The notes beneath the pieces are model-generated. The model worked only from the letters and a program-made list of their open reading frames with translations. It did not search any database and was not told the DNA's origin. From positions 62,001-126,000 of the forward strand of contig NC_060203.1 of assembly GCF_020623625.1 (NCBI RefSeq): DNA of 64,000 nt. Direction: 5' to 3'. Positions within the stretch are counted from its first letter, which is position 1; each line of letters starts with the position of its first letter. The stretch is from Saccharomycodes ludwigii (lineage: Eukaryota > Ascomycota > Saccharomycetes > Saccharomycodales > Saccharomycodaceae). Below, piece by piece: positions 1-64,000 of the stretch. The translations under genes and the position numbers were made by a program.

Positions 1-1
1 C

Positions 2-985
2 CTGGATATCAACAAAAATTCATTAAAAAACTTTCAAGTCATCAAATCGTTTAAGTTGCCTGAAAAGGATACAAGTCCAGTAACTTCTTTAAGTTTTGAT
101 GACCATGGTCAATACTTATTGGCTGCTTATGCCAACAATAACATGCAATTGTTTGACTCAGTAAGTTGCAGATTTCTAAATACAATAGCGTCTAAAAAAT
201 ATGGTTGTCATGCTGCTCAATTCACACATTCACAGGCAGAGTGTATCTATTCGAGTACAATGAAAAGTTTTGATATAAGACTTTTAAATATGGAAACAAA
301 TCAATACCTAAGATATTTTATTGGACATGGTGCATTAGTTAGTGATTTAGAGATGAGCCCGCTGCACGATGTTTTTTTATCTGCTTCATATGATGAATCA
401 GTAAGATTATGGGATCTTCGCGCTTCTAAAGCACAAGCTATCATTCCAAGTTTAGTACCCACCTGTATTGCTTATGATCCAAGCGGCCTGGTCTTTGCAG
501 TGGGAAATCCAGAGAACTCGGAAATCGGTTTATATAATGTTAAAATGTTACAAGGGGGTCCATTCTTGGTTATTAAAGTAAATACACAGTTTGCAGGGAA
601 ATGGAATAAATTGGAGTTTTCTAATGATGGGAGGTACCTTTTAGTTTCTTCTTCAGCTGGGAAACAGCTCATCTTGGATGCATTTACAGGTCAACAATTG
701 TTTGAATTAGTCGGTACCAAGCCCTTCCCCCTGAGAGAATTCATGGATACAGGCTCTGCATGTTTTACTCCAGACGGCTCATTTTGTTTGGGTTCAAGTT
801 ACGATGGAAGGGTAGCTGTTTGGGATGTAGGCAATTCTATAAGTGGTAGGCCCTTAAACCCATTCACATACATAGAAGGTGCACCGAATTCTTCAACGAG
901 AACAATAAAATTTAATCCGAAATACGGTATGTTTGTCACATCGGATGAAAATATAGATTTTTATGTATATACAAATGATGATTAA
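2..985 (+). CDS. SWD2: COMPASS / cleavage-polyadenylation factor WD40 subunit Swd2 (5' end outside window)
   Basis: A WD40-repeat protein shared by the COMPASS histone H3K4 methyltransferase and the mRNA cleavage and polyadenylation factor in the nucleus. The frame is open to the left edge. An ATG-initiated start is not in the window, and the first in-frame TTG (56) is not a credible start because recognisable sequence (residues before PEKD) lies upstream of it. Segments such as TIASKKYGCH, IYSSTMK.FDI, NQYLRYF.GHGALV and SSYDESVRLWDL follow yeast Swd2 (329 aa) almost residue for residue, and the C-terminus (FVTSDENIDFYVY) also matches. Only about five to ten N-terminal residues should be missing. 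The neighbour HCS1 is convergent, as in S. cerevisiae YKL018W/YKL017C. Confidence 0.96.
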   Translation: MDINKNSLKNFQVIKSFKLPEKDTSPVTSLSFDDHGQYLLAAYANNNMQLFDSVSCRFLNTIASKKYGCHAAQFTHSQAECIYSSTMKSFDIRLLNMETNQYLRYFIGHGALVSDLEMSPLHDVFLSASYDESVRLWDLRASKAQAIIPSLVPTCIAYDPSGLVFAVGNPENSEIGLYNVKMLQGGPFLVIKVNTQFAGKWNKLEFSNDGRYLLVSSSAGKQLILDAFTGQQLFELVGTKPFPLREFMDTGSACFTPDGSFCLGSSYDGRVAVWDVGNSISGRPLNPFTYIEGAPNSSTRTIKFNPKYGMFVTSDENIDFYVYTNDD

Positions 986-1068
986 TAATATATAAAGATT
1001 TCTAATATGTAACAATAGCAAAATAGAATTGGAATTTAGAAACGTCATTTTTTTTTTTATTGTTACCT

Positions 1069-3192
1069 TCAGTTATCTTGCAAAAGCTCACTAATATCTG
1101 GATATCTAATTTCCATGTTTTCTTCAGCCCAAGAAACCCAATCTTTTAAAAATTTAATATTTGATCTCTCTAGTGTTTCCATATTACCAATTACACATAA
1201 TTGTCTTCTTGGACGAGTCATTGCAACGTTTAATCTTCTGTCGTCTCTTAAAAACCCAACATCATACGTATCATTACTTCTTACTAAAGATAAGATAATA
1301 ACTTCTTTTTCTCTCCCTTGGAACCCATCAACAGTGGATATTTCCACTTGGCTATACTTAGAATGAACCAAGCTTTTCAACAAGGATACTTGAGCACTAT
1401 AAGGAGAAATTATACCAATGTGATCTTGCAAAACATTGCTATTGAGTAAATCCTTCACATGTTTTAATACTAAATAGGCCTCATTTTCATTATACTTGGA
1501 AGAAATCAATATGCCATCACTATCGTCTCGTTCTTGTCCTTCCAAAAAATCATCTCCTTGTGTATCATACCAAATCAGTGGGATTTCTGTGTTTTCGTCT
1601 ACATCAACACCAGGCAAATCACTTAATAGTCTGTTAGCAACAGAATCTGCCGCCAAAAGCTTGTTTTCATACATCTCTTTGGACGAAAATTCCATAATTT
1701 TTTTATTCATACGGTATTGTACATTTAATAAAAGCTTGAATGAATCACCATAATGATCTTCCAACCTGTCAAAAATAGTTTTGCTCAATGTATTCTTGAT
1801 AGCATCGTTGTCTTCCGTCTTCACTGTAGGTGGCAATTGTTTGTTGTCGCCTGCCAAGACTAACCTTTTCATGTTTGATCTGTAATGGCTAATTAGTGGA
1901 ATCCAGCATTGTGGTTCTAAGCTTTGAGAGACTTCATCAATAATTAATGTACTAAATAATTTGGGGTCTATATCATAAGCTTGCAATAAAACTTTTGAAC
2001 TTGATCCATGGAGAGTACAAACCACAACTTTACTTTGAATAATTAAATCATTAGTTACTTTTATTTCTCTTCTTTTCAAATCTTTTCTTAATTCTTTAAC
2101 CATTTTCCAACCTTCTCTCAAATCTTTGTATGATTTATACTTTTTAATTTTTAAAATTGTATCATCGATTTCTTTACGTAAATCCTTTAAAATTGACCCA
2201 TTCTCTCCAGTTTTAGCCAAAACATCTAATGAATGGGATAAATTGGCTTCCAATAATCTAGCTGGATGACCGATCCTCAATAATTCGTTTCCCGGAATAA
2301 CTTTGCCTAATCTTTCCAAAATGGTATCTACTGATATATTAGAAGGGCCACAAACCAAGATTCTTTCCCCCCTGTCATACAGTTGTGCAATCAATTCGAC
2401 CAATGTATAAGTTTTGCCAGTTCCAGGTGGGCCATGAATAATGCTGATCGTGTTATTTAGGGCAAAATCAATAGCTTTTTTTTGAGAAGTGTTCAATTGG
2501 TCGTTATGAAACTGACTGCTACAATCACTAGAACCATCATTGGCATTTTTTCGAGCAACAAATTCCCTCTCGCATAATAAATATTGCATGATTTCATTAT
2601 TAGGCAAATTTTCATACTCATTCAACCTTCTCATCGTAGAACACATCCGTGTATAAGTAATTTGATTCGTAGTTTTAATTATATGCAATTTTTTAGAGGA
2701 ATATAAGTCAGAAATAGTAGTGGGCTCAGCTTTGGCTTCATCAATTGAGATGGTGATTAAACTGTCTTTAATTTTAAAAATTACGCCCTCTTCAATTATA
2801 TCACCATTTTTGTTCTTACTGGTACCATTATTGTTGTGATTATTGGATGAAGTTTTCTGTGCAGTCTTTTTAAGTTTATTGCTACGTGAAGAAGAAGAGG
2901 AAGAAGTTATAATGACTATATCACCAACCTTAAAGTCACCTGTATTGGTAATTTCTTGAGATATAGCAGAGTCTGGGGCTAATTCCACATATAGTTTTCC
3001 ACCCAACCCTGTTCTTATATTTTCTACAACTAAATTATTAAGTGCATAACCATTGGAAACCAATTTCTTCAAGGGTAGGTTGTTTAAAAGTTTAGTGGTT
3101 AATTCAACGTCCTGTGCTTGTTCATGAACGATTGCGTTTAGAAACCTTTCTGAAATAAGTTTATTGGAAGCAGAGTCAGTAGCAACCGACAT
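1069..3192 (-). CDS. HCS1: DNA helicase A, SMUBP2/UPF1-like superfamily 1 helicase
   Basis: A 707-aa superfamily 1B helicase matching yeast Hcs1 (683 aa), a polymerase-alpha-associated 5'-to-3' helicase. An N-terminal beta-barrel region (about 60-160) carries a Ser-, Lys- and Asn-rich insertion (about 95-130) that explains the extra length. The helicase core shows Walker A GPPGTGKT (about 254-261), DEVSQ (about 420) as the DExxQ motif II, GDNKQLPPT (motif III), QYRMN (motif IV) and the C-terminal VDGFQGREKEVIILS and LNVAMTRPRRQL (motifs V and VI). All motifs look intact, so the enzyme should be active. The start ATG sits directly downstream of a T-run. It is adjacent to ATP7 on the same strand, as in S. 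cerevisiae. Confidence 0.95.
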   Translation of the reverse strand: MSVATDSASNKLISERFLNAIVHEQAQDVELTTKLLNNLPLKKLVSNGYALNNLVVENIRTGLGGKLYVELAPDSAISQEITNTGDFKVGDIVIITSSSSSSRSNKLKKTAQKTSSNNHNNNGTSKNKNGDIIEEGVIFKIKDSLITISIDEAKAEPTTISDLYSSKKLHIIKTTNQITYTRMCSTMRRLNEYENLPNNEIMQYLLCEREFVARKNANDGSSDCSSQFHNDQLNTSQKKAIDFALNNTISIIHGPPGTGKTYTLVELIAQLYDRGERILVCGPSNISVDTILERLGKVIPGNELLRIGHPARLLEANLSHSLDVLAKTGENGSILKDLRKEIDDTILKIKKYKSYKDLREGWKMVKELRKDLKRREIKVTNDLIIQSKVVVCTLHGSSSKVLLQAYDIDPKLFSTLIIDEVSQSLEPQCWIPLISHYRSNMKRLVLAGDNKQLPPTVKTEDNDAIKNTLSKTIFDRLEDHYGDSFKLLLNVQYRMNKKIMEFSSKEMYENKLLAADSVANRLLSDLPGVDVDENTEIPLIWYDTQGDDFLEGQERDDSDGILISSKYNENEAYLVLKHVKDLLNSNVLQDHIGIISPYSAQVSLLKSLVHSKYSQVEISTVDGFQGREKEVIILSLVRSNDTYDVGFLRDDRRLNVAMTRPRRQLCVIGNMETLERSNIKFLKDWVSWAEENMEIRYPDISELLQDN

Positions 3193-3638
3193 TTTTTTTT
3201 TTTTTCTGTTTTGTTATTTATATTGATTATTTAACCTAAACAAACTGCAAAATAGTAAAAGCTTCAATATATGTGTATATATTTTTTCCGCCAATACAAG
3301 ATGAATTTTTTTACCATCTTTACAAAAGCAAAAGCAAAAACAAAAACAAAAAAAAAAATAACCAAAATATTAATTATCATTGATATATATATATATATAT
3401 GTATGTATATATCAAAAAAAAAAAAAAAAAAAAAAAAAAAACCATATTCTCCTTAAGTTATAACTCATTAAATTGATAATAATAAAATCATTACTACTAT
3501 TATTGTTGTTCTTGTTATTATATATATATTAATATATAATTAAATGGATGAAAAATATTGAATATAAAATATAAACAAAAAAAAAAAAGAAAAAAAAATT
3601 CTTATTCTGTGGATCAATTACTTATTATTCCTTTTTTC
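3193..3638. other. Intergenic region HCS1-ATP7 with A-tracts
   Basis: About 445 bp holding the HCS1 promoter and the ATP7 3' region. It contains a short (TA)n run near 3381-3400, an A-tract of roughly 25 bases ending near 3440, and A-rich purine tracts near 3580-3598. The small reading frames here consist of homopolymer-derived Lys/Ile strings, and no gene is supported. Confidence 0.6.
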
Positions 3639-4166
3639 TCACATAGCATTCAAATCACCAAATTTGGAAGCATAACCTGGAACCTCCCATTTACCCTTTT
3701 TGACCATTTCTTCAACCTTGGCCTCAATTTCTGGTTTAGATTTGGCTAATTCGTCAACAGTTAATTCATCAAATGGTCTTGCACTTTCGATGTTCCTCAA
3801 GGTTTCTTGCAAATCCTTTAATTCCTTAGCAACAACCTTTTCAGTTTCTTGGGCATTTTCAATGGCCTTGCTCTGGAAAGCCTCAATAACAGAGATTTGG
3901 CCGGCGGTTTCGATAGTAACTGGCTTATAAGAGTTAAAGTAGGATTCAATCTTGGAAACAACATCACCATTCTTCAAGACTGAACGGTAATGACTGAAAT
4001 CAACATCAGTTGGTTGTTGTTTTAATTCAAATAACTTTCTACGGGCTTCTTCATTTCTCTTTCTAAAAGAAGCCAATTCTGTGGCTGTCTTACCGGTCAA
4101 TTTCAAAGAGGATATAACCTTGGCCCATTCAATTTTATTGGCAGCAGATTTAGCTAATGAAGACAT
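3639..4166 (-). CDS. ATP7: Mitochondrial F1Fo ATP synthase subunit d (peripheral stalk)
   Basis: A 175-aa protein, one residue longer than yeast Atp7, aligned along its whole length (start MSSLAKSAANKIEWAKVISSLK, end GYASKFGDLNAM, with VDFSHYRSVLKN and ARPFDELTVDELAKSKPEIEAKV in between). Subunit d forms part of the peripheral stator stalk on the matrix side of the inner membrane. The sequence is rich in charged helices and has no membrane segment. Codon choice is strongly biased (many TTG, GCC, AAG), as expected for a highly expressed gene. It is divergent from PUT3 across a gene-free region of nearly 1 kb. Confidence 0.97.
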   Translation of the reverse strand: MSSLAKSAANKIEWAKVISSLKLTGKTATELASFRKRNEEARRKLFELKQQPTDVDFSHYRSVLKNGDVVSKIESYFNSYKPVTIETAGQISVIEAFQSKAIENAQETEKVVAKELKDLQETLRNIESARPFDELTVDELAKSKPEIEAKVEEMVKKGKWEVPGYASKFGDLNAM

Positions 4167-4605
4167 GTTTAATGCGATATATGTAATAGTTGGTAGGTTT
4201 TCTTTATTTTTTTTTTTTTTTTTTTAGAAAAAAATAGGATAAAAAGAGGGGAGTGGGAGTGGACAGGGGAAATAAATCTTAAAGAATAAAAATTGAAATG
4301 AAAGAAAAAAAAACACTTTTGTTAGGTTTCTTACCCAAATATAAACTTTACAGTGGAAATGTGTTTAAAATAACGTACGTAGAAAGTTCAACAAGTATTA
4401 AAAACTAAAGAAGTTACTTTGAATGTTACAAATCGTTCACAAACGCTCACTTTTAAAAATAAATACAAAAGAAAAAAAAAAAAAAAAAAAAAAAAAAATA
4501 ATGCTAATATTTCCTGAGTACTGCCGGTTTTCTGACCTCAAGAACTGTAGTGTCTCAGAAATGCACGTATTCATCTGACACAGCCAATGAAATTCCATGA
4601 AATTC

Positions 4606-4637
4606 AAAATAAAATAAAATAAAATAAAATAAAATAA
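4606..4637. repeat. AAAAT pentanucleotide microsatellite
   Basis: Roughly seven tandem AAAAT units in the ATP7-PUT3 intergenic region, read directly. No coding role. Confidence 0.8.
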
Positions 4638-4673
4638 AGTATTACCCTATCTTAGGGCATAGTCATTTAATTC

Positions 4674-4696
4674 ACTTGCCCTGTTATAGGGCAAGT
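4674..4696. other. Perfect 9-bp inverted repeat (hairpin)
   Basis: ACTTGCCCT and AGGGCAAGT are exact reverse complements separated by the 5-base loop GTTAT. A smaller related hairpin (CCCTA-TCT-TAGGG) lies 17 bases upstream at 4645-4657. The sequence is seen directly; its function is unknown. Confidence 0.7.
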
Positions 4697-5149
4697 TTAT
4701 GGTTATAGGATTTTTGTTATAAGATTTTGAAAGGTATCGGGAATAGAATCCCTTCAATGCATAATTATATTTCTTTTCATCGTTTGATAATAAGAGATAA
4801 TGATTCATATTTTAGAAATAATTTATTTTTTTACTACATAACAACATTCTAGAAGAGTTCCACAACGTCAGGTTATATTAAAATCACAAAAGAAAGAGTG
4901 AAATACCTTATTGTTTGGCATTTATTATACTCTTAGATATTTATCACAATATATGACTCTATACATGATTTTCTCTTAAAGATAAAAAGGTTATCTTTAT
5001 CTGTTTTCTTGTTTTTTTTTTTTTTTTTTTGTTTTTTTTTTTCTCTTTGGTGTCTCTATTTCTTTTTTTTTTTTTTACTTTTTTACTTGTTCCTCTTTTC
5101 TCTTAAAAGCTTCTAAACGAGCACTCTAATTACTAGAAGAATCTTAAAC

Positions 5150-7732
5150 ATGGATGTTCCTGGACTGTTATCTGAAGATGCTACTTACGATCGCCATAGT
5201 ACTTGTGAAAAAATTCAGCAGGATAGTACTTCTATCAAGAAAAATATTGTTAAGTATACTAAAATGAAAAAAACAGAAACGGGACCCGTAGAAACCATTT
5301 CCACAAATAAAAAACAAAAAAGATCCTCTTTAGCCTGTATCAGATGTAGAAAAAGACACATGAAATGTCCCACAGGGAACCCATGTGCTAACTGTGCTAA
5401 AGTGGGAATTGCATGTGAATATATGGTTCCAGATAAAAAGTTAAACGTTTCAATGACTTATTTGCAAAAATTACAAAAAGACTTAATTGATTTGAAAAAA
5501 CAAAATATTCAATTGAAATCTGATTTGGACTCACATTCAAAAAATACATCTACAGTTCTTAATAACACAGTTCTTAACTCTTCCGCTACCGATACTGTCA
5601 CTAAAAAAGGCTCTTCCATAACAAATCCATCTGTATCAGATCACACTATCAATGAAGAATGTGTTCCCAATTTTGCTGATAGAAGAGGCAGATTAGTAGG
5701 TTCAAGAACAGGTCAAAAATATTTTGTAGGTTCCTCTTCTATGACCTTGTTTGGAATGGAAATCCAGTCTTTGGTTCAATCAGCTAAAAATAATAGACAA
5801 AAGCATTTAAATGAAAGATCAAACAGTAATGACAATATTGGTACAACTGATAATAATAGTAATAATAATAATGATAATACATTAAATCAAATTTTTGCTT
5901 CAAAAAACACAAATACGTTGCCCGAGGTTGTGGATACCAGTGCTAAACTACCGGAACCAATAGATAGAGTCTTGGAAGAGGAAGGTAATGCTTATAAAAT
6001 CGTGTTGTCTGATACAGCAATCGGTAATAATAATACACTCAGCGTTAATTTTACATTACCATCGTATTCCTACGCCGTATTACTAGTCGATACGTTTGTA
6101 ACATATAACGACGGTTGCTTTTATTTTTTCAACGAAGGGTTTGTAAAAGAAGGTTTGAGATTAACATACAACGGTGAAAATGTCTATCAAGATCAAACAC
6201 TACAAACAATCTGGTTTTGTAAAGTGTTATTAATATTTAGTATTGGCGAAATGTATTTGGGTAGATCTAATGATCAAGACGGTCTCAAACTAACGAGCAG
6301 CAAAGGTGGTCCTAGATTACCTGGATCAGGTTTTTTTGAACAAGCTTCTGAAATTTTCGACTGTTTATTTAGTAGTGGAAGAATTGAAAACTTGACCAAG
6401 AAAGGCGGAATTGAGGTTATGCTACTTTATGCCTTTTATTTACAAGTTGCCGATTGTACTATTGCATCTTATTTCTATTTTGGTCAGGCCTTGAGGGCAT
6501 GTCTAATCCTTGGGTGGCACGTAGATGCTGAAAGAGATACATTGACTAGATTTGAATTGGAACATAGAAGGAGGATATGGTGGACTGTTTATATGTTTGA
6601 AAGGATGTTAAGTTCCAAGGCTGGGCTACCACTAAGCTTTATGGATAATACCATTTCCACTGAATTCCCCAGTGATTTCGATATGAGTAACCCACCTTCT
6701 CATTGTGAACACTATGTTTTCCCTGAGTCTGATTACATTGTAAATTGTATCAAAATAACACAGATAAATGCAAAGATTTTAAGCAAGTTGTATCAAAGAC
6801 AACCAACTTCCAATATCTTGCCCATTTTGAAAGGAATTATTTTTGATTTACTACAATGGAGATCAAACTTGCCGGATTTTCTACAAGTTAATTTTGATGC
6901 CGAATCTTTCCATATTTCCAGGCTTTGTACTAATATGTTTAGCGAGTATTTCCAAGGTCTAAATTTAGCCATAAGACCATTACTATACCATTTCACATCT
7001 ATACTACTCCGGGAAATTGGAGAATTGGCTAAAGATCAGCCTGTACCCTACATAAATTTACAAAAATATTCTAGAAATATATCGATGTTTTTAAACTGTT
7101 CATTGCAAGCATCGATAAATCTTATTAAATCTATGAGAGATGTAAGCCAGCAAAACATGGTTGCATTATTCGGTTATATGGATAGAGAATATTTGTTCAC
7201 CTCTGCCTCTACCCTAATACTCTTTATTTCAACATTTGGCGTATATGAGCAAACTAAAGTTTATTTAGATAGTGCACTACAAATATTTACAAAGATGCGG
7301 AACTTGGGTAATAATCCAGCCGGGTTAAGAAGAAAACAGTTATTGAAATTAATGTCAGATTTGGATTTTCATCACGTTATGACAGACTTAATTGAAAAGC
7401 ACAATGACAATTTGGAAGCCAACTTCAAGTACGATGAACACTATGGTTCAGAAGTCAAAATAGTTTCTATTCCATCCTCGGTTTCTACTACATCGAATAT
7501 ATCACCAAGTATGATGCCTTCCTCTTCTTTGTTTTCTAATAATAATGATTCTCTTCCTGACACACATATTATGCAAAAGAATTTTTTTATCTTAACCGAA
7601 AATGTGTTGGGGCATGACGCAAATATCAGCTTTGAAAACCTTTTGGAAGATTCTAATGATTGTGTTCATGATACACAGCTATGGAAAGATATTTCAGATC
7701 AAGCAATGTGGCTAGGGCACACAAAATTATAA
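5150..7732 (+). CDS. PUT3: Zn2Cys6 transcription factor Put3 (proline utilisation activator)
   Basis: An 860-aa binuclear zinc cluster regulator. The cluster is at C63-C89 (CIRCRKRHMKC...CANCAKVGIAC, spacing 2-6-5-2-6), followed by a linker and a predicted dimerisation coiled coil (KKLNVSMTYLQKLQKDL, about 98-125) close to that of yeast Put3. The fungal-specific central domain is well conserved (YFVGSSSMTLFGMEIQSL, LTKKGGIEVMLLYAFYLQVAD, YMFERMLSSKAGLPLSF). The C-terminal end is acidic with a Trp-containing activation-like segment (DTQLWKDISDQAMWLG). Yeast Put3 (979 aa) binds CGG-N10-CCG sites and activates PUT1/PUT2 when proline is present. The position between ATP7 and URB1 matches YKL015W. 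Confidence 0.93.
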   Translation: MDVPGLLSEDATYDRHSTCEKIQQDSTSIKKNIVKYTKMKKTETGPVETISTNKKQKRSSLACIRCRKRHMKCPTGNPCANCAKVGIACEYMVPDKKLNVSMTYLQKLQKDLIDLKKQNIQLKSDLDSHSKNTSTVLNNTVLNSSATDTVTKKGSSITNPSVSDHTINEECVPNFADRRGRLVGSRTGQKYFVGSSSMTLFGMEIQSLVQSAKNNRQKHLNERSNSNDNIGTTDNNSNNNNDNTLNQIFASKNTNTLPEVVDTSAKLPEPIDRVLEEEGNAYKIVLSDTAIGNNNTLSVNFTLPSYSYAVLLVDTFVTYNDGCFYFFNEGFVKEGLRLTYNGENVYQDQTLQTIWFCKVLLIFSIGEMYLGRSNDQDGLKLTSSKGGPRLPGSGFFEQASEIFDCLFSSGRIENLTKKGGIEVMLLYAFYLQVADCTIASYFYFGQALRACLILGWHVDAERDTLTRFELEHRRRIWWTVYMFERMLSSKAGLPLSFMDNTISTEFPSDFDMSNPPSHCEHYVFPESDYIVNCIKITQINAKILSKLYQRQPTSNILPILKGIIFDLLQWRSNLPDFLQVNFDAESFHISRLCTNMFSEYFQGLNLAIRPLLYHFTSILLREIGELAKDQPVPYINLQKYSRNISMFLNCSLQASINLIKSMRDVSQQNMVALFGYMDREYLFTSASTLILFISTFGVYEQTKVYLDSALQIFTKMRNLGNNPAGLRRKQLLKLMSDLDFHHVMTDLIEKHNDNLEANFKYDEHYGSEVKIVSIPSSVSTTSNISPSMMPSSSLFSNNNDSLPDTHIMQKNFFILTENVLGHDANISFENLLEDSNDCVHDTQLWKDISDQAMWLGHTKL

Positions 7733-7763
7733 CATATATACATAAATATAAATATACTGAAAA

Positions 7764-7796
<33 letters not shown>

Positions 7797-7807
7797 AAAG
7801 AAATAAA

Positions 7808-10800
7808 TTATAAACATATTCTTTTAATCAAATTTTCTGCATCATCATTAGACCATTCTCTTAGTCTTTTGGTAGAACTCAATAATACACTGTAACCATA
7901 AGCAAGCTCCTTATTGGTAATAGCATCTTGTTTTAAATTTAAATAATTTGTATAATTCTTTACACTTTTCCGACCATTGTGTAACTCTTGCCATTTTCCC
8001 CTTTTTTCAAGCAAAGTGATGTATTGACTAGATTCTAGTTGTGAAATAGCAGCATTTCTAGTGACCATAATACTATTATCATCTGTTTGTTGAATTCTAC
8101 ATATAATAGAATTTATAATAAAGTTCATTCTATTGTTCAAATATGGATTATTTTGTAAATTTAACAACCATTCAAACAAATTGTTTCTTTTAATAAAATC
8201 GATATCCTCTGTAGTCTTGATACCATTGTATAAAGTATCTAAAAACCATGACAAAAATTTAAAATAATTTTCATAATTACGAGTATTTCCAACCTTATAG
8301 TTTTTCAGCTCTAATAATAATGGGAAATCGTGACTCCTAATCAATGGAGCATTTAATACCCAACGGAAAGCAATTTCATACATAAAAGACTTGGGTTCCA
8401 ATAGGGACCTAGCTATCCGACAAATAGCAAACCAGAATAATGGACATATAATTTCAGCACTACTTTTATTTTTATTTTTGAAAAAAGTATAGTTAATTTT
8501 GGTCAAAAGAAGCTTAAAGATATGTTCTTCTTTAATATTACTGCTGTGCTTTTCCATACTAAAGAGCATCTGCTGAACCATAATAGAAGCAATTTTACAA
8601 GTCTCGGCACAATGGCTGCAAAGAGATAGCAAAATGAAAAAAAATAAGCCCGAGTTTAAAAGCCTTTTGATCTCAAACTTGTAAAAAACATCACCATCAT
8701 CCGCCTCGATTTTTTTAACCAATTCTCTATTGTTCAAAATGAGCAACATAATAAATTTGGGATCATATATTTCAGAGAGCATATTTGAAGAACCATTCAA
8801 AATATTAATTTCATCATAGTATGATTCCAATTTGTCCCACGAATTCAAGTCATTTAAAGTAGGAACTTGGGGTAATGTTGGAATATAATTCTTAATGCTT
8901 TTTTCAACAACGCTTTTACTTAACGAAATAATGTAGCCCTCCGCTTGTGAGGTAATCAATCTAACAGACCCGATTAATTCTAGTTCTTCATCTGATAAAG
9001 AGTCCAAGAATTCCCAGGAATAAATATTTTTTGTCCATATAATCGAACTTTTAGATTCAATTTCTTCTAATATCTCATAAAGTATTCTATCCTCCAAAGA
9101 GCAAGTACCTTGATAAAAACTTAAAATCGATTTTTGCACTGTTAAACTTGAATTTTTGGCAACATCTTTAAAAAATAAGCCTTTAAGGATCAGCGCGTTG
9201 TAAAAACGTATTTTTGGCAAATAATTAAATGGCTTCAATAACGGATTTGACACATTATTAACAAAAATTTGCAATAATTTGCTTCCGTCAAACAAATTGG
9301 ATGGGGCAGTTGTAATCAACTTTAATATATATCTAACAACTGATTCCCTTTCTCCAAAATTTTTCGTTAAAAATATTTCCAATTGGGAATTTAGCACTGC
9401 AGCAGGAACTAGTTCCCAAACGTTTTGTACACACAAAAGATCTTCCAAAGAGACCAACAAATCATTTAATTCAATGGTAATTAATCTAATATCGGACAAA
9501 AAGGAAATGTGTTTGTTTACAAATAACATTGTTTTATGAATCCAAATAATAATATCTTTATTATGGAAATCGTTAATTAATAGAACAAATTTAACGGTTT
9601 GGCTTGAATATTTGTCTTTACAGTCATTTAATATGTATTTCAAAATATCACCCTTGGCTGTATCAGTTAAAACTTCAAAATTGTTGGTGAATAGCATCAA
9701 TAAACTGTTGAAATCGACAAATTGATTGTTCCGGAATGATTCCAATGATTCCAAAACAGTATCACTTAAAAACTCTTTCACTCCTGGTCTGGCGGAATAT
9801 TTTTTGGGAATATTGCTAGCAAAAAATATACGAATAGACTCATTCTTAATTTGAGCTTGCAACGTATTCAATAATCCAGCATAATCTATATTTTTTAAAC
9901 ATTCTTTGACGATAGGTTCATTATCAAAATTCAAAGCTAAACTTAGTGCATCTGCAACAACAATATTTTTTACCAAATTCCACCTAATAAAATCACACAA
10001 AACCACAGACAAACTGGATATTGGTATGACTTTAATAAACAAAGCATGAGAAATGGGCACGTTATCCTTACTCAATTTACTTAACGCAATAAATAAGTCA
10101 TCGGGATTTAAAACTTCCATATATTTTGGCAAAATCTCCGTTGATATTAGCTCAGATGGTAAATATCCCAAACTCAATTGAAAGATTTTACCAGCATATT
10201 TATTTTGAGATAATGTAACGTAATTTTCGAATAACCCACATAAAATAGTGTTAAACTCTGTAGAATACGTATCTAATTGTTGGAAAACTTCAACTAAATC
10301 GCAAGTAATATATGCCTTCTTATCCAAGCTATTTCCATTTTCAACACTATCTTTTGTCAAACAAAACTTGTTGTAAAATTTTGGGGCTACTATTTCTTTT
10401 TTACAACATTCATCTGTTAACGCGTAGCCACCAATTTTTTCAAATAGCATGTCAATTGCCGAAGCAATTCCTTTCTCGTTAATAAACAGCTTTTCATTTG
10501 TTGCAATATTTTCAATTCTGACAAATATGGCAGCAACATCCAACATGTTAACTGGGAATCTGGTCGGTAGAGAAGAAATTCTTTTCAAAGGTAAAATACT
10601 AACGTAATTATAAAAGGATGTCCCCAAATTCACAAAGTATTCATCTAATTCGTATAATTTGTTAATACTTTCCTCAGATGAAGATAGATACAAGTTAACC
10701 AAATTTTCGTCAATATCTGTACGGTTTCTGACGAGTTCTAAAATGCCCTCTTTTGATTCGCCAATAAAAGTTAAATTTCTGAAAAAAATGCAAAGCCATT

Positions 10801-12976
10801 TACAAATAATGTCATAGTTAGTGGACTTGTCAACAAACTCCCATTGTTCCATAAGAGCGAGTATAAAGGGGGAAATACGTTTATAATCATTTGATAAATC
10901 GATATATTTAAACGGTGTTTTAACACATCTGGATACAGATTCATCAATTAATTTCCACAACTTGGGCCATTGCTCTGTATCCTTTGCATTAAAAACTAAT
11001 TTCAAACTATTTGTTAAAGCTGCTATTGGAGAAGCCAACAATCTCTCGTAATCAAACAATTGCGTATCTTGAATTAAATTGTCAAGCAAATTTGAGATTT
11101 TAAAAGATATCTTATCGCTTGTATTAGTGTACGAGCTTAATTTTAGAAAAATAGAAAACGGAGTTCTCCCACTTTTAGCAATAGTGTTCCACCATCTTGT
11201 AGAATCGTTCAATCTCTGGAATTCTAAATAATTATCCAAAATAGCAACTTCGATTCCTTTCAAATTTCCGTCTTCGTTCATTAAATCATTGAATGGATTT
11301 TTATCGTTTGGCAAAGTGATATTAAAGAATGTTGGGAATAACTTACTATAATATTTTAGAGTGACGGTATATGAAAGTAACAATATCTTGTTTTTTTTAT
11401 ATTTTGAATACGAGTCAGCAAGACTGGATACAATGACTGATAATTCAGGTAACCTTGTATATATCGAATTTAAAATCTGTGATTTATGCATGCTCCAATT
11501 TTTCTTGTCAAATAATTCCACCACTTTTGTTAATTTCTGTAAAACAAACACGATTAATTGTGTACCCAACTGTTTAATTAAGGGAATCTCATTTTGTAAA
11601 CATCTGGTTAAGGAACCCTTTGTTAAGGATAAAGGCATGATATTATCCAGCACTATATCTGCATTGGGTAGCAATTCAGTCTCCACATTTTTAACTTTAT
11701 CTGGTATGGGCAAAGATATGATTTTCCCCAAAAGTAGAGTCATACCAAACCAAAAGGACGTCATTTTTGGAGCATGAACACCACATTGAGAGATTAAATG
11801 ATTCGTGTATGGAGCCACCAATTCTGGAACATAAAGCAAAATATTGATGACTAAGTTACATTGATTGTCATCTTCCCACGGTTTAAAACTGCACAACATA
11901 GAATACAAAATCTTGTTATAAAGTTTAAAAGTTTTCCCATTGATTTCTAATGAGGCCCCTAATTGGGCCCTTGAACCTGTTGAGGATAAAGTATTTGAAA
12001 ACCAAACTTTGTTGTCATTGAATGCAACACCAAACCTTTCATTGGTTGCATAAATGTCATAAAAGCTAGTAATTTTTTTAACAATCTCATTATTTGTAGA
12101 ATAAAAAAATGGTTGTAACTTGGATACTGTATATTCGTTTAAAATTTTGCACTTTGTGGATTTTTTAAACAGCTTTTCCTTTAAAATTTTTTCAATAAGT
12201 AAATCTATTGTAGATATAATCAATTGATCATTATCAACTTTAGCCATGTATTTAAACCAAACACTCATTATTTTTGAATTATCTATCAAGATATCTTTTC
12301 TTAGCAAAGGTGGAGAATTATCTAACAAAGAAATCCAAAATAAAATAAAATTATATCTTAAAGTGAATTTATATTGTTTCTCTTTAATTACTGAAGAATC
12401 AGAAAGTTCATTTTTTGAGGGTGTCAAAATTTTTGGTAAAGTGGGCAATGAAAAATCAAAATGAGATAAAAAATCATCAACAAATTTACCATCTTGGAAA
12501 GTAACAATATTTTTCAACAAGTTTAAGCATGGGTTTGTTAATGACGCTCTCATATTGTTAATACCTCTGTATAAATTCTTCATATACTCTGTTAATATTA
12601 ATTGAATGAGTTGTTCACCATATATGAATAAAGCAGGATGAAGGTTTAAAATTTCTAGTAATTTATTTAATTTATTTAAATGGTCAATAACTTTCTTGTG
12701 ATCGTTAATAGTTGCATAATAAGACCATGATTGTACAAGTTGTGTATGTAACTTTTTAGAACAAAACTCAATTAATGGAGTAAAATCATTTCCAATTGAT
12801 GAATCACTTTTATTGGTAACACGGATACTTTTCAAAATACTTTCTAACGACTTTAATTGTTCATCACCCAAAGATAGGAAAGATGTAGACGAAGAATTGG
12901 ATATTTTCTGTTTCCATTTCCTTTTATTAGGATTAGAAAATGGAATATCATCTTCTATACTTTTGGTTTCACTCAT
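7808..12976 (-). CDS. URB1: Nucleolar pre-ribosomal protein Urb1 (Npa1)
   Basis: A 1722-aa alpha-helical protein, close in length to yeast Urb1 (1764 aa), which acts in early 60S ribosomal subunit assembly in the nucleolus. The N-terminal third carries the Npa1-type region (YRGINNMRASLTNPCLNLLK, FDFSLPTLPKILTPS). The remainder is low-similarity helical repeat typical of the family, and the C-terminus (KRLREWSNDDAENLIKRI) is conserved. Identification rests on length, the recalled N-terminal similarity and gene order: PUT3-URB1 corresponds to YKL015W-YKL014C with the same orientations. A short AT/GT dinucleotide run lies just upstream of the ATG (12990-13025). No frame break was seen. Confidence 0.87.
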   Translation of the reverse strand: MSETKSIEDDIPFSNPNKRKWKQKISNSSSTSFLSLGDEQLKSLESILKSIRVTNKSDSSIGNDFTPLIEFCSKKLHTQLVQSWSYYATINDHKKVIDHLNKLNKLLEILNLHPALFIYGEQLIQLILTEYMKNLYRGINNMRASLTNPCLNLLKNIVTFQDGKFVDDFLSHFDFSLPTLPKILTPSKNELSDSSVIKEKQYKFTLRYNFILFWISLLDNSPPLLRKDILIDNSKIMSVWFKYMAKVDNDQLIISTIDLLIEKILKEKLFKKSTKCKILNEYTVSKLQPFFYSTNNEIVKKITSFYDIYATNERFGVAFNDNKVWFSNTLSSTGSRAQLGASLEINGKTFKLYNKILYSMLCSFKPWEDDNQCNLVINILLYVPELVAPYTNHLISQCGVHAPKMTSFWFGMTLLLGKIISLPIPDKVKNVETELLPNADIVLDNIMPLSLTKGSLTRCLQNEIPLIKQLGTQLIVFVLQKLTKVVELFDKKNWSMHKSQILNSIYTRLPELSVIVSSLADSYSKYKKNKILLLSYTVTLKYYSKLFPTFFNITLPNDKNPFNDLMNEDGNLKGIEVAILDNYLEFQRLNDSTRWWNTIAKSGRTPFSIFLKLSSYTNTSDKISFKISNLLDNLIQDTQLFDYERLLASPIAALTNSLKLVFNAKDTEQWPKLWKLIDESVSRCVKTPFKYIDLSNDYKRISPFILALMEQWEFVDKSTNYDIICKWLCIFFRNLTFIGESKEGILELVRNRTDIDENLVNLYLSSSEESINKLYELDEYFVNLGTSFYNYVSILPLKRISSLPTRFPVNMLDVAAIFVRIENIATNEKLFINEKGIASAIDMLFEKIGGYALTDECCKKEIVAPKFYNKFCLTKDSVENGNSLDKKAYITCDLVEVFQQLDTYSTEFNTILCGLFENYVTLSQNKYAGKIFQLSLGYLPSELISTEILPKYMEVLNPDDLFIALSKLSKDNVPISHALFIKVIPISSLSVVLCDFIRWNLVKNIVVADALSLALNFDNEPIVKECLKNIDYAGLLNTLQAQIKNESIRIFFASNIPKKYSARPGVKEFLSDTVLESLESFRNNQFVDFNSLLMLFTNNFEVLTDTAKGDILKYILNDCKDKYSSQTVKFVLLINDFHNKDIIIWIHKTMLFVNKHISFLSDIRLITIELNDLLVSLEDLLCVQNVWELVPAAVLNSQLEIFLTKNFGERESVVRYILKLITTAPSNLFDGSKLLQIFVNNVSNPLLKPFNYLPKIRFYNALILKGLFFKDVAKNSSLTVQKSILSFYQGTCSLEDRILYEILEEIESKSSIIWTKNIYSWEFLDSLSDEELELIGSVRLITSQAEGYIISLSKSVVEKSIKNYIPTLPQVPTLNDLNSWDKLESYYDEINILNGSSNMLSEIYDPKFIMLLILNNRELVKKIEADDGDVFYKFEIKRLLNSGLFFFILLSLCSHCAETCKIASIMVQQMLFSMEKHSSNIKEEHIFKLLLTKINYTFFKNKNKSSAEIICPLFWFAICRIARSLLEPKSFMYEIAFRWVLNAPLIRSHDFPLLLELKNYKVGNTRNYENYFKFLSWFLDTLYNGIKTTEDIDFIKRNNLFEWLLNLQNNPYLNNRMNFIINSIICRIQQTDDNSIMVTRNAAISQLESSQYITLLEKRGKWQELHNGRKSVKNYTNYLNLKQDAITNKELAYGYSVLLSSTKRLREWSNDDAENLIKRICL

Positions 12977-12993
12977 GGTATCCCTTCAGTATG

Positions 12994-13024
<31 letters not shown>

Positions 13025-13268
13025 TTGTATGTGTAAAGGATATTCAATTTCCTATTTTTTTTTAAAATAAATAATATTTTATTTTGGTGGGAAATTACTA
13101 ACAAGAAAACATAATATCTAAATTATACACACTAAGCAACAACATTTATATGTATGTAAATATTATGTATTTTTCTGTCAATTGAATAAATTTTTTTTTC
13201 AAGCGTGAAAAAAAAAAGAAAAAAAAGAAAAAAAGAAAAAAAGAAAAAAAAAAAAGAAATGTGCGTTT

Positions 13269-13276
13269 TCACGTGA
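13269..13276. promoter_or_regulatory. E-box TCACGTGA (Cbf1/Pho4-type)
   Basis: Perfect palindromic CACGTG core, 230 bp upstream of the INA22 ATG and 290 bp upstream of URB1. The match is read directly; binding by Cbf1 is inferred from the known consensus. Confidence 0.45.
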
Positions 13277-13294
13277 TCACAAAAAGCATGTTCT

Positions 13295-13307
13295 GCACCC
13301 GTACATC
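13295..13307 (+). promoter_or_regulatory. Candidate Rap1 site
   Basis: GCACCCGTACATC fits the yeast Rap1 consensus (ACACCCRYACAYM) apart from the first base. It lies 19 bp from the E-box in the divergent URB1-INA22 promoter. Rap1 commonly drives ribosome-related genes, which suits URB1. Confidence 0.45.
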
Positions 13308-13506
13308 TTTGTATGTTTAATAAGGGGATATCTCCGTTAGTTGAAAAAGTGAAAGGTTTAAGAAAAAATAAATTGTTCAATTGTAATAATAAGCGAAAGT
13401 AAAATCACATTTATATATTTTATATTGGTCAAGACTAATTCCTGAAAACAGAAACCAAAACAAGTAAGACACAAATAGCGCATAAACGTGTTTTAAACCT
13501 ACATCT

Positions 13507-14250
13507 ATGTTTCGTTTATCTTTCTTTAAAAGACCAGTCACAAACGGTTCAAAATTGTTAATTAATACCAATACTTTAAAATGTGCTTTCTCCTATTCAA
13601 CAGCGGCAAGTGAAGCAAAAAAATCATCTAGAAAGATTGATAGCTCTATGTTAAAGCCATTGTTTTATGTAATTTTAGTAGTATCTGCTTTAAATAAGGT
13701 TAGTGAACAACAAAAACAAAATGCAGAGTTAGAACGTAGGTATAGAATGAAACTACAAATATTACAAGATCTAATTACCAGATTAGAAAAGAACAGAAAA
13801 GTTGATTTTGATATCAACCAAGAGCTAAAGTTGGTTCACAAATTATTTGATAAATATGATAACAAGTATGATGACACTTCAATTATAAAGCACAATTATA
13901 CTGAAAAAGAAATCGTTGATAGTTTAAATGGTATCAATAATAGAGATTATAACAATAAAACTGATGATGACGAAGATTTAAATAAACTATTCAACGATAT
14001 CTTAAAAGATATGGACAAGGACCCTGAGCAAATTAAGAGGGAAAATATCGAAAAAGAAATTGAGTTTAAGGAGAATGATGTTAATCAAGATGGTATCATT
14101 GTTAATAAAGCCTTGCTAGAAGCTGAAAAGCAAAAGGAAAAATCAACTTGGACCGACTACAAAGCTGATATTGACCAGCATATTGTGGTGGAAAAAGCTG
14201 GTGATTTTGCTACTGCTGCAGAAGACACTAAGGTTTCTAAATTTTTATAA
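13507..14250 (+). CDS. INA22: Mitochondrial inner-membrane assembly factor Ina22-like
   Basis: A 247-aa protein with a basic, Ser-rich N-terminus free of acidic residues over about 35 residues (mitochondrial presequence), one hydrophobic segment (MLKPLFYVILVVSAL, about 49-63) and a following coiled coil (EQQKQNAELERRYRMKLQILQDLI, split here by QLQ-type heptads). The C-terminal half is Asp/Lys-rich. In yeast the INA complex (Ina22-Ina17) sits in the inner membrane and helps assemble the ATP synthase peripheral stalk. Sequence similarity is modest, so the name leans on synteny: INA22 (YIR024C) is next to DAL81 (YIR023W) in S. cerevisiae, with the same relative orientation as here. Confidence 0.75.
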   Translation: MFRLSFFKRPVTNGSKLLINTNTLKCAFSYSTAASEAKKSSRKIDSSMLKPLFYVILVVSALNKVSEQQKQNAELERRYRMKLQILQDLITRLEKNRKVDFDINQELKLVHKLFDKYDNKYDDTSIIKHNYTEKEIVDSLNGINNRDYNNKTDDDEDLNKLFNDILKDMDKDPEQIKRENIEKEIEFKENDVNQDGIIVNKALLEAEKQKEKSTWTDYKADIDQHIVVEKAGDFATAAEDTKVSKFL

Positions 14251-14409
14251 ACTGTTTTATGCATGTATTATTATTATTACTATTATTGTTAATATTTTAT
14301 TTATGTTTTTTATGTTAAAATAAAAGATATCCCTGTAAAATAAATCTAAATTAAATGGTGCAACCCGTGTGAGGCTTTGCTGATATTATTTTAGGTCCAT
14401 GTATTTCGC

Positions 14410-14412
<3 letters not shown>

Positions 14413-14445
<33 letters not shown>
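14413..14445. repeat. Poly(A) tract, about 33 bases
   Basis: Uninterrupted A-run between the convergent 3' ends of INA22 and DAL81, read directly. One of many such tracts in this window. Confidence 0.85.
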
Positions 14446-14448
<3 letters not shown>

Positions 14449-14539
14449 GATAAAAAATAAATATTAACCATCACACATAACTTTATTCATATATGTATAT
14501 ATGTAGTATGAAATAGTATAAATATTTAGAAAATAAAAT

Positions 14540-17500
14540 TCAGTCATCAATAGGATTAGTTACGTCCTTCGATTTGCCTTCAGGGGTTGAATTAGAATTA
14601 GAAATAGTTGGTGTGGGTATCGATGCTTGGTTAGAATCACCGGATTTTTGGAATTCATTGCTAGAACTAGCATTGCTATTTTTAGAGATGCCACTATCGC
14701 TATGTCTATCAGTATCCTTTTTATCACAACTAATGTTATCATTATTATTATTATCTTCATTAACCTTATCGTTTATGTTAGTAGAATCACTTGTCGAAGT
14801 AGGTGTTTTTGAAACTTCATTCATCAGAATGTTAGTATTTTTATCGCTATTTTTATTAGTAACATCATTGGTTTTATTTAGATGATTATCAGTAGTACTG
14901 GTAATAGAGGCAGCAGTGTTTTTGTTGTCACTATCATTAATGTTATTGTTGTCATTTTTAGTGCTACTGTTATTATTATTGTTGTTGTTGTTGTTGTTGT
15001 CATTGTTGTTGTCATTGTTGTTAATATCATTGCTATCATTGTTGTCCGTATCATTGCTATTATTACTATTGGTGATATTAGTATTAATATTATTATGGTT
15101 ACTATTTTTTTTTGGACTTAAAGCAGAAAAATTAGAAATATTCGACCCTGAACGAATATTATCCTGTGTCTTACAATTATTAACCATAGCACTATCGTTA
15201 TTTGTAATGTTGCTAGTGGTAGTGGCAGTGGTAGTGGCAGCAGTAGTGGCAGCAGCAATAAAATCACTTAAACCGGGAACGTTATCTTGTAAACTTCTCA
15301 AAGTCTCCAAAACTTCAGGAGACAAATTTTTTAATTTATCCATAGATATTTTATCAGGTGCAGATTTTGCTGTATGAGTACTGTTATCGTAATTGTTTGG
15401 GTCATATGTAATATTATCATTGTCAGTAAAATTAATTTTAGTTTTATTGTTATTATTAATGGCCGTGTTGGTATTCGTATTATTGGCAACAGTTGCAAAA
15501 GCATTTTTCGTTTTATACTGCGATTGTTGTTGTTCAACCAACATTGGAGAATTAAGTTGCTGTTGTGGCAAAACAGAAGGTGCTGATATTGGCATATTCA
15601 TATTAGATGATGAGGATAATAACACATTATTCAATTGGTTATCATTATTAATAGTAGAAGAAACACGATTAGGAATATTGCTATGTGCACGCGTACTTGG
15701 AGTTTGAACACGAGAAGGTGGCAGCGGCACAAAATTGTTTTGATTTGTGGATTGCGGAGAACCAGCAACCGATGAGGCAGGAACTGCTCCACCCACTGTC
15801 AAAGGCTCATCCGTCAATAAACCTGGAATTTGTATCAACAACATTAATATTCTATCCAATGCAAATTTAGCTTTTTCAAAACTTTTCGAAGTGATTCTTA
15901 AAACCCAAACGTATTTTCTCAAATAATCTCTAAATTCCAAAGCTTCCTCTTTGGTGGTGGATGTAACATATAGTAATGCGGCAAAAGTGCCCATCAAAGC
16001 CAAATTACCCGTGGAACTTGAATACCAAAATGCATTGGTATGTTCGCTTTTTAATTCACAAATAAACTCAATTGCTGCAGCTAGTCTTGTCTTAGCAGCT
16101 TGTCTACAAACATGCGTTAATTCCTTGGGTGTGTTAGAATCTAAAGTACTAATGATTTTCCTGTGTAGAGTTATTTCAGCAGCAAAATAGGCTAACGTTA
16201 AAGACGCATTGCTGTTGAATTTTTTGGCTTGAAAATTGTTGATAGACAGTTGAGGGGGTAATGAATGGTACCATTCTCTTAACTTTAATTGTAAGGGTTT
16301 GGCCAATTTCAATACATATTCCACCCTATTCGTTGTGGCTAAGGCACCTAAAGTGTAAAAAGTGTCTAGAATCTCACCCAAAATGATACTTAATGAAACA
16401 TATTGCTGAAATAAAAGCTTACCATTATTGATATCATCGGCTGTGGGTGTCAAGTCCATCAATGATGCAAAACTGGGGGATTGTGCGCTGAATATAGATT
16501 TTTGATTATTGCTACTATTTCCCTGGTTTACAGAATCCATGGTGGGTGAATCTTCTGGGAAATCTTCCTCTCCCAACATTTTAACTAGCCAGTTTCTCCC
16601 CAATATCAAATGTGAGTAACGTCCCTCTAGTAAAGAAATCCACTTATCCATAGCCCATACAGCCCATGCCAATCTACGTCTTAATCCTCTTTCCCATCTG
16701 GGTAGTCTCCAATCTTGACAATCTACACCCAACCCCAATTCCTCCGCAAGGGCAACAACTTCTGATACAATAACCCAATTATTGGTGGAGTCTGCCCTGC
16801 ACATTAAAATCAATAGCCCAGTTTGAACAATACTCAATTTAGGTCTCTCTATAACATCAAAAAACATCCTCAGTGAAATCGAATTTAGCTCATCTTGCAC
16901 ATTTGGCCTGGGAAAGCCTACTAGCTGCGGATGGAAGTCCCACCACTGTAATGCCAAAGAATATATCGATGCTAGTAGAGGAGCTGTTAGTTCCCTATAT
17001 GACCTGGAATATTTTTCCATAAAAACTCTTTCGTGTAGTATTGGAAAATATGGATGTATTATTTTGAAAAAAATGTCAACCAAGACTTTACCGTGAGGAT
17101 GTACTAATTTTTCCACGTAGTCAATTTCCTGTGCTTGTTTCAAATACAGAGATTCGTTAAAATCATCTCTCAATACAAATTGAACAGTTGATGCAACTTT
17201 ACGTAAAGTTAAAGTTTTTGATATCTGAATTTGATCAATTTTGTCTAGTTTAACATGGTTCACAAGGTTAATGTCGAACAACGAAGTTGGGCCAACATAA
17301 AAAGAAGATCTAGGGTATTGGATAGGAACAGCAGGGGTCATAATTTGTTGTTGGTTCATCTGGCCGTTGTAATAGTTTTGTTTAACTAAGTTGCTTCCTG
17401 ATAAGGTAAATTTTCCAATACTACTGTTGCCACTATTACGATGGTTTCGTGTGGTAGGAGTCGTGTTGCTTTGGTTGCTGTTATTAATCATAAACTGTAA

Positions 17501-17678
17501 ATTTGAAGGACTCGAAGAAGATGACGTAGTCATATTTGTGTTGTTGGTGATACTACCACTGTTTAAACTTAAATTATTTAAATATTGTCGTTGTTGCGAG
17601 GGAGGTGCTATACTTTGTAACATTTCTGAATAATATTGTAACGAAGATGAATTATTGTTACCATTATTGTTGTTGTTG

Positions 17679-17733
<55 letters not shown>

Positions 17734-18385
17734 CGAGTTTGGTTCTTTTTAATAATTCATGAACATTAACATTTTCATCAACCCTTGAACGTTTCAGTTG
17801 ATCTAATTCTGTGGCAGTCTTAGTAGCTGGAATCTCAGAATAAGTACATTTGATACCTTTTGTTTCGCATTGAACACAACTTTGTAAATTAGGCACTACA
17901 ACACATTTGGTTTGCCTTCTTCTACAGTGATCACAAATTTTAGTTTCTTGAATAATGGACTTATAAGCTTTAAATCCGTTACCATTAGCGGTAGCGGTGG
18001 TGGTTGTAGGAGGACTGTTAACATTGGTTGTTGGTTGTTTAATCAAACCTTGATAATGTTGAATTAACATATCCAGATTCTCTCTATCGCTGTTGTTACC
18101 AGTTGCCCTTGTAATTAAATCATTGTTAGTTTTATTGTTATTATTGTCAGGAGAAGCAGCATTTGAATTGTTTAATAATTTACTCTGAGTTGAATTTGCC
18201 AAATTATTTAAGATACTGGCATAATCGTCATTAAAGCCTAGCATGGAGCTGTTGTTGAAATTTGTATTATTATTAGTTTTCATATTGCCATTATTTCTAG
18301 GAGAATTCATTGAAGTTAATTTATTATTGTTGTTATTGTTTGGCATAAATTGATCGAAATTCCATGGAGAAGTTGGTTGCGACAT
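14540..18385 (-). CDS. DAL81: Zn2Cys6 transcription factor Dal81 (Uga35)
   Basis: A 1281-aa zinc cluster protein. The cluster is at C151-C180 (CDHCRRRQTKC...CVQCETKGIKC, spacing 2-6-8-2-6). The central fungal transcription factor domain (about 350-850) includes PYFPILHERVF, WWDFHPQLVGFPRPN and WAVWAMDKWISLLEGR.SHLILGRNW, as in Dal81-type regulators. Dal81 co-activates GABA, allophanate/urea and amino-acid permease genes with pathway-specific partners. It is longer than the yeast protein (970 aa) because of Asn-rich stretches: an N-run of about 26 near residue 220, an Asn/Ser-rich N-terminus, and an Asn/Asp/Ser-rich tail. Adjacency to INA22 and the nearby SEC11 reproduces YIR022W-YIR024C. Confidence 0.88.
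17662..17733. repeat. ATT/GTT trinucleotide repeat encoding poly-Asn in DAL81
   Basis: Tandem ATT (AAT on the coding strand) with a GTT sub-block, giving an uninterrupted Asn run of about 26 residues just C-terminal to the zinc cluster. Likely length-variable between strains (inference). Confidence 0.85.
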
Positions 18386-19102
18386 GGTTTTTTTTTTTTT
18401 TTATTGCTCCTAGAATAACAAACTGTTTTGATAAAGATTGTTTTATTATTAAGAAAGAACGAAGAAGAAGAAAAAAAAAAAAAAAAAAAAAAAGGATTCT
18501 TCTATTATTGAAAAAAAGAAAAAAAGAAAATTGAATAAGAAAAAAAGAAAAGAAAAGAAAAGAAAAGAAAAAAGAATTCAGTATAAAACAAAACAAAAAA
18601 AACCCCCCTTAAACTTTTTAAAGCTGAGATGATAGAAACAGATGATATTATTTAAAATGTTTTCTTTCTTTCTTTCTTTCTTTGTTATATCATATTTTTT
18701 TATTATTGTAATATATTAAAAAGTATTGCTAACTGTTGTTATGCTATATATTTAAGAAAGCAAGAGGGGAAAAGACGGCAAGAAAAAGTTAGCGTGTAAG
18801 AGGGGAAATAAAACAGAAAAAAAAAGAAAGTAGGCAACACGTACATGCAAATCTTATTCAATATCTTTTTTGCTCTACTAATATAAACTCATCGCCATCT
18901 TTCCCTACAAATTTACCCAACAATTTCAACTAAGCTTTTTATTCTTTTTATAAAGAAAGCAAAATGTAACATAATAAATAATTCCATTTTTTTTTTGTAT
19001 CTGCCGGCTTCTTCCACCAACGCACGTGATGAACTCGCCCCCCCCCCAAAAATAAGATAAGAAGCACAATCACTTCATACGAAAAATACTTTAAGAAAAA
19101 GG

Positions 19103-19134
<32 letters not shown>

Positions 19135-19210
19135 AGTGCGTTAATGGTAATGAATCAAAACCGTACTAGTAGGTCTATTACTATAATAAATATACGTTAT
19201 ATAGCTACGT
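18386..19210. promoter_or_regulatory. DAL81 upstream region / ARC19 3' flank
   Basis: About 825 bp with no gene. It holds purine tracts (18463-18573), a TTTC tetranucleotide run (about 18660-18683), two AGGGG stress-element-like motifs (near 18763 and 18801), an E-box CACGTG (19023-19028), a run of nine C (about 19039-19047), a GATAAG motif (19056-19061) and an A-tract (19107-19129). These could control DAL81; only the motif matches are seen. Confidence 0.4.
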
Positions 19211-19729
19211 CTAATAAACAAACTCACTTAAATAAGCTTCAGCCACAAATCTTGCTCTTGCATTTAAAAATAATTTCATCTCACTAATCTCCTTATCTAC
19301 ATCTTCCATAAACTCAATAATAAAGTCAACCAACTTGTTGGTTTTCATAGATTCAGTATGTTTATTAGTAATTAAAAATGAAATGCTGTAATCATTATTT
19401 ATTGGCACTCTTCTTAATATGTAAAAGTTTTCTGCACGTTGTTCCAAAAATCTCGTAAACTTATGAACCAAGATTGTTTCAATTTCATCAGCCTGCTTAA
19501 CTTTAATACTAACACGAACACTATTAACACTTGGTTCAATTAACACTTGCTCATGTTCATTACGTGATATGTACATGGGCTGCAATAGCAATTCCGCACT
19601 TGGATGTGGGACTTCTATTTCTGGTCTATTATGTCTTTCAACTTCTTGCGAAGAAAAATTGGACAAGTTTAAGGCAGCTTGTAGAGAATAACGAACAGCA
19701 GTCAAATATGGGCGCAGAGATTGAGACAT
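19211..19729 (-). CDS. ARC19: Arp2/3 complex subunit Arc19 (ARPC4)
   Basis: A 172-aa protein, one residue longer than yeast Arc19, with near identity throughout: [60 protein letters not shown] and [19 protein letters not shown]4 forms the structural core of the actin-nucleating Arp2/3 complex at cortical patches together with ARPC2. There is no intron in this copy. In S. cerevisiae ARC19 lies between URB1 and PRP40; here INA22 and DAL81 intervene on the left and the retroelement stack on the right. Confidence 0.98.
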
Positions 19730-19881
19730 TGAAAAGTTTTTGGGTGATTTGAATGCTTTTAGCGATATTGCTGTTAATATACCTGACTGGACAATAAATT
19801 TTTAAAAAAAATTAAAATTCCCATGTGCACAATAAGGTAAGGAAATCTGGAAAATAGAGGTAAAAAATAAAAATTGAAGTA

Positions 19882-19920
<39 letters not shown>

Positions 19921-20249
19921 AGAGGGTATGAAATTCAATAATAGTAAAAGGGAGGGTAAGTGAAGCAAAAAAAAAGAGTGAGGGTAAGCAGAAACTATTA
20001 AAAATAATAACCAAATAAATTCATCAAAATTACTACCCAAAAAAAGTTGTCATTATGAACTAAGCAATCAGTTCATTTTTAAGGTTAAAATATCTGTCTA
20101 CACAAATATATATATATATAACTAAGGCGACACTAACTAAATAATAACGTAAACTTTTTTTTTCTTCCCCCCCCCCGTTAGAGGTACTCAAAATCTCAAA
20201 GTTTTCTAGTTTTTGACTTGATATGTTGTATTCATATGCTAAGAAAATA
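19730..20249. other. Gene-poor stretch between ARC19 and the secreted-protein frame
   Basis: About 520 bp with an A-tract of roughly 30 bases (19889-19918), a C-run (about 20167-20176) and a TA run near 20108-20120. On the minus strand a frame of 82 codons (20060-20308) overlaps the end of the upstream secreted-protein frame; it is discussed with that gene. No other feature is seen. Confidence 0.5.
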
Positions 20250-20759
20250 TCAGATTGCAGAAGAACTATCACTAATAATAAAGGTATTATAAACAATGTT
20301 AGGAACAAAATCTTTGGCTCTTAAATAAAACTCAGCTAGAGTTGGATCAGTAGATGTATTTGACCATATGGAATAAAGAGTGAAATTCCCGTTGGCAATT
20401 TTGTAAAGATCTAACAAAAAGTCTGGAAAATCTGTATAGTTATAATTCTGGCCATTGTAGTAAATGAAATTTTGGAAAAAAAGTGCGTCACCCCATTTTT
20501 CATCATCCACGGCATATTGATACAATTTTGTAGCATCCTCAACCACATCATGATTATCCAAGGAAAGCATTGAGATATTAAGGGTCGCTCCGTATGGAGC
20601 CTCTGTATAATATTCTATATTACCAGAACTACCATCGTTAACAGTTATATTGCCAACTAACATATTGTGCAAGACATCTCTATATTCTATTTCTTCAGCT
20701 TTCACAAAAAATTTTATTAAAACAAATAAACATAAGCTAATGTAATAAGGCAGTAACAT
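20250..20759 (-). CDS. Unrecognised small secreted / cell-surface protein
   Basis: A 169-aa frame starting with a clear signal peptide (MLLPYYISLCLFVLIKFFVKA, cleavage near residue 21). The mature part is acidic, Tyr/Asn-rich, lacks Cys, and has at least five N-glycosylation sequons (NIT, NIS, NYT, NFT, NTS). I do not recognise the family; it does not resemble Tip1/Pau proteins convincingly. The frame stops soon after FIISDSSSAI. An overlapping frame on the same strand (20060-20308) supplies a hydrophobic stretch ending in RYYLVSVALVIYIYICV, so the gene may be longer and interrupted by a frameshift, or it may end here. It sits where S. cerevisiae has no gene between ARC19 and PRP40. Confidence 0.6.
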   Translation of the reverse strand: MLLPYYISLCLFVLIKFFVKAEEIEYRDVLHNMLVGNITVNDGSSGNIEYYTEAPYGATLNISMLSLDNHDVVEDATKLYQYAVDDEKWGDALFFQNFIYYNGQNYNYTDFPDFLLDLYKIANGNFTLYSIWSNTSTDPTLAEFYLRAKDFVPNIVYNTFIISDSSSAI

Positions 20760-21230
20760 GGTCGTGTAGTTAATATTATTTATTTATCTTCTGATGTATC
20801 TATGTATAAAGAGGATAACACAGGTTATGCTGAAATAATACAAGCTATAGGAATATATGTTATAACGAAAAACTCTTCATAGGTTCCTACTTTATCATTT
20901 GAACGTCTTATTTATATACTTTCATTTCATCGTAAAAAAATGATTCTTAGGTATTCTTTTTTCATGTAAATAAGGCGTTTAATTCATTCTCTAAGATTAA
21001 TGCAGACGTTTGTTTATTCCCTTTTTTTTTTTTTTTTTTTTTTCTTTCTTTTCCAGTATCAGGAAAAAGTAGAAAAATAACAGAAGAGGATGTTGCTCTG
21101 CGAGAGGGGGACTAAGGCTCGTATGAAGTAAAAATACAAAAAAAAAATAACTTAACTTTTAATAAGTCATTGAGATTATCCTGTTGAGGATGTTCAATAC
21201 GATACGTTTTTGTTTTACATACTCAACATT
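20760..21230. other. Gene-free region left of the retroelement stack
   Basis: About 470 bp containing the promoter of the secreted-protein gene, a T-tract of about 24 bases (21020-21043) and AT-rich sequence. No gene or RNA is recognised. Confidence 0.5.
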
Positions 21231-21498
21231 CATAGTAAGCGTAATTTAGGATCACTTCTAGTAATTAGCCATTCGATTTGGCAATTAATTTACTATTCTA
21301 TTTCAGTCTTTTTTTTTTTTAATAATAATATAATTATAAAGATTATTTAAAACAATAGCTCAATCAATAAGAATATCCTGAAAAGTGTTCATTCTTTCAT
21401 ATTCTAACTTGTTCTATCCCTCATTCATATTTTTACTAATTTGGTTAATGTGTTTGGTTTATGCGGCTCCATTTTTATCTACCTGTCCTTTTACAACA
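21231..21498 (-). repeat. Degenerate solo LTR of a Ty3/Gypsy element
   Basis: A 268-bp sequence that aligns along its length with the right LTR of the neighbouring element (shared blocks GTAAGCGTAA, GGCAATTAATTT/GGTAATTAATTT, AAAGATTATTTAAAAC, AAGAATATC.TGAA). It ends in ACAACA, directly followed by 5 bp (AAAAT) and then the next LTR. It is the outermost and most diverged unit of the stack, so probably the oldest insertion. Confidence 0.7.
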
Positions 21499-21503
21499 AA
21501 AAT

Positions 21504-21831
21504 TATCGTAAGCGTAACTCAACATTAGTTGTAGTAATTACGGGTTCGGATTATGGTAATTAATTTCTTGTTCTATTTAGGTCTTTACATATAATAAAGA
21601 TTATTTAAAACTATAACTTAAATACTTTTGATGAGTAACTTGATAATAAATCATCTCTTTATATATGATTTATTTTCACATTTATATTTGATATTAATCT
21701 TTTCCAACATTTCGTTGTTATTCTATAAACGGCATCTTTGTTACAAAGATTTCCTATTAAGGTAATTTCCATTACGGAGACTTCCTGTATGTTGGTTGTA
21801 ATATATGTTTACTTGGTTTCATATTACGACA
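21504..21831 (-). repeat. 3' LTR of the older Ty3-like element
   Basis: 328 bp. Its R/U5-side end (left, TATCGTAAGCG...) matches the partner LTR for roughly the first 115 bp, while the U3 side is largely different. Terminal inverted repeats are TGTCGTAA/TTACGATA (element sense). Confidence 0.75.
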
Positions 21832-24800
21832 TCCTCCTCCTCCGAAACTGAGTGCTTCCAGAGTTGTTTAAAGTTTGCCAATAAGGCTGTCTTCCTGTAG
21901 TCAGGTAATTTGTTAAAAATCCTAAGTGGTATTTCTACAGATAGAGTTGGATCAACATCGCTGAACTTTGCATACAGCTTAGTCTTATCCTCTGTGATTC
22001 CAATTACACTAACTATTTCGGTTAATCTAAATTCCATCTCTTTTTCAGTTCTTGGCGGATGTTTTGGGTACCTGTCTGGGTCATGTTTGAATTCTTTCAA
22101 CCATTCAATGTTAATTACTCTATGTGTCTTTTTAGTACTTGGTAAATCTATTTCATAGGCGTTATCATTAATTTTCTTTACTACCTTGAAAGGTCCTAAA
22201 TATATCGGTTGTATCTTCCAGTATTTGCCTTTAACGAAGTATGCGTCTCTGTGTACTAATACATGTTGTCCTGGTTCTAATATAATTTGTATTCTCTTAT
22301 TGTTCTTGGCTGCTTCATTGTTTTCAGCGTTTGCAGCTAAAAAATCTTTTGTTCGCAATTCTATTGCTTTCAATTTCTTGGCTAATTCGACTGCGGAGTC
22401 ATTTTGTGCTGAACTCTCCCTCTCCGTAAATATTTGTGGTTTATTAGGAATATAACCCAAATCAACTTCAAACGGAGCAGCTCGAATACTAGATAAATAA
22501 GTCGGATTGTAACAAAATTCTAAAATGGGCAAAAAATTATCCCATTGTTGGTGATGTACGGAGCAATAGCTTTTTAACATACGACCTAAGATTTGAATAA
22601 CTCTTTCAGTTTGTCCATCTGTTTGAGGATGGTTACTACTTGACATTTTTAATTGAATTCCTAATCGTTTCACTAATTCTTTGTATGCAGTGCTCATCAT
22701 TCTAATATCCTTGTCTGAGGTAATAAATCGGGGAAATCCGTGGTAAGCAAAAACGTGTTTAAATAGTAAATTAATAAGTTCAATGGAACCTGTAGTGGAC
22801 TTGCATGGTATAAAGTTGCATCGTTTCGAGAATCTGTCTACGACAATTAAAATAAAGTCGTTCTGACGAAATGTAAGTGGTAGTCCTGAAGCAAAGTCAA
22901 TAGTAATATGTGACCATCGTCCTTTTGGAACATCTAAAGATTGTAGTAAACCTTGTGAGGCTCGTCGGTGTTGCTTCATAACTTGACAGTTGTAACAATG
23001 TGCTACGTAATCTTGTATATTCGAATATAAACTAGGCCAATAATAGTCTTTTGCAATTTTATGAAAAGTGATATCGGCACCAAAGTGTCCTCCTAATATA
23101 GCATTGTCATGATAGTACTCTAACACTGAATTTCTTGCTTTTTGTGGTACACATAGTCTGTCTTTGTAATATAAGAAATTGTCTTTGTCTATTGTATATG
23201 CTTCTTGAAATTGTCTTGATGAAGTCCATTTTTTCTGATATTTCTTGAATAAATGTAAATCCATTCCTTCTGTGTTCACATTATCTATATGTTTCATTCC
23301 GTGCAAAACTGCAGCACACCAGGGGTCATTCTCATAAAGTTCAAGCCATGATTTTGCATCAATGGTATCTACTTCTAAGCTTTTACTGTCTCGCGATAGT
23401 GTGTCAGCAATATGATTCATTGTACCTTTTAGGTATGTCAAAGTGAAGTCGTATTCACTTAGCGGGTCTAACCAGCGGGAAATTCTTCTTGACGGTTCTT
23501 TCTTATTTTGTAATGATAAAAGTGAAATATGGTCTGTTCTTAATTCAAAATGGTTTCCATGTAGTAAATATCGGAAATGATTTAGTGCTTCAATTATTGC
23601 TAATAATTCTAATTCTCCAGGTGGGTAATTCTTTTGTGCACCTTGTAAGCTTTTACTGAAGTATCCAATAACTCCAATTAGCTTGTTGTTTTCTAATTTT
23701 TCTAATACAGCTCCAAGTCCATCATACGAGGCATCGGTAGTTAGTCTCATGTAACATTTGGGTGTATACGGGACTAATATTGGTGGTGAGCCTAGTGCTT
23801 TCTTTAAAGTTTCAACGCTTTGTGTTTGTTCGTCTGACCATTCAGTCTTCTTTGCTGTAAATTCAACTAGTGGCTTAGCTATATGACTACATCGTGGTAT
23901 AAACCTTCTGTAAAAATTAATCATTCCTAAGAATCTCTGAACACTCTTAATATCTTGGGTAACTATTAAGTTCTTAATAGCATCGGTTTTTCCTTGTAAT
24001 GGTCTGATACCATCACTACTAATTTCGTGTCCTAAAAATACTACTTTTCTTTGTGCAAAATAACATTTTGATCTTTTTGCAACTAAACCATGATCTTTTA
24101 GTCTTTGTAATACTGTTTCTAAGTGTTTCCAATGTTCTTCTGTATTATCACTGTGTATTAGAATATCATCTAAATAAATACAAACAAATTTTAAATCTCT
24201 GAATATGTCACTCATTAATCTTGCAAATGTTGAAGGTGCATTTCGTAAACCAAAAGGCATAACAGTAAATTGATACTTTCCAAATGGGGTGACAAAACTA
24301 GTCAAGGGTTTGTGTTCCTTTTTCATTGGAATTTGGTAATATCCATTTAATAGATCTAAGGTTGTGAATATTTTTGAAGATCCTAGTTTGGCAAATATAG
24401 TGTCTAATAATGGTAGGGGAAACAAGTCTGGTTCTGTATTTTTATTCAACATTCTGTAGTCAACACATAATCTGTAATCTCCAGATTTCTTCTTTACCAT
24501 GATTATGGGTGAAGCTATTGGGGCTTTGGATTCTTCTATGTATCCATCTGACAATAAGCTATCAACCATTTTCCTTGCTTCTTCTTCAAGCTTGGGTGTA
24601 CTTCTGTAAGGTTGCATTTTTGGAAGTCTCTCGGGATCCTTTAGTATTATTTCATGGTGTACATTTACCAATTTATGTGTTTCAGGTAATAATTTAGTAC
24701 CTACAATATCTCTAAACTTGTTCCTGAGCCATTCTGGAATAAAGTTCCATGTTTTATTTTCCTTTGTTTCAATCGTTACCTCTAATAACTCGTTCAACTG

Positions 24801-25478
24801 TTCTTTGTCCTCGGTTTCTATGTTCAACAGTTCAGGGTTTGTTTCAAGTATGGGGTTTCCGACAATAACCTTGTTGTTAATTGTGTCTAAAATATACGCA
24901 TCTATTTTATATTCTTTGTCGTTAATTGTAAAACGTACTGTTGTAGCTTTGTTCGTACCTTCTTTGGTTCCTTTAATCGCTCCACTTATACTCTGAAAGG
25001 GCGCTTTGGAAACTTCTAATCCAATTATCTCTACTAGATTTCGGCTAATTACACTTGTTGGGGCTCCTGTATCCATCAGGACCGTTGCTAGTGTTGCATC
25101 GTTCAATAACAATTCTACTTCCCTCCTCCTTCCAATTTTAGGAGTTTTCATAATTAAGGGGTATATACGAGAGTTTTTTCTTTCTTTGAGTCTTTCTCTC
25201 ATTCTGTCCATAACTTCATCCCTATCGTCTATTTCTACGATTGGATTCGTGTCTTTTTCTATTCCTGCCGTACTGAGTTGTTCATCTGTACCGGTTTCTA
25301 TTCCTTCAGCTTTTGTGTCGTTTGTAGCTGGTAATTGCGAGTTAGCATCGTAAAACACTTCTTCCTCGTCTTCGTTATAATATTGTTCAAATTTTCCTAA
25401 TTCTTCAGGATCAGCGTAGGCAAATTCTACGTGACCTTGGTATAAACTTTTTATACTATTTGGTTCTGGTCTTTGCAA
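21819..25478 (-). CDS. Ty3-like pol polyprotein (older element)
   Basis: A 1219-codon frame of a fossil retroelement. Domains in order are: aspartic protease with DTGAPTS (about 136), reverse transcriptase with YLDDIL, RNase H with LTTDASYDGLGAVL, integrase with an HHCC zinc-binding region (CYNCQ), DDE-type core (TIDF, TSDKD, and TDGQTERV near the Glu), and a C-terminal GPY/F-type module (YLGPFKVVKK). No chromodomain is evident. The frame ends just inside the 3' LTR, as is common in this family. About 50 per cent similar by eye to the neighbouring element, so a distinct subfamily. Confidence 0.9.
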   Translation of the reverse strand: MQRPEPNSIKSLYQGHVEFAYADPEELGKFEQYYNEDEEEVFYDANSQLPATNDTKAEGIETGTDEQLSTAGIEKDTNPIVEIDDRDEVMDRMRERLKERKNSRIYPLIMKTPKIGRRREVELLLNDATLATVLMDTGAPTSVISRNLVEIIGLEVSKAPFQSISGAIKGTKEGTNKATTVRFTINDKEYKIDAYILDTINNKVIVGNPILETNPELLNIETEDKEQLNELLEVTIETKENKTWNFIPEWLRNKFRDIVGTKLLPETHKLVNVHHEIILKDPERLPKMQPYRSTPKLEEEARKMVDSLLSDGYIEESKAPIASPIIMVKKKSGDYRLCVDYRMLNKNTEPDLFPLPLLDTIFAKLGSSKIFTTLDLLNGYYQIPMKKEHKPLTSFVTPFGKYQFTVMPFGLRNAPSTFARLMSDIFRDLKFVCIYLDDILIHSDNTEEHWKHLETVLQRLKDHGLVAKRSKCYFAQRKVVFLGHEISSDGIRPLQGKTDAIKNLIVTQDIKSVQRFLGMINFYRRFIPRCSHIAKPLVEFTAKKTEWSDEQTQSVETLKKALGSPPILVPYTPKCYMRLTTDASYDGLGAVLEKLENNKLIGVIGYFSKSLQGAQKNYPPGELELLAIIEALNHFRYLLHGNHFELRTDHISLLSLQNKKEPSRRISRWLDPLSEYDFTLTYLKGTMNHIADTLSRDSKSLEVDTIDAKSWLELYENDPWCAAVLHGMKHIDNVNTEGMDLHLFKKYQKKWTSSRQFQEAYTIDKDNFLYYKDRLCVPQKARNSVLEYYHDNAILGGHFGADITFHKIAKDYYWPSLYSNIQDYVAHCYNCQVMKQHRRASQGLLQSLDVPKGRWSHITIDFASGLPLTFRQNDFILIVVDRFSKRCNFIPCKSTTGSIELINLLFKHVFAYHGFPRFITSDKDIRMMSTAYKELVKRLGIQLKMSSSNHPQTDGQTERVIQILGRMLKSYCSVHHQQWDNFLPILEFCYNPTYLSSIRAAPFEVDLGYIPNKPQIFTERESSAQNDSAVELAKKLKAIELRTKDFLAANAENNEAAKNNKRIQIILEPGQHVLVHRDAYFVKGKYWKIQPIYLGPFKVVKKINDNAYEIDLPSTKKTHRVINIEWLKEFKHDPDRYPKHPPRTEKEMEFRLTEIVSVIGITEDKTKLYAKFSDVDPTLSVEIPLRIFNKLPDYRKTALLANFKQLWKHSVSEEEDVVI

Positions 25479-25621
25479 CGGTTGGTTGTAATTATTATTA
25501 TTTTTTTTCTTTTTTTGTAGTAATTTTTTATTGTTTTTGTAGTTTTCTTGTTGTTTTTTCTCTTTTTTTGTAAATCTAGCGATGGTTTTTCTATTTTTCT
25601 GTGTGTTTAAACAGTTTTAGT

Positions 25622-26230
25622 TCAATATCTCTGAGGCGTGGGAGAACTCGCGTTTCTCTTTTGACTCTTCGGACATTTAGAAGCGTAGTGTCCTGAATCA
25701 CCACATTCATAACATAATCCTTTATCTCTACATAAGCTTTCGAGGCGATTTTTCCAATAATCGTTATTTGAGTTGGACTTGTTGAAATTACGACGTTTGC
25801 TGTTATTGTAATCCCAACGTTCTGAGTTGTTGTAATTACGACGTCCTGAACTACTATTACGGTTCATATATTTGGATTGCATGGCATCGATTTCCATGGC
25901 ATCCGAATCATTGCTTGTTGACGTTGGTGTATCATACCAATTTACATTATTCGTTTTAGATCCTAAGTTGTCAGCTCTCCAGGCCATCTCTTCGGCTTCT
26001 CTCAAGGTTTGCGGGTCACGAATTCTCAATTCTCTGCAAATGTCCTTTTTTAACCCAGCGATGAAAGTTACAATTAGGGCTTTTTCTGAGACAAAGTCGG
26101 TAGGCAACAACAATCTAGTTTTCTCGAACTTGTCAGTGTATTCCATAACACTCTTGGTTTGTCTCATTTTATTTAAATCAAGGTACATTTGGTAAGGGTC
26201 GATAGCGGCGCTACCAGATATCGTAAGCAT
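25622..26230 (-). CDS. Ty3-like gag (older element)
   Basis: A 202-codon frame with a capsid-like helical part and one CCHC zinc knuckle (CYECGDSGHYASKC) near the C-terminus, the nucleocapsid signature of Ty3 Gag. It is shorter than the 261-codon gag of the adjacent element, and its frame runs through the primer-binding site from within the LTR, so this gag does not look like the original full-length form. Treated as a fossil. Confidence 0.8.
   Translation of the reverse strand: MLTISGSAAIDPYQMYLDLNKMRQTKSVMEYTDKFEKTRLLLPTDFVSEKALIVTFIAGLKKDICRELRIRDPQTLREAEEMAWRADNLGSKTNNVNWYDTPTSTSNDSDAMEIDAMQSKYMNRNSSSGRRNYNNSERWDYNNSKRRNFNKSNSNNDYWKNRLESLCRDKGLCYECGDSGHYASKCPKSQKRNASSPTPQRY
26206..26217 (-). 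other. Primer-binding site for initiator tRNA-Met (older element)
   Basis: Element-sense TGGTAGCGCCGC is the exact complement of the 3' end of yeast initiator tRNA-Met (GCGGCGCUACCA). It lies 2 nt inside the 5' LTR, as in Ty3. Confidence 0.88.
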
Positions 26231-26541
26231 AACTCAGGATTAGGCGTAGTAATTACGGGTTCAGATTTTGGTAATTAATTTCTTGTTTCGTTTAGGTCTT
26301 TACATATAATAATAATATATATAATAAAGATTATTTAAAACTATAAATCAATCATAAAGAATATCATGAAGATATTCCTCTCTTTTATACTTTTATTATT
26401 CATTCTCGTTCTTATTCTTATTTCCCGATTACGCGGTCGGATCTTATTATTCGGGGCTACATTGTATTACTAATCATGCTTACTAATTGTGTTTACTAAT
26501 TGCTAGTTATCATATGCGTTTGATTGATCTCATATTACACA
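26220..26541 (-). repeat. 5' LTR of the older Ty3-like element
   Basis: 322 bp ending (plus strand) in TATTACACA. Its U3 side is closer to the degenerate solo LTR at 21231-21498 than to its own partner LTR. Separated from the next element's LTR by exactly 5 bp (AAAAA, 26542-26546). Confidence 0.78.
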
Positions 26542-26546
26542 AAAAA

Positions 26547-26980
26547 TGTTGTAAGGTGAAGTGGGCTAAAGATGTTACTTGGTTAGACTCGTTCTAAATC
26601 GATCTTTTCTCGTTATTATATTTCTTCTATATATAATATCTAATTACATAAGTCTAAACTAACTTATACAAACAAGGACAATATATCTACGAAACCCAAA
26701 ACTCTTTAGTGAGATGTTGGCTTTATATACTCCTGTTTTCGGTTGTCGACACGACAACTTTTACAACAATTATGACAGCGCATAGCCTTAGCTTTTCGAT
26801 GCGTTGTTCTCAACTTCGGTACTGCGGTGTTATAGTAGTATTTGCTTTGCTGGCATAATCACTACTAAGCGTAACATCCACGTACAAGTCTCTTTACGGA
26901 TAAATCATAATAACATAGTATCTCACTATTTACGGTTATTAACACGTGATTTATCTTGTTATAAGGTTTACCTTATAACA
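26547..26980 (-). repeat. 3' LTR of the young Ty3-like element
   Basis: 434 bp, TGTTGTAAGG...CCTTATAACA on the plus strand. Same length and, as far as compared by eye, same sequence as 31394-31827. Confidence 0.95.
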
Positions 26981-29900
26981 TCTTCCCCCCTCTCGTCAGA
27001 TACGGACTGCTTATACAACTGTTCAAAATTATTTATCAGAGAGCGGCGTCTCAGCAGTGGAAGCGACTTAAACATTTTTAACGGAACAGCGGCAGTCAGA
27101 CGAGGGTCTACGTGGGCAAATTTACAATAGACTATACCTTCAGACGGTGCAAAACCTATTACACTAGAGATATTTTCGAGCCTATTCCTTAACTCAGTTT
27201 CAGAACGAGGTAGTTCCTTTACATACCTTTCTGAGTCGAACTGATATTTCTTTATCCATCTTACGTTGATCACTCTATGCTTTTTGGAAGTCTTCGGTAA
27301 GTCGACCTCATATGCATTTTCATTTATTACCTTAACAATCTTAAACGGGCCTAAGAATATCGGTTGTAATTTAATGTAACGGCCTCCAGTGAAATAAGCG
27401 TCTCTATGTACCAGAACATAGTCACCTACAGCGAACTTCTCTTCCCTTCTCCCAGGATTAACGGCAACTTCCATGTTGACCTGGTTTTCTTTGAGGAAAT
27501 CTTTTGTACGGAGCGTGATAGCTCTAAGCGACTGGATCAAATCTACAGCCGAGAAGTTCCTTGCGGCTGTTAACGAGGTACTATCTAATAACGGTTCATT
27601 TGGTACATAGCCCAAATCCACTAAAAACGGGGCGGCTTTGACGGCAGAGTGATATGTAGAATTATATACAAATTCTACTTGGGGTAACAATACATCCCAA
27701 CGGCCCTGCTCTAGCCCGGCATATGATCGTAACAGTTGTGTCAATGTTTTAATAGTTCTTTCACTCTGTCCATCGGACTCAGGGTGATTCGAAGAACTCA
27801 TACACAGTTTAATACCTAGTCGTTCTGTAAGTTCTCTGTATGCGTTACCAGTAAATCTAACATCTCTATCACTAACGATCCTCTTCGGGAAACCGTGATA
27901 ACAAAATACAAATTGAAATAACAAATTAATAGTGTATTCTTGAGATAACTCTTTATTACATGCAACAAAGTGAGCACGTTTACTGAAACGGTCCACTACA
28001 ACCAGTATCATGTCTTTACCACTTACTGTCGGTGGTAAACCGGACACAAAATCAATGGATATATCTGTCCATCTTCCTTCAGGGACCTCTAACGGTTTCA
28101 GTAAACCATATTGTCTATTACGGTGAAACTTAAACACTTGACAATTCGGGCAACTTGCGACATACTTTTGAACTTCATGATCTTGACGTGGCCAATAATA
28201 CGATTCGGTGACTTTCTGCAACGTGACATTATAACCAAAATGTCCACCAAATAGACCATGATCATGGTAGGTATTCAACACCAACTGTACCTTACTACGA
28301 GGGACTATGTATCTATCTTTCCAATACAACAAATCCTCCTCTAGACGGATCATTTTTCGAAACGCATTTGACAATCTATAGCGTTTAATGATCTTATTAA
28401 AATAACTTGTATCCGCTTTGCTAACTCGTATCTTCCCAAGATACTCATCTGGATTCAGAGATACTAACAGAGCAGCACAATACGGATCTTCCTCATAATC
28501 ATTCTTCCATTCACACGGATCAATGGATACGAGCTCATCAATAACATTGATTTCATACGGAGCTCTTGATATTGCATCAGCAACGACATTGTCATGACCT
28601 TTAACATACTGTAATTCGAAATCATATTCGGACAATGTATCTAACCAACGGGCAATTCTTGTGCCTGGTTCTTTTGTTGTTTTCAACGACAGTAAACTTA
28701 TATGATCGGTTCTCAACACGAATCGTTTACCATGCAACAAGTACTTAAAATGTTCTAGTGCCGAAATAATTCCTAATAATTCTAGTTCTCCGGCGGGGTA
28801 TCTCTGTTGAGCACCTTGTAGAGATTTAGAGAAATAGGATACGGTACCAACTGGGTTCTTATTTTCGTCCAGTTCTTCTAACACAGCACCAACACCATAT
28901 TTACAAGCATCTGTAGTTAATCTGTAACTAGCTGTAACGTCAAATGGTATCAACACGGGCTGTTCCTGTAACGCTCTTTTTAATGACTTCAGTGCTTTAT
29001 CTTGTGTTACTCCCCACGTTGCTTCTCCGGAAATAAACGTATTAATCGGGCGTGCAATAATGGAGCAACCTTTTATAAATCTTCTGTAATAATTTACCAT
29101 GCCTAAAAAACGTTGTGCTTCCTTAACGGACCTTGGGGTCGGAAACGCACAAATGGCATCAGTTTTACCTTGTAATGGTTCAATCTTACCAGCACTAATT
29201 TGGTACCCTAGAAACTCAACGGACGATTGAAGGAAATGACACTTCTTCAATTTAGCTATTAAGCCTTCAGACTTCAGGCGATCTAGAACAACGTCTAGAT
29301 GATTTAGATGTTCTTCTTTTGACTTTGAGAACACTAGAATGTCATCTAAATAGACACCAACAAATACTAGATCACGGAACAACTCAGCCATATAACGTGC
29401 AAATGTGCTCGGAGCGTTCACCAGACCGAATGGCATCACTTTATATTCATATTTTGCAGTGGGTGTCACAAACGCGGTCTTATATTGGTCTTCGGATCTA
29501 ACCGGTATTTGATGATAACCTGAGTGCAAGTCTAACGTCGAGAATATGGTAGCTTTACCAATTCTACTCAACAAGCTATCTATACGGGGTAACGGGAATG
29601 GATCTTTGACGGTGATCGCATTCAACTTTCTGTAATCAACACACATCCTGTAGCTATTATCTTTCTTCTTAACCAATACAATTGGCGAGCTACACGGGGA
29701 TTTTGACGGTGTGATGAAGTTCTTTTCTAACAAGTCATTAATCAAGTCGTTAACAATACTTTCATTTTTCGGTGTCAACCTATACGGACTTATTCGAGGA
29801 AGTCTACCATCAGGCGCCAGAACAATCTCATGTTCAACCTTCCTATCCTGTATTTTCGAGGGACACAATTCATTGGATACAGTACTCTTGTACTTCAATC

Positions 29901-30768
29901 TCAAGGATTTCGGCAACAGTTCAAACGTGTTACAATCCTTTTTCGGAGATTCACTAACGGAAATAACAAATATTTCATCTTCTTCTTTAAAATACCTAGA
30001 CGGATTATCTACGTAATCAATAGGTAATATACTGTCATACGGAACCAATACATTTTCGGGTTCGACAGTTTCTCCCAGGTGTAGTAACTTCGGGTAAGAC
30101 CTTAAAACAGGGTCACCAATAATAATCTTCTGCGAGACGGCAGCAGTAACGTAAGCATCAAACTTATACTTTATATTTTCAATCGACATAACAATACTAG
30201 TCGCAACACTTGATGTGGCTGTTTCAGCGGAGACAGCGCCATAAAAAGTGAACGGCGGAGCTGAATACGTTTCTAATTTCAACTCTGAGACCACTGAACG
30301 ATTCACAAATGTAGTCGGTGAACCAGTGTCTAACAATACTAGCATTTCTTTATTATTTACTACACCCTTAACTTCTCTTTTACAACCAACCAATGGTTTC
30401 TTTTCAATTAACGGATAAATTTCGAATTTCGGTAACTTTACAAATTCGCGTTTATCATCACTCACAGATACTTCTGGACACTTTTTTTTCTTTTTTTCTG
30501 TTTTTTCCTCTTTTTTCTCTTTTTTCTCATTTTTCTCTTTTTTTCTATTTTTATGTTTTTTATACTTATATTCACTATAACTATTCATACTCTCAGTAGT
30601 TCTTCTGGGAACATTCCTTGGAGCTATGTCCGCCTTTCTTGCATCTAAAGCACAAACCCAACCTAAGACAATCTGATCTAGACATGGTTTTACGTGCCAT
30701 CGGCCTAAATCTATTATTGTTAGCGTTATTCGGGGTATAGTTATATTGACGAGATCTCCGGCTATCAC
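26968..30768 (-). CDS. Ty3-like pol polyprotein (young element)
   Basis: A 1266-codon open frame. The first part overlaps gag and is followed by a Lys/Glu-rich spacer. Domains then run: aspartic protease (LLDTGSPTTF), reverse transcriptase (YRMCVDYRKLN, VYLDDILVFS), RNase H (LTTDACKYGVGAVLEE, LRTDHISLLSLK), integrase zinc region (CPNCQVFKFH), DDE core (ISIDFVSGLPP, VSDRDVRF, ESDGQSERT) and a GPF module (IFLGPFKIVKVINENAYEV). The true N-terminus would arise by frameshift from gag, not at the first Met. The stop lies inside the LTR. Retroelement fossil class, apparently intact frame. Confidence 0.93.
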   Translation of the reverse strand: MIAGDLVNITIPRITLTIIDLGRWHVKPCLDQIVLGWVCALDARKADIAPRNVPRRTTESMNSYSEYKYKKHKNRKKEKNEKKEKKEEKTEKKKKKCPEVSVSDDKREFVKLPKFEIYPLIEKKPLVGCKREVKGVVNNKEMLVLLDTGSPTTFVNRSVVSELKLETYSAPPFTFYGAVSAETATSSVATSIVMSIENIKYKFDAYVTAAVSQKIIIGDPVLRSYPKLLHLGETVEPENVLVPYDSILPIDYVDNPSRYFKEEDEIFVISVSESPKKDCNTFELLPKSLRLKYKSTVSNELCPSKIQDRKVEHEIVLAPDGRLPRISPYRLTPKNESIVNDLINDLLEKNFITPSKSPCSSPIVLVKKKDNSYRMCVDYRKLNAITVKDPFPLPRIDSLLSRIGKATIFSTLDLHSGYHQIPVRSEDQYKTAFVTPTAKYEYKVMPFGLVNAPSTFARYMAELFRDLVFVGVYLDDILVFSKSKEEHLNHLDVVLDRLKSEGLIAKLKKCHFLQSSVEFLGYQISAGKIEPLQGKTDAICAFPTPRSVKEAQRFLGMVNYYRRFIKGCSIIARPINTFISGEATWGVTQDKALKSLKRALQEQPVLIPFDVTASYRLTTDACKYGVGAVLEELDENKNPVGTVSYFSKSLQGAQQRYPAGELELLGIISALEHFKYLLHGKRFVLRTDHISLLSLKTTKEPGTRIARWLDTLSEYDFELQYVKGHDNVVADAISRAPYEINVIDELVSIDPCEWKNDYEEDPYCAALLVSLNPDEYLGKIRVSKADTSYFNKIIKRYRLSNAFRKMIRLEEDLLYWKDRYIVPRSKVQLVLNTYHDHGLFGGHFGYNVTLQKVTESYYWPRQDHEVQKYVASCPNCQVFKFHRNRQYGLLKPLEVPEGRWTDISIDFVSGLPPTVSGKDMILVVVDRFSKRAHFVACNKELSQEYTINLLFQFVFCYHGFPKRIVSDRDVRFTGNAYRELTERLGIKLCMSSSNHPESDGQSERTIKTLTQLLRSYAGLEQGRWDVLLPQVEFVYNSTYHSAVKAAPFLVDLGYVPNEPLLDSTSLTAARNFSAVDLIQSLRAITLRTKDFLKENQVNMEVAVNPGRREEKFAVGDYVLVHRDAYFTGGRYIKLQPIFLGPFKIVKVINENAYEVDLPKTSKKHRVINVRWIKKYQFDSERYVKELPRSETELRNRLENISSVIGFAPSEGIVYCKFAHVDPRLTAAVPLKMFKSLPLLRRRSLINNFEQLYKQSVSDERGEDVIR

Positions 30769-31378
30769 TTATAGCGTCGAGTTCCATGGCGTCTGGGTCC
30801 ATTATCCGGGAACTATTGAGATCAGGAAACGGTTCCTTATACGACTTCATGTTGATCATCACATGCTTCCAAGCCGTCTCCATCGCTTCCTGCAACGAGT
30901 CGGGTTTGACCACTCGTACATATTGTACGACATTCGGTGGTAAACCATATAAGTACTGATCGATTTTGGCATTTTCGGACCAATACGCATCAGGTAGCAA
31001 ATCCACCAATCGAAAGTAACGGTCGCTATACTCTTCAATTGGTACCTGGCGGGTCATGCGTAACTCTCGAATCTTCTGTACGAGGTAGAACGAGTCAGCT
31101 GCGCCTTGAAAATGGTTCTTGAAATCCACTACAAAGTTGTCATAGGTAAGGCCTTCAAAGCCATTATTCGTACCATACGAGACAAACCAACGTGCAGCAG
31201 GTCCTGTCAAGGAACGTCCAAGCGTTGCGATCTTCGTAGCTTCATTTTCAATGTTCCTAGTGGCAATCTGGATGTGAACTGTAGCTAGAAAATCTGATAT
31301 TTCATAGATATCTTTCCTTCCATCGAAAGAACGTGGTGTATTCAACTTGATATCGTTATCTAAATTATCTAAATACAT
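30593..31378 (-). CDS. Ty3-like gag (young element)
   Basis: A 261-codon frame with a Ty3-type capsid region (SLTGPAARWF, LRMTRQVPIEEYSDRYFRL) and a CCHC zinc knuckle (CFRCKKGGHSSKEC) at the C-terminus. The ATG begins one base after the primer-binding site, so the leader between primer site and gag is almost absent. Confidence 0.9.
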   Translation of the reverse strand: MYLDNLDNDIKLNTPRSFDGRKDIYEISDFLATVHIQIATRNIENEATKIATLGRSLTGPAARWFVSYGTNNGFEGLTYDNFVVDFKNHFQGAADSFYLVQKIRELRMTRQVPIEEYSDRYFRLVDLLPDAYWSENAKIDQYLYGLPPNVVQYVRVVKPDSLQEAMETAWKHVMINMKSYKEPFPDLNSSRIMDPDAMELDAISDSRRSRQYNYTPNNANNNRFRPMARKTMSRSDCLRLGLCFRCKKGGHSSKECSQKNY

Positions 31379-31379
31379 A

Positions 31380-31391
31380 GCGGCGCTACCA
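31380..31391 (-). other. Primer-binding site for initiator tRNA-Met (young element)
   Basis: Identical TGGTAGCGCCGC in element sense, 2 nt from the 5' LTR and directly abutting the gag ATG region. Confidence 0.9.
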
Positions 31392-31393
31392 GA

Positions 31394-31827
31394 TGTTGTA
31401 AGGTGAAGTGGGCTAAAGATGTTACTTGGTTAGACTCGTTCTAAATCGATCTTTTCTCGTTATTATATTTCTTCTATATATAATATCTAATTACATAAGT
31501 CTAAACTAACTTATACAAACAAGGACAATATATCTACGAAACCCAAAACTCTTTAGTGAGATGTTGGCTTTATATACTCCTGTTTTCGGTTGTCGACACG
31601 ACAACTTTTACAACAATTATGACAGCGCATAGCCTTAGCTTTTCGATGCGTTGTTCTCAACTTCGGTACTGCGGTGTTATAGTAGTATTTGCTTTGCTGG
31701 CATAATCACTACTAAGCGTAACATCCACGTACAAGTCTCTTTACGGATAAATCATAATAACATAGTATCTCACTATTTACGGTTATTAACACGTGATTTA
31801 TCTTGTTATAAGGTTTACCTTATAACA
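31394..31827 (-). repeat. 5' LTR of the young Ty3-like element
   Basis: 434 bp. Its outer end is followed by AAAAA and lies 14 bp upstream of the tRNA-Gln gene, close to the expected Pol III start, the characteristic Ty3 target. Confidence 0.95.
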
Positions 31828-31841
31828 AAAAATGTGTAATC

Positions 31842-31913
31842 GGTTCTATAGTGTAGTGGTTATCACTTTCGGTTTTGATCCGAACAACCCCAGTTCGAGT
31901 CCGGGTAGGACCT
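31842..31913 (+). tRNA. tRNA-Gln (anticodon TTG)
   Basis: A 72-nt cloverleaf. Acceptor stem GGTTCTA/TAGGACC, anticodon stem TTCGG/CCGAA enclosing the loop TTTTGAT with anticodon TTG at positions 34-36, and a T-arm with GTTCGAG (B box). No intron. Almost identical to yeast tRNA-Gln(UUG). A run of nine T (31917-31925) follows as the Pol III terminator. It is the insertion target of the retroelement stack on its 5' side. Confidence 0.97.
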
Positions 31914-31916
31914 TTC

Positions 31917-31925
31917 TTTTTTTTT
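31917..31925 (+). terminator. RNA polymerase III terminator (T-run) of tRNA-Gln
   Basis: T9 four bases after the tRNA 3' end, with a second T-run after a single G. Confidence 0.8.
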
Positions 31926-32062
31926 GTTTTTTTTTTTTCCTTTCGTTTCTTTTCAGAATAAAATAACTTAAATTCCATATAATTTATAAATTTTTTTAGA
32001 AATTTCACTGCATAAACTTTCACTAAACAACTTAAATAAATACACCCTAAACTTTTAAAGGT

Positions 32063-33781
32063 ATGAGTGTATGGAAGACTGCCACAGATGGTAAAAGGCC
32101 ATACTATTATCGTACGGATACTGGTGAAACAACTTGGATTAAACCAGTTGACCTTTATCTTACGGAAGAAGAAAAATTATTGTTAAAACATGGGTGGAGG
32201 ATTTTTACTACAAAAGAGGGGAAAGTCTATTATTCTAATTCGAAAACAAATAAGTCAAGCTGGACCATACCGAATTTAGACATTGCTACTGGTCATACTA
32301 GAATTGAAAAGAAATCACAACCTATTAAAGCAACCCTTGATACAAATCTTCAATTGAAAACAAATATCCAAGAGTTTAAAAATAACTCGAAATTGCTTAA
32401 TTTAGAGAAAAATAAATCAATAGATGAGGCAGAAAGGTTATTTATGGAAATGTTAAAGGAAAATGACGTAGATTCAACATGGTCTTTTAAAAAAATCATT
32501 ACGGATCTGAGTTGTTCAGATCCAAGATATTGGGTCGTTGATGATGATCCATTATGGAAGAAAGCTATTTTTGAAAAGTATCTAAACACTAGAACAGAAG
32601 ACCAACTACTAGAGGAGCACAATGCCATATCAAAATTCAAACCAGCCTTTATTGCAATGTTAGAATCCTACGGAGATAACGATAAGAAAAAAATCAAATA
32701 CTATTCCAGTTGGAGAACTGTGAAAAGATTAATTGCAAATGAGCCAATATATAAACATTCTGTAGTCAGTGAAAAGATTAAAAGGGAAACTTTTAATGAA
32801 TACATAGCAACTTTAAAATCTAACCATGATACAGAAATGGAAAATAAAAGGGAAAGAGCCATTAAAGAATTGACCAATTATTTGAGCAAAATCATCAAAG
32901 ATAAAGGAATATTAGATTGGAAAATATTAGAGTCCCAATATTTGTTTGAAAATAATCAGAGATATTTACAAAACAAAAATTTTTCAAACTTGACTAAACT
33001 TGATGTTTTAACTCTATACCTAAATTTGATTGAAGACGAGAACCATAGCAAATTACAAAAATTAAATGAATTAAAAAAAAAAAACTTTACGCAGGATAGA
33101 GTGGCTAGGGATAATTTTAAAAAGGCACTATCTGAATTAGAAATATACTCAAACACAAGATGGCAAGATATTTATCCATTGATACAAAATGATTACAGAT
33201 TTAAGGATTTGATAGGCAGAGCTGGTTCTTCTCCGCTAGATTTGTTTTTAGATTTGGTGCAGGAAAAGAAAATTGTAATGCAAGGTCTGGCAAACACTGC
33301 AAAACAAATACTTATAACCAGCGATTATAATTGGGATGACACAAACGCTAACGTTAAAGAAGAAATTTTGAGTCTTTTAACTAAAAATAAATCTAAATTA
33401 AAAAACGAGATTCATAATAAGGAACTTAATATAATAACTGATATGATTGTACAAGATCACGAAAGTGAAATGGAACGTGAACTAAGAGAGAAAGAACAAT
33501 TTTACAATAGGGAGTTGAACATTTTTGAAAATTTATTAAAAAGGCTTATGTTACGTTCTCCATCAGAACTTATCGGTAATTGGAATAGAGATAGACAAGA
33601 TATTTTAAGTAAATATCCAGAATACCAAAAGTTGCTAGAATATAAAAAGGGTAACGATGACATGCAAAACATTTATGAAAGGGTAATAAATTTAAAGCTC
33701 GTTGGACAAACTATACCTCCCAAAATTATTGGTGGTAATACTAATAACAGCAAAAAAAGGACATTGTCCCTTGATTATTGA
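32063..33781 (+). CDS. PRP40: U1 snRNP splicing factor Prp40
   Basis: A 572-aa protein (yeast Prp40 583 aa). It has two N-terminal WW domains (W4...W25xxP and W46...W67xxP, with YYYRTDTGETTW and VYYSNSKTNKSSW), then FF domains from about residue 120. The first FF is well conserved (LKENDVDSTWSFKKII.DL, DPRYWVVDDDPLWKK), and the protein ends in the conserved LSLDY. Prp40 bridges the 5' splice site (U1) and branch point complexes during early spliceosome assembly. It begins about 150 bp after tRNA-Gln and corresponds to YKL012W. Confidence 0.97.
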   Translation: MSVWKTATDGKRPYYYRTDTGETTWIKPVDLYLTEEEKLLLKHGWRIFTTKEGKVYYSNSKTNKSSWTIPNLDIATGHTRIEKKSQPIKATLDTNLQLKTNIQEFKNNSKLLNLEKNKSIDEAERLFMEMLKENDVDSTWSFKKIITDLSCSDPRYWVVDDDPLWKKAIFEKYLNTRTEDQLLEEHNAISKFKPAFIAMLESYGDNDKKKIKYYSSWRTVKRLIANEPIYKHSVVSEKIKRETFNEYIATLKSNHDTEMENKRERAIKELTNYLSKIIKDKGILDWKILESQYLFENNQRYLQNKNFSNLTKLDVLTLYLNLIEDENHSKLQKLNELKKKNFTQDRVARDNFKKALSELEIYSNTRWQDIYPLIQNDYRFKDLIGRAGSSPLDLFLDLVQEKKIVMQGLANTAKQILITSDYNWDDTNANVKEEILSLLTKNKSKLKNEIHNKELNIITDMIVQDHESEMERELREKEQFYNRELNIFENLLKRLMLRSPSELIGNWNRDRQDILSKYPEYQKLLEYKKGNDDMQNIYERVINLKLVGQTIPPKIIGGNTNNSKKRTLSLDY

Positions 33782-33789
33782 AATCACAG

Positions 33790-33791
<2 letters not shown>

Positions 33792-33828
<37 letters not shown>
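33792..33828. repeat. Poly(T) tract, about 37 bases
   Basis: Uninterrupted T-run 10 bp after the PRP40 stop codon, read directly. Confidence 0.85.
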
Positions 33829-33854
33829 CCTTTCCCTTCGTTTTAATATTAAGT

Positions 33855-33926
33855 AAAAAAATAAAAATAAAAATAAAAATAAAAATAAAAATAAAAATAA
33901 AAATAAAAATAAAAATAAAAATAAAA
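33855..33926. repeat. TAAAAA hexanucleotide microsatellite
   Basis: About 12 tandem TAAAAA units between the convergent ends of PRP40 and SEC11. The reading frames crossing it are repeat artefacts. Confidence 0.85.
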
Positions 33927-33976
33927 GCTAAAATTAAAATCAGTTTGCAAATACGTACAGTCATATATGAATAACC

Positions 33977-34480
33977 TCAATTATTAAAAAATAATGCTGC
34001 AATTGCCATAAGTCCGTAGAATAAATAGGCATTGTTTTTGTTTTCACTTACCCAAATAGTTACATATCCAACTTGCGGTAAAAATCCTTTAACAGTACCT
34101 AAAATGTCAGTTGACTTTTGTAAATATTTCTTGCCTGGTGCATATAAGGGTATATCGTTGCCGTTATTGTTATCACCTTTCGTTAACAAAAATTGTTCGC
34201 CCTTTCGATTTTTATGTTCTCTTAAAACTCTATGTACAATTGGGATTTGTCTATGTTCTACTTCATAAACAACTATATCGCCTATATTATTATATTTATT
34301 TTTGTTCCATAGAAATAAAACATCGCCTCTATGGAAAGCAGGCTCCATAGATCCTGACAAAACAACAACTATAGGAGATTCAGAGTTTGTGATGATACTC
34401 AACCCTTTCCAAAACATAAAGGCACCGGAAAAGATGAAACATAGGTTTAAAAAATTGGTTAATTCTTTTCTCAAATTCAT
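33977..34480 (-). CDS. SEC11: Signal peptidase complex catalytic subunit Sec11
   Basis: A 167-aa membrane protease, exactly the yeast Sec11 length. It has one N-terminal transmembrane helix (about 14-31) and a type I signal peptidase (S26) catalytic core with Ser44 ([11 protein letters not shown]), His83 (IPIVHRVL), and Asp103/Asp109 (TKGDNN.GND). It cleaves signal peptides on the lumenal face of the ER. A hydrophobic C-terminal segment follows. Located between PRP40 and the YMR090W-like gene. Its S. cerevisiae relative YIR022W neighbours DAL81, supporting an ancestral merged gene order. Confidence 0.98.
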
Positions 34481-34972
34481 TGTGATTTACTTATGCTACA
34501 GTGATGAACAGTGTATATGAGCTATGTGAATTTTTTTTTTTTTTTTTTTTTTTTTTTGCTTTTTATTATTTACGATCTGAACCAAAAAAAAAAAATTTAA
34601 TAATAAAGTTTTATGAAAAGCCTGGTAAAAATACCAACTTGGATGGAAAAAGAACCCAAAAAAAAAAAAAAAATTCAATATATAAAAACATTCAATGGCT
34701 GAAATATTTTTGTTTGTTTTTCGGATCCTTAATTTCGGATTTTTAAGCGATCGGATTTAACTGATAAATTAGAAAACAACAGTTAACAAAAGTAGACTTT
34801 AACAATTAATTTATACACTTGTTCATTCTTCATGTTCCCTTAACTTTTTAAATTAATCAATTCTATCTTTTTTTTAACCCTTTTTCATTCAATGTCATTG
34901 TTTTTTCTTTTTTTTTTTTTTTTTTAAAAGTAAAATCAGTAAAGAACAAAATAAACAAACAAACTGGAAACA
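34481..34972. other. SEC11-YMR090W-like divergent promoter
   Basis: About 490 bp, AT-rich, with a T-tract (34530-34557), an A-tract (34659-34672) and a T-tract (34908-34925) near the downstream start. The Phe-rich short frames are homopolymer artefacts; nothing else is recognised. Confidence 0.5.
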
Positions 34973-35659
34973 ATGTTAAAAGTCGTAATTGTAGGTGCCA
35001 ATGGCAAAGTTGGTCGTTTACTATTAAACAAAATAATTTCTGCCTCTCCAACTCATTTTGATAAACCATTAGCCATAGTTAGAACAAAAGACCAAGTTGA
35101 TTATTTTACTGAACAATTTCAAGATAAAATCAATGTTTCCTTAACATCAATTGAAGATTCCACGGTTGATGATATCGCTAAAAAAATATCTGGATATGAT
35201 GCAGTAGTTTTCACTGCTGGTGCAGGTGGTAAAGGGGTGGAAAGAATTTTCACTGTTGATTTAGACGGTTGCTGTAAAACAATCGAGGCCTGTGGAAAAG
35301 CAGGGGTGCAGAGATTTATTCTAGTAAGTGCAATTCATGCAGAAGATCGTGAAAAATGGTATCATACTGCGTTGAGGAACTATTATATTGCTAAAAGAGC
35401 CGCAGAACATGAATTGAAATGGTCAAACTTGGATTATACAATATTACAACCTGGATCTTTAGGTTTAGAAAAGGGAACTGGCAAATTATGCCCTGCTATT
35501 GATATTGAATCGAAAAAAGACTCATATTATCAAATCCAAAGGGAAGATTTAGCCACATTTATCGTAGCTAGTTTGTTAAACCCATCAAAAACCATTAGAA
35601 AAACCATTCCTTTGGCCAATGGCGACGAACCAATTTCTGAATTCATTGATAAGTTATAA
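34973..35659 (+). CDS. NAD(P)-binding atypical short-chain dehydrogenase, YMR090W-like
   Basis: A 228-aa Rossmann-fold protein matching yeast YMR090W (227 aa). It has the nucleotide-binding loop VGANGKVGRLL (about 7-17), conserved AVVFTAGAGGKGVERIFTVD, the YYIAKRAAE segment in the position of the SDR Tyr-x3-Lys motif, and NLDYTILQPGSL. Family members resemble NmrA/SDR5-type dinucleotide-binding proteins. The yeast protein is cytoplasmic and its reaction is not established, so no substrate is proposed. Transcribed divergently from SEC11 and convergent with CCE1. Confidence 0.93.
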   Translation: MLKVVIVGANGKVGRLLLNKIISASPTHFDKPLAIVRTKDQVDYFTEQFQDKINVSLTSIEDSTVDDIAKKISGYDAVVFTAGAGGKGVERIFTVDLDGCCKTIEACGKAGVQRFILVSAIHAEDREKWYHTALRNYYIAKRAAEHELKWSNLDYTILQPGSLGLEKGTGKLCPAIDIESKKDSYYQIQREDLATFIVASLLNPSKTIRKTIPLANGDEPISEFIDKL

Positions 35660-35810
35660 TAGTAGTATATACCTATATATTTATATGGATCTAGTAGATA
35701 TATTTACATGGGTTCTGTTTATGTGAGTGATATAGATAGTTTTGTTGAAAAGCAATTCTTTTTTAATATTAGTTTTTAGCCTTTCCAAGCTTTTTTTTTT
35801 TTTTTTTTTT

Positions 35811-37343
35811 TTAACTTGAATTTTCCTTTTTTATTTTTTTGCTTAAAGGAACCATATCTTTGGAATATTCCAAAAAGCAATTGAAATTATCAATTAACAA
35901 TTTTTCTAAATCATCGATTTCCTTTTGTACTAAGAAAGATTTCCCTACAATGGTAATAGCTAGCAAACGGTAAGTCCTGAACCATTGGGACCATGCCAAG
36001 CAATGCAATAAAGAGTCTGCTAAATCATCATCTTTGCGTGTGCCGGCAGTTGGTATATCCAATTTCAATAAATCAAAGAGACTTTTTCTTGCTTTAACAG
36101 CCACGTTTCCAAAGCTTTCCACATCATTATCAAACATTTGGTCTCTTAATTGCTCAGATATATTTAGAAATGGCAAAATTACATCATCAGGTACACTAAA
36201 AGAGACTTTATTTTCTTCTAGTACAGATTTTTTCAAAATATTCCAAACAAAAGTTTTCCTCTTTAATTTAGATGATATTTCCTCCGATTTAAGATCTTCT
36301 TCAGTGGTAAAATGTTTTTGTGCTGGGGATTGATCAACAGATAAGGTGTTACCAGTGCAAATTTTAAGCCAATAATTAACCATTTTTTGAGCATTAGAAC
36401 CATGTACTATACTATTTTTATTTGTATATTCCCAATGGTTAGGAACTGAGATTGTTGGCTTAAATCTATTTTCCAAAGTACTGGTTAAAACATATTCGAA
36501 AACACTATTTCTATAGACGGGCTGTAAAACTTGACTTGAACCTCCTGTTCTTATTCTTTGAGATTCAACAACAATACCTGTATGTGCATATTCACTTTCG
36601 TTTGGAACCAAAAAATCAGCCAAATCATTACAAACGGAAGTTATGATGGATGGATTAAATTTGGGCGCTAATTTTGAATTTCTATATTTTCGAAGTGTTT
36701 TTTCTTTTAATTTTGATTTTCTTTTAGGATTTTTTTTGTCAAGATTATCGAGCAAATTTGCCCCTTCTCCTTCTTCTGTTTTTCCCGAGTGTTGTTCATT
36801 TTCACATAACTCATTATCCTTCACTCCATTTTCAGTGTTTTTTATTTTCTCTAAAACATCTTCAGAATAATACATTGATTCAAACATTTCTCTGCTTAGT
36901 TTTGGATAAAAGTGTTTTCTATACTTGGCAAATAGATCTAGCTTCCCCCACATTGTTAACGTTGGCGGGATTTTTGGATTATTTAAATCGATTTGAATTT
37001 TGGCATATGAGAAGTTGGATAAGCCAATGTCGATGGCAATTATATTAAAAGGATTAGGTGGTAGAATGGGAATTCCGTGTATGGATTTGTCATTACACTT
37101 TGATTTCGCGTTCAATACAATGTTTCTAAAGTGGTTTATTTCATTTTTATCATTAAAGTTGTTGTTTGTCCACTTTTCATACAAAAAACATTGGTTTAGT
37201 GTGTAATCTCTTAATAAAGTTTTGGTAGGTCCTAGATTAGAACCTAATAAAAACGATAGTTTTTTTATAGGCTTTACATTACATTTCTTGCAAAACCTTT
37301 CAATTAAATCAACACTGTTTGTTAATTTTTTTGGAACACCCAT
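35811..37343 (-). CDS. CCE1: Mitochondrial Holliday-junction resolvase Cce1 (Mrs1-related)
   Basis: A 510-aa protein with the Ydc2/Cce1 RNase H-like nuclease fold. The first catalytic Asp is D105 in IIAIDIGLSN; Glu260 lies in GIVVESQRIRTG, and the C-terminal acidic motif is DDDLADSLLHCLAW. Cce1 resolves four-way junctions in mitochondrial DNA. Its S. cerevisiae paralogue Mrs1 is a group I intron splicing factor. The N-terminus is basic and starts with a SAP-like region (GVPKKLTNSVDLI). The protein is longer than yeast Cce1 (353 aa), with a Lys/Glu-rich insertion at about 160-225. Position matches both YKL011C and YIR021W, as expected for the pre-duplication gene. Confidence 0.9.
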   Translation of the reverse strand: MGVPKKLTNSVDLIERFCKKCNVKPIKKLSFLLGSNLGPTKTLLRDYTLNQCFLYEKWTNNNFNDKNEINHFRNIVLNAKSKCNDKSIHGIPILPPNPFNIIAIDIGLSNFSYAKIQIDLNNPKIPPTLTMWGKLDLFAKYRKHFYPKLSREMFESMYYSEDVLEKIKNTENGVKDNELCENEQHSGKTEEGEGANLLDNLDKKNPKRKSKLKEKTLRKYRNSKLAPKFNPSIITSVCNDLADFLVPNESEYAHTGIVVESQRIRTGGSSQVLQPVYRNSVFEYVLTSTLENRFKPTISVPNHWEYTNKNSIVHGSNAQKMVNYWLKICTGNTLSVDQSPAQKHFTTEEDLKSEEISSKLKRKTFVWNILKKSVLEENKVSFSVPDDVILPFLNISEQLRDQMFDNDVESFGNVAVKARKSLFDLLKLDIPTAGTRKDDDLADSLLHCLAWSQWFRTYRLLAITIVGKSFLVQKEIDDLEKLLIDNFNCFLEYSKDMVPLSKKIKKENSS

Positions 37344-37361
37344 CTGACAAAGTGATTTTTG

Positions 37362-37400
<39 letters not shown>

Positions 37401-37810
37401 TTTAAGTGTACTACTTGATCATTTTTGGAGTGGATGGTAGGAATAATAAAGGATAAAAAATCATAGATAAAAAATCATAGAAAAAAAAAGAAAAAAAAAA
37501 AAAGAAAAAAAAAAAAAAGCTTTAAAATTTAGAGCCATTAAGTATATACATGTTTGGACATTTTAAAATATTATATAATAATAAAAGGACAAATAAAAAA
37601 TAAATGTTTTTTTTTTAAATAGTAATTACACCCAAGAATATATGACGCAATTCCTTGTTATAAAATCATTATAATTCATTATACATCGACCATTTTTGTC
37701 TTTCGTTTCCATTCCATATGCAGTTACCTACTTTACTGGCGGGAAAAACATATTACTGAAACGATTGATATATAGCTAAAAGGAATGGCTTTTTTTCAAT
37801 GAAAACGATT
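37344..37810. other. CCE1 upstream region / GDT1 3' flank
   Basis: 467 bp. It includes a T-tract of about 36 bases (37364-37399) 20 bp upstream of the CCE1 ATG, and purine tracts (37480-37518). No gene seen. Confidence 0.55.
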
Positions 37811-38686
37811 CTAAAATCTAAGGAAATGGATTATATAGACAAAACCGAATAAAAAGAAAACACTTGCACCAATTAAAGAAACAGTTTTCATGCTAACCTT
37901 GGAAGCCAATAGGCTGCCACCAATGACAGCTATACTGGAACATAATATGTTTCCAATACAAGCAGCTAATATACAAAGCCAATATTTGTCAGTAAATCCC
38001 ATAATAATAATACTAATTTGAGAACGATCGCCGATTTCACCCAAAAATACCATAACGAAAACTTGTAAAAAAATTGGAGAGAACATGTATGATAAAAACT
38101 TTGTAAATCTTCTGATAACATTATTAAACGAATAAGAACGGGAGCTATTAATACCAGATTTACGTGCATCACCACCCTTCTCTGCGTTATTTAAAGCTTT
38201 GTTTAAATTTTTAACGGACATTTCTTCCTTAACTTCAGCCATGGTTTCTTCAACACCAGTACTACTTGACATTTGTAAAGCTTCCTTTAAGGTTGCATAA
38301 CCAAACAAAAAGAAACATAACGCACCAAGTAAAGTAACTGGTTTTTCTGAAATCAGTGTTGTTATAGAATGACCTAAGATGCCAGACAAAATAGTCATGA
38401 TAACCAAAGAAGATGCAGATCCAAAAAAAACAGTCCATTTCGAGTTACGCATAGCCATTAAAACTGCAATTATAAATGTTTTGTCACCAATTTCAGAGAC
38501 AATAATCATGGAAATGGCCAAAAAAAAAGACTTTACCGGGTTATCTACATATAGATCATCATCGTTGTTTTCAGCAGCAATTGTAATATTAGGCTGACTG
38601 ATGTCTACTATACCATTTGCCAAACACGCTTGTAAGAAGAATGCTAATAATAAGGATGTAACAAACAAAATGTTCTTTTGATGCAT
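37811..38686 (-). CDS. GDT1: Golgi Mn2+/Ca2+ transporter Gdt1 (UPF0016/TMEM165 family)
   Basis: A 291-aa polytopic membrane protein with an N-terminal signal peptide (MHQKNILFVTSLLLAFFLQACLA, split as hydrophobic core 7-21), and two copies of the family motif E-x-G-D-(K/R): SEIGDKTFI (about 64) and GEIGDRSQI (about 215). The two halves, each with about three transmembrane helices, are separated by a charged loop (about 145-200). Yeast Gdt1 exchanges Ca2+/Mn2+ for protons in Golgi membranes and supports glycosylation. Transcribed divergently from SMF1, another manganese transporter, over about 1 kb. Confidence 0.95.
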   Translation of the reverse strand: MHQKNILFVTSLLLAFFLQACLANGIVDISQPNITIAAENNDDDLYVDNPVKSFFLAISMIIVSEIGDKTFIIAVLMAMRNSKWTVFFGSASSLVIMTILSGILGHSITTLISEKPVTLLGALCFFLFGYATLKEALQMSSSTGVEETMAEVKEEMSVKNLNKALNNAEKGGDARKSGINSSRSYSFNNVIRRFTKFLSYMFSPIFLQVFVMVFLGEIGDRSQISIIIMGFTDKYWLCILAACIGNILCSSIAVIGGSLLASKVSMKTVSLIGASVFFLFGFVYIIHFLRF

Positions 38687-39694
38687 TTTTGTTTAGTGAT
38701 TTTTTTTTTTTCTTTTTTTTTTCTTTTTTTTTTTCTTTTTTTTTTTCTTTTTTTTTTTTCTCTTGAAAATATAGAAAATGATACACTTAAGTTATATATA
38801 GTTAAAAATGGACAAACATAACTAATAACTCGGTTCAACTACATGACACTGACGACAAAGAAAAAGAAGCAGGAAAGTTTAAAAACTGGTAATAATAATA
38901 AATGACATTGATGATTTTAAATTATACATTTTGGTGCAATTTTTATAAGGGAAAATCTTTTTTAATTTTATGCTCTGAAAAGGAAGTAGTAGATATTTAA
39001 AGAGTAAGAGATTTCTGCACTTTGTTTCCTATTCATGAAATTCCAAAGATGATTATGAGTAAATACATAAATATTAATTTCTCATTTGGTTTAGTTGATT
39101 GGTGAAGTGGTTAAGCGCAGGAAGGGATTGTTTTTAATAATAAAATGAACTGTCACAATTAGACAGTTAAAATAGGTTGATATAAAACGGAAAAAGAGAA
39201 CGGTAAAACACTCTGTAAATCTAGCAAAAAAGTAAAAAAAAAACACTGAGCAAATTTGCTTAGAGTGAAATGCAAAAGGAAAAGGGAGTATTTTTCTGTA
39301 CGCTGTGTAAAATATAAGAAAAACAAGGGGACAGTTTTGGTATTTATCAGTACATTCAACCAACGCTTGAAATTAAAACAAATACCAAAAAAAAAAAAAA
39401 AAAAAATCTAGTAAAAATAAAATCTAAAAATAGAAATACAAAAATTATTAACTTTTTTCTTTTAAAAACAAACGCTTCGTTTTATAATCCAACTAAAAAA
39501 AGAAAAATAGTTCATTCTTTTTTATATAAATACATTTTGCTTATAATCCAAACACATTTTATTCCAATTTGTTTAAAGCTCTTTCGTTTTTGTCATCGTC
39601 TTCAATTCTTATATCTCTTTACGAATTTTATTTTTTTTTTTTTCTAGAGAAAGAGGAAAAAAGAAAAAAAAAGTCTTGCAAACACTATTAATAC
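38687..39694. other. GDT1-SMF1 divergent intergenic region
   Basis: About 1 kb with no gene. It holds a T-rich tract with periodic C (38700-38761) next to GDT1, a perfect 7-bp inverted repeat AACTGTC/GACAGTT (39148-39168), an A-tract (about 39388-39407) and T/A tracts next to SMF1. Short frames here (for example 39091-39363) have no recognisable domain. Confidence 0.5.
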
Positions 39695-41362
39695 ATGATA
39701 TTCCAATCTTCGGCATCAAATCCCCAGCCACCAAAGTTAGATACTTTATGGGGAAAACTTAAGAATAATGTTTCTACTAAGACAACAGAGGTATCTGCTG
39801 ATGGAAACCTTGGAAGCAGCAACGGTAATAACAGCGGTGTCCAGCCTAGTAACGACAATCATTTCAATGGTCGCCCTGGTTTTTTTACAAGAGCAAAATT
39901 AATTGTAATGAAGTATGCCAAATTCATTGGCCCAGGGTTAATGGTTAGTGTTGCATATATGGATCCAGGTAATTACTCCACTGCTATTTCAGCTGGTGCT
40001 ACCAATCAATTCTCATTGTTATTTGTTATTCTATTATCGTTAGCCTTTGCTTGTCTTTTGCAGTCGCTATGTATTAAATTAGGTTCTGTAACGGGACTAG
40101 ACTTGAGTAGAGCCTGCAAACAATTTCTACCAAACTGGTTAAATATCTTACTGTATTTTTTTGCTGAATGTGCAATTATTGCGACTGATGTGGCAGAAGT
40201 TATTGGTACAGCCATATCTTTAAATATTTTAATGCATATTCCATTACCTGCTGGTGTTATAATTACAATCATTGATGTACTATTTGTCTTAATGGCCTAT
40301 AAACCAGGGAGTGGTATGAGATTTGTTAGACTATTTGAGTACGTGGTTGCTGTTTTGGTATTTGGTGTTTGTATTTGTTTGTGTATTGAATTAGCTTTTC
40401 TTCCAAAAAATAATAATGCTTACACTGTGGCAAAAATATTACGTGGTTATGTTCCATCTCATCAAATGATAGAAAATAATGGTATTGTTCAAGCAGTTGG
40501 TATTTTAGGTGCTACAGTTATGCCACACTCCTTATTTTTGGGTTCTGCATTGGTTCAACCTAGGCTACTAGAATACGATGTGCAAAAAGGAAATTATTCA
40601 ATGCCAAATGAAGGGAACGATGGCGAAAAAAAGGTTGATAAAGATGTTGTTGAATCAGAAGCTTATTTTAATTATAGGCCAACAAAAAAGGCAATACAGT
40701 ATGCTTTGAAATATTCCATTGTAGAATTAGTGGTAACACTTTGTACCTTTGCTCTTTTTATCAACAGTGCTATATTGGTTATATCCGGTGCTATACTATA
40801 TGGCAGTCCCTCTGCTGCAGATGCAGACTTGTACACTATTTATGATTTATTAACTACTTCGTTAGCACCTGCTGCAGGTAAGATTTTAATGGTGGCCCTT
40901 TTATTCAGTGGGCAATCTGCGGGGATTGTTTGCACCATGGCTGGTCAAATTGTTAGTGAAGGACATTTGAATTGGAAAATCAAGCCTTGGAAAAGAAGAA
41001 TAGTAACACGTTCAATTGCTATTATTCCATGCTTAGTAGTTTCTTTGTGTATTGGTAAGGATGCCTTAAACAAAGCCTTGAATGCATCGCAAGTGGTTTT
41101 ATCTATTTTGCTACCCTTTTTAAGTGCACCTCTAATTTTTTTTACTTGCAAAAAATCTATAATGAGAGTTAAAGTACCATCCGAAAACACATCAACAAAT
41201 ATGTCACTAGAAGGTGGTGATGAACTAGACGAAGGTGAATATTGGGATATGTCTAATAATTGGCTAACTACTATCTGTTCTTTTGTGGTGTGGATATTTA
41301 TTTCGTTTTTAAATATTTATATGATTGTTCAGCTAGGTATTAGTCATGGTGATATTTCCTGA
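39695..41362 (+). CDS. SMF1: NRAMP-family divalent metal (Mn2+) transporter Smf1
   Basis: A 555-aa NRAMP transporter with a soluble N-terminal tail and about 11 transmembrane helices. The metal-site motif DPGN (90-93, VAYMDPGNYSTAISAGA) and the TM6 motif MPHSLFLGSALVQPRL are intact, as is GQSAGIVCTMAGQIVSEG. The C-terminus QLGISHGDIS is almost identical to yeast Smf1 (575 aa), which takes up Mn2+ with protons at the plasma membrane and is down-regulated via Bsd2/Rsp5. It matches Smf1 more closely than Smf2 or Smf3. The N-terminus is Asn/Ser-rich. A GACGCGTC motif lies in the 3' flank. Confidence 0.96.
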   Translation: MIFQSSASNPQPPKLDTLWGKLKNNVSTKTTEVSADGNLGSSNGNNSGVQPSNDNHFNGRPGFFTRAKLIVMKYAKFIGPGLMVSVAYMDPGNYSTAISAGATNQFSLLFVILLSLAFACLLQSLCIKLGSVTGLDLSRACKQFLPNWLNILLYFFAECAIIATDVAEVIGTAISLNILMHIPLPAGVIITIIDVLFVLMAYKPGSGMRFVRLFEYVVAVLVFGVCICLCIELAFLPKNNNAYTVAKILRGYVPSHQMIENNGIVQAVGILGATVMPHSLFLGSALVQPRLLEYDVQKGNYSMPNEGNDGEKKVDKDVVESEAYFNYRPTKKAIQYALKYSIVELVVTLCTFALFINSAILVISGAILYGSPSAADADLYTIYDLLTTSLAPAAGKILMVALLFSGQSAGIVCTMAGQIVSEGHLNWKIKPWKRRIVTRSIAIIPCLVVSLCIGKDALNKALNASQVVLSILLPFLSAPLIFFTCKKSIMRVKVPSENTSTNMSLEGGDELDEGEYWDMSNNWLTTICSFVVWIFISFLNIYMIVQLGISHGDIS

Positions 41363-41394
41363 AAAAAAAATATATATATATATATTAAAAATGC

Positions 41395-41402
41395 GACGCG
41401 TC
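41395..41402. promoter_or_regulatory. MCB-like element GACGCGTC
   Basis: Palindromic ACGCGT core (Mbp1/Swi6 MCB consensus) 233 bp upstream of the ATG at 41635. The core is rare in such AT-rich intergenic sequence. Regulation of the downstream gene at G1/S is an inference. Confidence 0.4.
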
Positions 41403-41424
41403 AGATAAGTTTGTGTCAGTGCGA

Positions 41425-41456
<32 letters not shown>

Positions 41457-41634
41457 TTTTACATTATAGCCAGTACTAAATTAAAATAATTATACATAAG
41501 ATGCATCAATGAATTAATTTGTACATCTTAAAATATCTATCTATACATATATATATATTTAAAAAAAAAGACAAGTTCAATAAGGTAATATATCTATTAA
41601 TAAAAACATAAAAAAATTGCTAATATCAGATATA

Positions 41635-43044
41635 ATGAAAAATTATAACAAAATAGAACGAATATGCTCCTGGCATCAAAATCAAATATATTCTGAGACT
41701 ACTTTCAAAGATTCGTCTCAAAATAGTGGGATTAGTTGCGTAGAAAAAGAAAAGAACCATGTCAAACCTTCTCACTACAAAACTTTTAAAAAAGCTTTAA
41801 CGAGTAGAAGAAGACAATACAAAAGAGATGAGCATACTACTTATTATTGTTTGAAGAGCAAAAAACTTACCAACAAGAACAACAACGACAACAACAACAA
41901 CAACAACAATACTTCCGACATATTGCTGGACGTAAAATTAATAGCAGGGAATGAAAATACTAGTTTTAAAGAGAGTTTAAAGATATTATCCGCAAATAAG
42001 TTATTCACTAAATTTTTTTCAAATAGAAACCATATTACAAAGGCGAATGATGATAATATCAATAGTAACGACAACAATGAAGATAGAAATGAAGAAGCTT
42101 CAGATTATAATAATTATGATAATGATAATTTTTCAATCTGCCCCAGTATATATGAATATAGAACCAACAATAGTCTTATTAAAACCTCCAATAGTAATAA
42201 AAACGATAAAAATAGTGCCAATGATAGCGGTAATTTGACATTAACACAACTCTACATGGGAAACTCTGCTAATGTGAATAGATGTTTAAAAGATATGGAT
42301 TCTAATAGATATTCACAAAGAGTACTAAGCATTGAAAAGAAAAGACAAGAACAAGAACAAGAACAATATACAGGTATAGATAATCTAAATAAAAATAAGT
42401 TATCATTAAGAAAAATTTTTACCACATTATCTACTAGACGCCATAATTTTACAGGCACTAGTAATAGATATAAAAATGGTAGCGATCTAGAAAATAATGG
42501 TGCAAACTTTTTGTCAGATTATGCTAAAGAACAAAATGAAAATTTAGTAAGGTTTTTATATGGACAACGAGAAAGTTATAATAATGACAATGGAAACAAT
42601 AGTAATTTATTAGTAGATGAGTGGTTTTTAGGTAGGATGGATTTAGGACCTAACTACAATATTGCAAATTCTTATGCGGGAACCCAACAAGCTAATACTA
42701 GAATTGATACTAATAAAGGGATTGTTATTACTGACACAACTCTGTATTTGCAAGAAACCGATTATTATGCGGATGATGAAAGAGAGGAATTGGAAGAGGA
42801 AGAAAAGAGAGACGCAATGTCGACAAATGAGTTTGTTGTGTGTGATATTTCACTTACTAAAAGTGATGACTCAGGTATGAATACGGATATATCTATTAAA
42901 TTACAGGAGTGTGGTTTACTAAGTAATTTGGAAACAACCACTAAAATTGAAGAATGTATTGACTTGGAAAATATTAGTAAGTGTAATGCGGACAGTAATT
43001 CTAAATCATTTTTAGAATCAAAAGGAGCAAAACGAGTTACTTGA
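41635..43044 (+). CDS. Unrecognised Asn-rich protein
   Basis: A 469-aa open frame starting at the first ATG; the TTG 18 bases earlier is not needed. Basic N-terminal region (KTFKKALTSRRRQYKRD, about 49-65), several Asn-rich stretches (NNNDNNNNNNNT; NNDNFS), a Glu/Gln run (KKRQEQEQEQY), an acidic run (DDEREELEEEEKRD), and a C-terminal part with EFVVCDISLTKSDDSG. No transmembrane segment, signal peptide or known domain was recognised. The absence of any stop over 1.4 kb in AT-rich DNA supports a real gene. Likely a fast-evolving regulatory protein, with an MCB-like site upstream. I cannot assign a family. Confidence 0.75.
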   Translation: MKNYNKIERICSWHQNQIYSETTFKDSSQNSGISCVEKEKNHVKPSHYKTFKKALTSRRRQYKRDEHTTYYCLKSKKLTNKNNNDNNNNNNNTSDILLDVKLIAGNENTSFKESLKILSANKLFTKFFSNRNHITKANDDNINSNDNNEDRNEEASDYNNYDNDNFSICPSIYEYRTNNSLIKTSNSNKNDKNSANDSGNLTLTQLYMGNSANVNRCLKDMDSNRYSQRVLSIEKKRQEQEQEQYTGIDNLNKNKLSLRKIFTTLSTRRHNFTGTSNRYKNGSDLENNGANFLSDYAKEQNENLVRFLYGQRESYNNDNGNNSNLLVDEWFLGRMDLGPNYNIANSYAGTQQANTRIDTNKGIVITDTTLYLQETDYYADDEREELEEEEKRDAMSTNEFVVCDISLTKSDDSGMNTDISIKLQECGLLSNLETTTKIEECIDLENISKCNADSNSKSFLESKGAKRVT

Positions 43045-44002
43045 CAGTACTAATGCCAAGATGGTATTTTAATAAATGAATTAATACAAAAAAAGAAAAA
43101 GAATAAAAGATACTTTGTAATTAGGATGTAATATTTAATTTTAAATAGAAAGGAATGTCTTTTATTAAGTCAAAATGATCTATTTTTTTTTTTTCTCTTT
43201 TTTTTTTTTTACTAGTATTATATGGTGATCTTGAAATCACTTAGTACGAAGAGTCTGATGTGATGCATTTATATTTTTTTGTAACCCGGACCGAGTTTAA
43301 TTTATTTCATCCAATAAAAATAACAGCAACAACAATAATTTGTGACCTTTCCCCCGTGCGGTGTTGTCTATGACAAGTAAACGGTCACTTTTAAAAGTGC
43401 AATCAAATTGAAAAATAAAATTAAAAAAAAAAATGCGTACCTTTTTCTTCTTCTTCTTTTTTCTTTTTTATTTTATTTTATTACCAAGAAAGAAAAAAAG
43501 AAAAAAAAAAGAAAAGATAATTTTTTATTTTGGAAAAAAGGAAAAAAAAAAAAAAATTAAAAGGCTTAAAAAAAATAATAAACAACAAACATTAAACAAC
43601 TTCGTCATCATCACCATCAGAACCATCACCATCATCACCACCACCACCACTACCGCCATTTTTTTATTTTTTTTATTTCTTTTTCTTTTTCTTTTTCCCT
43701 TCTCTTTTCCTTTTTTTTTTTTTTGGATTCTATCTTAACAACGTTCTTTACCAACTTAAAAATATATTCTTCTATATTTATAAATACAAATAGAACTATA
43801 AAGTAATAATATATATAGTAAATCATAGAAGGGGAAAATAAAATATTAATAAACAAGTAACAAGAAGCTATATATCTAATAATAATAAAAAAAAAAAGTA
43901 GAAACGTAACAAACGAACAAATAACTGATACCGTTTTTATTGTATTATTGGTAACACTTTGAACAAAATTATACAAAACACCCTACAGCGCAAAAATATC
44001 AG
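43045..44002. other. Upstream region of CAB3 with CAT/CAC and poly(A/T) tracts
   Basis: About 960 bp without a supported gene. Contains T-tracts (43180-43212), a purine-rich block (43486-43575), a CAT/CAC trinucleotide tract (43606-43658), a T/C-rich block (43662-43725) and AT-rich leader sequence. A frame of about 100 codons (43433-43738) is almost entirely low complexity. Confidence 0.55.
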
Positions 44003-46279
44003 ATGATTAAAAAGCAAACTGATACTACTACCACCAAAATACCGGCCAAAAAAAAAGAAACTACTCCTAACTCATACAATGATACTATCAAGCAAAACAA
44101 TTTAAGTGAAATTAAACCAGTCTCTATTTTAACAAACGGAAATGCAATGAGAAAAAAGAGTGGTGTCAATATAGTTGATCTGAGTGGCGGCATTTCAAAA
44201 GATAACAACAATAACTTAAACACTAACGTTAGGTCCGTTTCTTCAAACAGTGTGACAAGTAATTCAAGTACTTCTTCCACCTCCAGCATATATCATTTTA
44301 ATAATAACAATATTAAAAATAGTGGAAATAATAAGAACATAGTCAATAATATATCACATCCATGTTTAAAAGTTAGAACAGCATCCAATGATAACAACAC
44401 GAAGGCTTCTCTCCCCAATGGCATCACGCCCACCAACATACTCACAGTGACCCCTGCGGAATTTATTTCAGCCACTAGCACATCGTCTTCTGAACTAAAG
44501 ACTCCCTTAACTGCCGTTCAATTTAGTTTAGACGAAAATAGTGTAAAAAAATTAACTCATCATAGAGGCTCTATTTCCACCATACCTATGGCAGGATCAA
44601 GTGCAAATAGTTCCTTTTCTATTACCAGTAATACACCTAATTCTGTCACTTCATTATCATCCGCTAATCGTAGTCCATCCTCTCACAATTTGTCTAAGCT
44701 GTTTTCGACGAAGCAACAAGATATTGCAATGAGTGATAGCACTGCCGCTGGAAATACCTCAACGTACAGCGATATTGGTTATAATAACACAAGGAAGAGC
44801 ACCAATGGAGCTTTATTTGTATTATCTAAAACACCTTCCCCTAAAGGAACCAAAAACAACAATGCCAGCTTGTCGAAAACTCTTTTACCTGCAAGCCCAC
44901 AAATTTCTATAGATGATTCTAAAGATAACAATGATACTAATAGAAAGAATTCTATGTTTCAGATGCCAGGCGATTTTACCGTACCTAGCAAGGACAACAC
45001 TAATAAAAAAGAAGGGGGGAAAATAGTTTCACATTCACAAGAACTGAAGCAGAAACCCAGCGGCAATAATACCAATAGTAGTGCCTCAAAAACAATCATT
45101 GGTGATCCAAACACGCCTCATTTACCGTTTACTGATTTCTTTCAGAAAAAAGTGGATGATGCGAAGATACATATTTTAATAGGTGCAACAGGCTCGGTAG
45201 CCACCATTAAAATTCCACTGATTATTAACAAATTTTTTAAGAAATATACCCCGGAAAAAGTATCGATTCAATTAATTTTGACAAAATCTGCAGAAAGGTT
45301 TTTAAAGGGGGCTAAGATTAGTAGCAACGTGAAAATATGGACAGATGAAGATGAATGGTTTGGTTTTAAAAAAATTGGAGACCCTATTTTTCATACAGAA
45401 CTAAGAAAATGGGCGGATATTTTTCTTATTGTTCCATTAAGTGCAAACACTTTGGCCAAGATTTCTAATGGTATTTGCGACAATTTATTAACTTGTATAG
45501 TCAGAGAATGGAATAGCAATGTTCCAATATATGTGGCGCCGGCCATGAATACCTTTATGTATATTAATCCAATGACTAAAAAACATCTAAAATTATTACA
45601 GGAAGATTTCCCACATGTGGAGGTGTTGAAGCCGGTAGAGAAGGTGCTAGTTTGTGGTGACATAGGTATGGGTGGGATGAGAGAATGGACTGATATTGTT
45701 GAAATTGTAGTTCGAAGATTAAAACTCATAAGAGGCACTGAGATAGGTACACCTAACAATAATTTTATTACAGAAAATAATAATAATGGTGACCATGGCC
45801 TAACTAAACGTACTGATAGTATATCCAGTCTGAACTTAATTAATAATATGAATAGAAATACCGAATTAGTGGCGGAAGGGGAAAGAAAAGATAGTGTTAC
45901 CAGCAATAGTAGTTATAATGATAAAAATAATATTAATGGAAAAAGTACGGAATGTCAGAAACTGAATGCTGGAAATAAAATACAAACTGGCCAAATGCAA
46001 GATGATAAGAATATTAGAATTGGAAAAGAGGAAGAAGATGGAAATGAATTAAGAAAGAAAGTACTGCTTCAAAACAAAAGTAGTTTAGAAGAAAGCAGGG
46101 ATGAAGAGGCAGAAAATAATGACGATTCAGAAGAAGAAGAAGAAGGAGATGATGATTCAGAAGAGGATGATGATTCAGAGGATGATGATTCAGAAGATGA
46201 CGATTCAGAAGATGATGATTCGGAAGATGAAAATGATGACGATTCCGATGATGACCCAGTTGTTATTATAGATAATTAA
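44003..46279 (+). CDS. CAB3: Phosphopantothenoylcysteine decarboxylase subunit Cab3
   Basis: A 758-aa protein. The N-terminal 385 residues are Asn/Ser/Thr-rich and disordered; a flavodoxin-like PPCDC/HFCD domain follows (about 388-580), then an acidic tail of Asp-Asp-Ser-Glu repeats. The domain carries FMN-binding ILIGATGSVA, catalytic His464 (FHTELRKWAD), Asn516 (APAMNTFMY) and Cys551 (LVCGDIGMGGM). Cab3 forms the PPCDC heterotrimer of coenzyme A synthesis with Sis2/Vhs3. Presence of the Cys and the sequence PAMNTFMYINPMTKKHL indicate Cab3 rather than Sis2/Vhs3, which lack the Cys. Its place next to CYT2 fits YKL088W. Longer than yeast Cab3 (571 aa). Confidence 0.93.
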   Translation: MIKKQTDTTTTKIPAKKKETTPNSYNDTIKQNNLSEIKPVSILTNGNAMRKKSGVNIVDLSGGISKDNNNNLNTNVRSVSSNSVTSNSSTSSTSSIYHFNNNNIKNSGNNKNIVNNISHPCLKVRTASNDNNTKASLPNGITPTNILTVTPAEFISATSTSSSELKTPLTAVQFSLDENSVKKLTHHRGSISTIPMAGSSANSSFSITSNTPNSVTSLSSANRSPSSHNLSKLFSTKQQDIAMSDSTAAGNTSTYSDIGYNNTRKSTNGALFVLSKTPSPKGTKNNNASLSKTLLPASPQISIDDSKDNNDTNRKNSMFQMPGDFTVPSKDNTNKKEGGKIVSHSQELKQKPSGNNTNSSASKTIIGDPNTPHLPFTDFFQKKVDDAKIHILIGATGSVATIKIPLIINKFFKKYTPEKVSIQLILTKSAERFLKGAKISSNVKIWTDEDEWFGFKKIGDPIFHTELRKWADIFLIVPLSANTLAKISNGICDNLLTCIVREWNSNVPIYVAPAMNTFMYINPMTKKHLKLLQEDFPHVEVLKPVEKVLVCGDIGMGGMREWTDIVEIVVRRLKLIRGTEIGTPNNNFITENNNNGDHGLTKRTDSISSLNLINNMNRNTELVAEGERKDSVTSNSSYNDKNNINGKSTECQKLNAGNKIQTGQMQDDKNIRIGKEEEDGNELRKKVLLQNKSSLEESRDEEAENNDDSEEEEEGDDDSEEDDDSEDDDSEDDDSEDDDSEDENDDDSDDDPVVIIDN

Positions 46280-46485
46280 GTACTTATAAGGATGATAATT
46301 GTTTTATTATATAAATGTAACACCTAAATGATGAAAGTAAATGTGCTTGCATATCTGCATTTTTATAACCTTACAACCGGTTACGAGACTGCTATGTATT
46401 AAATATTTACATTGGTGAGAATTTTGTTTCATTGGCCAATTTTTTCTTTTCTTGATATTAATTTCAAAATAAGCCGGGTAATAGT

Positions 46486-46518
<33 letters not shown>

Positions 46519-46717
46519 CGAGTAAAAATAAGTTAGGAAATTTCAAAGCGTGTATGTTAATATAGGAAAACGAAAGAAAAAAAATTTGAAAATTCATGTC
46601 TTTTCTTTCTTTTCTTTTCTTTTCTTTTTTTTTTTCTTTTTACTTTATTAGAAACTAGTCAACATTTACTTATAGAGGCAAACTAAATACACACATACAC
46701 AAACAACAACAAATAAA
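46280..46717. promoter_or_regulatory. TIM10 promoter region
   Basis: 438 bp with a Reb1-type CGGGTAA (46475-46481), a T-tract of about 28 bases (46491-46518) and a TTTTC run (46598-46640). A Reb1 site beside poly(dT) is the classic arrangement of a nucleosome-depleted yeast promoter. Nothing else recognised. Confidence 0.5.
46475..46481 (+). promoter_or_regulatory. Candidate Reb1 site CGGGTAA
   Basis: Exact match to the yeast Reb1 consensus, 237 bp upstream of the TIM10 ATG and 9 bp from a long T-tract. Confidence 0.5.
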
Positions 46718-46999
46718 ATGTCATTTTTAGGTTTCGGTGGCGGTGCTCCACAACTTTCCTCTACTCAAAAAATCCAAGCTGCTGAAGCTGAATTAGATTT
46801 GGTTACCGATATGTTTAACAAATTGATTGGTAATTGTCACAAGAAATGTATTGATACTAATTACTCAGATGGTGATTTGACTAAAACTGAAGGTAACTGC
46901 ATAGATAGATGTGTTGCCAAATATTTCGAAACTAATGTTAAAGTTGGTGAAAATATGCAAAAAGCAGGCCAAAACTTTACTCCAGGTGGTAGATTATAA
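46718..46999 (+). CDS. TIM10: Mitochondrial intermembrane-space chaperone Tim10
   Basis: A 93-aa small TIM, the exact length of yeast Tim10. The twin CX3C motif is C40HKKC44 and C61IDRC65, flanked by two amphipathic helices. [25 protein letters not shown] and [18 protein letters not shown] are essentially identical to yeast. Tim9-Tim10 hexamers ferry hydrophobic carrier precursors across the intermembrane space. Import depends on Mia40 disulfide relay, which HOT13 (also in this window) assists. Convergent with CYT2. Confidence 0.98.
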
Positions 47000-47501
47000 T
47001 TGAAATGACCTGGAAAATGTAAGGAATAAGATAATGTAACAAATATTTCAAAAAAAAACAAAGAAAGAAGAAGATAAATTTATTTTACTGGACCAAGTTA
47101 CTCAGATTAGAAAGGTCTATATTTTTATGGCATAAGAAAGAGCAATTTCCAAAAAAAAAAAAAAAAAATTCTTTTCCTTTAAAACATATATTTCTTTGAT
47201 CTGTACGATTAATTGTCTATCTATTTTTTTTTTCTCTCTCCCTCTTTTTTTTTTTTTTTTTGTTTTCCCTAAATATTGCCAACTGTATATATTTTGTTAT
47301 AAGATTAGCTTAATGTAAATAGGTTTTTTCTTTTTTTTCCTTTTCCTTTTCGTAAATGTTAAAACTTCAAAAGTGTTGACCCATATATTTACACAATAAG
47401 GTTAATTGAAAACTGAATACTAGTTTATATATATATATTTACATGTAAAAGAAAGGTGTCTGGAATAAGTAATTTGACACTATGGAATGGAAGAGAGTTA
47501 T
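47000..47501. other. TIM10-CYT2 convergent intergenic region
   Basis: About 500 bp with A-tract (47151-47168), T-tracts (47225-47234, 47246-47260) and AT-rich 3' flanks. No gene seen. Confidence 0.5.
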
Positions 47502-48350
47502 TTAATCCAGACCAAAAGCCTTGTATAATCTCATTTTAATACCCTCAAAACTATTTAATTTAGGTCTAACATCCAAAAAAATTTCTGGGTTACCAAGCCT
47601 ATCTTCTTCATTATAAAAATCAATAACATAATCAATTTCTTTACCACATCTATTAACAGTCCAATCGTGTCTATCAAAAGGTTTTGAATATCCCAAAATA
47701 GAGCTCCTAATCCAGGCTCTAGGGGTTAATTTTTTAGCATCACCTTTAAAACTGGTTAACTCAATACCACCACATTTATCACCGCCTTGGTTTTTTTCCC
47801 ACATTTGAATAAAATTCCAGACACGTTCATTAATATTATTGTGAATTGGGATGACTGTCTTCATATCGTCAGTATTTGGCTTCCAATTTTTTCTCAGCAT
47901 TGCCTCATAAAATTGTTTTTGAGATGGATAAATCCAGTTATCATGTTTCCCAGTTCTTGGTATAGAACTGATTTCACGTTCTTCTGATAAGTTAACATTG
48001 GTTTTATACTCAAGCACTTCAGGTAGGTCTGTACTAGAGCATTCGATATCTTGTGTGGTAGTGTTTGGAACGGTAGCATCCTTTGGAGATTGTGAATTTT
48101 TTAGCCAAACTTGGCGAGCTTCATGGTTAACTGGGCATTTAGATTCTTCTTCACCTTTAGAATTTTCGACATTTGGGTGGTTAGGGGGTAAAGCTCTTAT
48201 GGAATCGTTGACGTTATTTACCGCTGAAGAAGTTGGTTTTGGTGTAGGACCCCACAATGCATCCATCCATTTGTTTCTAGCTTCAGGGGCAACTGGACAA
48301 GAGGCAGCAGAATCAGCTTCTGGACTGGTATTTTTAGAAGGTGTACTCAT
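47502..48350 (-). CDS. CYT2: Cytochrome c1 heme lyase Cyt2
   Basis: A 282-aa holocytochrome c synthase family protein. REISSIPRTG, WIYPSQKQFYEAMLRKNW, DMKTVIPIHNNINERVW, KPFDRHDWTVNRCGKEIDYVIDFY and DVRPKLNSFEG follow yeast Cyt2 (224 aa) rather than Cyc3. His in PIHNNINE and in FDRHDW are the conserved heme-handling residues. It attaches heme to apocytochrome c1 in the mitochondrial intermembrane space. The N-terminus is extended and holds two Cys-Pro-Val motifs (C18 and C72), each followed by a Trp (EARNKW, EARQVW), whereas the recalled yeast protein has one. Position matches YKL087C. Confidence 0.96.
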   Translation of the reverse strand: MSTPSKNTSPEADSAASCPVAPEARNKWMDALWGPTPKPTSSAVNNVNDSIRALPPNHPNVENSKGEEESKCPVNHEARQVWLKNSQSPKDATVPNTTTQDIECSSTDLPEVLEYKTNVNLSEEREISSIPRTGKHDNWIYPSQKQFYEAMLRKNWKPNTDDMKTVIPIHNNINERVWNFIQMWEKNQGGDKCGGIELTSFKGDAKKLTPRAWIRSSILGYSKPFDRHDWTVNRCGKEIDYVIDFYNEEDRLGNPEIFLDVRPKLNSFEGIKMRLYKAFGLD

Positions 48351-48931
48351 TATAATATTTTCGTTATGTTCGATGATTTTATTTAGGTGTTATATGAGGG
48401 GGGAATAGATTAATTATATTAAATTTTTTTTTTTTTTTTTTTTTTTTGGTTCCTTTAATACACCGAAACATCCTAAACTTGTCTCTTCCCTCGCTCTCCT
48501 AAAACTTTTCACTTTTTCTACTTCAAGATAAATATAAAGTCCGTAAATGCGCAAAATACGAAGTTCCGAGTGGCAAAAGTTTAGTATATGAAAACTATTT
48601 CTAAAGAATCACGAAATTGCAAGCTATCAACAAACCAAAAGAAATTAAACAACATTAATAAAAGTTTATTATATTTATTTTTACATTGCATAAGAACATT
48701 ATTTGTTAAAATCTTGTCATTATAAATATATTTATCAATATTGTTTTTATATTTTTTTTATTCCAAAGTAAGTAAAAGACCATGTTAAAAATTACATCAA
48801 CCTTTTCTTTTTTAAATGTCACATATATATATATCTTGGTATAATACGTTCTTCGATGTAGCAAGATAATAACAATACATTTACGACTAAGAAAAATATT
48901 ATACCTCAAAAAGTTTTCTTTTTTTATTTTC

Positions 48932-48963
<32 letters not shown>

Positions 48964-49166
48964 ATAAAAATTAAAGTTTAAATTTAAAAACAATCCTGTA
49001 TTAACCTCAAAAACTTGTATACTTAGAATTGAGAACAAACTCCAACAAAATATAACTGTACAGGCTTTTGGGAATGTTTTGCTGGAAAATTTTTTTAATT
49101 ATATAGAACAAACGATGTTTATTCATTCCAACTTGATTTTATGAATGGAAATAGCATTTTTCTTTT

Positions 49167-49200
<34 letters not shown>

Positions 49201-49328
49201 CATAAAATAGGTCTTAGAATAAGTATTTCGGTAAAAAAACTATTAACATTTTATTTTGTTTTATACTTTGCCATAATAATAATAATAATAATAATAATAC
49301 TAATAATACTAATAATAATAAAGTTAGA
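48351..49328. promoter_or_regulatory. CYT2-GPA1 divergent intergenic region
   Basis: About 980 bp without a gene. Contains a T-tract of about 23 bases (48425-48447), the PACE-like nonamer AGTGGCAAA (48569-48577), a T-tract (48937-48955), a TA run (49173-49198) and an AAT-type trinucleotide run (49273-49320) ending 8 bp before the GPA1 ATG. No clear pheromone-response TGAAACA was noticed. Confidence 0.5.
49273..49320. repeat. AAT trinucleotide microsatellite in the GPA1 leader
   Basis: Tandem AAT units with two interruptions, 8 bp upstream of the GPA1 start codon and so probably within its 5' untranslated region. Confidence 0.85.
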
Positions 49329-50759
49329 ATGGGTTGTATACTTAGTACCTCAGCAAATACTACAGAAAATCACGATAAATATTATCAAAATAATGAGCCA
49401 ACCGATCCTTTTTTGGAAAATAAAAAGGCCAACGATTTAATTGAACAAACATTAAAAAATAATCAAAAAAAGGATAGAAAAGAAGTCAAATTGTTATTAT
49501 TAGGAGCAGGAGAAAGCGGTAAAAGTACCGTTTTAAAACAACTAAAATTATTGCATTTAGGTGGGTTTAATCACCAAGAAAGATTGCAATACGTAAATGT
49601 GATAAGAGCTGATGCCATACAAAGCATGAAGATGTTGATAATAGAAGCTAGAAAATTGGGAATTCCATTGGATTGTGATGATCCTCATGGGTATCGCGAA
49701 TTGTTCCAATGCAAACGGCTACTATTAAAAGTAAAGCCATTAGATTTGATTGACACCAATGCAGCTGGTGGATCCAATTTTTTAAATGACTATGTTTTAA
49801 AATATAGTGAGCGTAGTATTAAAAAGAGACGCGCTGAAAGTACGGGACAAAAGGAATCATTGAGCTTGGACACCGGCAATGGGATTTATGATAAAGAAAA
49901 TGAGGAAAACAGCGATAAAAAGTATCAGGTAATATTAGAAGGAATGCATAGCAATAACAATAATAACAACGAGGATGATGATTTGTTTGTTAAAAGTTCA
50001 AAAAACCAAACTTTATTTAACAACTTGGACAATCATCAACAACAAATACAAATAGATCAAATTGCGTATTCTATCAAACAATTATGGAAGAAAGATAAGG
50101 GCATACAACAATGCTTTATGCGTTCCAACGAATTTCAATTAGAAGGCTCAGCCAATTATTATTTTGATAATATTGAAAGATTTTCTCAACCAGATTACAT
50201 TTGCACAGACGAAGATATTTTAAAAGGTCGTATTAAAACAACAGGTATAACGGAAACCAATTTTAACATCAATTCCACAAATTTTAAAGTACTAGATGCT
50301 GGTGGCCAGCGTTCCGAAAGAAGAAAATGGATTCACTGTTTTGATAAGATTACATGTGTACTATTTGTTGTTGCGGTTAGTGAATATGATCAAATGTTAT
50401 TTGAAGACGAAAGAGTTAATAGAATGCATGAAGCTTTGATGTTATTTGACACGTTATGTAACAGTAAATGGTTTATCAATACTCCATTTGTACTATTTAT
50501 GAATAAAGTAGATTTATTCCAGGAAAAGATTAAAAGATCACCAATAAGAAAACATTTTCCTAACTATCAAGGACGTGTGAATGACGTGGATGCTGGATTG
50601 AAGTATTTTGAAAAGTTATTTTTAAGCTTGAATAGGACTAACAAACCTATATACATTCATAGAACATGTGCTACGGACAAGCAAAGCATGAAATTTATAT
50701 TAAGTGCAGTCACAGATTTAATAATTCAACAAAATTTAAAAAAAAGTGGATTGTTATGA
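49329..50759 (+). CDS. GPA1: Heterotrimeric G-protein alpha subunit Gpa1
   Basis: A 476-aa G-alpha (yeast Gpa1 472 aa). N-terminal MGCILS supplies Gly2 for myristoylation and Cys3 for palmitoylation. P-loop LLGAGESGKST (about 58-68), switch II DAGGQRSERRKWIHCF, NKVDLF (G4) and TCATDKQ (G5) are intact, and the helical domain contains the yeast-specific insertion (about 155-245, Asn/Glu/Asp-rich here). The C-terminus is NLKKSGLL versus the yeast NLKKIGII, the receptor-contact tail. Gpa1 restrains the mating pheromone pathway by binding Ste4-Ste18. Adjacent to CYT2 and near TIM10, matching YHR005C/YHR005C-A interleaved with the YKL08x series. Confidence 0.97.
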   Translation: MGCILSTSANTTENHDKYYQNNEPTDPFLENKKANDLIEQTLKNNQKKDRKEVKLLLLGAGESGKSTVLKQLKLLHLGGFNHQERLQYVNVIRADAIQSMKMLIIEARKLGIPLDCDDPHGYRELFQCKRLLLKVKPLDLIDTNAAGGSNFLNDYVLKYSERSIKKRRAESTGQKESLSLDTGNGIYDKENEENSDKKYQVILEGMHSNNNNNNEDDDLFVKSSKNQTLFNNLDNHQQQIQIDQIAYSIKQLWKKDKGIQQCFMRSNEFQLEGSANYYFDNIERFSQPDYICTDEDILKGRIKTTGITETNFNINSTNFKVLDAGGQRSERRKWIHCFDKITCVLFVVAVSEYDQMLFEDERVNRMHEALMLFDTLCNSKWFINTPFVLFMNKVDLFQEKIKRSPIRKHFPNYQGRVNDVDAGLKYFEKLFLSLNRTNKPIYIHRTCATDKQSMKFILSAVTDLIIQQNLKKSGLL

Positions 50760-50888
50760 AATGGCTTTTGTATTAGTAATTATAATTTATGAAGGGATTA
50801 TCGTCAAAAGAATGAAAGTATACGGCTATTCTTCAAAGAATATCATTTTCTTTATCGGGATTGGCATCAAGGTGTGTGTGTATTTGTA

Positions 50889-50927
<39 letters not shown>

Positions 50928-50964
50928 CCAGAACAAATATTTGATTATTAAGCCGCCCCCTCGC

Positions 50965-50997
<33 letters not shown>

Positions 50998-51050
50998 ATT
51001 AAAAATAAAAAATTGTTTAGAAAGATGAAATTTTATTTTTGAATTTATCA

Positions 51051-51082
<32 letters not shown>

Positions 51083-51178
51083 AAGATATTATTATGATTG
51101 ACAACTAAATAGAAATCAAAAAAATAAAATAAAAAGAAACAAAAAAGACAATATTTACCCATAAATTTACTGGCAACA
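50760..51178. other. GPA1-SRX1 intergenic region with two long A-tracts
   Basis: 419 bp with A-tracts at 50891-50925 (35) and 50965-50991 (27), a TA/TG run (51051-51082), and a TTAGTAA motif (50773-50779) that matches a Yap1 site. The TTAGTAA is about 400 bp from SRX1, a known Yap1 target in yeast; its use here is only possible. Confidence 0.5.
50891..50925. repeat. Poly(A) tract, about 35 bases
   Basis: Uninterrupted A-run upstream of SRX1, followed 39 bp later by another of about 27 bases (50965-50991). Confidence 0.85.
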
Positions 51179-51562
51179 ATGTCAATTCAATCGAGAAATA
51201 TTCACAATATTCAATATATTCCTTTATCTGATATAAAAAGACCAATACCACCTGTTCTAGATTACGATAAAATAGATGCTATGGTGTCTACATTGAAGGG
51301 TACTCCGAAAGAGAGTAAGACATGCAGTTTAGAAGAAGCACAGAACTTGAATGGAGAATTACCGCCAATAGATGTTTTGTGTTTGAGAGAAAATAACAAG
51401 AATAATTATTTTGCTTTCGGTGGATGTCATAGATTCCAAGCATATGATAAATTACAAAAAGAGGAAGATGGAAAACAGGTTAAAGTGCGTTGTAAAGTGT
51501 TGCCAATAACTAGGTCACAATTAGGGTTATATTTAGGGTCATCTTCAACAATGACAATATAA
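51179..51562 (+). CDS. SRX1: Sulfiredoxin Srx1
   Basis: A 127-aa protein, the same length as yeast Srx1. IPLSDIKRPIPPVLDYDKIDAM, ESKTCSLEEA, GELPPIDVL and the active-site loop FAFGGCHRFQAYDKL with catalytic Cys83 are all present; the C-terminal LYLGSSS is conserved. Sulfiredoxin reduces cysteine sulfinic acid in peroxiredoxins (Tsa1) using ATP, restoring peroxidase activity after oxidative stress. Same strand and order SRX1-MDH1-HOT13 as YKL086W-YKL085W-YKL084W. No intron is seen. Confidence 0.97.
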   Translation: MSIQSRNIHNIQYIPLSDIKRPIPPVLDYDKIDAMVSTLKGTPKESKTCSLEEAQNLNGELPPIDVLCLRENNKNNYFAFGGCHRFQAYDKLQKEEDGKQVKVRCKVLPITRSQLGLYLGSSSTMTI

Positions 51563-52479
51563 AAAAAAAAAAAAAGAGGAAAAAGATAAATAAGTTTTGT
51601 TAGTAAAGCATTGTTTAATTTAATTTGTTTATAAATTAGTGAGTATAACCGAAATCGGATCCGAAACAATTAATTTGTATTAGATGGTCGTAAATAATGA
51701 CATGAGCGTGAGAAGGGAATATCACAAAAGGTTTTTTTTAATGTGTGGGTGTTAAAAGAAGGATGATTTTAATATGCGTGATTTTTAAAAAAAAAAAATT
51801 AAATTATTTTAGAAATTTGTCACACTTTTTCGTGTTCAGCCTATTAAAATCTTATTTTCCTTTTGCCCCATGCTTTGTTATTGGCCGCGTGTCTCTTTGT
51901 ATTCTTTCTCTTTTTGTCTTCTCTTCTTGTTCTTTCTCTTTCTTTCTCTTTCTTGCCCCTTTTTTTTTTTTTTTTTTTTTTTTTTTCATTTTTAATTAGC
52001 TAAATATTACAAGAAAAGCAAGCTAACTCGAATATTTTCAATCATTTGTCGCTTCCGGATAAAGCAAATCAAAACAATACATTGATAAACTATTATACCT
52101 TTTATTTTATTTTTCGACCATTTCATATTAAAATTTAGTTTTTTTTTTCCCTTTTTCCTTTTTCCTTTTTCCTTTTTCCTTTTTTTTGAACAAATCATTC
52201 AAAACTAAAATGTATATATATACAATCATAAAAGAACGATCTAATCAATTAAATCTATTCCATGTACTTACTTTTCTCTTTTAATTTTCTTAATTTTCAA
52301 AATACATCTCTGCTTTGATCTTATAATTTACCTACACAATTAATCTTTTTTTTCTTTCTTTTTTTTCTATTTCCAAAAAGATGGAAAAAAACCAAGGATA
52401 ATTCTCTTTTTCTAAAGTTCCAAATATCCCATTTCTCAACCAACTGATAATTTAAAAAAAAAAAAAAAACATAAAAACA
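51563..52479. other. SRX1-MDH1 intergenic region (MDH1 promoter)
   Basis: About 917 bp. Contains T/C-rich blocks (51905-51986 including a T-tract of about 27 bases, and CCTTTTT repeats at 52150-52186) and an A-tract just before the MDH1 ATG. Short frames lack any recognisable domain. Confidence 0.5.
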
Positions 52480-53493
52480 ATGTTTTCCAGATCTATTGCT
52501 AGACGTGCTTTTTCCTCTACTGCTGCTAACCCATACAAAGTTACTGTTATCGGTGCTGGTGGTGGTATTGGTCAACCATTATCTCTATTATTGAAATTGA
52601 ATCACAAAGTTACTGATTTGAGATTATACGATATCAAAGGTGCACATGGTGTTGCTACTGATTTGAGCCACATTCCAACCAATTCTACCGTCAAAGGTTT
52701 TGGTCCAGATCAAGCCGATGGTTTGAAAAATGCATTGACCGGTACTGACGTTATTTTAATCCCAGCCGGTGTTCCAAGAAAACCAGGTATGACCAGAGAT
52801 GACTTGTTTTCTATCAATGCCGGTATTGTTCGTGACTTGGCCAAATCTATTGCTGATGCTGCTCCAAAGGCTAAGATTTGTGTCATTTCTAACCCAGTGA
52901 ATTCTACTGTTCCAATTGTTGCTGAAGTTTTAAAGGAAAAGGGTGTTTTCGATCCAAAAAAACTTTTCGGTGTTACCACTCTAGATACAATCAGAGCTTC
53001 CAGATTTATTTCTGAAGTTGCCGGTACTAATCCAACCCAAGAAAAGGTTCCAGTCGTTGGTGGTCATTCAGGTATTACCATTATTCCATTGATCTCTCAA
53101 ACTACTCATAAATTATTGCCAAAGGAAAAGAGAGATGCTTTGATTCACAGAATCCAATTTGGTGGTGACGAAGTCGTTAAAGCTAAGAACGGTGCTGGTT
53201 CTGCCACTTTGTCAATGGCCCAAGCTGGTGCCACTTTTGCCAACTTTGTTTTATCTGGTTTGGATGGCGAGAAGGATGTCATTTCTCCAAGTTATGTCTA
53301 TTCTCCATTGTACAAGAGTGAAGGTATTGACTTTTTCTCTTCTCCAATTACTTTCGGACCAGAAGGTGCTGCAAAGGTTAACCCAATTGGTGAAATTTCT
53401 GCTGAAGAAGAAGAATTATTGGCCAAGGCTAAGGAAACTTTGAAGAAGAACATTGAAAAGGGTATTAACTTTGTCAAACAATCTAAATTGTAA
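52480..53493 (+). CDS. MDH1: Mitochondrial malate dehydrogenase Mdh1
   Basis: A 337-aa NAD-dependent malate dehydrogenase (yeast Mdh1 334 aa). An Arg/Ser-rich presequence ([17 protein letters not shown]) targets the matrix. The Rossmann loop [15 protein letters not shown], substrate Arg in [22 protein letters not shown], and catalytic His in [12 protein letters not shown] are all intact. It interconverts malate and oxaloacetate in the TCA cycle. Codons are highly biased toward GGT, GCT, TTG, CCA and AAG, more so than its neighbours, as expected for strong expression. An A-tract immediately precedes the start codon. Confidence 0.98.
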
Positions 53494-53810
53494 GTTAATA
53501 ATATTACGGGTTGATATGTAAAAAGAAAAAAAAAAAAGAAAAAAATTTTATTTAACCTTTTATTATTGATTTTTTTCCCTCTCTCCATTATATTTAATTC
53601 AATTGATTTCATGACCATCTTTATTATTTATTTATAATTATTATATTCTATTTATTTATTATATAATATTTGCTTACATAATCGATATGTATATAGCTTA
53701 TTTTTTTCTCTTTCTTTTTTCTCTTTCTTTTTTTCTCTTGTTATTCCGAGGCTATCGGTATACAGGTTGTGGAAGAGCTCCGCATAACTTACAATTATAT
53801 TGCTTTTACT

Positions 53811-53846
<36 letters not shown>

Positions 53847-53900
53847 AAAGCTTGTTTGTCGTGAATTGATGTAATATATTCCCTTCTATCGAACTCAGCA
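53494..53900. other. MDH1-HOT13 intergenic region
   Basis: 407 bp with an A-rich 3' flank, a TTTTCTCTTTC run (53701-53740) and an A-tract of about 28 bases (53816-53844). No gene seen. Confidence 0.5.
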
Positions 53901-54221
53901 ATGTCCAAATTAATATCAGGTAAATTAGTAGATGAAAAAAGTAGATGTATCCATTGGCATGGTGATTTAGATATCATAGCTTTAAAATTCAAATGCTGTC
54001 CCAACACATATTATAGTTGTTATACGTGTCATCAAGAATTATGTAATCACAAAGTGGAAAAATATAACAGACTTGACAACAAAGTGAATCTAATAATATG
54101 TGGAAATTGCCGTAAAGAATTTACCTTCCAGGAATATGTAACTTCGGATTATAAATGCTTAAATTGTAAACAAAAATTTAATCCCGGGTGTAAACTTCAT
54201 TATGACATGTATTTTAAATAA
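53901..54221 (+). CDS. HOT13: Intermembrane-space CHY zinc-finger protein Hot13
   Basis: A 106-aa CHY-type zinc finger protein matching yeast Hot13 (116 aa). RCIHWHGDLDIIALKFKCC, CYTCHQELCNH, LIICGNCRKEFTFQEY and FNPGCKLHY show the regular Cys/His pairs. Hot13 keeps Mia40 zinc-free and reoxidisable, helping assembly of small TIM proteins such as Tim10. It lacks the short Pro-rich tail of the yeast protein. Follows MDH1 on the same strand, as YKL085W-YKL084W. Confidence 0.94.
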   Translation: MSKLISGKLVDEKSRCIHWHGDLDIIALKFKCCPNTYYSCYTCHQELCNHKVEKYNRLDNKVNLIICGNCRKEFTFQEYVTSDYKCLNCKQKFNPGCKLHYDMYFK

Positions 54222-54281
54222 ATAATACAGAGACGCAATCATTATCAACCACGTGTTTTAATATCATGTTCTTCTAAAAGT

Positions 54282-55829
54282 TTATTCGGATGAAGATGTT
54301 GTTGTTCTTCTAATTCTATTGATGGGTATATTTAGTAAAGATGGTTTCTTAAATTTATAAGCATCTTCAGAAACAGAAATATCAGGTGTATAGGTACCAT
54401 GGGTGGTATTATAAGTATTAATTTCATGTGTATAGTTTTGTTGTTGATCATTTACAGCTAGATGTATTTGACTGACATTATTGTTATCAATACTAGTGTT
54501 GTGTTGTTCGTTATTTGACGGAAGAGTCGTCATATTCTGGAAATCCATACTTTTGGAGGAAGTCGTTGATGAAGAAAATTTTCGACGCGAGTTATTAATA
54601 CGAGTATTAAGATGAGACTCGTCAGCGTCATTCGGTGGTACTGAAGAAATAGATAATCGTGTATTGGAATCGGATTTAGTTTGATTAGTTCTTAATAAAG
54701 GCAATGTTGCCACGGATAAATCATATTTTTTAAAATTGCCACTATTAATACTACCGTTCGATATAACAGCCCCGGATATTCCATTTGGAGTACCGTTGTT
54801 TATAATCGCTTGAGGGGAACTCAATAAATTGGATCCTTCAGCTCCCGAAACAGGAACAATATTAAAGGTTGTATTTATAGGAGTAACAGCAAAATTCAAA
54901 TTTGTATCAAATGTAGGTTTCTGCAGCGCTAATGGGGTAGTTAGTCTAAAATTGTTGCTCTTGCTGATGTTATTATTGGCACGATTAGAAACTAAACTAA
55001 TTGGAGAATATAATAGACTCCCGTTGCTTGCAGGTGAATTAATTTCCCCTTTCATAGAAAATGTACTAGATGGTGGTGGCAACAGTATATTATTATTATT
55101 GTTGTTGTTGTTGTTGTTGTTGATGGTATTATCAGTGCTGTTGGCCATATTAATTGTAATACCAGTGTTGTTATCTTCATCAATATTATTCTGTAATTGC
55201 TGCTTGTTATGCACATTTAAAGTCATCATATTTTTGTATTCTTTTAATAGCTTTTGATAACTTTTCAAAAACTCAAAACTATAAACCACATCACTTGGCT
55301 TCCAACTTAAATCATTGTATAGTTTATCATTTGCACCTTGTTCAATTAGTAACTTAGTACATTCCAAACTTCCATATTTAACAGCTACATGTAATGGAAA
55401 ATCACCATTAACATCATCTCTAATGTCAAGACTTGCACCAACATTAATTAACAATTCCAAACATTTATGATAATTATATCTACATGCTAAATGAACTGGT
55501 GTCCAACCGTGATCGCCCTTCATATCAATGCATGAAGGAAATCTTTGTAATAATAAATGTGTATTTTGTTCATCTCCATTAACAATAGATAAATGAACCG
55601 CTGTGTTCCCCTTAAAAGTCTTTAAAATCTCTTGACTATCGTGTCCTAACTGTATTAAATGAACACAAACTAAATATCTCCCATGAAACGCTGCGTAATG
55701 GAGAGAAGACCATCCGTTTTCACTATCTATGTTTTCTAGCAAATCAGGAAATCTTCTTAACAATCTTTTAACTATAAGTAGATTACCATCAATGATGTTT
55801 TTTCTCAAGCGAATCGCTGGATCTAACAT
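54282..55829 (-). CDS. AVO2: TORC2 subunit Avo2 (ankyrin-repeat protein)
   Basis: A 515-aa protein with about five N-terminal ankyrin repeats (1-195). LRKNIIDGNLLIVKRLLRRFP, NGWSSLHYAAFHGRYLV and LIQLGHDSQEILKTFKGNT are very close to yeast Avo2 (426 aa). The remainder is disordered and Asn/Ser-rich, including an Asn run from a GTT/ATT repeat (near 55095-55123). The C-terminal KKPSLLNIPINRIRR motif is conserved. Avo2 is a non-essential, peripheral subunit of TOR complex 2, at the plasma membrane, and contacts Slm1/Slm2. In S. cerevisiae it neighbours UBX4 (YMR067C); here the CLD1-type gene lies between them. Confidence 0.94.
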   Translation of the reverse strand: MLDPAIRLRKNIIDGNLLIVKRLLRRFPDLLENIDSENGWSSLHYAAFHGRYLVCVHLIQLGHDSQEILKTFKGNTAVHLSIVNGDEQNTHLLLQRFPSCIDMKGDHGWTPVHLACRYNYHKCLELLINVGASLDIRDDVNGDFPLHVAVKYGSLECTKLLIEQGANDKLYNDLSWKPSDVVYSFEFLKSYQKLLKEYKNMMTLNVHNKQQLQNNIDEDNNTGITINMANSTDNTINNNNNNNNNNNILLPPPSSTFSMKGEINSPASNGSLLYSPISLVSNRANNNISKSNNFRLTTPLALQKPTFDTNLNFAVTPINTTFNIVPVSGAEGSNLLSSPQAIINNGTPNGISGAVISNGSINSGNFKKYDLSVATLPLLRTNQTKSDSNTRLSISSVPPNDADESHLNTRINNSRRKFSSSTTSSKSMDFQNMTTLPSNNEQHNTSIDNNNVSQIHLAVNDQQQNYTHEINTYNTTHGTYTPDISVSEDAYKFKKPSLLNIPINRIRRTTTSSSE

Positions 55830-56148
55830 TTATTACTGCCAATTCTATTTTTAGTTATTTATTTATCTATTTTTATTTTCAAATATTATGTTTATTCCTC
55901 ATTCCTTTTTTTTGCAGCATAAGCTGAGTTTCAATATTTCAGGAAATCAAAAGTTCCGAAAAATGGGGGTTTCCTTTTTTTTTTTTTTTTTTCTATTTAT
56001 TTATTTATTTTTTTTTCTTGCAAGAGAAAAACAAACATTGTTAGATGTACCATATATGTATTAAAATAAAACAAAGCATAATCAAAAGAGGAGTAATAAA
56101 AGTAGATTTACGTACATTATAACACTACAAGCTTATATATATATATTC
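55830..56148. other. AVO2-CLD1 intergenic region
   Basis: 319 bp with T-tracts (55975-55992, 56005-56018) and AT-rich sequence; no gene or clear motif seen. Confidence 0.45.
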
Positions 56149-57621
56149 TCAATACCCTAAAAATGTAGATAATAAACTATCAAAATCTGTTGGATTATCC
56201 AAATAAACGTGATGACCTGCGTTTTTAACAATTTTAAACTCAGCTCTAGTATTATCACTATCACTATTTTGAGGACTTGCATTGATTTTATTTACTATAA
56301 TTTCACCAGCTTCTTTACTCATCCAATCATGATCACCATATATCCACAATGATGGACATTGTATTTTTCCTGGCACCCTGCTTAATAGAGGGTGATAAGC
56401 TAATGCACCGGGCCCCAATAATCTAGTTAAAGCATATTCACCACTCCCATTTAACCTAAAAGTGCCATATGTATACTCATGCATAGCCATAACTTTATCT
56501 GGGTCACCTAAATGGTCAAATCTACGAAATGACCATCTGCCCGAAACTAGGGGACCTATTGGACCCATACATCTTAATAGTGTGAATGGCGATATTTCCT
56601 GTTTCCAAATAAAATCCAAGACTTTGGGAACATTGGGTATTTTTTCCACATGGCCATTAGAATCGGGAACATGGAATGAAGATGACGCCCTGGTGTTCTC
56701 ACCTCCTTGAGCTATTTTGTCAGTATTAGCTGGCTTATCAGTATCAATATCAATCTCTTGCTTAACATCAGGACCTAATATCTTAACAGTCTTACTATTA
56801 CTATTATTATTATTGTCATTTCTGGTTAAATCAAACATAGAGGTTTCTACGCCAACAGGACTTATTAAAACTAATTTTGAAACATGTTGCGGATATTTTA
56901 GAGCATAACAACAACTTAAATAACCACCAAGTGAATGACCAACCAAAATAAATTTATTGACATTTCTTTCCCTTCTCCATGCTTCTAGACTATCAATAAA
57001 AAAGGATTCTGCATTATCCACATCCTTCATAGTAGGTAAGATAGAGCCTTGTTGTAAAGAATCCTCTTTGCCTTTGCCTTTGCCCGAATTCCAAAATGTG
57101 TACCAACTTCTAGAATTCTCCTTTTTAGGAAAGGGTGGTCTTGAAGATAAACCAAAACCCAGTAAGTCCAAAGCGTGCAGTTTGATACCGGGCAAATTAC
57201 TTAGTTGTTCAAAATTAAAAAGAAACAAACCTAAAGCAGCACCATACCCATGAACCATTACAACGTCTTCTCCGTTCATTTCTGCTTTGTCGGACTGTAT
57301 CCGAGGCAAAGTGTTCTCAATATAAAATTCATGAATATAATTGTTTTTGCCTTGCTTACCAGTCAATTGGTTGAAATTTTCATCTATTGGCACATCTAAA
57401 ATCTGTGCCTTTTTAAACGAATTTTTGGATTTATTGGGTGGATAGAAAGAAAGAAAAGATAGTATACGCTCTTCTAGTTTAACAGGTGGTTTCAGATTCC
57501 TCCAAGTTTTAAATGCTGATTTGTAACCATAATTTTCTAAGTCTTCGACCTGAAGCTTGCTGTTGCTGGTAGGCTGTTGCTGTGGTGGATTATTAACTGT
57601 AGTGGCGGATCCTGCTGACAT
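56149..57621 (-). CDS. CLD1: Mitochondrial-type alpha/beta hydrolase, Cld1/Ict1/Ecm18 family
   Basis: A 490-aa ABHD4/5-like hydrolase. Nucleophile elbow GHSLGG (Ser about 230), oxyanion/HG motif VVMVHGYGAALGLFLFN, acid region IYGDHDWM, and catalytic His in NAGHHVYLDNP are intact, and an internal Asn/Asp-rich insertion lies at about 262-325. The family comprises cardiolipin deacylase Cld1 (445 aa) and acyltransferases Ict1/Ecm18. I favour Cld1 because of length and GRWSFRRFDHLGDPDKV, but the assignment within the family is uncertain. No clear presequence is visible (N-terminus is Gln/Pro/Ser-rich). It sits between AVO2 and UBX4, a position it does not hold in S. cerevisiae. Confidence 0.8.
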   Translation of the reverse strand: MSAGSATTVNNPPQQQPTSNSKLQVEDLENYGYKSAFKTWRNLKPPVKLEERILSFLSFYPPNKSKNSFKKAQILDVPIDENFNQLTGKQGKNNYIHEFYIENTLPRIQSDKAEMNGEDVVMVHGYGAALGLFLFNFEQLSNLPGIKLHALDLLGFGLSSRPPFPKKENSRSWYTFWNSGKGKGKEDSLQQGSILPTMKDVDNAESFFIDSLEAWRRERNVNKFILVGHSLGGYLSCCYALKYPQHVSKLVLISPVGVETSMFDLTRNDNNNNSNSKTVKILGPDVKQEIDIDTDKPANTDKIAQGGENTRASSSFHVPDSNGHVEKIPNVPKVLDFIWKQEISPFTLLRCMGPIGPLVSGRWSFRRFDHLGDPDKVMAMHEYTYGTFRLNGSGEYALTRLLGPGALAYHPLLSRVPGKIQCPSLWIYGDHDWMSKEAGEIIVNKINASPQNSDSDNTRAEFKIVKNAGHHVYLDNPTDFDSLLSTFLGY

Positions 57622-58157
57622 TTTTTTTTTTTAATTTTACTTTACCTCTAGAACTTTGCCCATTTATTCTGTTTTAAATGTTTAAATGTCTATTCTTCTT
57701 TTTAATCTTGCGTAACAAATTAGAGACAAAAAAAAAAAAAAAAAAAAAAGAAGGGAAGGGAAGGAATAACTTTTTACAAAAAGTGGCAAAATATGCAAAA
57801 TATGACAGCAGATGGCTGTAAAGTAAGCTTTTATTTATCAATTAGTAATACAAAGATACACATATTATAGACAAAGTCCGAAGACTAAATTTACGGATTA
57901 TGGATTGTACACGTACATTTGTTATCGGAGATTTCCCCCCACTCATTAGCAACCGCCACCACGGTGTTATTTTCTTTTAATTAATAAATCTTTACTTTGG
58001 TCGTTTCTTAGATCAAACTTTTATATATTTAAAGGCTGAGATGTAAATAGAACCCCCCATATTAAATATGTTATAAAATTTTTTTTTTAATACAATTACT
58101 TGATGAAAAAACCTTACTATATAACCAATTAAACAACAACTTAAAAGACAAACGGAA
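57622..58157. promoter_or_regulatory. CLD1-UBX4 divergent promoter region
   Basis: 536 bp with an A-tract (57728-57749), the PACE-like AGTGGCAAA (57782-57790), and GGTGGCGGT on the minus strand (57950-57958 region, ACCGCCACC). Rpn4-type control of UBX4 is conceivable, since it is a Cdc48 cofactor, but the motifs are imperfect. Confidence 0.4.
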
Positions 58158-59567
58158 ATGTCAATTAGCGTTGAATACCAATTTAGGACATTTAAACCTA
58201 CTATTACTCCAGGATCCACATTAAATGATGTCTTAAGACAAACTTTGAACCATTTCAAATTGTCATCCTCGATCAAAGGAGACCAAGAGGAATGGGCTTT
58301 ATCAACACAACAACAGAAAGATAACGTTAAACCTTTGGATTTGAATATTCCCTTGAGATATTTAAATTTGCCACAAGGTTGTAAACTACTTTTACATAAG
58401 GTTGAAAAACCATCAACAAAGAATGGTGATTATAACACTTTTTTCAAGTTGAAATTTCAAATCATAACAACTAGCATTGGTGGTGGTGCCAATAATTCTA
58501 CTAAAACCAAAATTTTAAAGACAAATAAAAATGAAAAAGTTTTAGATGTTTTAATAAAACATATAGATAATGATCTATTGCACAAGGAAAATTTTAAATT
58601 GCAAGTTTTCAACAAAGTATTTGAAAAGAATGATATAACTAATATGACTACTTTTGAAGATATCAATGTTATGGAAGATATGATGATTCGTTTGTCTATT
58701 ATTGGGAAAGATAATAAAACTGAGGACACGACAATCAACGCCACCACTAATAATATCAGGGACCCAACACCCAATGCTACTACTAATACTATAGACAATA
58801 AGCATAATAAAATAGAAAAAAAACATGTTGTACAGGAAAAGGGCAAGGAAGAAAAAAATATGGTACAATTGCATCAACCTGTTTTGTATGAACCTTCTGA
58901 ACATCCGCAAGTTGAAATTTCAAAAATTATTGAGGAAAATGATAATGCAATGGACTATACTTTGGATGTGGACGATGTTAAAAAATACCAAAAAATGCTA
59001 AACAAGATGGCTAACAGTAATAGAACTTCCCATGATTTAAAGAACTCAGTAAAAAAAATCACCACTTGCGAAGTTAGAGTTAGATTTCCTGATAGATCAT
59101 TCTTAAGTTCTTTTTTTAAACCGGATGAAAGTGCACATGAATTATATGAATTTGTACGTAAAACTTTATTATCTTTTGAATTAGAATTTGAATTGTATTT
59201 ATCGCATCCATATACAAAGATCCCTGATGATTTTAACTTGAAATTAGTTGACGATTTGAAATTTGAATCCAAAACCATGGTTGTTTTATTATCTAAGTCA
59301 TCAGGGCCCTATTTTAAATCTGATATTGAAGTTAAATCCTTGAATATTCAAGATAATAATAATGGTTACTCAAAGCATGAAGATACAAAAACCTCTAATG
59401 TGCCTTTACTTGGAAAAAATGCGCAACATGCCGAACCAATTATTGGCGATACTAAGGAGCCTAACAACAACAACAACAACAACAATAATAATAAGAAGGA
59501 TATTGCTAAGAATAAACATGATATACAAAAAAAAATGTCAAAATTTTTAAGATTAAGCAAAAAATAA
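58158..59567 (+). CDS. UBX4: Cdc48 cofactor Ubx4 (TUG/ASPL-like)
   Basis: A 469-aa protein (yeast Ubx4 416 aa). N-terminal TUG-type ubiquitin-like fold (about 1-75, VEYQFRTFKPTITPGSTLNDVL), a second ubiquitin-like part (about 100-175), Asn/Thr-rich linker, then a UBX domain (about 305-390) with VRVRFPDRSFLSSFFKPDE and the hydrophobic patch that binds the Cdc48 N-domain. A poly-Asn run lies near the C-terminus, which ends FLRLSKK as in yeast (GLSKK). Ubx4 modulates Cdc48 in ER-associated degradation and nuclear protein quality control. Adjacent to SOV1, matching YMR067C/YMR066W. Confidence 0.93.
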   Translation: MSISVEYQFRTFKPTITPGSTLNDVLRQTLNHFKLSSSIKGDQEEWALSTQQQKDNVKPLDLNIPLRYLNLPQGCKLLLHKVEKPSTKNGDYNTFFKLKFQIITTSIGGGANNSTKTKILKTNKNEKVLDVLIKHIDNDLLHKENFKLQVFNKVFEKNDITNMTTFEDINVMEDMMIRLSIIGKDNKTEDTTINATTNNIRDPTPNATTNTIDNKHNKIEKKHVVQEKGKEEKNMVQLHQPVLYEPSEHPQVEISKIIEENDNAMDYTLDVDDVKKYQKMLNKMANSNRTSHDLKNSVKKITTCEVRVRFPDRSFLSSFFKPDESAHELYEFVRKTLLSFELEFELYLSHPYTKIPDDFNLKLVDDLKFESKTMVVLLSKSSGPYFKSDIEVKSLNIQDNNNGYSKHEDTKTSNVPLLGKNAQHAEPIIGDTKEPNNNNNNNNNNKKDIAKNKHDIQKKMSKFLRLSKK

Positions 59568-59710
59568 TCTATCTATTTATATAAAATGCCTAATGTATAT
59601 ACAAGATAATGAATTATAACATGCAATATTTTATCAAAAATCAACAGTACATCAAAATCCACTTTTTTTTTTTTTTTTTTTGTTTGAGGGGGTGAAAAAA
59701 GGTACATCAT

Positions 59711-62557
59711 CTAGCAATTAGTATACTGATCAATAACTGCTAAAATTTTAGTCGAATCAAAGCCAAATCTGTGGAAAATTTCCCTTAAGTTCTGTTTGTT
59801 ATTGATATTAAATGAAGAATTGTTTCCCCTGCCTTTATAATATAAATACTCAACAACTATTTCATTTAACATCTGGATAGTGATGCCGCCCGATGACGAT
59901 GCATCTGCCAATTTGGACATTATATCACCTCTCTTAATTTTATCCTTGACTATTTTCAATGCTTTCAAATAGCTATCTTTATGTATAAATATCAAATCTG
60001 TTGAATTATCTTTATTCTTTTCCTTTTCTAATATCTTACCTCTTTCATCGTAAACATAGGATTGCTTTAACGCATCCAATATAACGCTAATGTTTTTTTG
60101 GTTCAATACTGTGACTCCCAATTTTTGATCTAGGAGGTTCAAAAACAACAAAAGCATATTATAGTCATCTTTTACCACTAGAGTCTGAATAATTTTACCT
60201 ATAACCGCATCATTGGGCAGAATATTTCTTTTTATTAAAAATTTGTGTAAAATGTCTTCTAATGGTATTTTAATAATGCAATTAACAAGGCTATTTTTAT
60301 TAGGAAATTTTTTGATTGAGTATTTATAATAAGTGTCATATTTTAGAGAATAATAATATCTGTAATAGACACATAATATTGAGTAATATAAAGCAGGATT
60401 ACTTTCTAATTCGCTGCTTGTCCTTTCAAATTCATCTTCAGCATACAAATTTAAGCCTTGAATGGCTATGTCATTAACTAAATCAATGCTTTTACCTAAC
60501 TGATCTGAAATAATATAGTATTTCAATGATGCACTCAAAAATTCAGCAGATACAGGAATATCTTGGTCTTCAATATGTTTCATAAGCACCAACTCAACTT
60601 CGTTTTTGTATTTTTCAAAAAGATCTTTGTCGCAGATTTTATTTTTGTTGCTGATAGTAACTGTTCTTTTACGAGTAACATGTTTTGATTTCAAAAGATT
60701 ACCAATCTCACTGGCATAATACATAACAAATTCCGAGTAATAAATTGTAATTGTAGGATCATCGTTTTTTGATAATTTTTCAGTTGCCTCTAAAATTTGC
60801 TTGGCCAAAGTAATCTTTTTATCATTTAGTAAAACTCTTATTATTGCTCTGATTTTATACGGTTGATCCATAATATTATCCTTGAGTAAATTGTCCATGA
60901 TAAATTTAACAATTAAATCATTATATTTTGAGTTTTTGGATAATTTGATCAAGTTTTTTAAAAAAATAGAATTAAATGAATTTAGATGCACCTCTTGGAG
61001 ATATTTAATGTTGTGAAGATAATGCTTGGTAAAGTGTTGGTCAAATCTGTTAGAATTAGGTTCCGTATGTTTTAAAAGCTCATTAACATTAGTAGCCAAA
61101 TAAAGCGCGGTAGATGTGATTAGAAAGTTGTTTTTCTCTTTAATAGTGTTATTCATTTTTTTAGTCAAAAGGGTTAGAAGTTGTTTAGCTCTTTGGTATT
61201 GGCCATTGCTTAAAAATGAGCTTATCACACTATAAAAGTCTTTGTCAGTTGGTTTAATGGGTCTATTTAAAAAAAGATTGCCCTCTTCTTGAGATCGAAA
61301 GAAAATGGATGTAGTATTTTGCATAATTTGTTGTTCTGGGTTATATTCTTCACAGCCATACCGTTCCACAATTTTAATAAAGAGATCGCAATAATAATTA
61401 GCTTCTTGGATATTGTTGCAAAATGACAAATTTTTCCAAATGGCTTTTTTCAAAATTCTAATATCTATATAATCATCACCGAATTTATTTATTGTTTCTT
61501 TAAACATTTTTTTAAATTTCTTTAATTGATTAGTGGATAAATAACACATTAATCCAACTTCATTCCACCAACGCTGGTGTATTCTTTCCGTACTGTTTCT
61601 TACTAATAGAATTGCCTTTTTGGCAGAACCATAATTCATTAAACTTTCAATATAAAACGATTCATTAATAGGATCCATTCTTAATTTTGGGTTATTTCTA
61701 TATATTAAATTACCGGATATGCATAGCCCTTTCAATTTTAAACTTTTGACAGGTATTTTTTTACAAAACTCAAAAATTGATACAAACTCTTCGAGTTTAA
61801 AAGATTCATATAGTGCTACATTTTTTTGATCTCTATCTATCAATTCCAAAACGTTAAAAAGATTTTTAGTCATTTTCCAATAATTTTCTGTGGTGGATTG
61901 GAGCTTACCTGGGTTCCCGGTATCTTTGAAAAGATCGTATTTTAGTCGGTCAAATAATAGTTGTTCATCCATTTCATTATTCTGCAAAGCAGCAAACTTG
62001 GCAGTTTTAACAAAATCATCTGATTCAACAATTTGAGATATTTTCTCAGGACCCAAAGTATTGAATCTGGTGATTTCTAAATATGACTCGTTAACAAGAT
62101 AATGGAAAATAGAGTTAATAATGCTTATATATTTTTGCTGGTCATTTTCATTTTCATTTTCATTTTCAGGACGTGGAGTTTTAGTAGGTCCAGAAAGCTG
62201 CTTCATCTTTTCTTTCAAGACATTTAGGTTTTTGGATGATTTTTTAAATGCAGTGTTATTAACCTGTAAATAATCCAGATAAGTTTTACTCAATGATTCT
62301 GGTACATTAACTTTGGAGAACCCTCTTTCTAATAAATCTTTTTCTACAAAATGCTCGGTATCGATACTAGTATTTTGGGAAATAGGATCACTTTCCAGTT
62401 TGTTGGAAGATTTTTGTTGATTTAATTTTCTTAAATGGGACTGGGCATGATGTCTTAGCAACAGTTGATTATTATTACATGTAAAATTTCTAGCATTGGC
62501 TTTTATTATTTTAACAATCAAATGTTTATTTCTTGATCTTATAGAATTAGAGATCAT
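59711..62557 (-). CDS. SOV1: Mitochondrial protein Sov1 (required for Var1 expression)
   Basis: A 948-aa helical, PPR-like protein (yeast Sov1 898 aa) with a basic, Ser/Asn-rich N-terminal presequence (MISNSIRSRNKHLIVKIIKA). Helical repeats extend through most of the length (for example FYSVISSFLSNGQYQRAKQLL). A short Glu-Asn tandem (ENENENEND, coded by TTTTCA repeats at about 62141-62168) marks the N-terminal region. Sov1 is needed for accumulation and translation of mitochondrial VAR1 mRNA. Sequence similarity is low in this family, so the name relies largely on synteny with UBX4 and on size. Mitochondrial targeting is inferred. Confidence 0.8.
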   Translation of the reverse strand: MISNSIRSRNKHLIVKIIKANARNFTCNNNQLLLRHHAQSHLRKLNQQKSSNKLESDPISQNTSIDTEHFVEKDLLERGFSKVNVPESLSKTYLDYLQVNNTAFKKSSKNLNVLKEKMKQLSGPTKTPRPENENENENDQQKYISIINSIFHYLVNESYLEITRFNTLGPEKISQIVESDDFVKTAKFAALQNNEMDEQLLFDRLKYDLFKDTGNPGKLQSTTENYWKMTKNLFNVLELIDRDQKNVALYESFKLEEFVSIFEFCKKIPVKSLKLKGLCISGNLIYRNNPKLRMDPINESFYIESLMNYGSAKKAILLVRNSTERIHQRWWNEVGLMCYLSTNQLKKFKKMFKETINKFGDDYIDIRILKKAIWKNLSFCNNIQEANYYCDLFIKIVERYGCEEYNPEQQIMQNTTSIFFRSQEEGNLFLNRPIKPTDKDFYSVISSFLSNGQYQRAKQLLTLLTKKMNNTIKEKNNFLITSTALYLATNVNELLKHTEPNSNRFDQHFTKHYLHNIKYLQEVHLNSFNSIFLKNLIKLSKNSKYNDLIVKFIMDNLLKDNIMDQPYKIRAIIRVLLNDKKITLAKQILEATEKLSKNDDPTITIYYSEFVMYYASEIGNLLKSKHVTRKRTVTISNKNKICDKDLFEKYKNEVELVLMKHIEDQDIPVSAEFLSASLKYYIISDQLGKSIDLVNDIAIQGLNLYAEDEFERTSSELESNPALYYSILCVYYRYYYSLKYDTYYKYSIKKFPNKNSLVNCIIKIPLEDILHKFLIKRNILPNDAVIGKIIQTLVVKDDYNMLLLFLNLLDQKLGVTVLNQKNISVILDALKQSYVYDERGKILEKEKNKDNSTDLIFIHKDSYLKALKIVKDKIKRGDIMSKLADASSSGGITIQMLNEIVVEYLYYKGRGNNSSFNINNKQNLREIFHRFGFDSTKILAVIDQYTNC

Positions 62558-62940
62558 CAGAAGTTCTTTGAATATAACTTTGTTTTATTTCTCTATTTTT
62601 TTTTTTTTTTTAAAAAATTTATACAATGATATAAGATATAGTTATTTGTCTCTGTTGTAAGTTCATTGAAAAATAAAAGCTTTTTTTCCGCAAAAAAAAA
62701 AAAATAATAATAATAATAATAATAATGATAATAACACGCATATAAATAAATACATATACATTTTTCTTTTTCTTTTTTTTTTTAGCCTATATAATAATAA
62801 AAAATATTATTCATTTTAATATAATTAAAGATACCGTTTTATCATCAATAATAATGATATAAACTCATAAACATATTAATAATACAGTTTTAAAACAGAT
62901 ATGTGCCTAAAAAAAAAAAAAGAAAAAACAGGTACGATAC
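62558..62940. other. SOV1-RRP14 intergenic region
   Basis: 383 bp, AT-rich, with an ATA trinucleotide run (about 62703-62727), A- and T-tracts, and no recognisable gene. Confidence 0.5.
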
Positions 62941-64000
62941 CTACCTTTTCAAACGACCTTCAAAACCAGCCCTTTTGCTATGTCCATTAGCATTGTTACT
63001 ACCGTTACGATACCCAGTTTCTTTGCCCCTATTACCATTGGTATTATTATTCTTTTTCTTTTTAATAATTAAGTTTTTGTTCGATTTTAAACCATTTAGA
63101 GACTTTTTCATTTTAACCCTTTTATTTTGTTTTCTGTTCTTGTTTTCTTTCCTTATTTGCAAATTTTCTTCTCTTCTTTTTTGCTTTTCTGCAATATTAG
63201 AAACGATTTGTTGTTTCCGATCGTTCCATTGAAAAGCAGATTTTCTTTTTTGCTGTTCCTTTCTCTTTAAGGCCTTACGCAATAGGCTCTCGTTATCTTT
63301 TAATTTAATACCCTGAGTTTTCAATTGAGCTCTTTGCCACTTTTCTTTTTCTTTAATCTGAATCAATTCTAACTCATTTTTATTTTGTAATTTTTCCTTC
63401 TTTTTCTCTAATATTTTTAAATGTGCCTTTAAATCTTTGTTATTGGGTCCATGTTTCTTTGTTCCTGTATTGGTACCTCTTAGCTTTTGGAGATCTGAAG
63501 TAATTTTCGTGCCGTCATTAAACTGAATATTTTGAAATATAACCTCATTTGGTTGAAGTTCAGAATCATCATCACTGTCGCTTTCTTCGCTTGGATCATC
63601 ATCCTCATCATCGTCGTCGCTTTCAACAGCATCTATAGTTCTTTTTCTTTCAAGTGTTTTCAGTTTTCTTTGTTGCAATAAAGATTCTCTAGATAGTGGG
63701 GCACCAGTAACTTTAGTACCAGGGGCTTTTCTTTTTTCCTTCATGCTCTGAATCTTTTGTTGTAATTTGAGCCTTAAAGTTTCTAAATTTTCGGTTTTCT
63801 TTTTTTCATTTTTTTCATTTTTTTCATTTTTTTATTTTTCTCATTTTTCTCATTTTTCTCATTTTTCTCATTTTTTTCAATTTTTTCATTTTTTTCAGAA
63901 CCATTTGATGCATTTGGTGTAGTCTCTTTTTGAATGTTGATTTCTTCTATGTTGGAAATATCTTTTTTAATTTCATTACCTTCGTCATCAAAAATAACTT
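62941..64000 (-). CDS. RRP14: Ribosome biogenesis protein Rrp14 (SURF6 family), partial and apparently frameshifted
   Basis: The C-terminal part of Rrp14 (yeast 434 aa), a nucleolar SURF6-domain protein for 60S and 40S subunit maturation. From 63831 down to the TAG at 62941 one frame encodes NLETLRLKLQQKIQSMKEKR, then RKAPGTKVTGAP, an acidic block, the SURF6 core (KEKWQRAQLKTQGIKLKD, LLRKALKRKEQQKRKS) and the C-terminus RAGFEGRLKR. Upstream of about 63834, a different frame reads VIFDDEGNEIKKD and then Lys-Asn-Glu repeats, also matching yeast Rrp14 (VIFDDEGNEI). One base seems missing within the T/C/A microsatellite between them. The N-terminus is beyond the right edge. Matches YKL082C next to HOT13. 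Confidence 0.88.

Follow-up and report, generated by a model that had tools for sequence, protein, structure and literature searches.

We analyzed a stretch of 64,000 nucleotides, C4:62001-126000, from the Saccharomycodes ludwigii genome (12.5 Mb in 8 contigs), and refer to this whole stretch as the window. Upstream of a tRNA-Gln gene, it contains, from left to right, a solo LTR, AAAAT, a middle element, AAAAA, a young element, AAAAA plus 9 bp, and then the tRNA gene itself (Table 1). Both elements are in minus-strand sense with the 5′ LTR facing the tRNA, as judged from the primer site, which adjoins the right LTR. The original prediction had placed the insertions at these positions, and their LTR boundaries stayed put on alignment. 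It had also called the spacing exact, as it proved to be. The intervals to the left and right of the middle element are both 5 bp long, and AAAAA occurs again on the tRNA side of the young element. The gene to the right of tRNA-Gln encodes WW and FF domains of PRP40 (Pfam). Its product matches an S. ludwigii protein at 100% identity over 60% of its length, and the young element's pol matches another protein of this species at 100% identity over 89% of its length.

Table 1. Features upstream of tRNA-Gln (window positions) and stacks of insertions at other tRNA genes (contig positions)
Feature	Position	Strand	Basis or remark
Solo LTR, decayed (O) type	21231..21498	- (element sense)	LTR boundary alignment, relatives
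AAAAT, 5-bp interval between solo LTR and middle element	21499..21503		Sequence
Middle element, family B, Ty3-type	21504..26541	-	
Middle element 3′ LTR, B-type U3	21504..21831	-	LTR alignment, relatives
Middle element pol frame, 1265 open codons: protease, RT, RNase H, integrase, SH3-like end	21819..25616	-	
Middle element gag, N-terminal part absent	25622..26230	-	Pfam, copy alignment
Middle element primer-binding site	26204..26216	-	
Middle element 5′ LTR: B-like first ~128 bp, decayed O-type U3 from 26347	26219..26541	-	
AAAAA, 5-bp interval, left target duplication of young element	26542..26546		
Young element, family A, Ty3-type	26547..31827	-	
Young element 3′ LTR	26547..26980	-	Identical to its 5′ LTR
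Young element pol frame, 1266 codons	26968..30768	-	
Young element gag, 261 aa	30593..31378	-	
Young element primer-binding site	31379..31391	-	
Young element 5′ LTR, 14 bp from tRNA	31394..31827	-	
AAAAA, right target duplication of young element	31828..31832		
tRNA-Gln (TTG), target gene	31842..31913	+	
Stack at tRNA-Leu: three B copies, 5 + 5 bp	C4:345085-351546		Both intervals fit tRNA-side duplication
Stack at tRNA-Leu: C, older C-type, B; 5 + 5 bp	C2:330176-336261		C-copy interval fits tRNA-side duplication
Stack at tRNA-Gly: A then B, 5 bp	C2:819713-820464		Interval fits tRNA-side duplication
Stack at tRNA-Asn: 6 bp	C2:1889404-1890272		Interval fits tRNA-side duplication
Stack at tRNA-Asp: 3 bp	C5:464139-469845		Interval fits tRNA-side duplication
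Stack at tRNA-Asp: 5 bp	C5:924053-924821		Older C-type LTR C5:924451, interval without match
Stack at tRNA-Asn: 5 bp, end read from sequence	C5:941264-946683		Interval 4/5 match
Stack at tRNA-Thr: 5 bp	C1:2340735-2341260		

Both elements are of Ty3 type, as predicted, by their domain order, closest structural match, 5-bp duplication, and position at a tRNA gene. Pfam domains in both elements run from gag through protease, reverse transcriptase, and RNase H to integrase, which is the order of Ty3-type elements (Metaviridae), and the best solved-structure match for both was Ty3-G Gag-Pol. A Ty3_capsid domain was found in both gags, covering only profile positions 92 to 179 of 198 in the middle element. 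Bearing on a putative contact of the integrase with TFIIIB, the observation was sequence similarity to the chain of 7q5b. We found three Ty3-type families in the genome with six full-length copies each: A (which includes the young element), B (which includes the middle element), and C. Over the matched parts, the pol of A is 51% and that of C 44% identical to that of B. All 18 full copies share an identical 13-letter primer-binding site. With CCA added, one tRNA-Met(CAT) gene (L113) has a 3′ end that fits its last 12 letters. Three places carry this pattern, and four other Met tRNAs that we compared have different ends. We take L113 to be the initiator, which would give these elements the initiator-tRNA-Met primer site of the Ty3 type.

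Integration upstream of tRNA genes across the genome

Target duplications of the 5 bp expected for Ty3-type elements were common. With the same LTR ends throughout, 36 of 46 insertions examined genome-wide had a 5/5 duplication, or 38 of 46 if a one-base shift was allowed for two B copies. Among full-length copies, the duplication was 5/5 in 15 of 18 (17 of 18 with that shift) and 4/5 in the C5:941264 copy. The young copy is the sole one of the window's three insertions with an unadjusted 5/5 duplication. That of the middle copy is 4/5 (AAAAT/AAAAA), becoming 5/5 if shifted one base into the end of the solo LTR, and that of the solo LTR is 3/5, or 4/5 if shifted. Such A-rich duplications are only weakly informative.

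Tight targeting was likewise seen well beyond this locus. An intact LTR end lay 12 to 17 bp upstream of the mature 5′ end in 39 of 57 tRNAs, a fraction that describes spacing and not frequency because loci L009 to L064 were fetched for holding LTRs or pol copies. The 57 tRNAs are the Infernal calls in those loci and in the window, with tRNA ends also from Infernal and one snoRNA match dropped; L065 to L112 are outside this set. Distances were 12 bp at 5 tRNAs, 13 bp at 17, 14 bp at 14, 15 bp at 2, and 17 bp at 1, which puts 38 of 39 at 12 to 15 bp. Families A (8 ends), B (19), and C (12) were all represented, in both orientations. (A separate count of 42 LTR ends rests on ARAGORN tRNAs and hence differs from the Infernal-based 39.) In the fetched loci, adjacent LTR-tRNA pairs at most 25 bp apart never had the LTR 3′ of the tRNA. 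Measured from the mature tRNA 5′ end, this is integration upstream of the gene and probably near the Pol III start. Chance was ruled out as the cause, because the same spacing recurred at 39 of 57 tRNAs.

For frequency, we used a sample picked without regard to LTRs, which comprised 63/63 tRNAs from a tRNA search (the best 63 of 914 candidates, ranked by score). An LTR match lay within 500 bp upstream in 34 of the 63 and within 20 bp in 20. The genome searches with LTRs scored part of the candidates (the best 40 of 87 and 40 of 75 for the two LTRs of the middle element, and 40 of 82 for the C LTR), so LTR copy counts are lower bounds. The places found for A and B LTRs were fetched with flanks, and those for C LTRs in part.

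Stacks at other tRNA genes

Stacks with 3- to 6-bp steps were present at eight other tRNA genes in the fetched loci, with a step of exactly 5 bp at six of them (Table 1). Including the window's two, 12 intervals were counted: 10 of exactly 5 bp, one of 3 bp, and one of 6 bp. Two intervals with decayed LTR ends (L012 and L014) and a 6-bp interval between a C fragment and an A copy in L030 were left uncounted. At L010, where BLAST matching broke off before the LTR end, we took the interval directly from the sequence. Eleven of the 12 were compared with the tRNA-side duplication. In 7 of these, including that of the window's young copy, the interval equals, contains, or overlaps the tRNA-side duplication, and in two (the window's middle copy and C5:941264) it is a 4/5 match to it. 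There was no match for two older C-type LTRs, C2:335445-335815 and C5:924451 (inner 5 bp versus the other flank, 1/5). Plain serial insertion does not fit every stack, the exceptions being C2:335445-335815 and C5:924053-924821.

From the spread between loci, the expected probability that two insertions at one locus coincide is 0.34. The binomial probability of 10 exact steps in 12 is then 0.0006, or 0.0016 for 9 in 11 without one interval of the C4:345085 tRNA-Leu stack. That interval may stem from duplication, and the two intervals of this stack may be non-independent. A within-locus step more uniform than the between-locus spread is suggestive, in a set of few intervals from loci gathered via LTR hits.

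Multiple hits are to be expected at these frequencies. A Poisson estimate from 34/63 (within 500 bp) gives 11.5 tRNAs with at least two LTR hits and 2.8 with at least three, and the stricter 20/63 (within 20 bp) gives 3.6 and 0.4. Among the 63 sampled tRNAs, chance alone would thus produce 0.4 to 2.8 triple stacks. Stacking is therefore ordinary, and this estimate ruled out tRNA-Gln as a special hotspot. The prediction that the same bases before one tRNA had been targeted repeatedly was right, and such targeting is ordinary for this genome.

Mismatched LTRs around a young body

In the young element, one LTR is identical to the other (434/434), as in a pair from one integration, and this A copy has private substitutions at 0 of 4411 internal sites. 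The prediction that the copy nearest the tRNA, with matching LTRs, was the last to land was upheld. All listed relatives of the solo LTR differ strongly from it. Other copies match it mostly over its bases 2 to 133, and the right LTR of the middle element is 73% identical to it over 2 to 205. Judged by its sequence, the solo LTR is undatable.

The LTRs of the middle element differ far more from each other than its body differs from relatives. In the LTR alignment, 207 of 304 columns are identical (68%), with six gap events and a K2P distance of 0.43. The internal region is identical to those of four other B copies in 4336 to 4344 of 4385 to 4386 columns (~99%) and to that of the fifth in 4201 of 4386, for an overall range of 95.8 to 99.1%. 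Private substitutions of the body number 11 in 4385 sites (0.25%). By its established scheme, reverse transcription uses one template U3 for the U3s at both ends of a new copy. Therefore, this mismatched pair did not come from one integration; LTRs identical at insertion should have diverged in line with the internal region, and these have not. The prediction had also taken LTR divergence to give the time order of the insertions and had called the middle copy older. That reading is wrong for the middle copy, whose age cannot be read from its LTRs because pol is open over 1265 codons and the internal region is so close to that of its relatives.

Within the 5′ LTR, the difference is not evenly spread. 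Private differences jump at 26347, and beyond this position hardly any column agrees with the five other B copies. Among the matches shown, B LTRs of other copies share 90 to 93% identity with the first 128 bases of this LTR; the copy's own partner LTR, whose length differs there, shares 80%. The U3 at 26347-26541 resembles old decayed LTRs; in the fetched loci, the best match was 88% over 129 bp, and the next nine listed were 74 to 85%. No recent donor for it was seen among the fetched loci or the best 40 of 75 genome candidates. By comparison, the 3′ LTR U3 is 98.5% identical to C5:941408-941607 of the C5:941264 copy. The LTR divergence of the middle copy is no age clock, and recombination with an older LTR is the best account of it. 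The putative break is placeable only to about 26244-26347, because old and young LTR types share a conserved part next to the internal region. A reciprocal hybrid, in which the left LTR would have old sequence at its U5 end, was also considered and not borne out: the left LTR is largely B-type throughout, and only two of its first 30 bases are private.

Other family B copies and a gag-deleted unit

Mismatched pairs are a feature of family B. Its LTR pair identities are 207/304 (window), 284/292, 437/438, 337/408, 420/421, and 397/401, with gap events between the paired LTRs in five of six copies. The A pairs are 434/434 in all six copies, and the C pairs are 360/360 in five and 357/360 in one; no pair below 99% was found among the six full-length copies of either family. 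The second mismatched B copy, C1:2450040-2455588 (LTRs 337/408), has a 5/5 duplication. We compared it at 176 informative sites. All of the first 80, which cover the left LTR and the pol end beside it, agree with C1:1657393, and all of the last 68, in the right LTR, agree with C4:345977, so the two ends belong to two different B lineages. The 28 sites between are mixed, 11 to 17. DNA recombination without flank exchange fits both mismatched B copies.

The middle copy shares a deletion with the C5:941264 copy. Both lack 301 bases near the primer site (gap placed at 26202), and their gag frame has 203 codons versus 291 to 292 in the other four B copies. Their first in-frame gag ATG is inside the 5′ LTR, and only these two of the six have A at position 11. 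In addition, a frame change in or near 25594-25616, deduced from the overlap of open frames, parts the pol body of the middle copy from the frame that overlaps gag. Because of the missing gag start and this frame change, the middle copy is not expected to be self-sufficient. The gag-deleted unit may have been copied as DNA between its two loci, a suggestion for which two LTR sites (11 and 20) speak, and against which position 31 and a length difference speak.

A probable history of the locus and its alternatives

Starting from the observed layout, spacing, mismatched LTRs with their break, and young body, we infer repeated integration at one site, recombination of a younger B unit into an older resident LTR, and then the arrival of family A. 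We consider this history probable, although the 4/5 duplication of the middle copy and the stacks that depart from plain serial insertion speak against it. A Ty3-type integrase, directed to the site by Pol III initiation factors, would have cut the same 5 bp before tRNA-Gln at least three times, with each new arrival inserting between the preceding copy and the tRNA gene. The first two arrivals, whether LTRs or elements, would have belonged to an older LTR type that has since decayed; one would have become the solo LTR, and the other would have left the U3 at 26347-26541. A younger family B unit without a gag start would later have entered the second of these by homologous DNA recombination, so that a young body came to lie between mismatched LTRs. 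The source could be a cDNA or, by gene conversion, a chromosomal copy, either of which fits. Finally, family A would have integrated at AAAAA. By geometry, the order at the site is the solo LTR, the O-type LTR, and then A. Geometry alone is silent on when the B body arrived, and the private changes (11/4385 versus 0/4411) suggest that it came before A.

Simple serial insertion, with the middle element as an old single insertion whose LTRs have long been decaying, accounts for the nesting, with the young copy nearest the tRNA, the middle copy next, and the solo LTR outermost. It is contradicted by the contrast between an LTR K2P of 0.43 and 0.25% private change over 4385 internal sites with an open 1265-codon pol. 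Moreover, the divergence begins at 26347 and is not spread along the LTR. Only a later replacement of the internal region could rescue this explanation, which would turn it into the recombination account, and as it stands we give it hardly any credence. The predicted serial order held for the young copy as the last arrival; dating by LTR decay failed for the middle copy and is not applicable to the solo LTR.

Two further explanations address the mismatch itself. The middle element might have landed with two ordinary LTRs, and an old LTR elsewhere might later have acted as gene-conversion donor for the U3 of its 5′ LTR alone. We regard this as unlikely, since the fetched loci contain no close donor for 26347-26541 (the 88% match over 129 bp is the best) and the whole-LTR genome search, in its best 40 of 75 candidates, gives 87% over 120-256 at most. 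An assembly artefact, in which repeats of two loci were misjoined, is conceivable in a family with at least six internal copies whose pol sequences are 97 to 100% identical. It seems very unlikely here, because nothing nearly identical to the O-type U3 turned up in the best 40 of 75 candidates or the fetched loci, so that this U3 is not itself a repeat liable to mislead the assembly, and because the flanks are compatible with one duplication. We retain same-site integration followed by recombination into a resident LTR as the best account.

Two wider ideas may be joined to this history, although we consider the combination doubtful. Each tRNA gene may have a fixed integration address of its own, to which different Ty3 families return with single-base accuracy, and family B may persist partly by DNA copying of its body into old resident LTRs at tRNA genes, including the gag-deleted unit at two loci, in a yeast with hardly any meiotic crossing-over.

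Implications and comparison with known systems

In Saccharomycodes (order Saccharomycodales), Ty3-type targeting is precise to a few bases, as is known in baker's yeast, and repeated hits build ordered stacks before tRNA genes. The locus also carries a warning: LTR divergence would call the middle copy ancient, and its body is recent. The order of events recorded in stacks at tRNA genes can serve as a check on LTR clocks, and recombination between incoming and resident elements becomes measurable through the mismatched pairs of family B. Gene conversion is described as disturbing LTR dating in an excerpt of PMC7251063. For S. ludwigii, PMC8567612, which compares eleven strains, reports extremely suppressed recombination and an enrichment of transposable elements, and its text does not name Ty3. 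We found no description of families A, B, and C in the literature searched (by species and by stacking, tRNA targeting, and recombination).

The S. cerevisiae Ty3 (Ty3/Gypsy, Metaviridae) resembles the elements here in domain order, 5-bp duplication, and a site just upstream of tRNA genes; an excerpt of PMC8632968 gives -6 and -2, on either side of its text's Pol III start reference, as the integration positions. S. ludwigii differs in having three separate families. It also differs in the mismatched pairs of family B, whereas no LTR recombination was detected in recent S. cerevisiae Ty3 copies, according to a passage of PMC3511429. Homologous recombination with a resident element gives the cDNA of Ty1 a way in (passage in PMC5911963), which would be a route for a new body into an old element; the Ty3-type case in S. 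ludwigii is read from sequence alone.

Tj1 of Schizosaccharomyces japonicus, as described in part of PMC4600332, is likewise a Ty3/gypsy element with a 5-bp duplication and a position upstream of tRNA genes. Its insertions at Pol III genes are all in one orientation, whereas both orientations occur in S. ludwigii. Among the tRNA-targeting retrotransposons of dictyostelids, later elements at the same tRNA gene leave older ones farther upstream (table note in PMC5006619), as they do here. The dictyostelid distances given in a section of PMC5911963 are broader than those in S. ludwigii, at 13 to 33 bp for DGLT-A and 40 to 54 bp for TRE5.

Altered family-B copies and LTR stacks

Two family-B copies, the middle element of the window stack and a copy on contig C5 (L010), are missing the same 301 bp where gag begins. 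Different tRNA genes adjoin the two, and in both the 5' LTR holds an in-frame ATG. They possibly represent a gag-deleted unit that was either mobilized with help or copied as DNA. The family also includes a second element with a mismatched LTR pair (L011), in which the two LTRs belong to two different subtypes. The 5-bp duplications on both sides of this element agree.

A stack at tRNA-Leu (L009) consists of one family-B element and two solo B LTRs, and the duplication AAACT recurs at every insertion. At L049, the outer flanks of two LTRs agree with each other (CAGAG), whereas the inner 5 bp (GGGTT) are unlike either of them. Simple serial insertion does not explain these flanks. Elsewhere in the window, a stretch with no tRNA gene nearby weakly resembles an LTR (76% identity, 41 bits), probably by chance.

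Coordinates of the features
Feature	Coordinates	Adjoining tRNA gene
gag-deleted B copy, window	21504-26541	tRNA-Gln
gag-deleted B copy, L010	G000:C5:941264-946288	tRNA-Asn
B element, L011	G000:C1:2450040-2455588	
B stack, L009	G000:C4:345085-351546	tRNA-Leu
two LTRs, L049	G000:C5:924053-924821	
LTR-like match, window	53608-53670	
B LTR and primer site, L019	G000:C2:335821-336261 and beyond	

Family C and its LTRs

A third Ty3-type family, C, has six full copies (L019, L020, L021, L022, L023, and L024) and an LTR of 360 bp. At L019, a C stack carries at its far end a B LTR and, after it, the primer site of that LTR; together they are a remnant of a B 5' end. The sole gag relative found by protein search is, like L019, on contig C2. 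On its U3 side, the B LTR resembles part of the C LTR (77% similarity), and the two sequences read as if LTR modules were common to both families.
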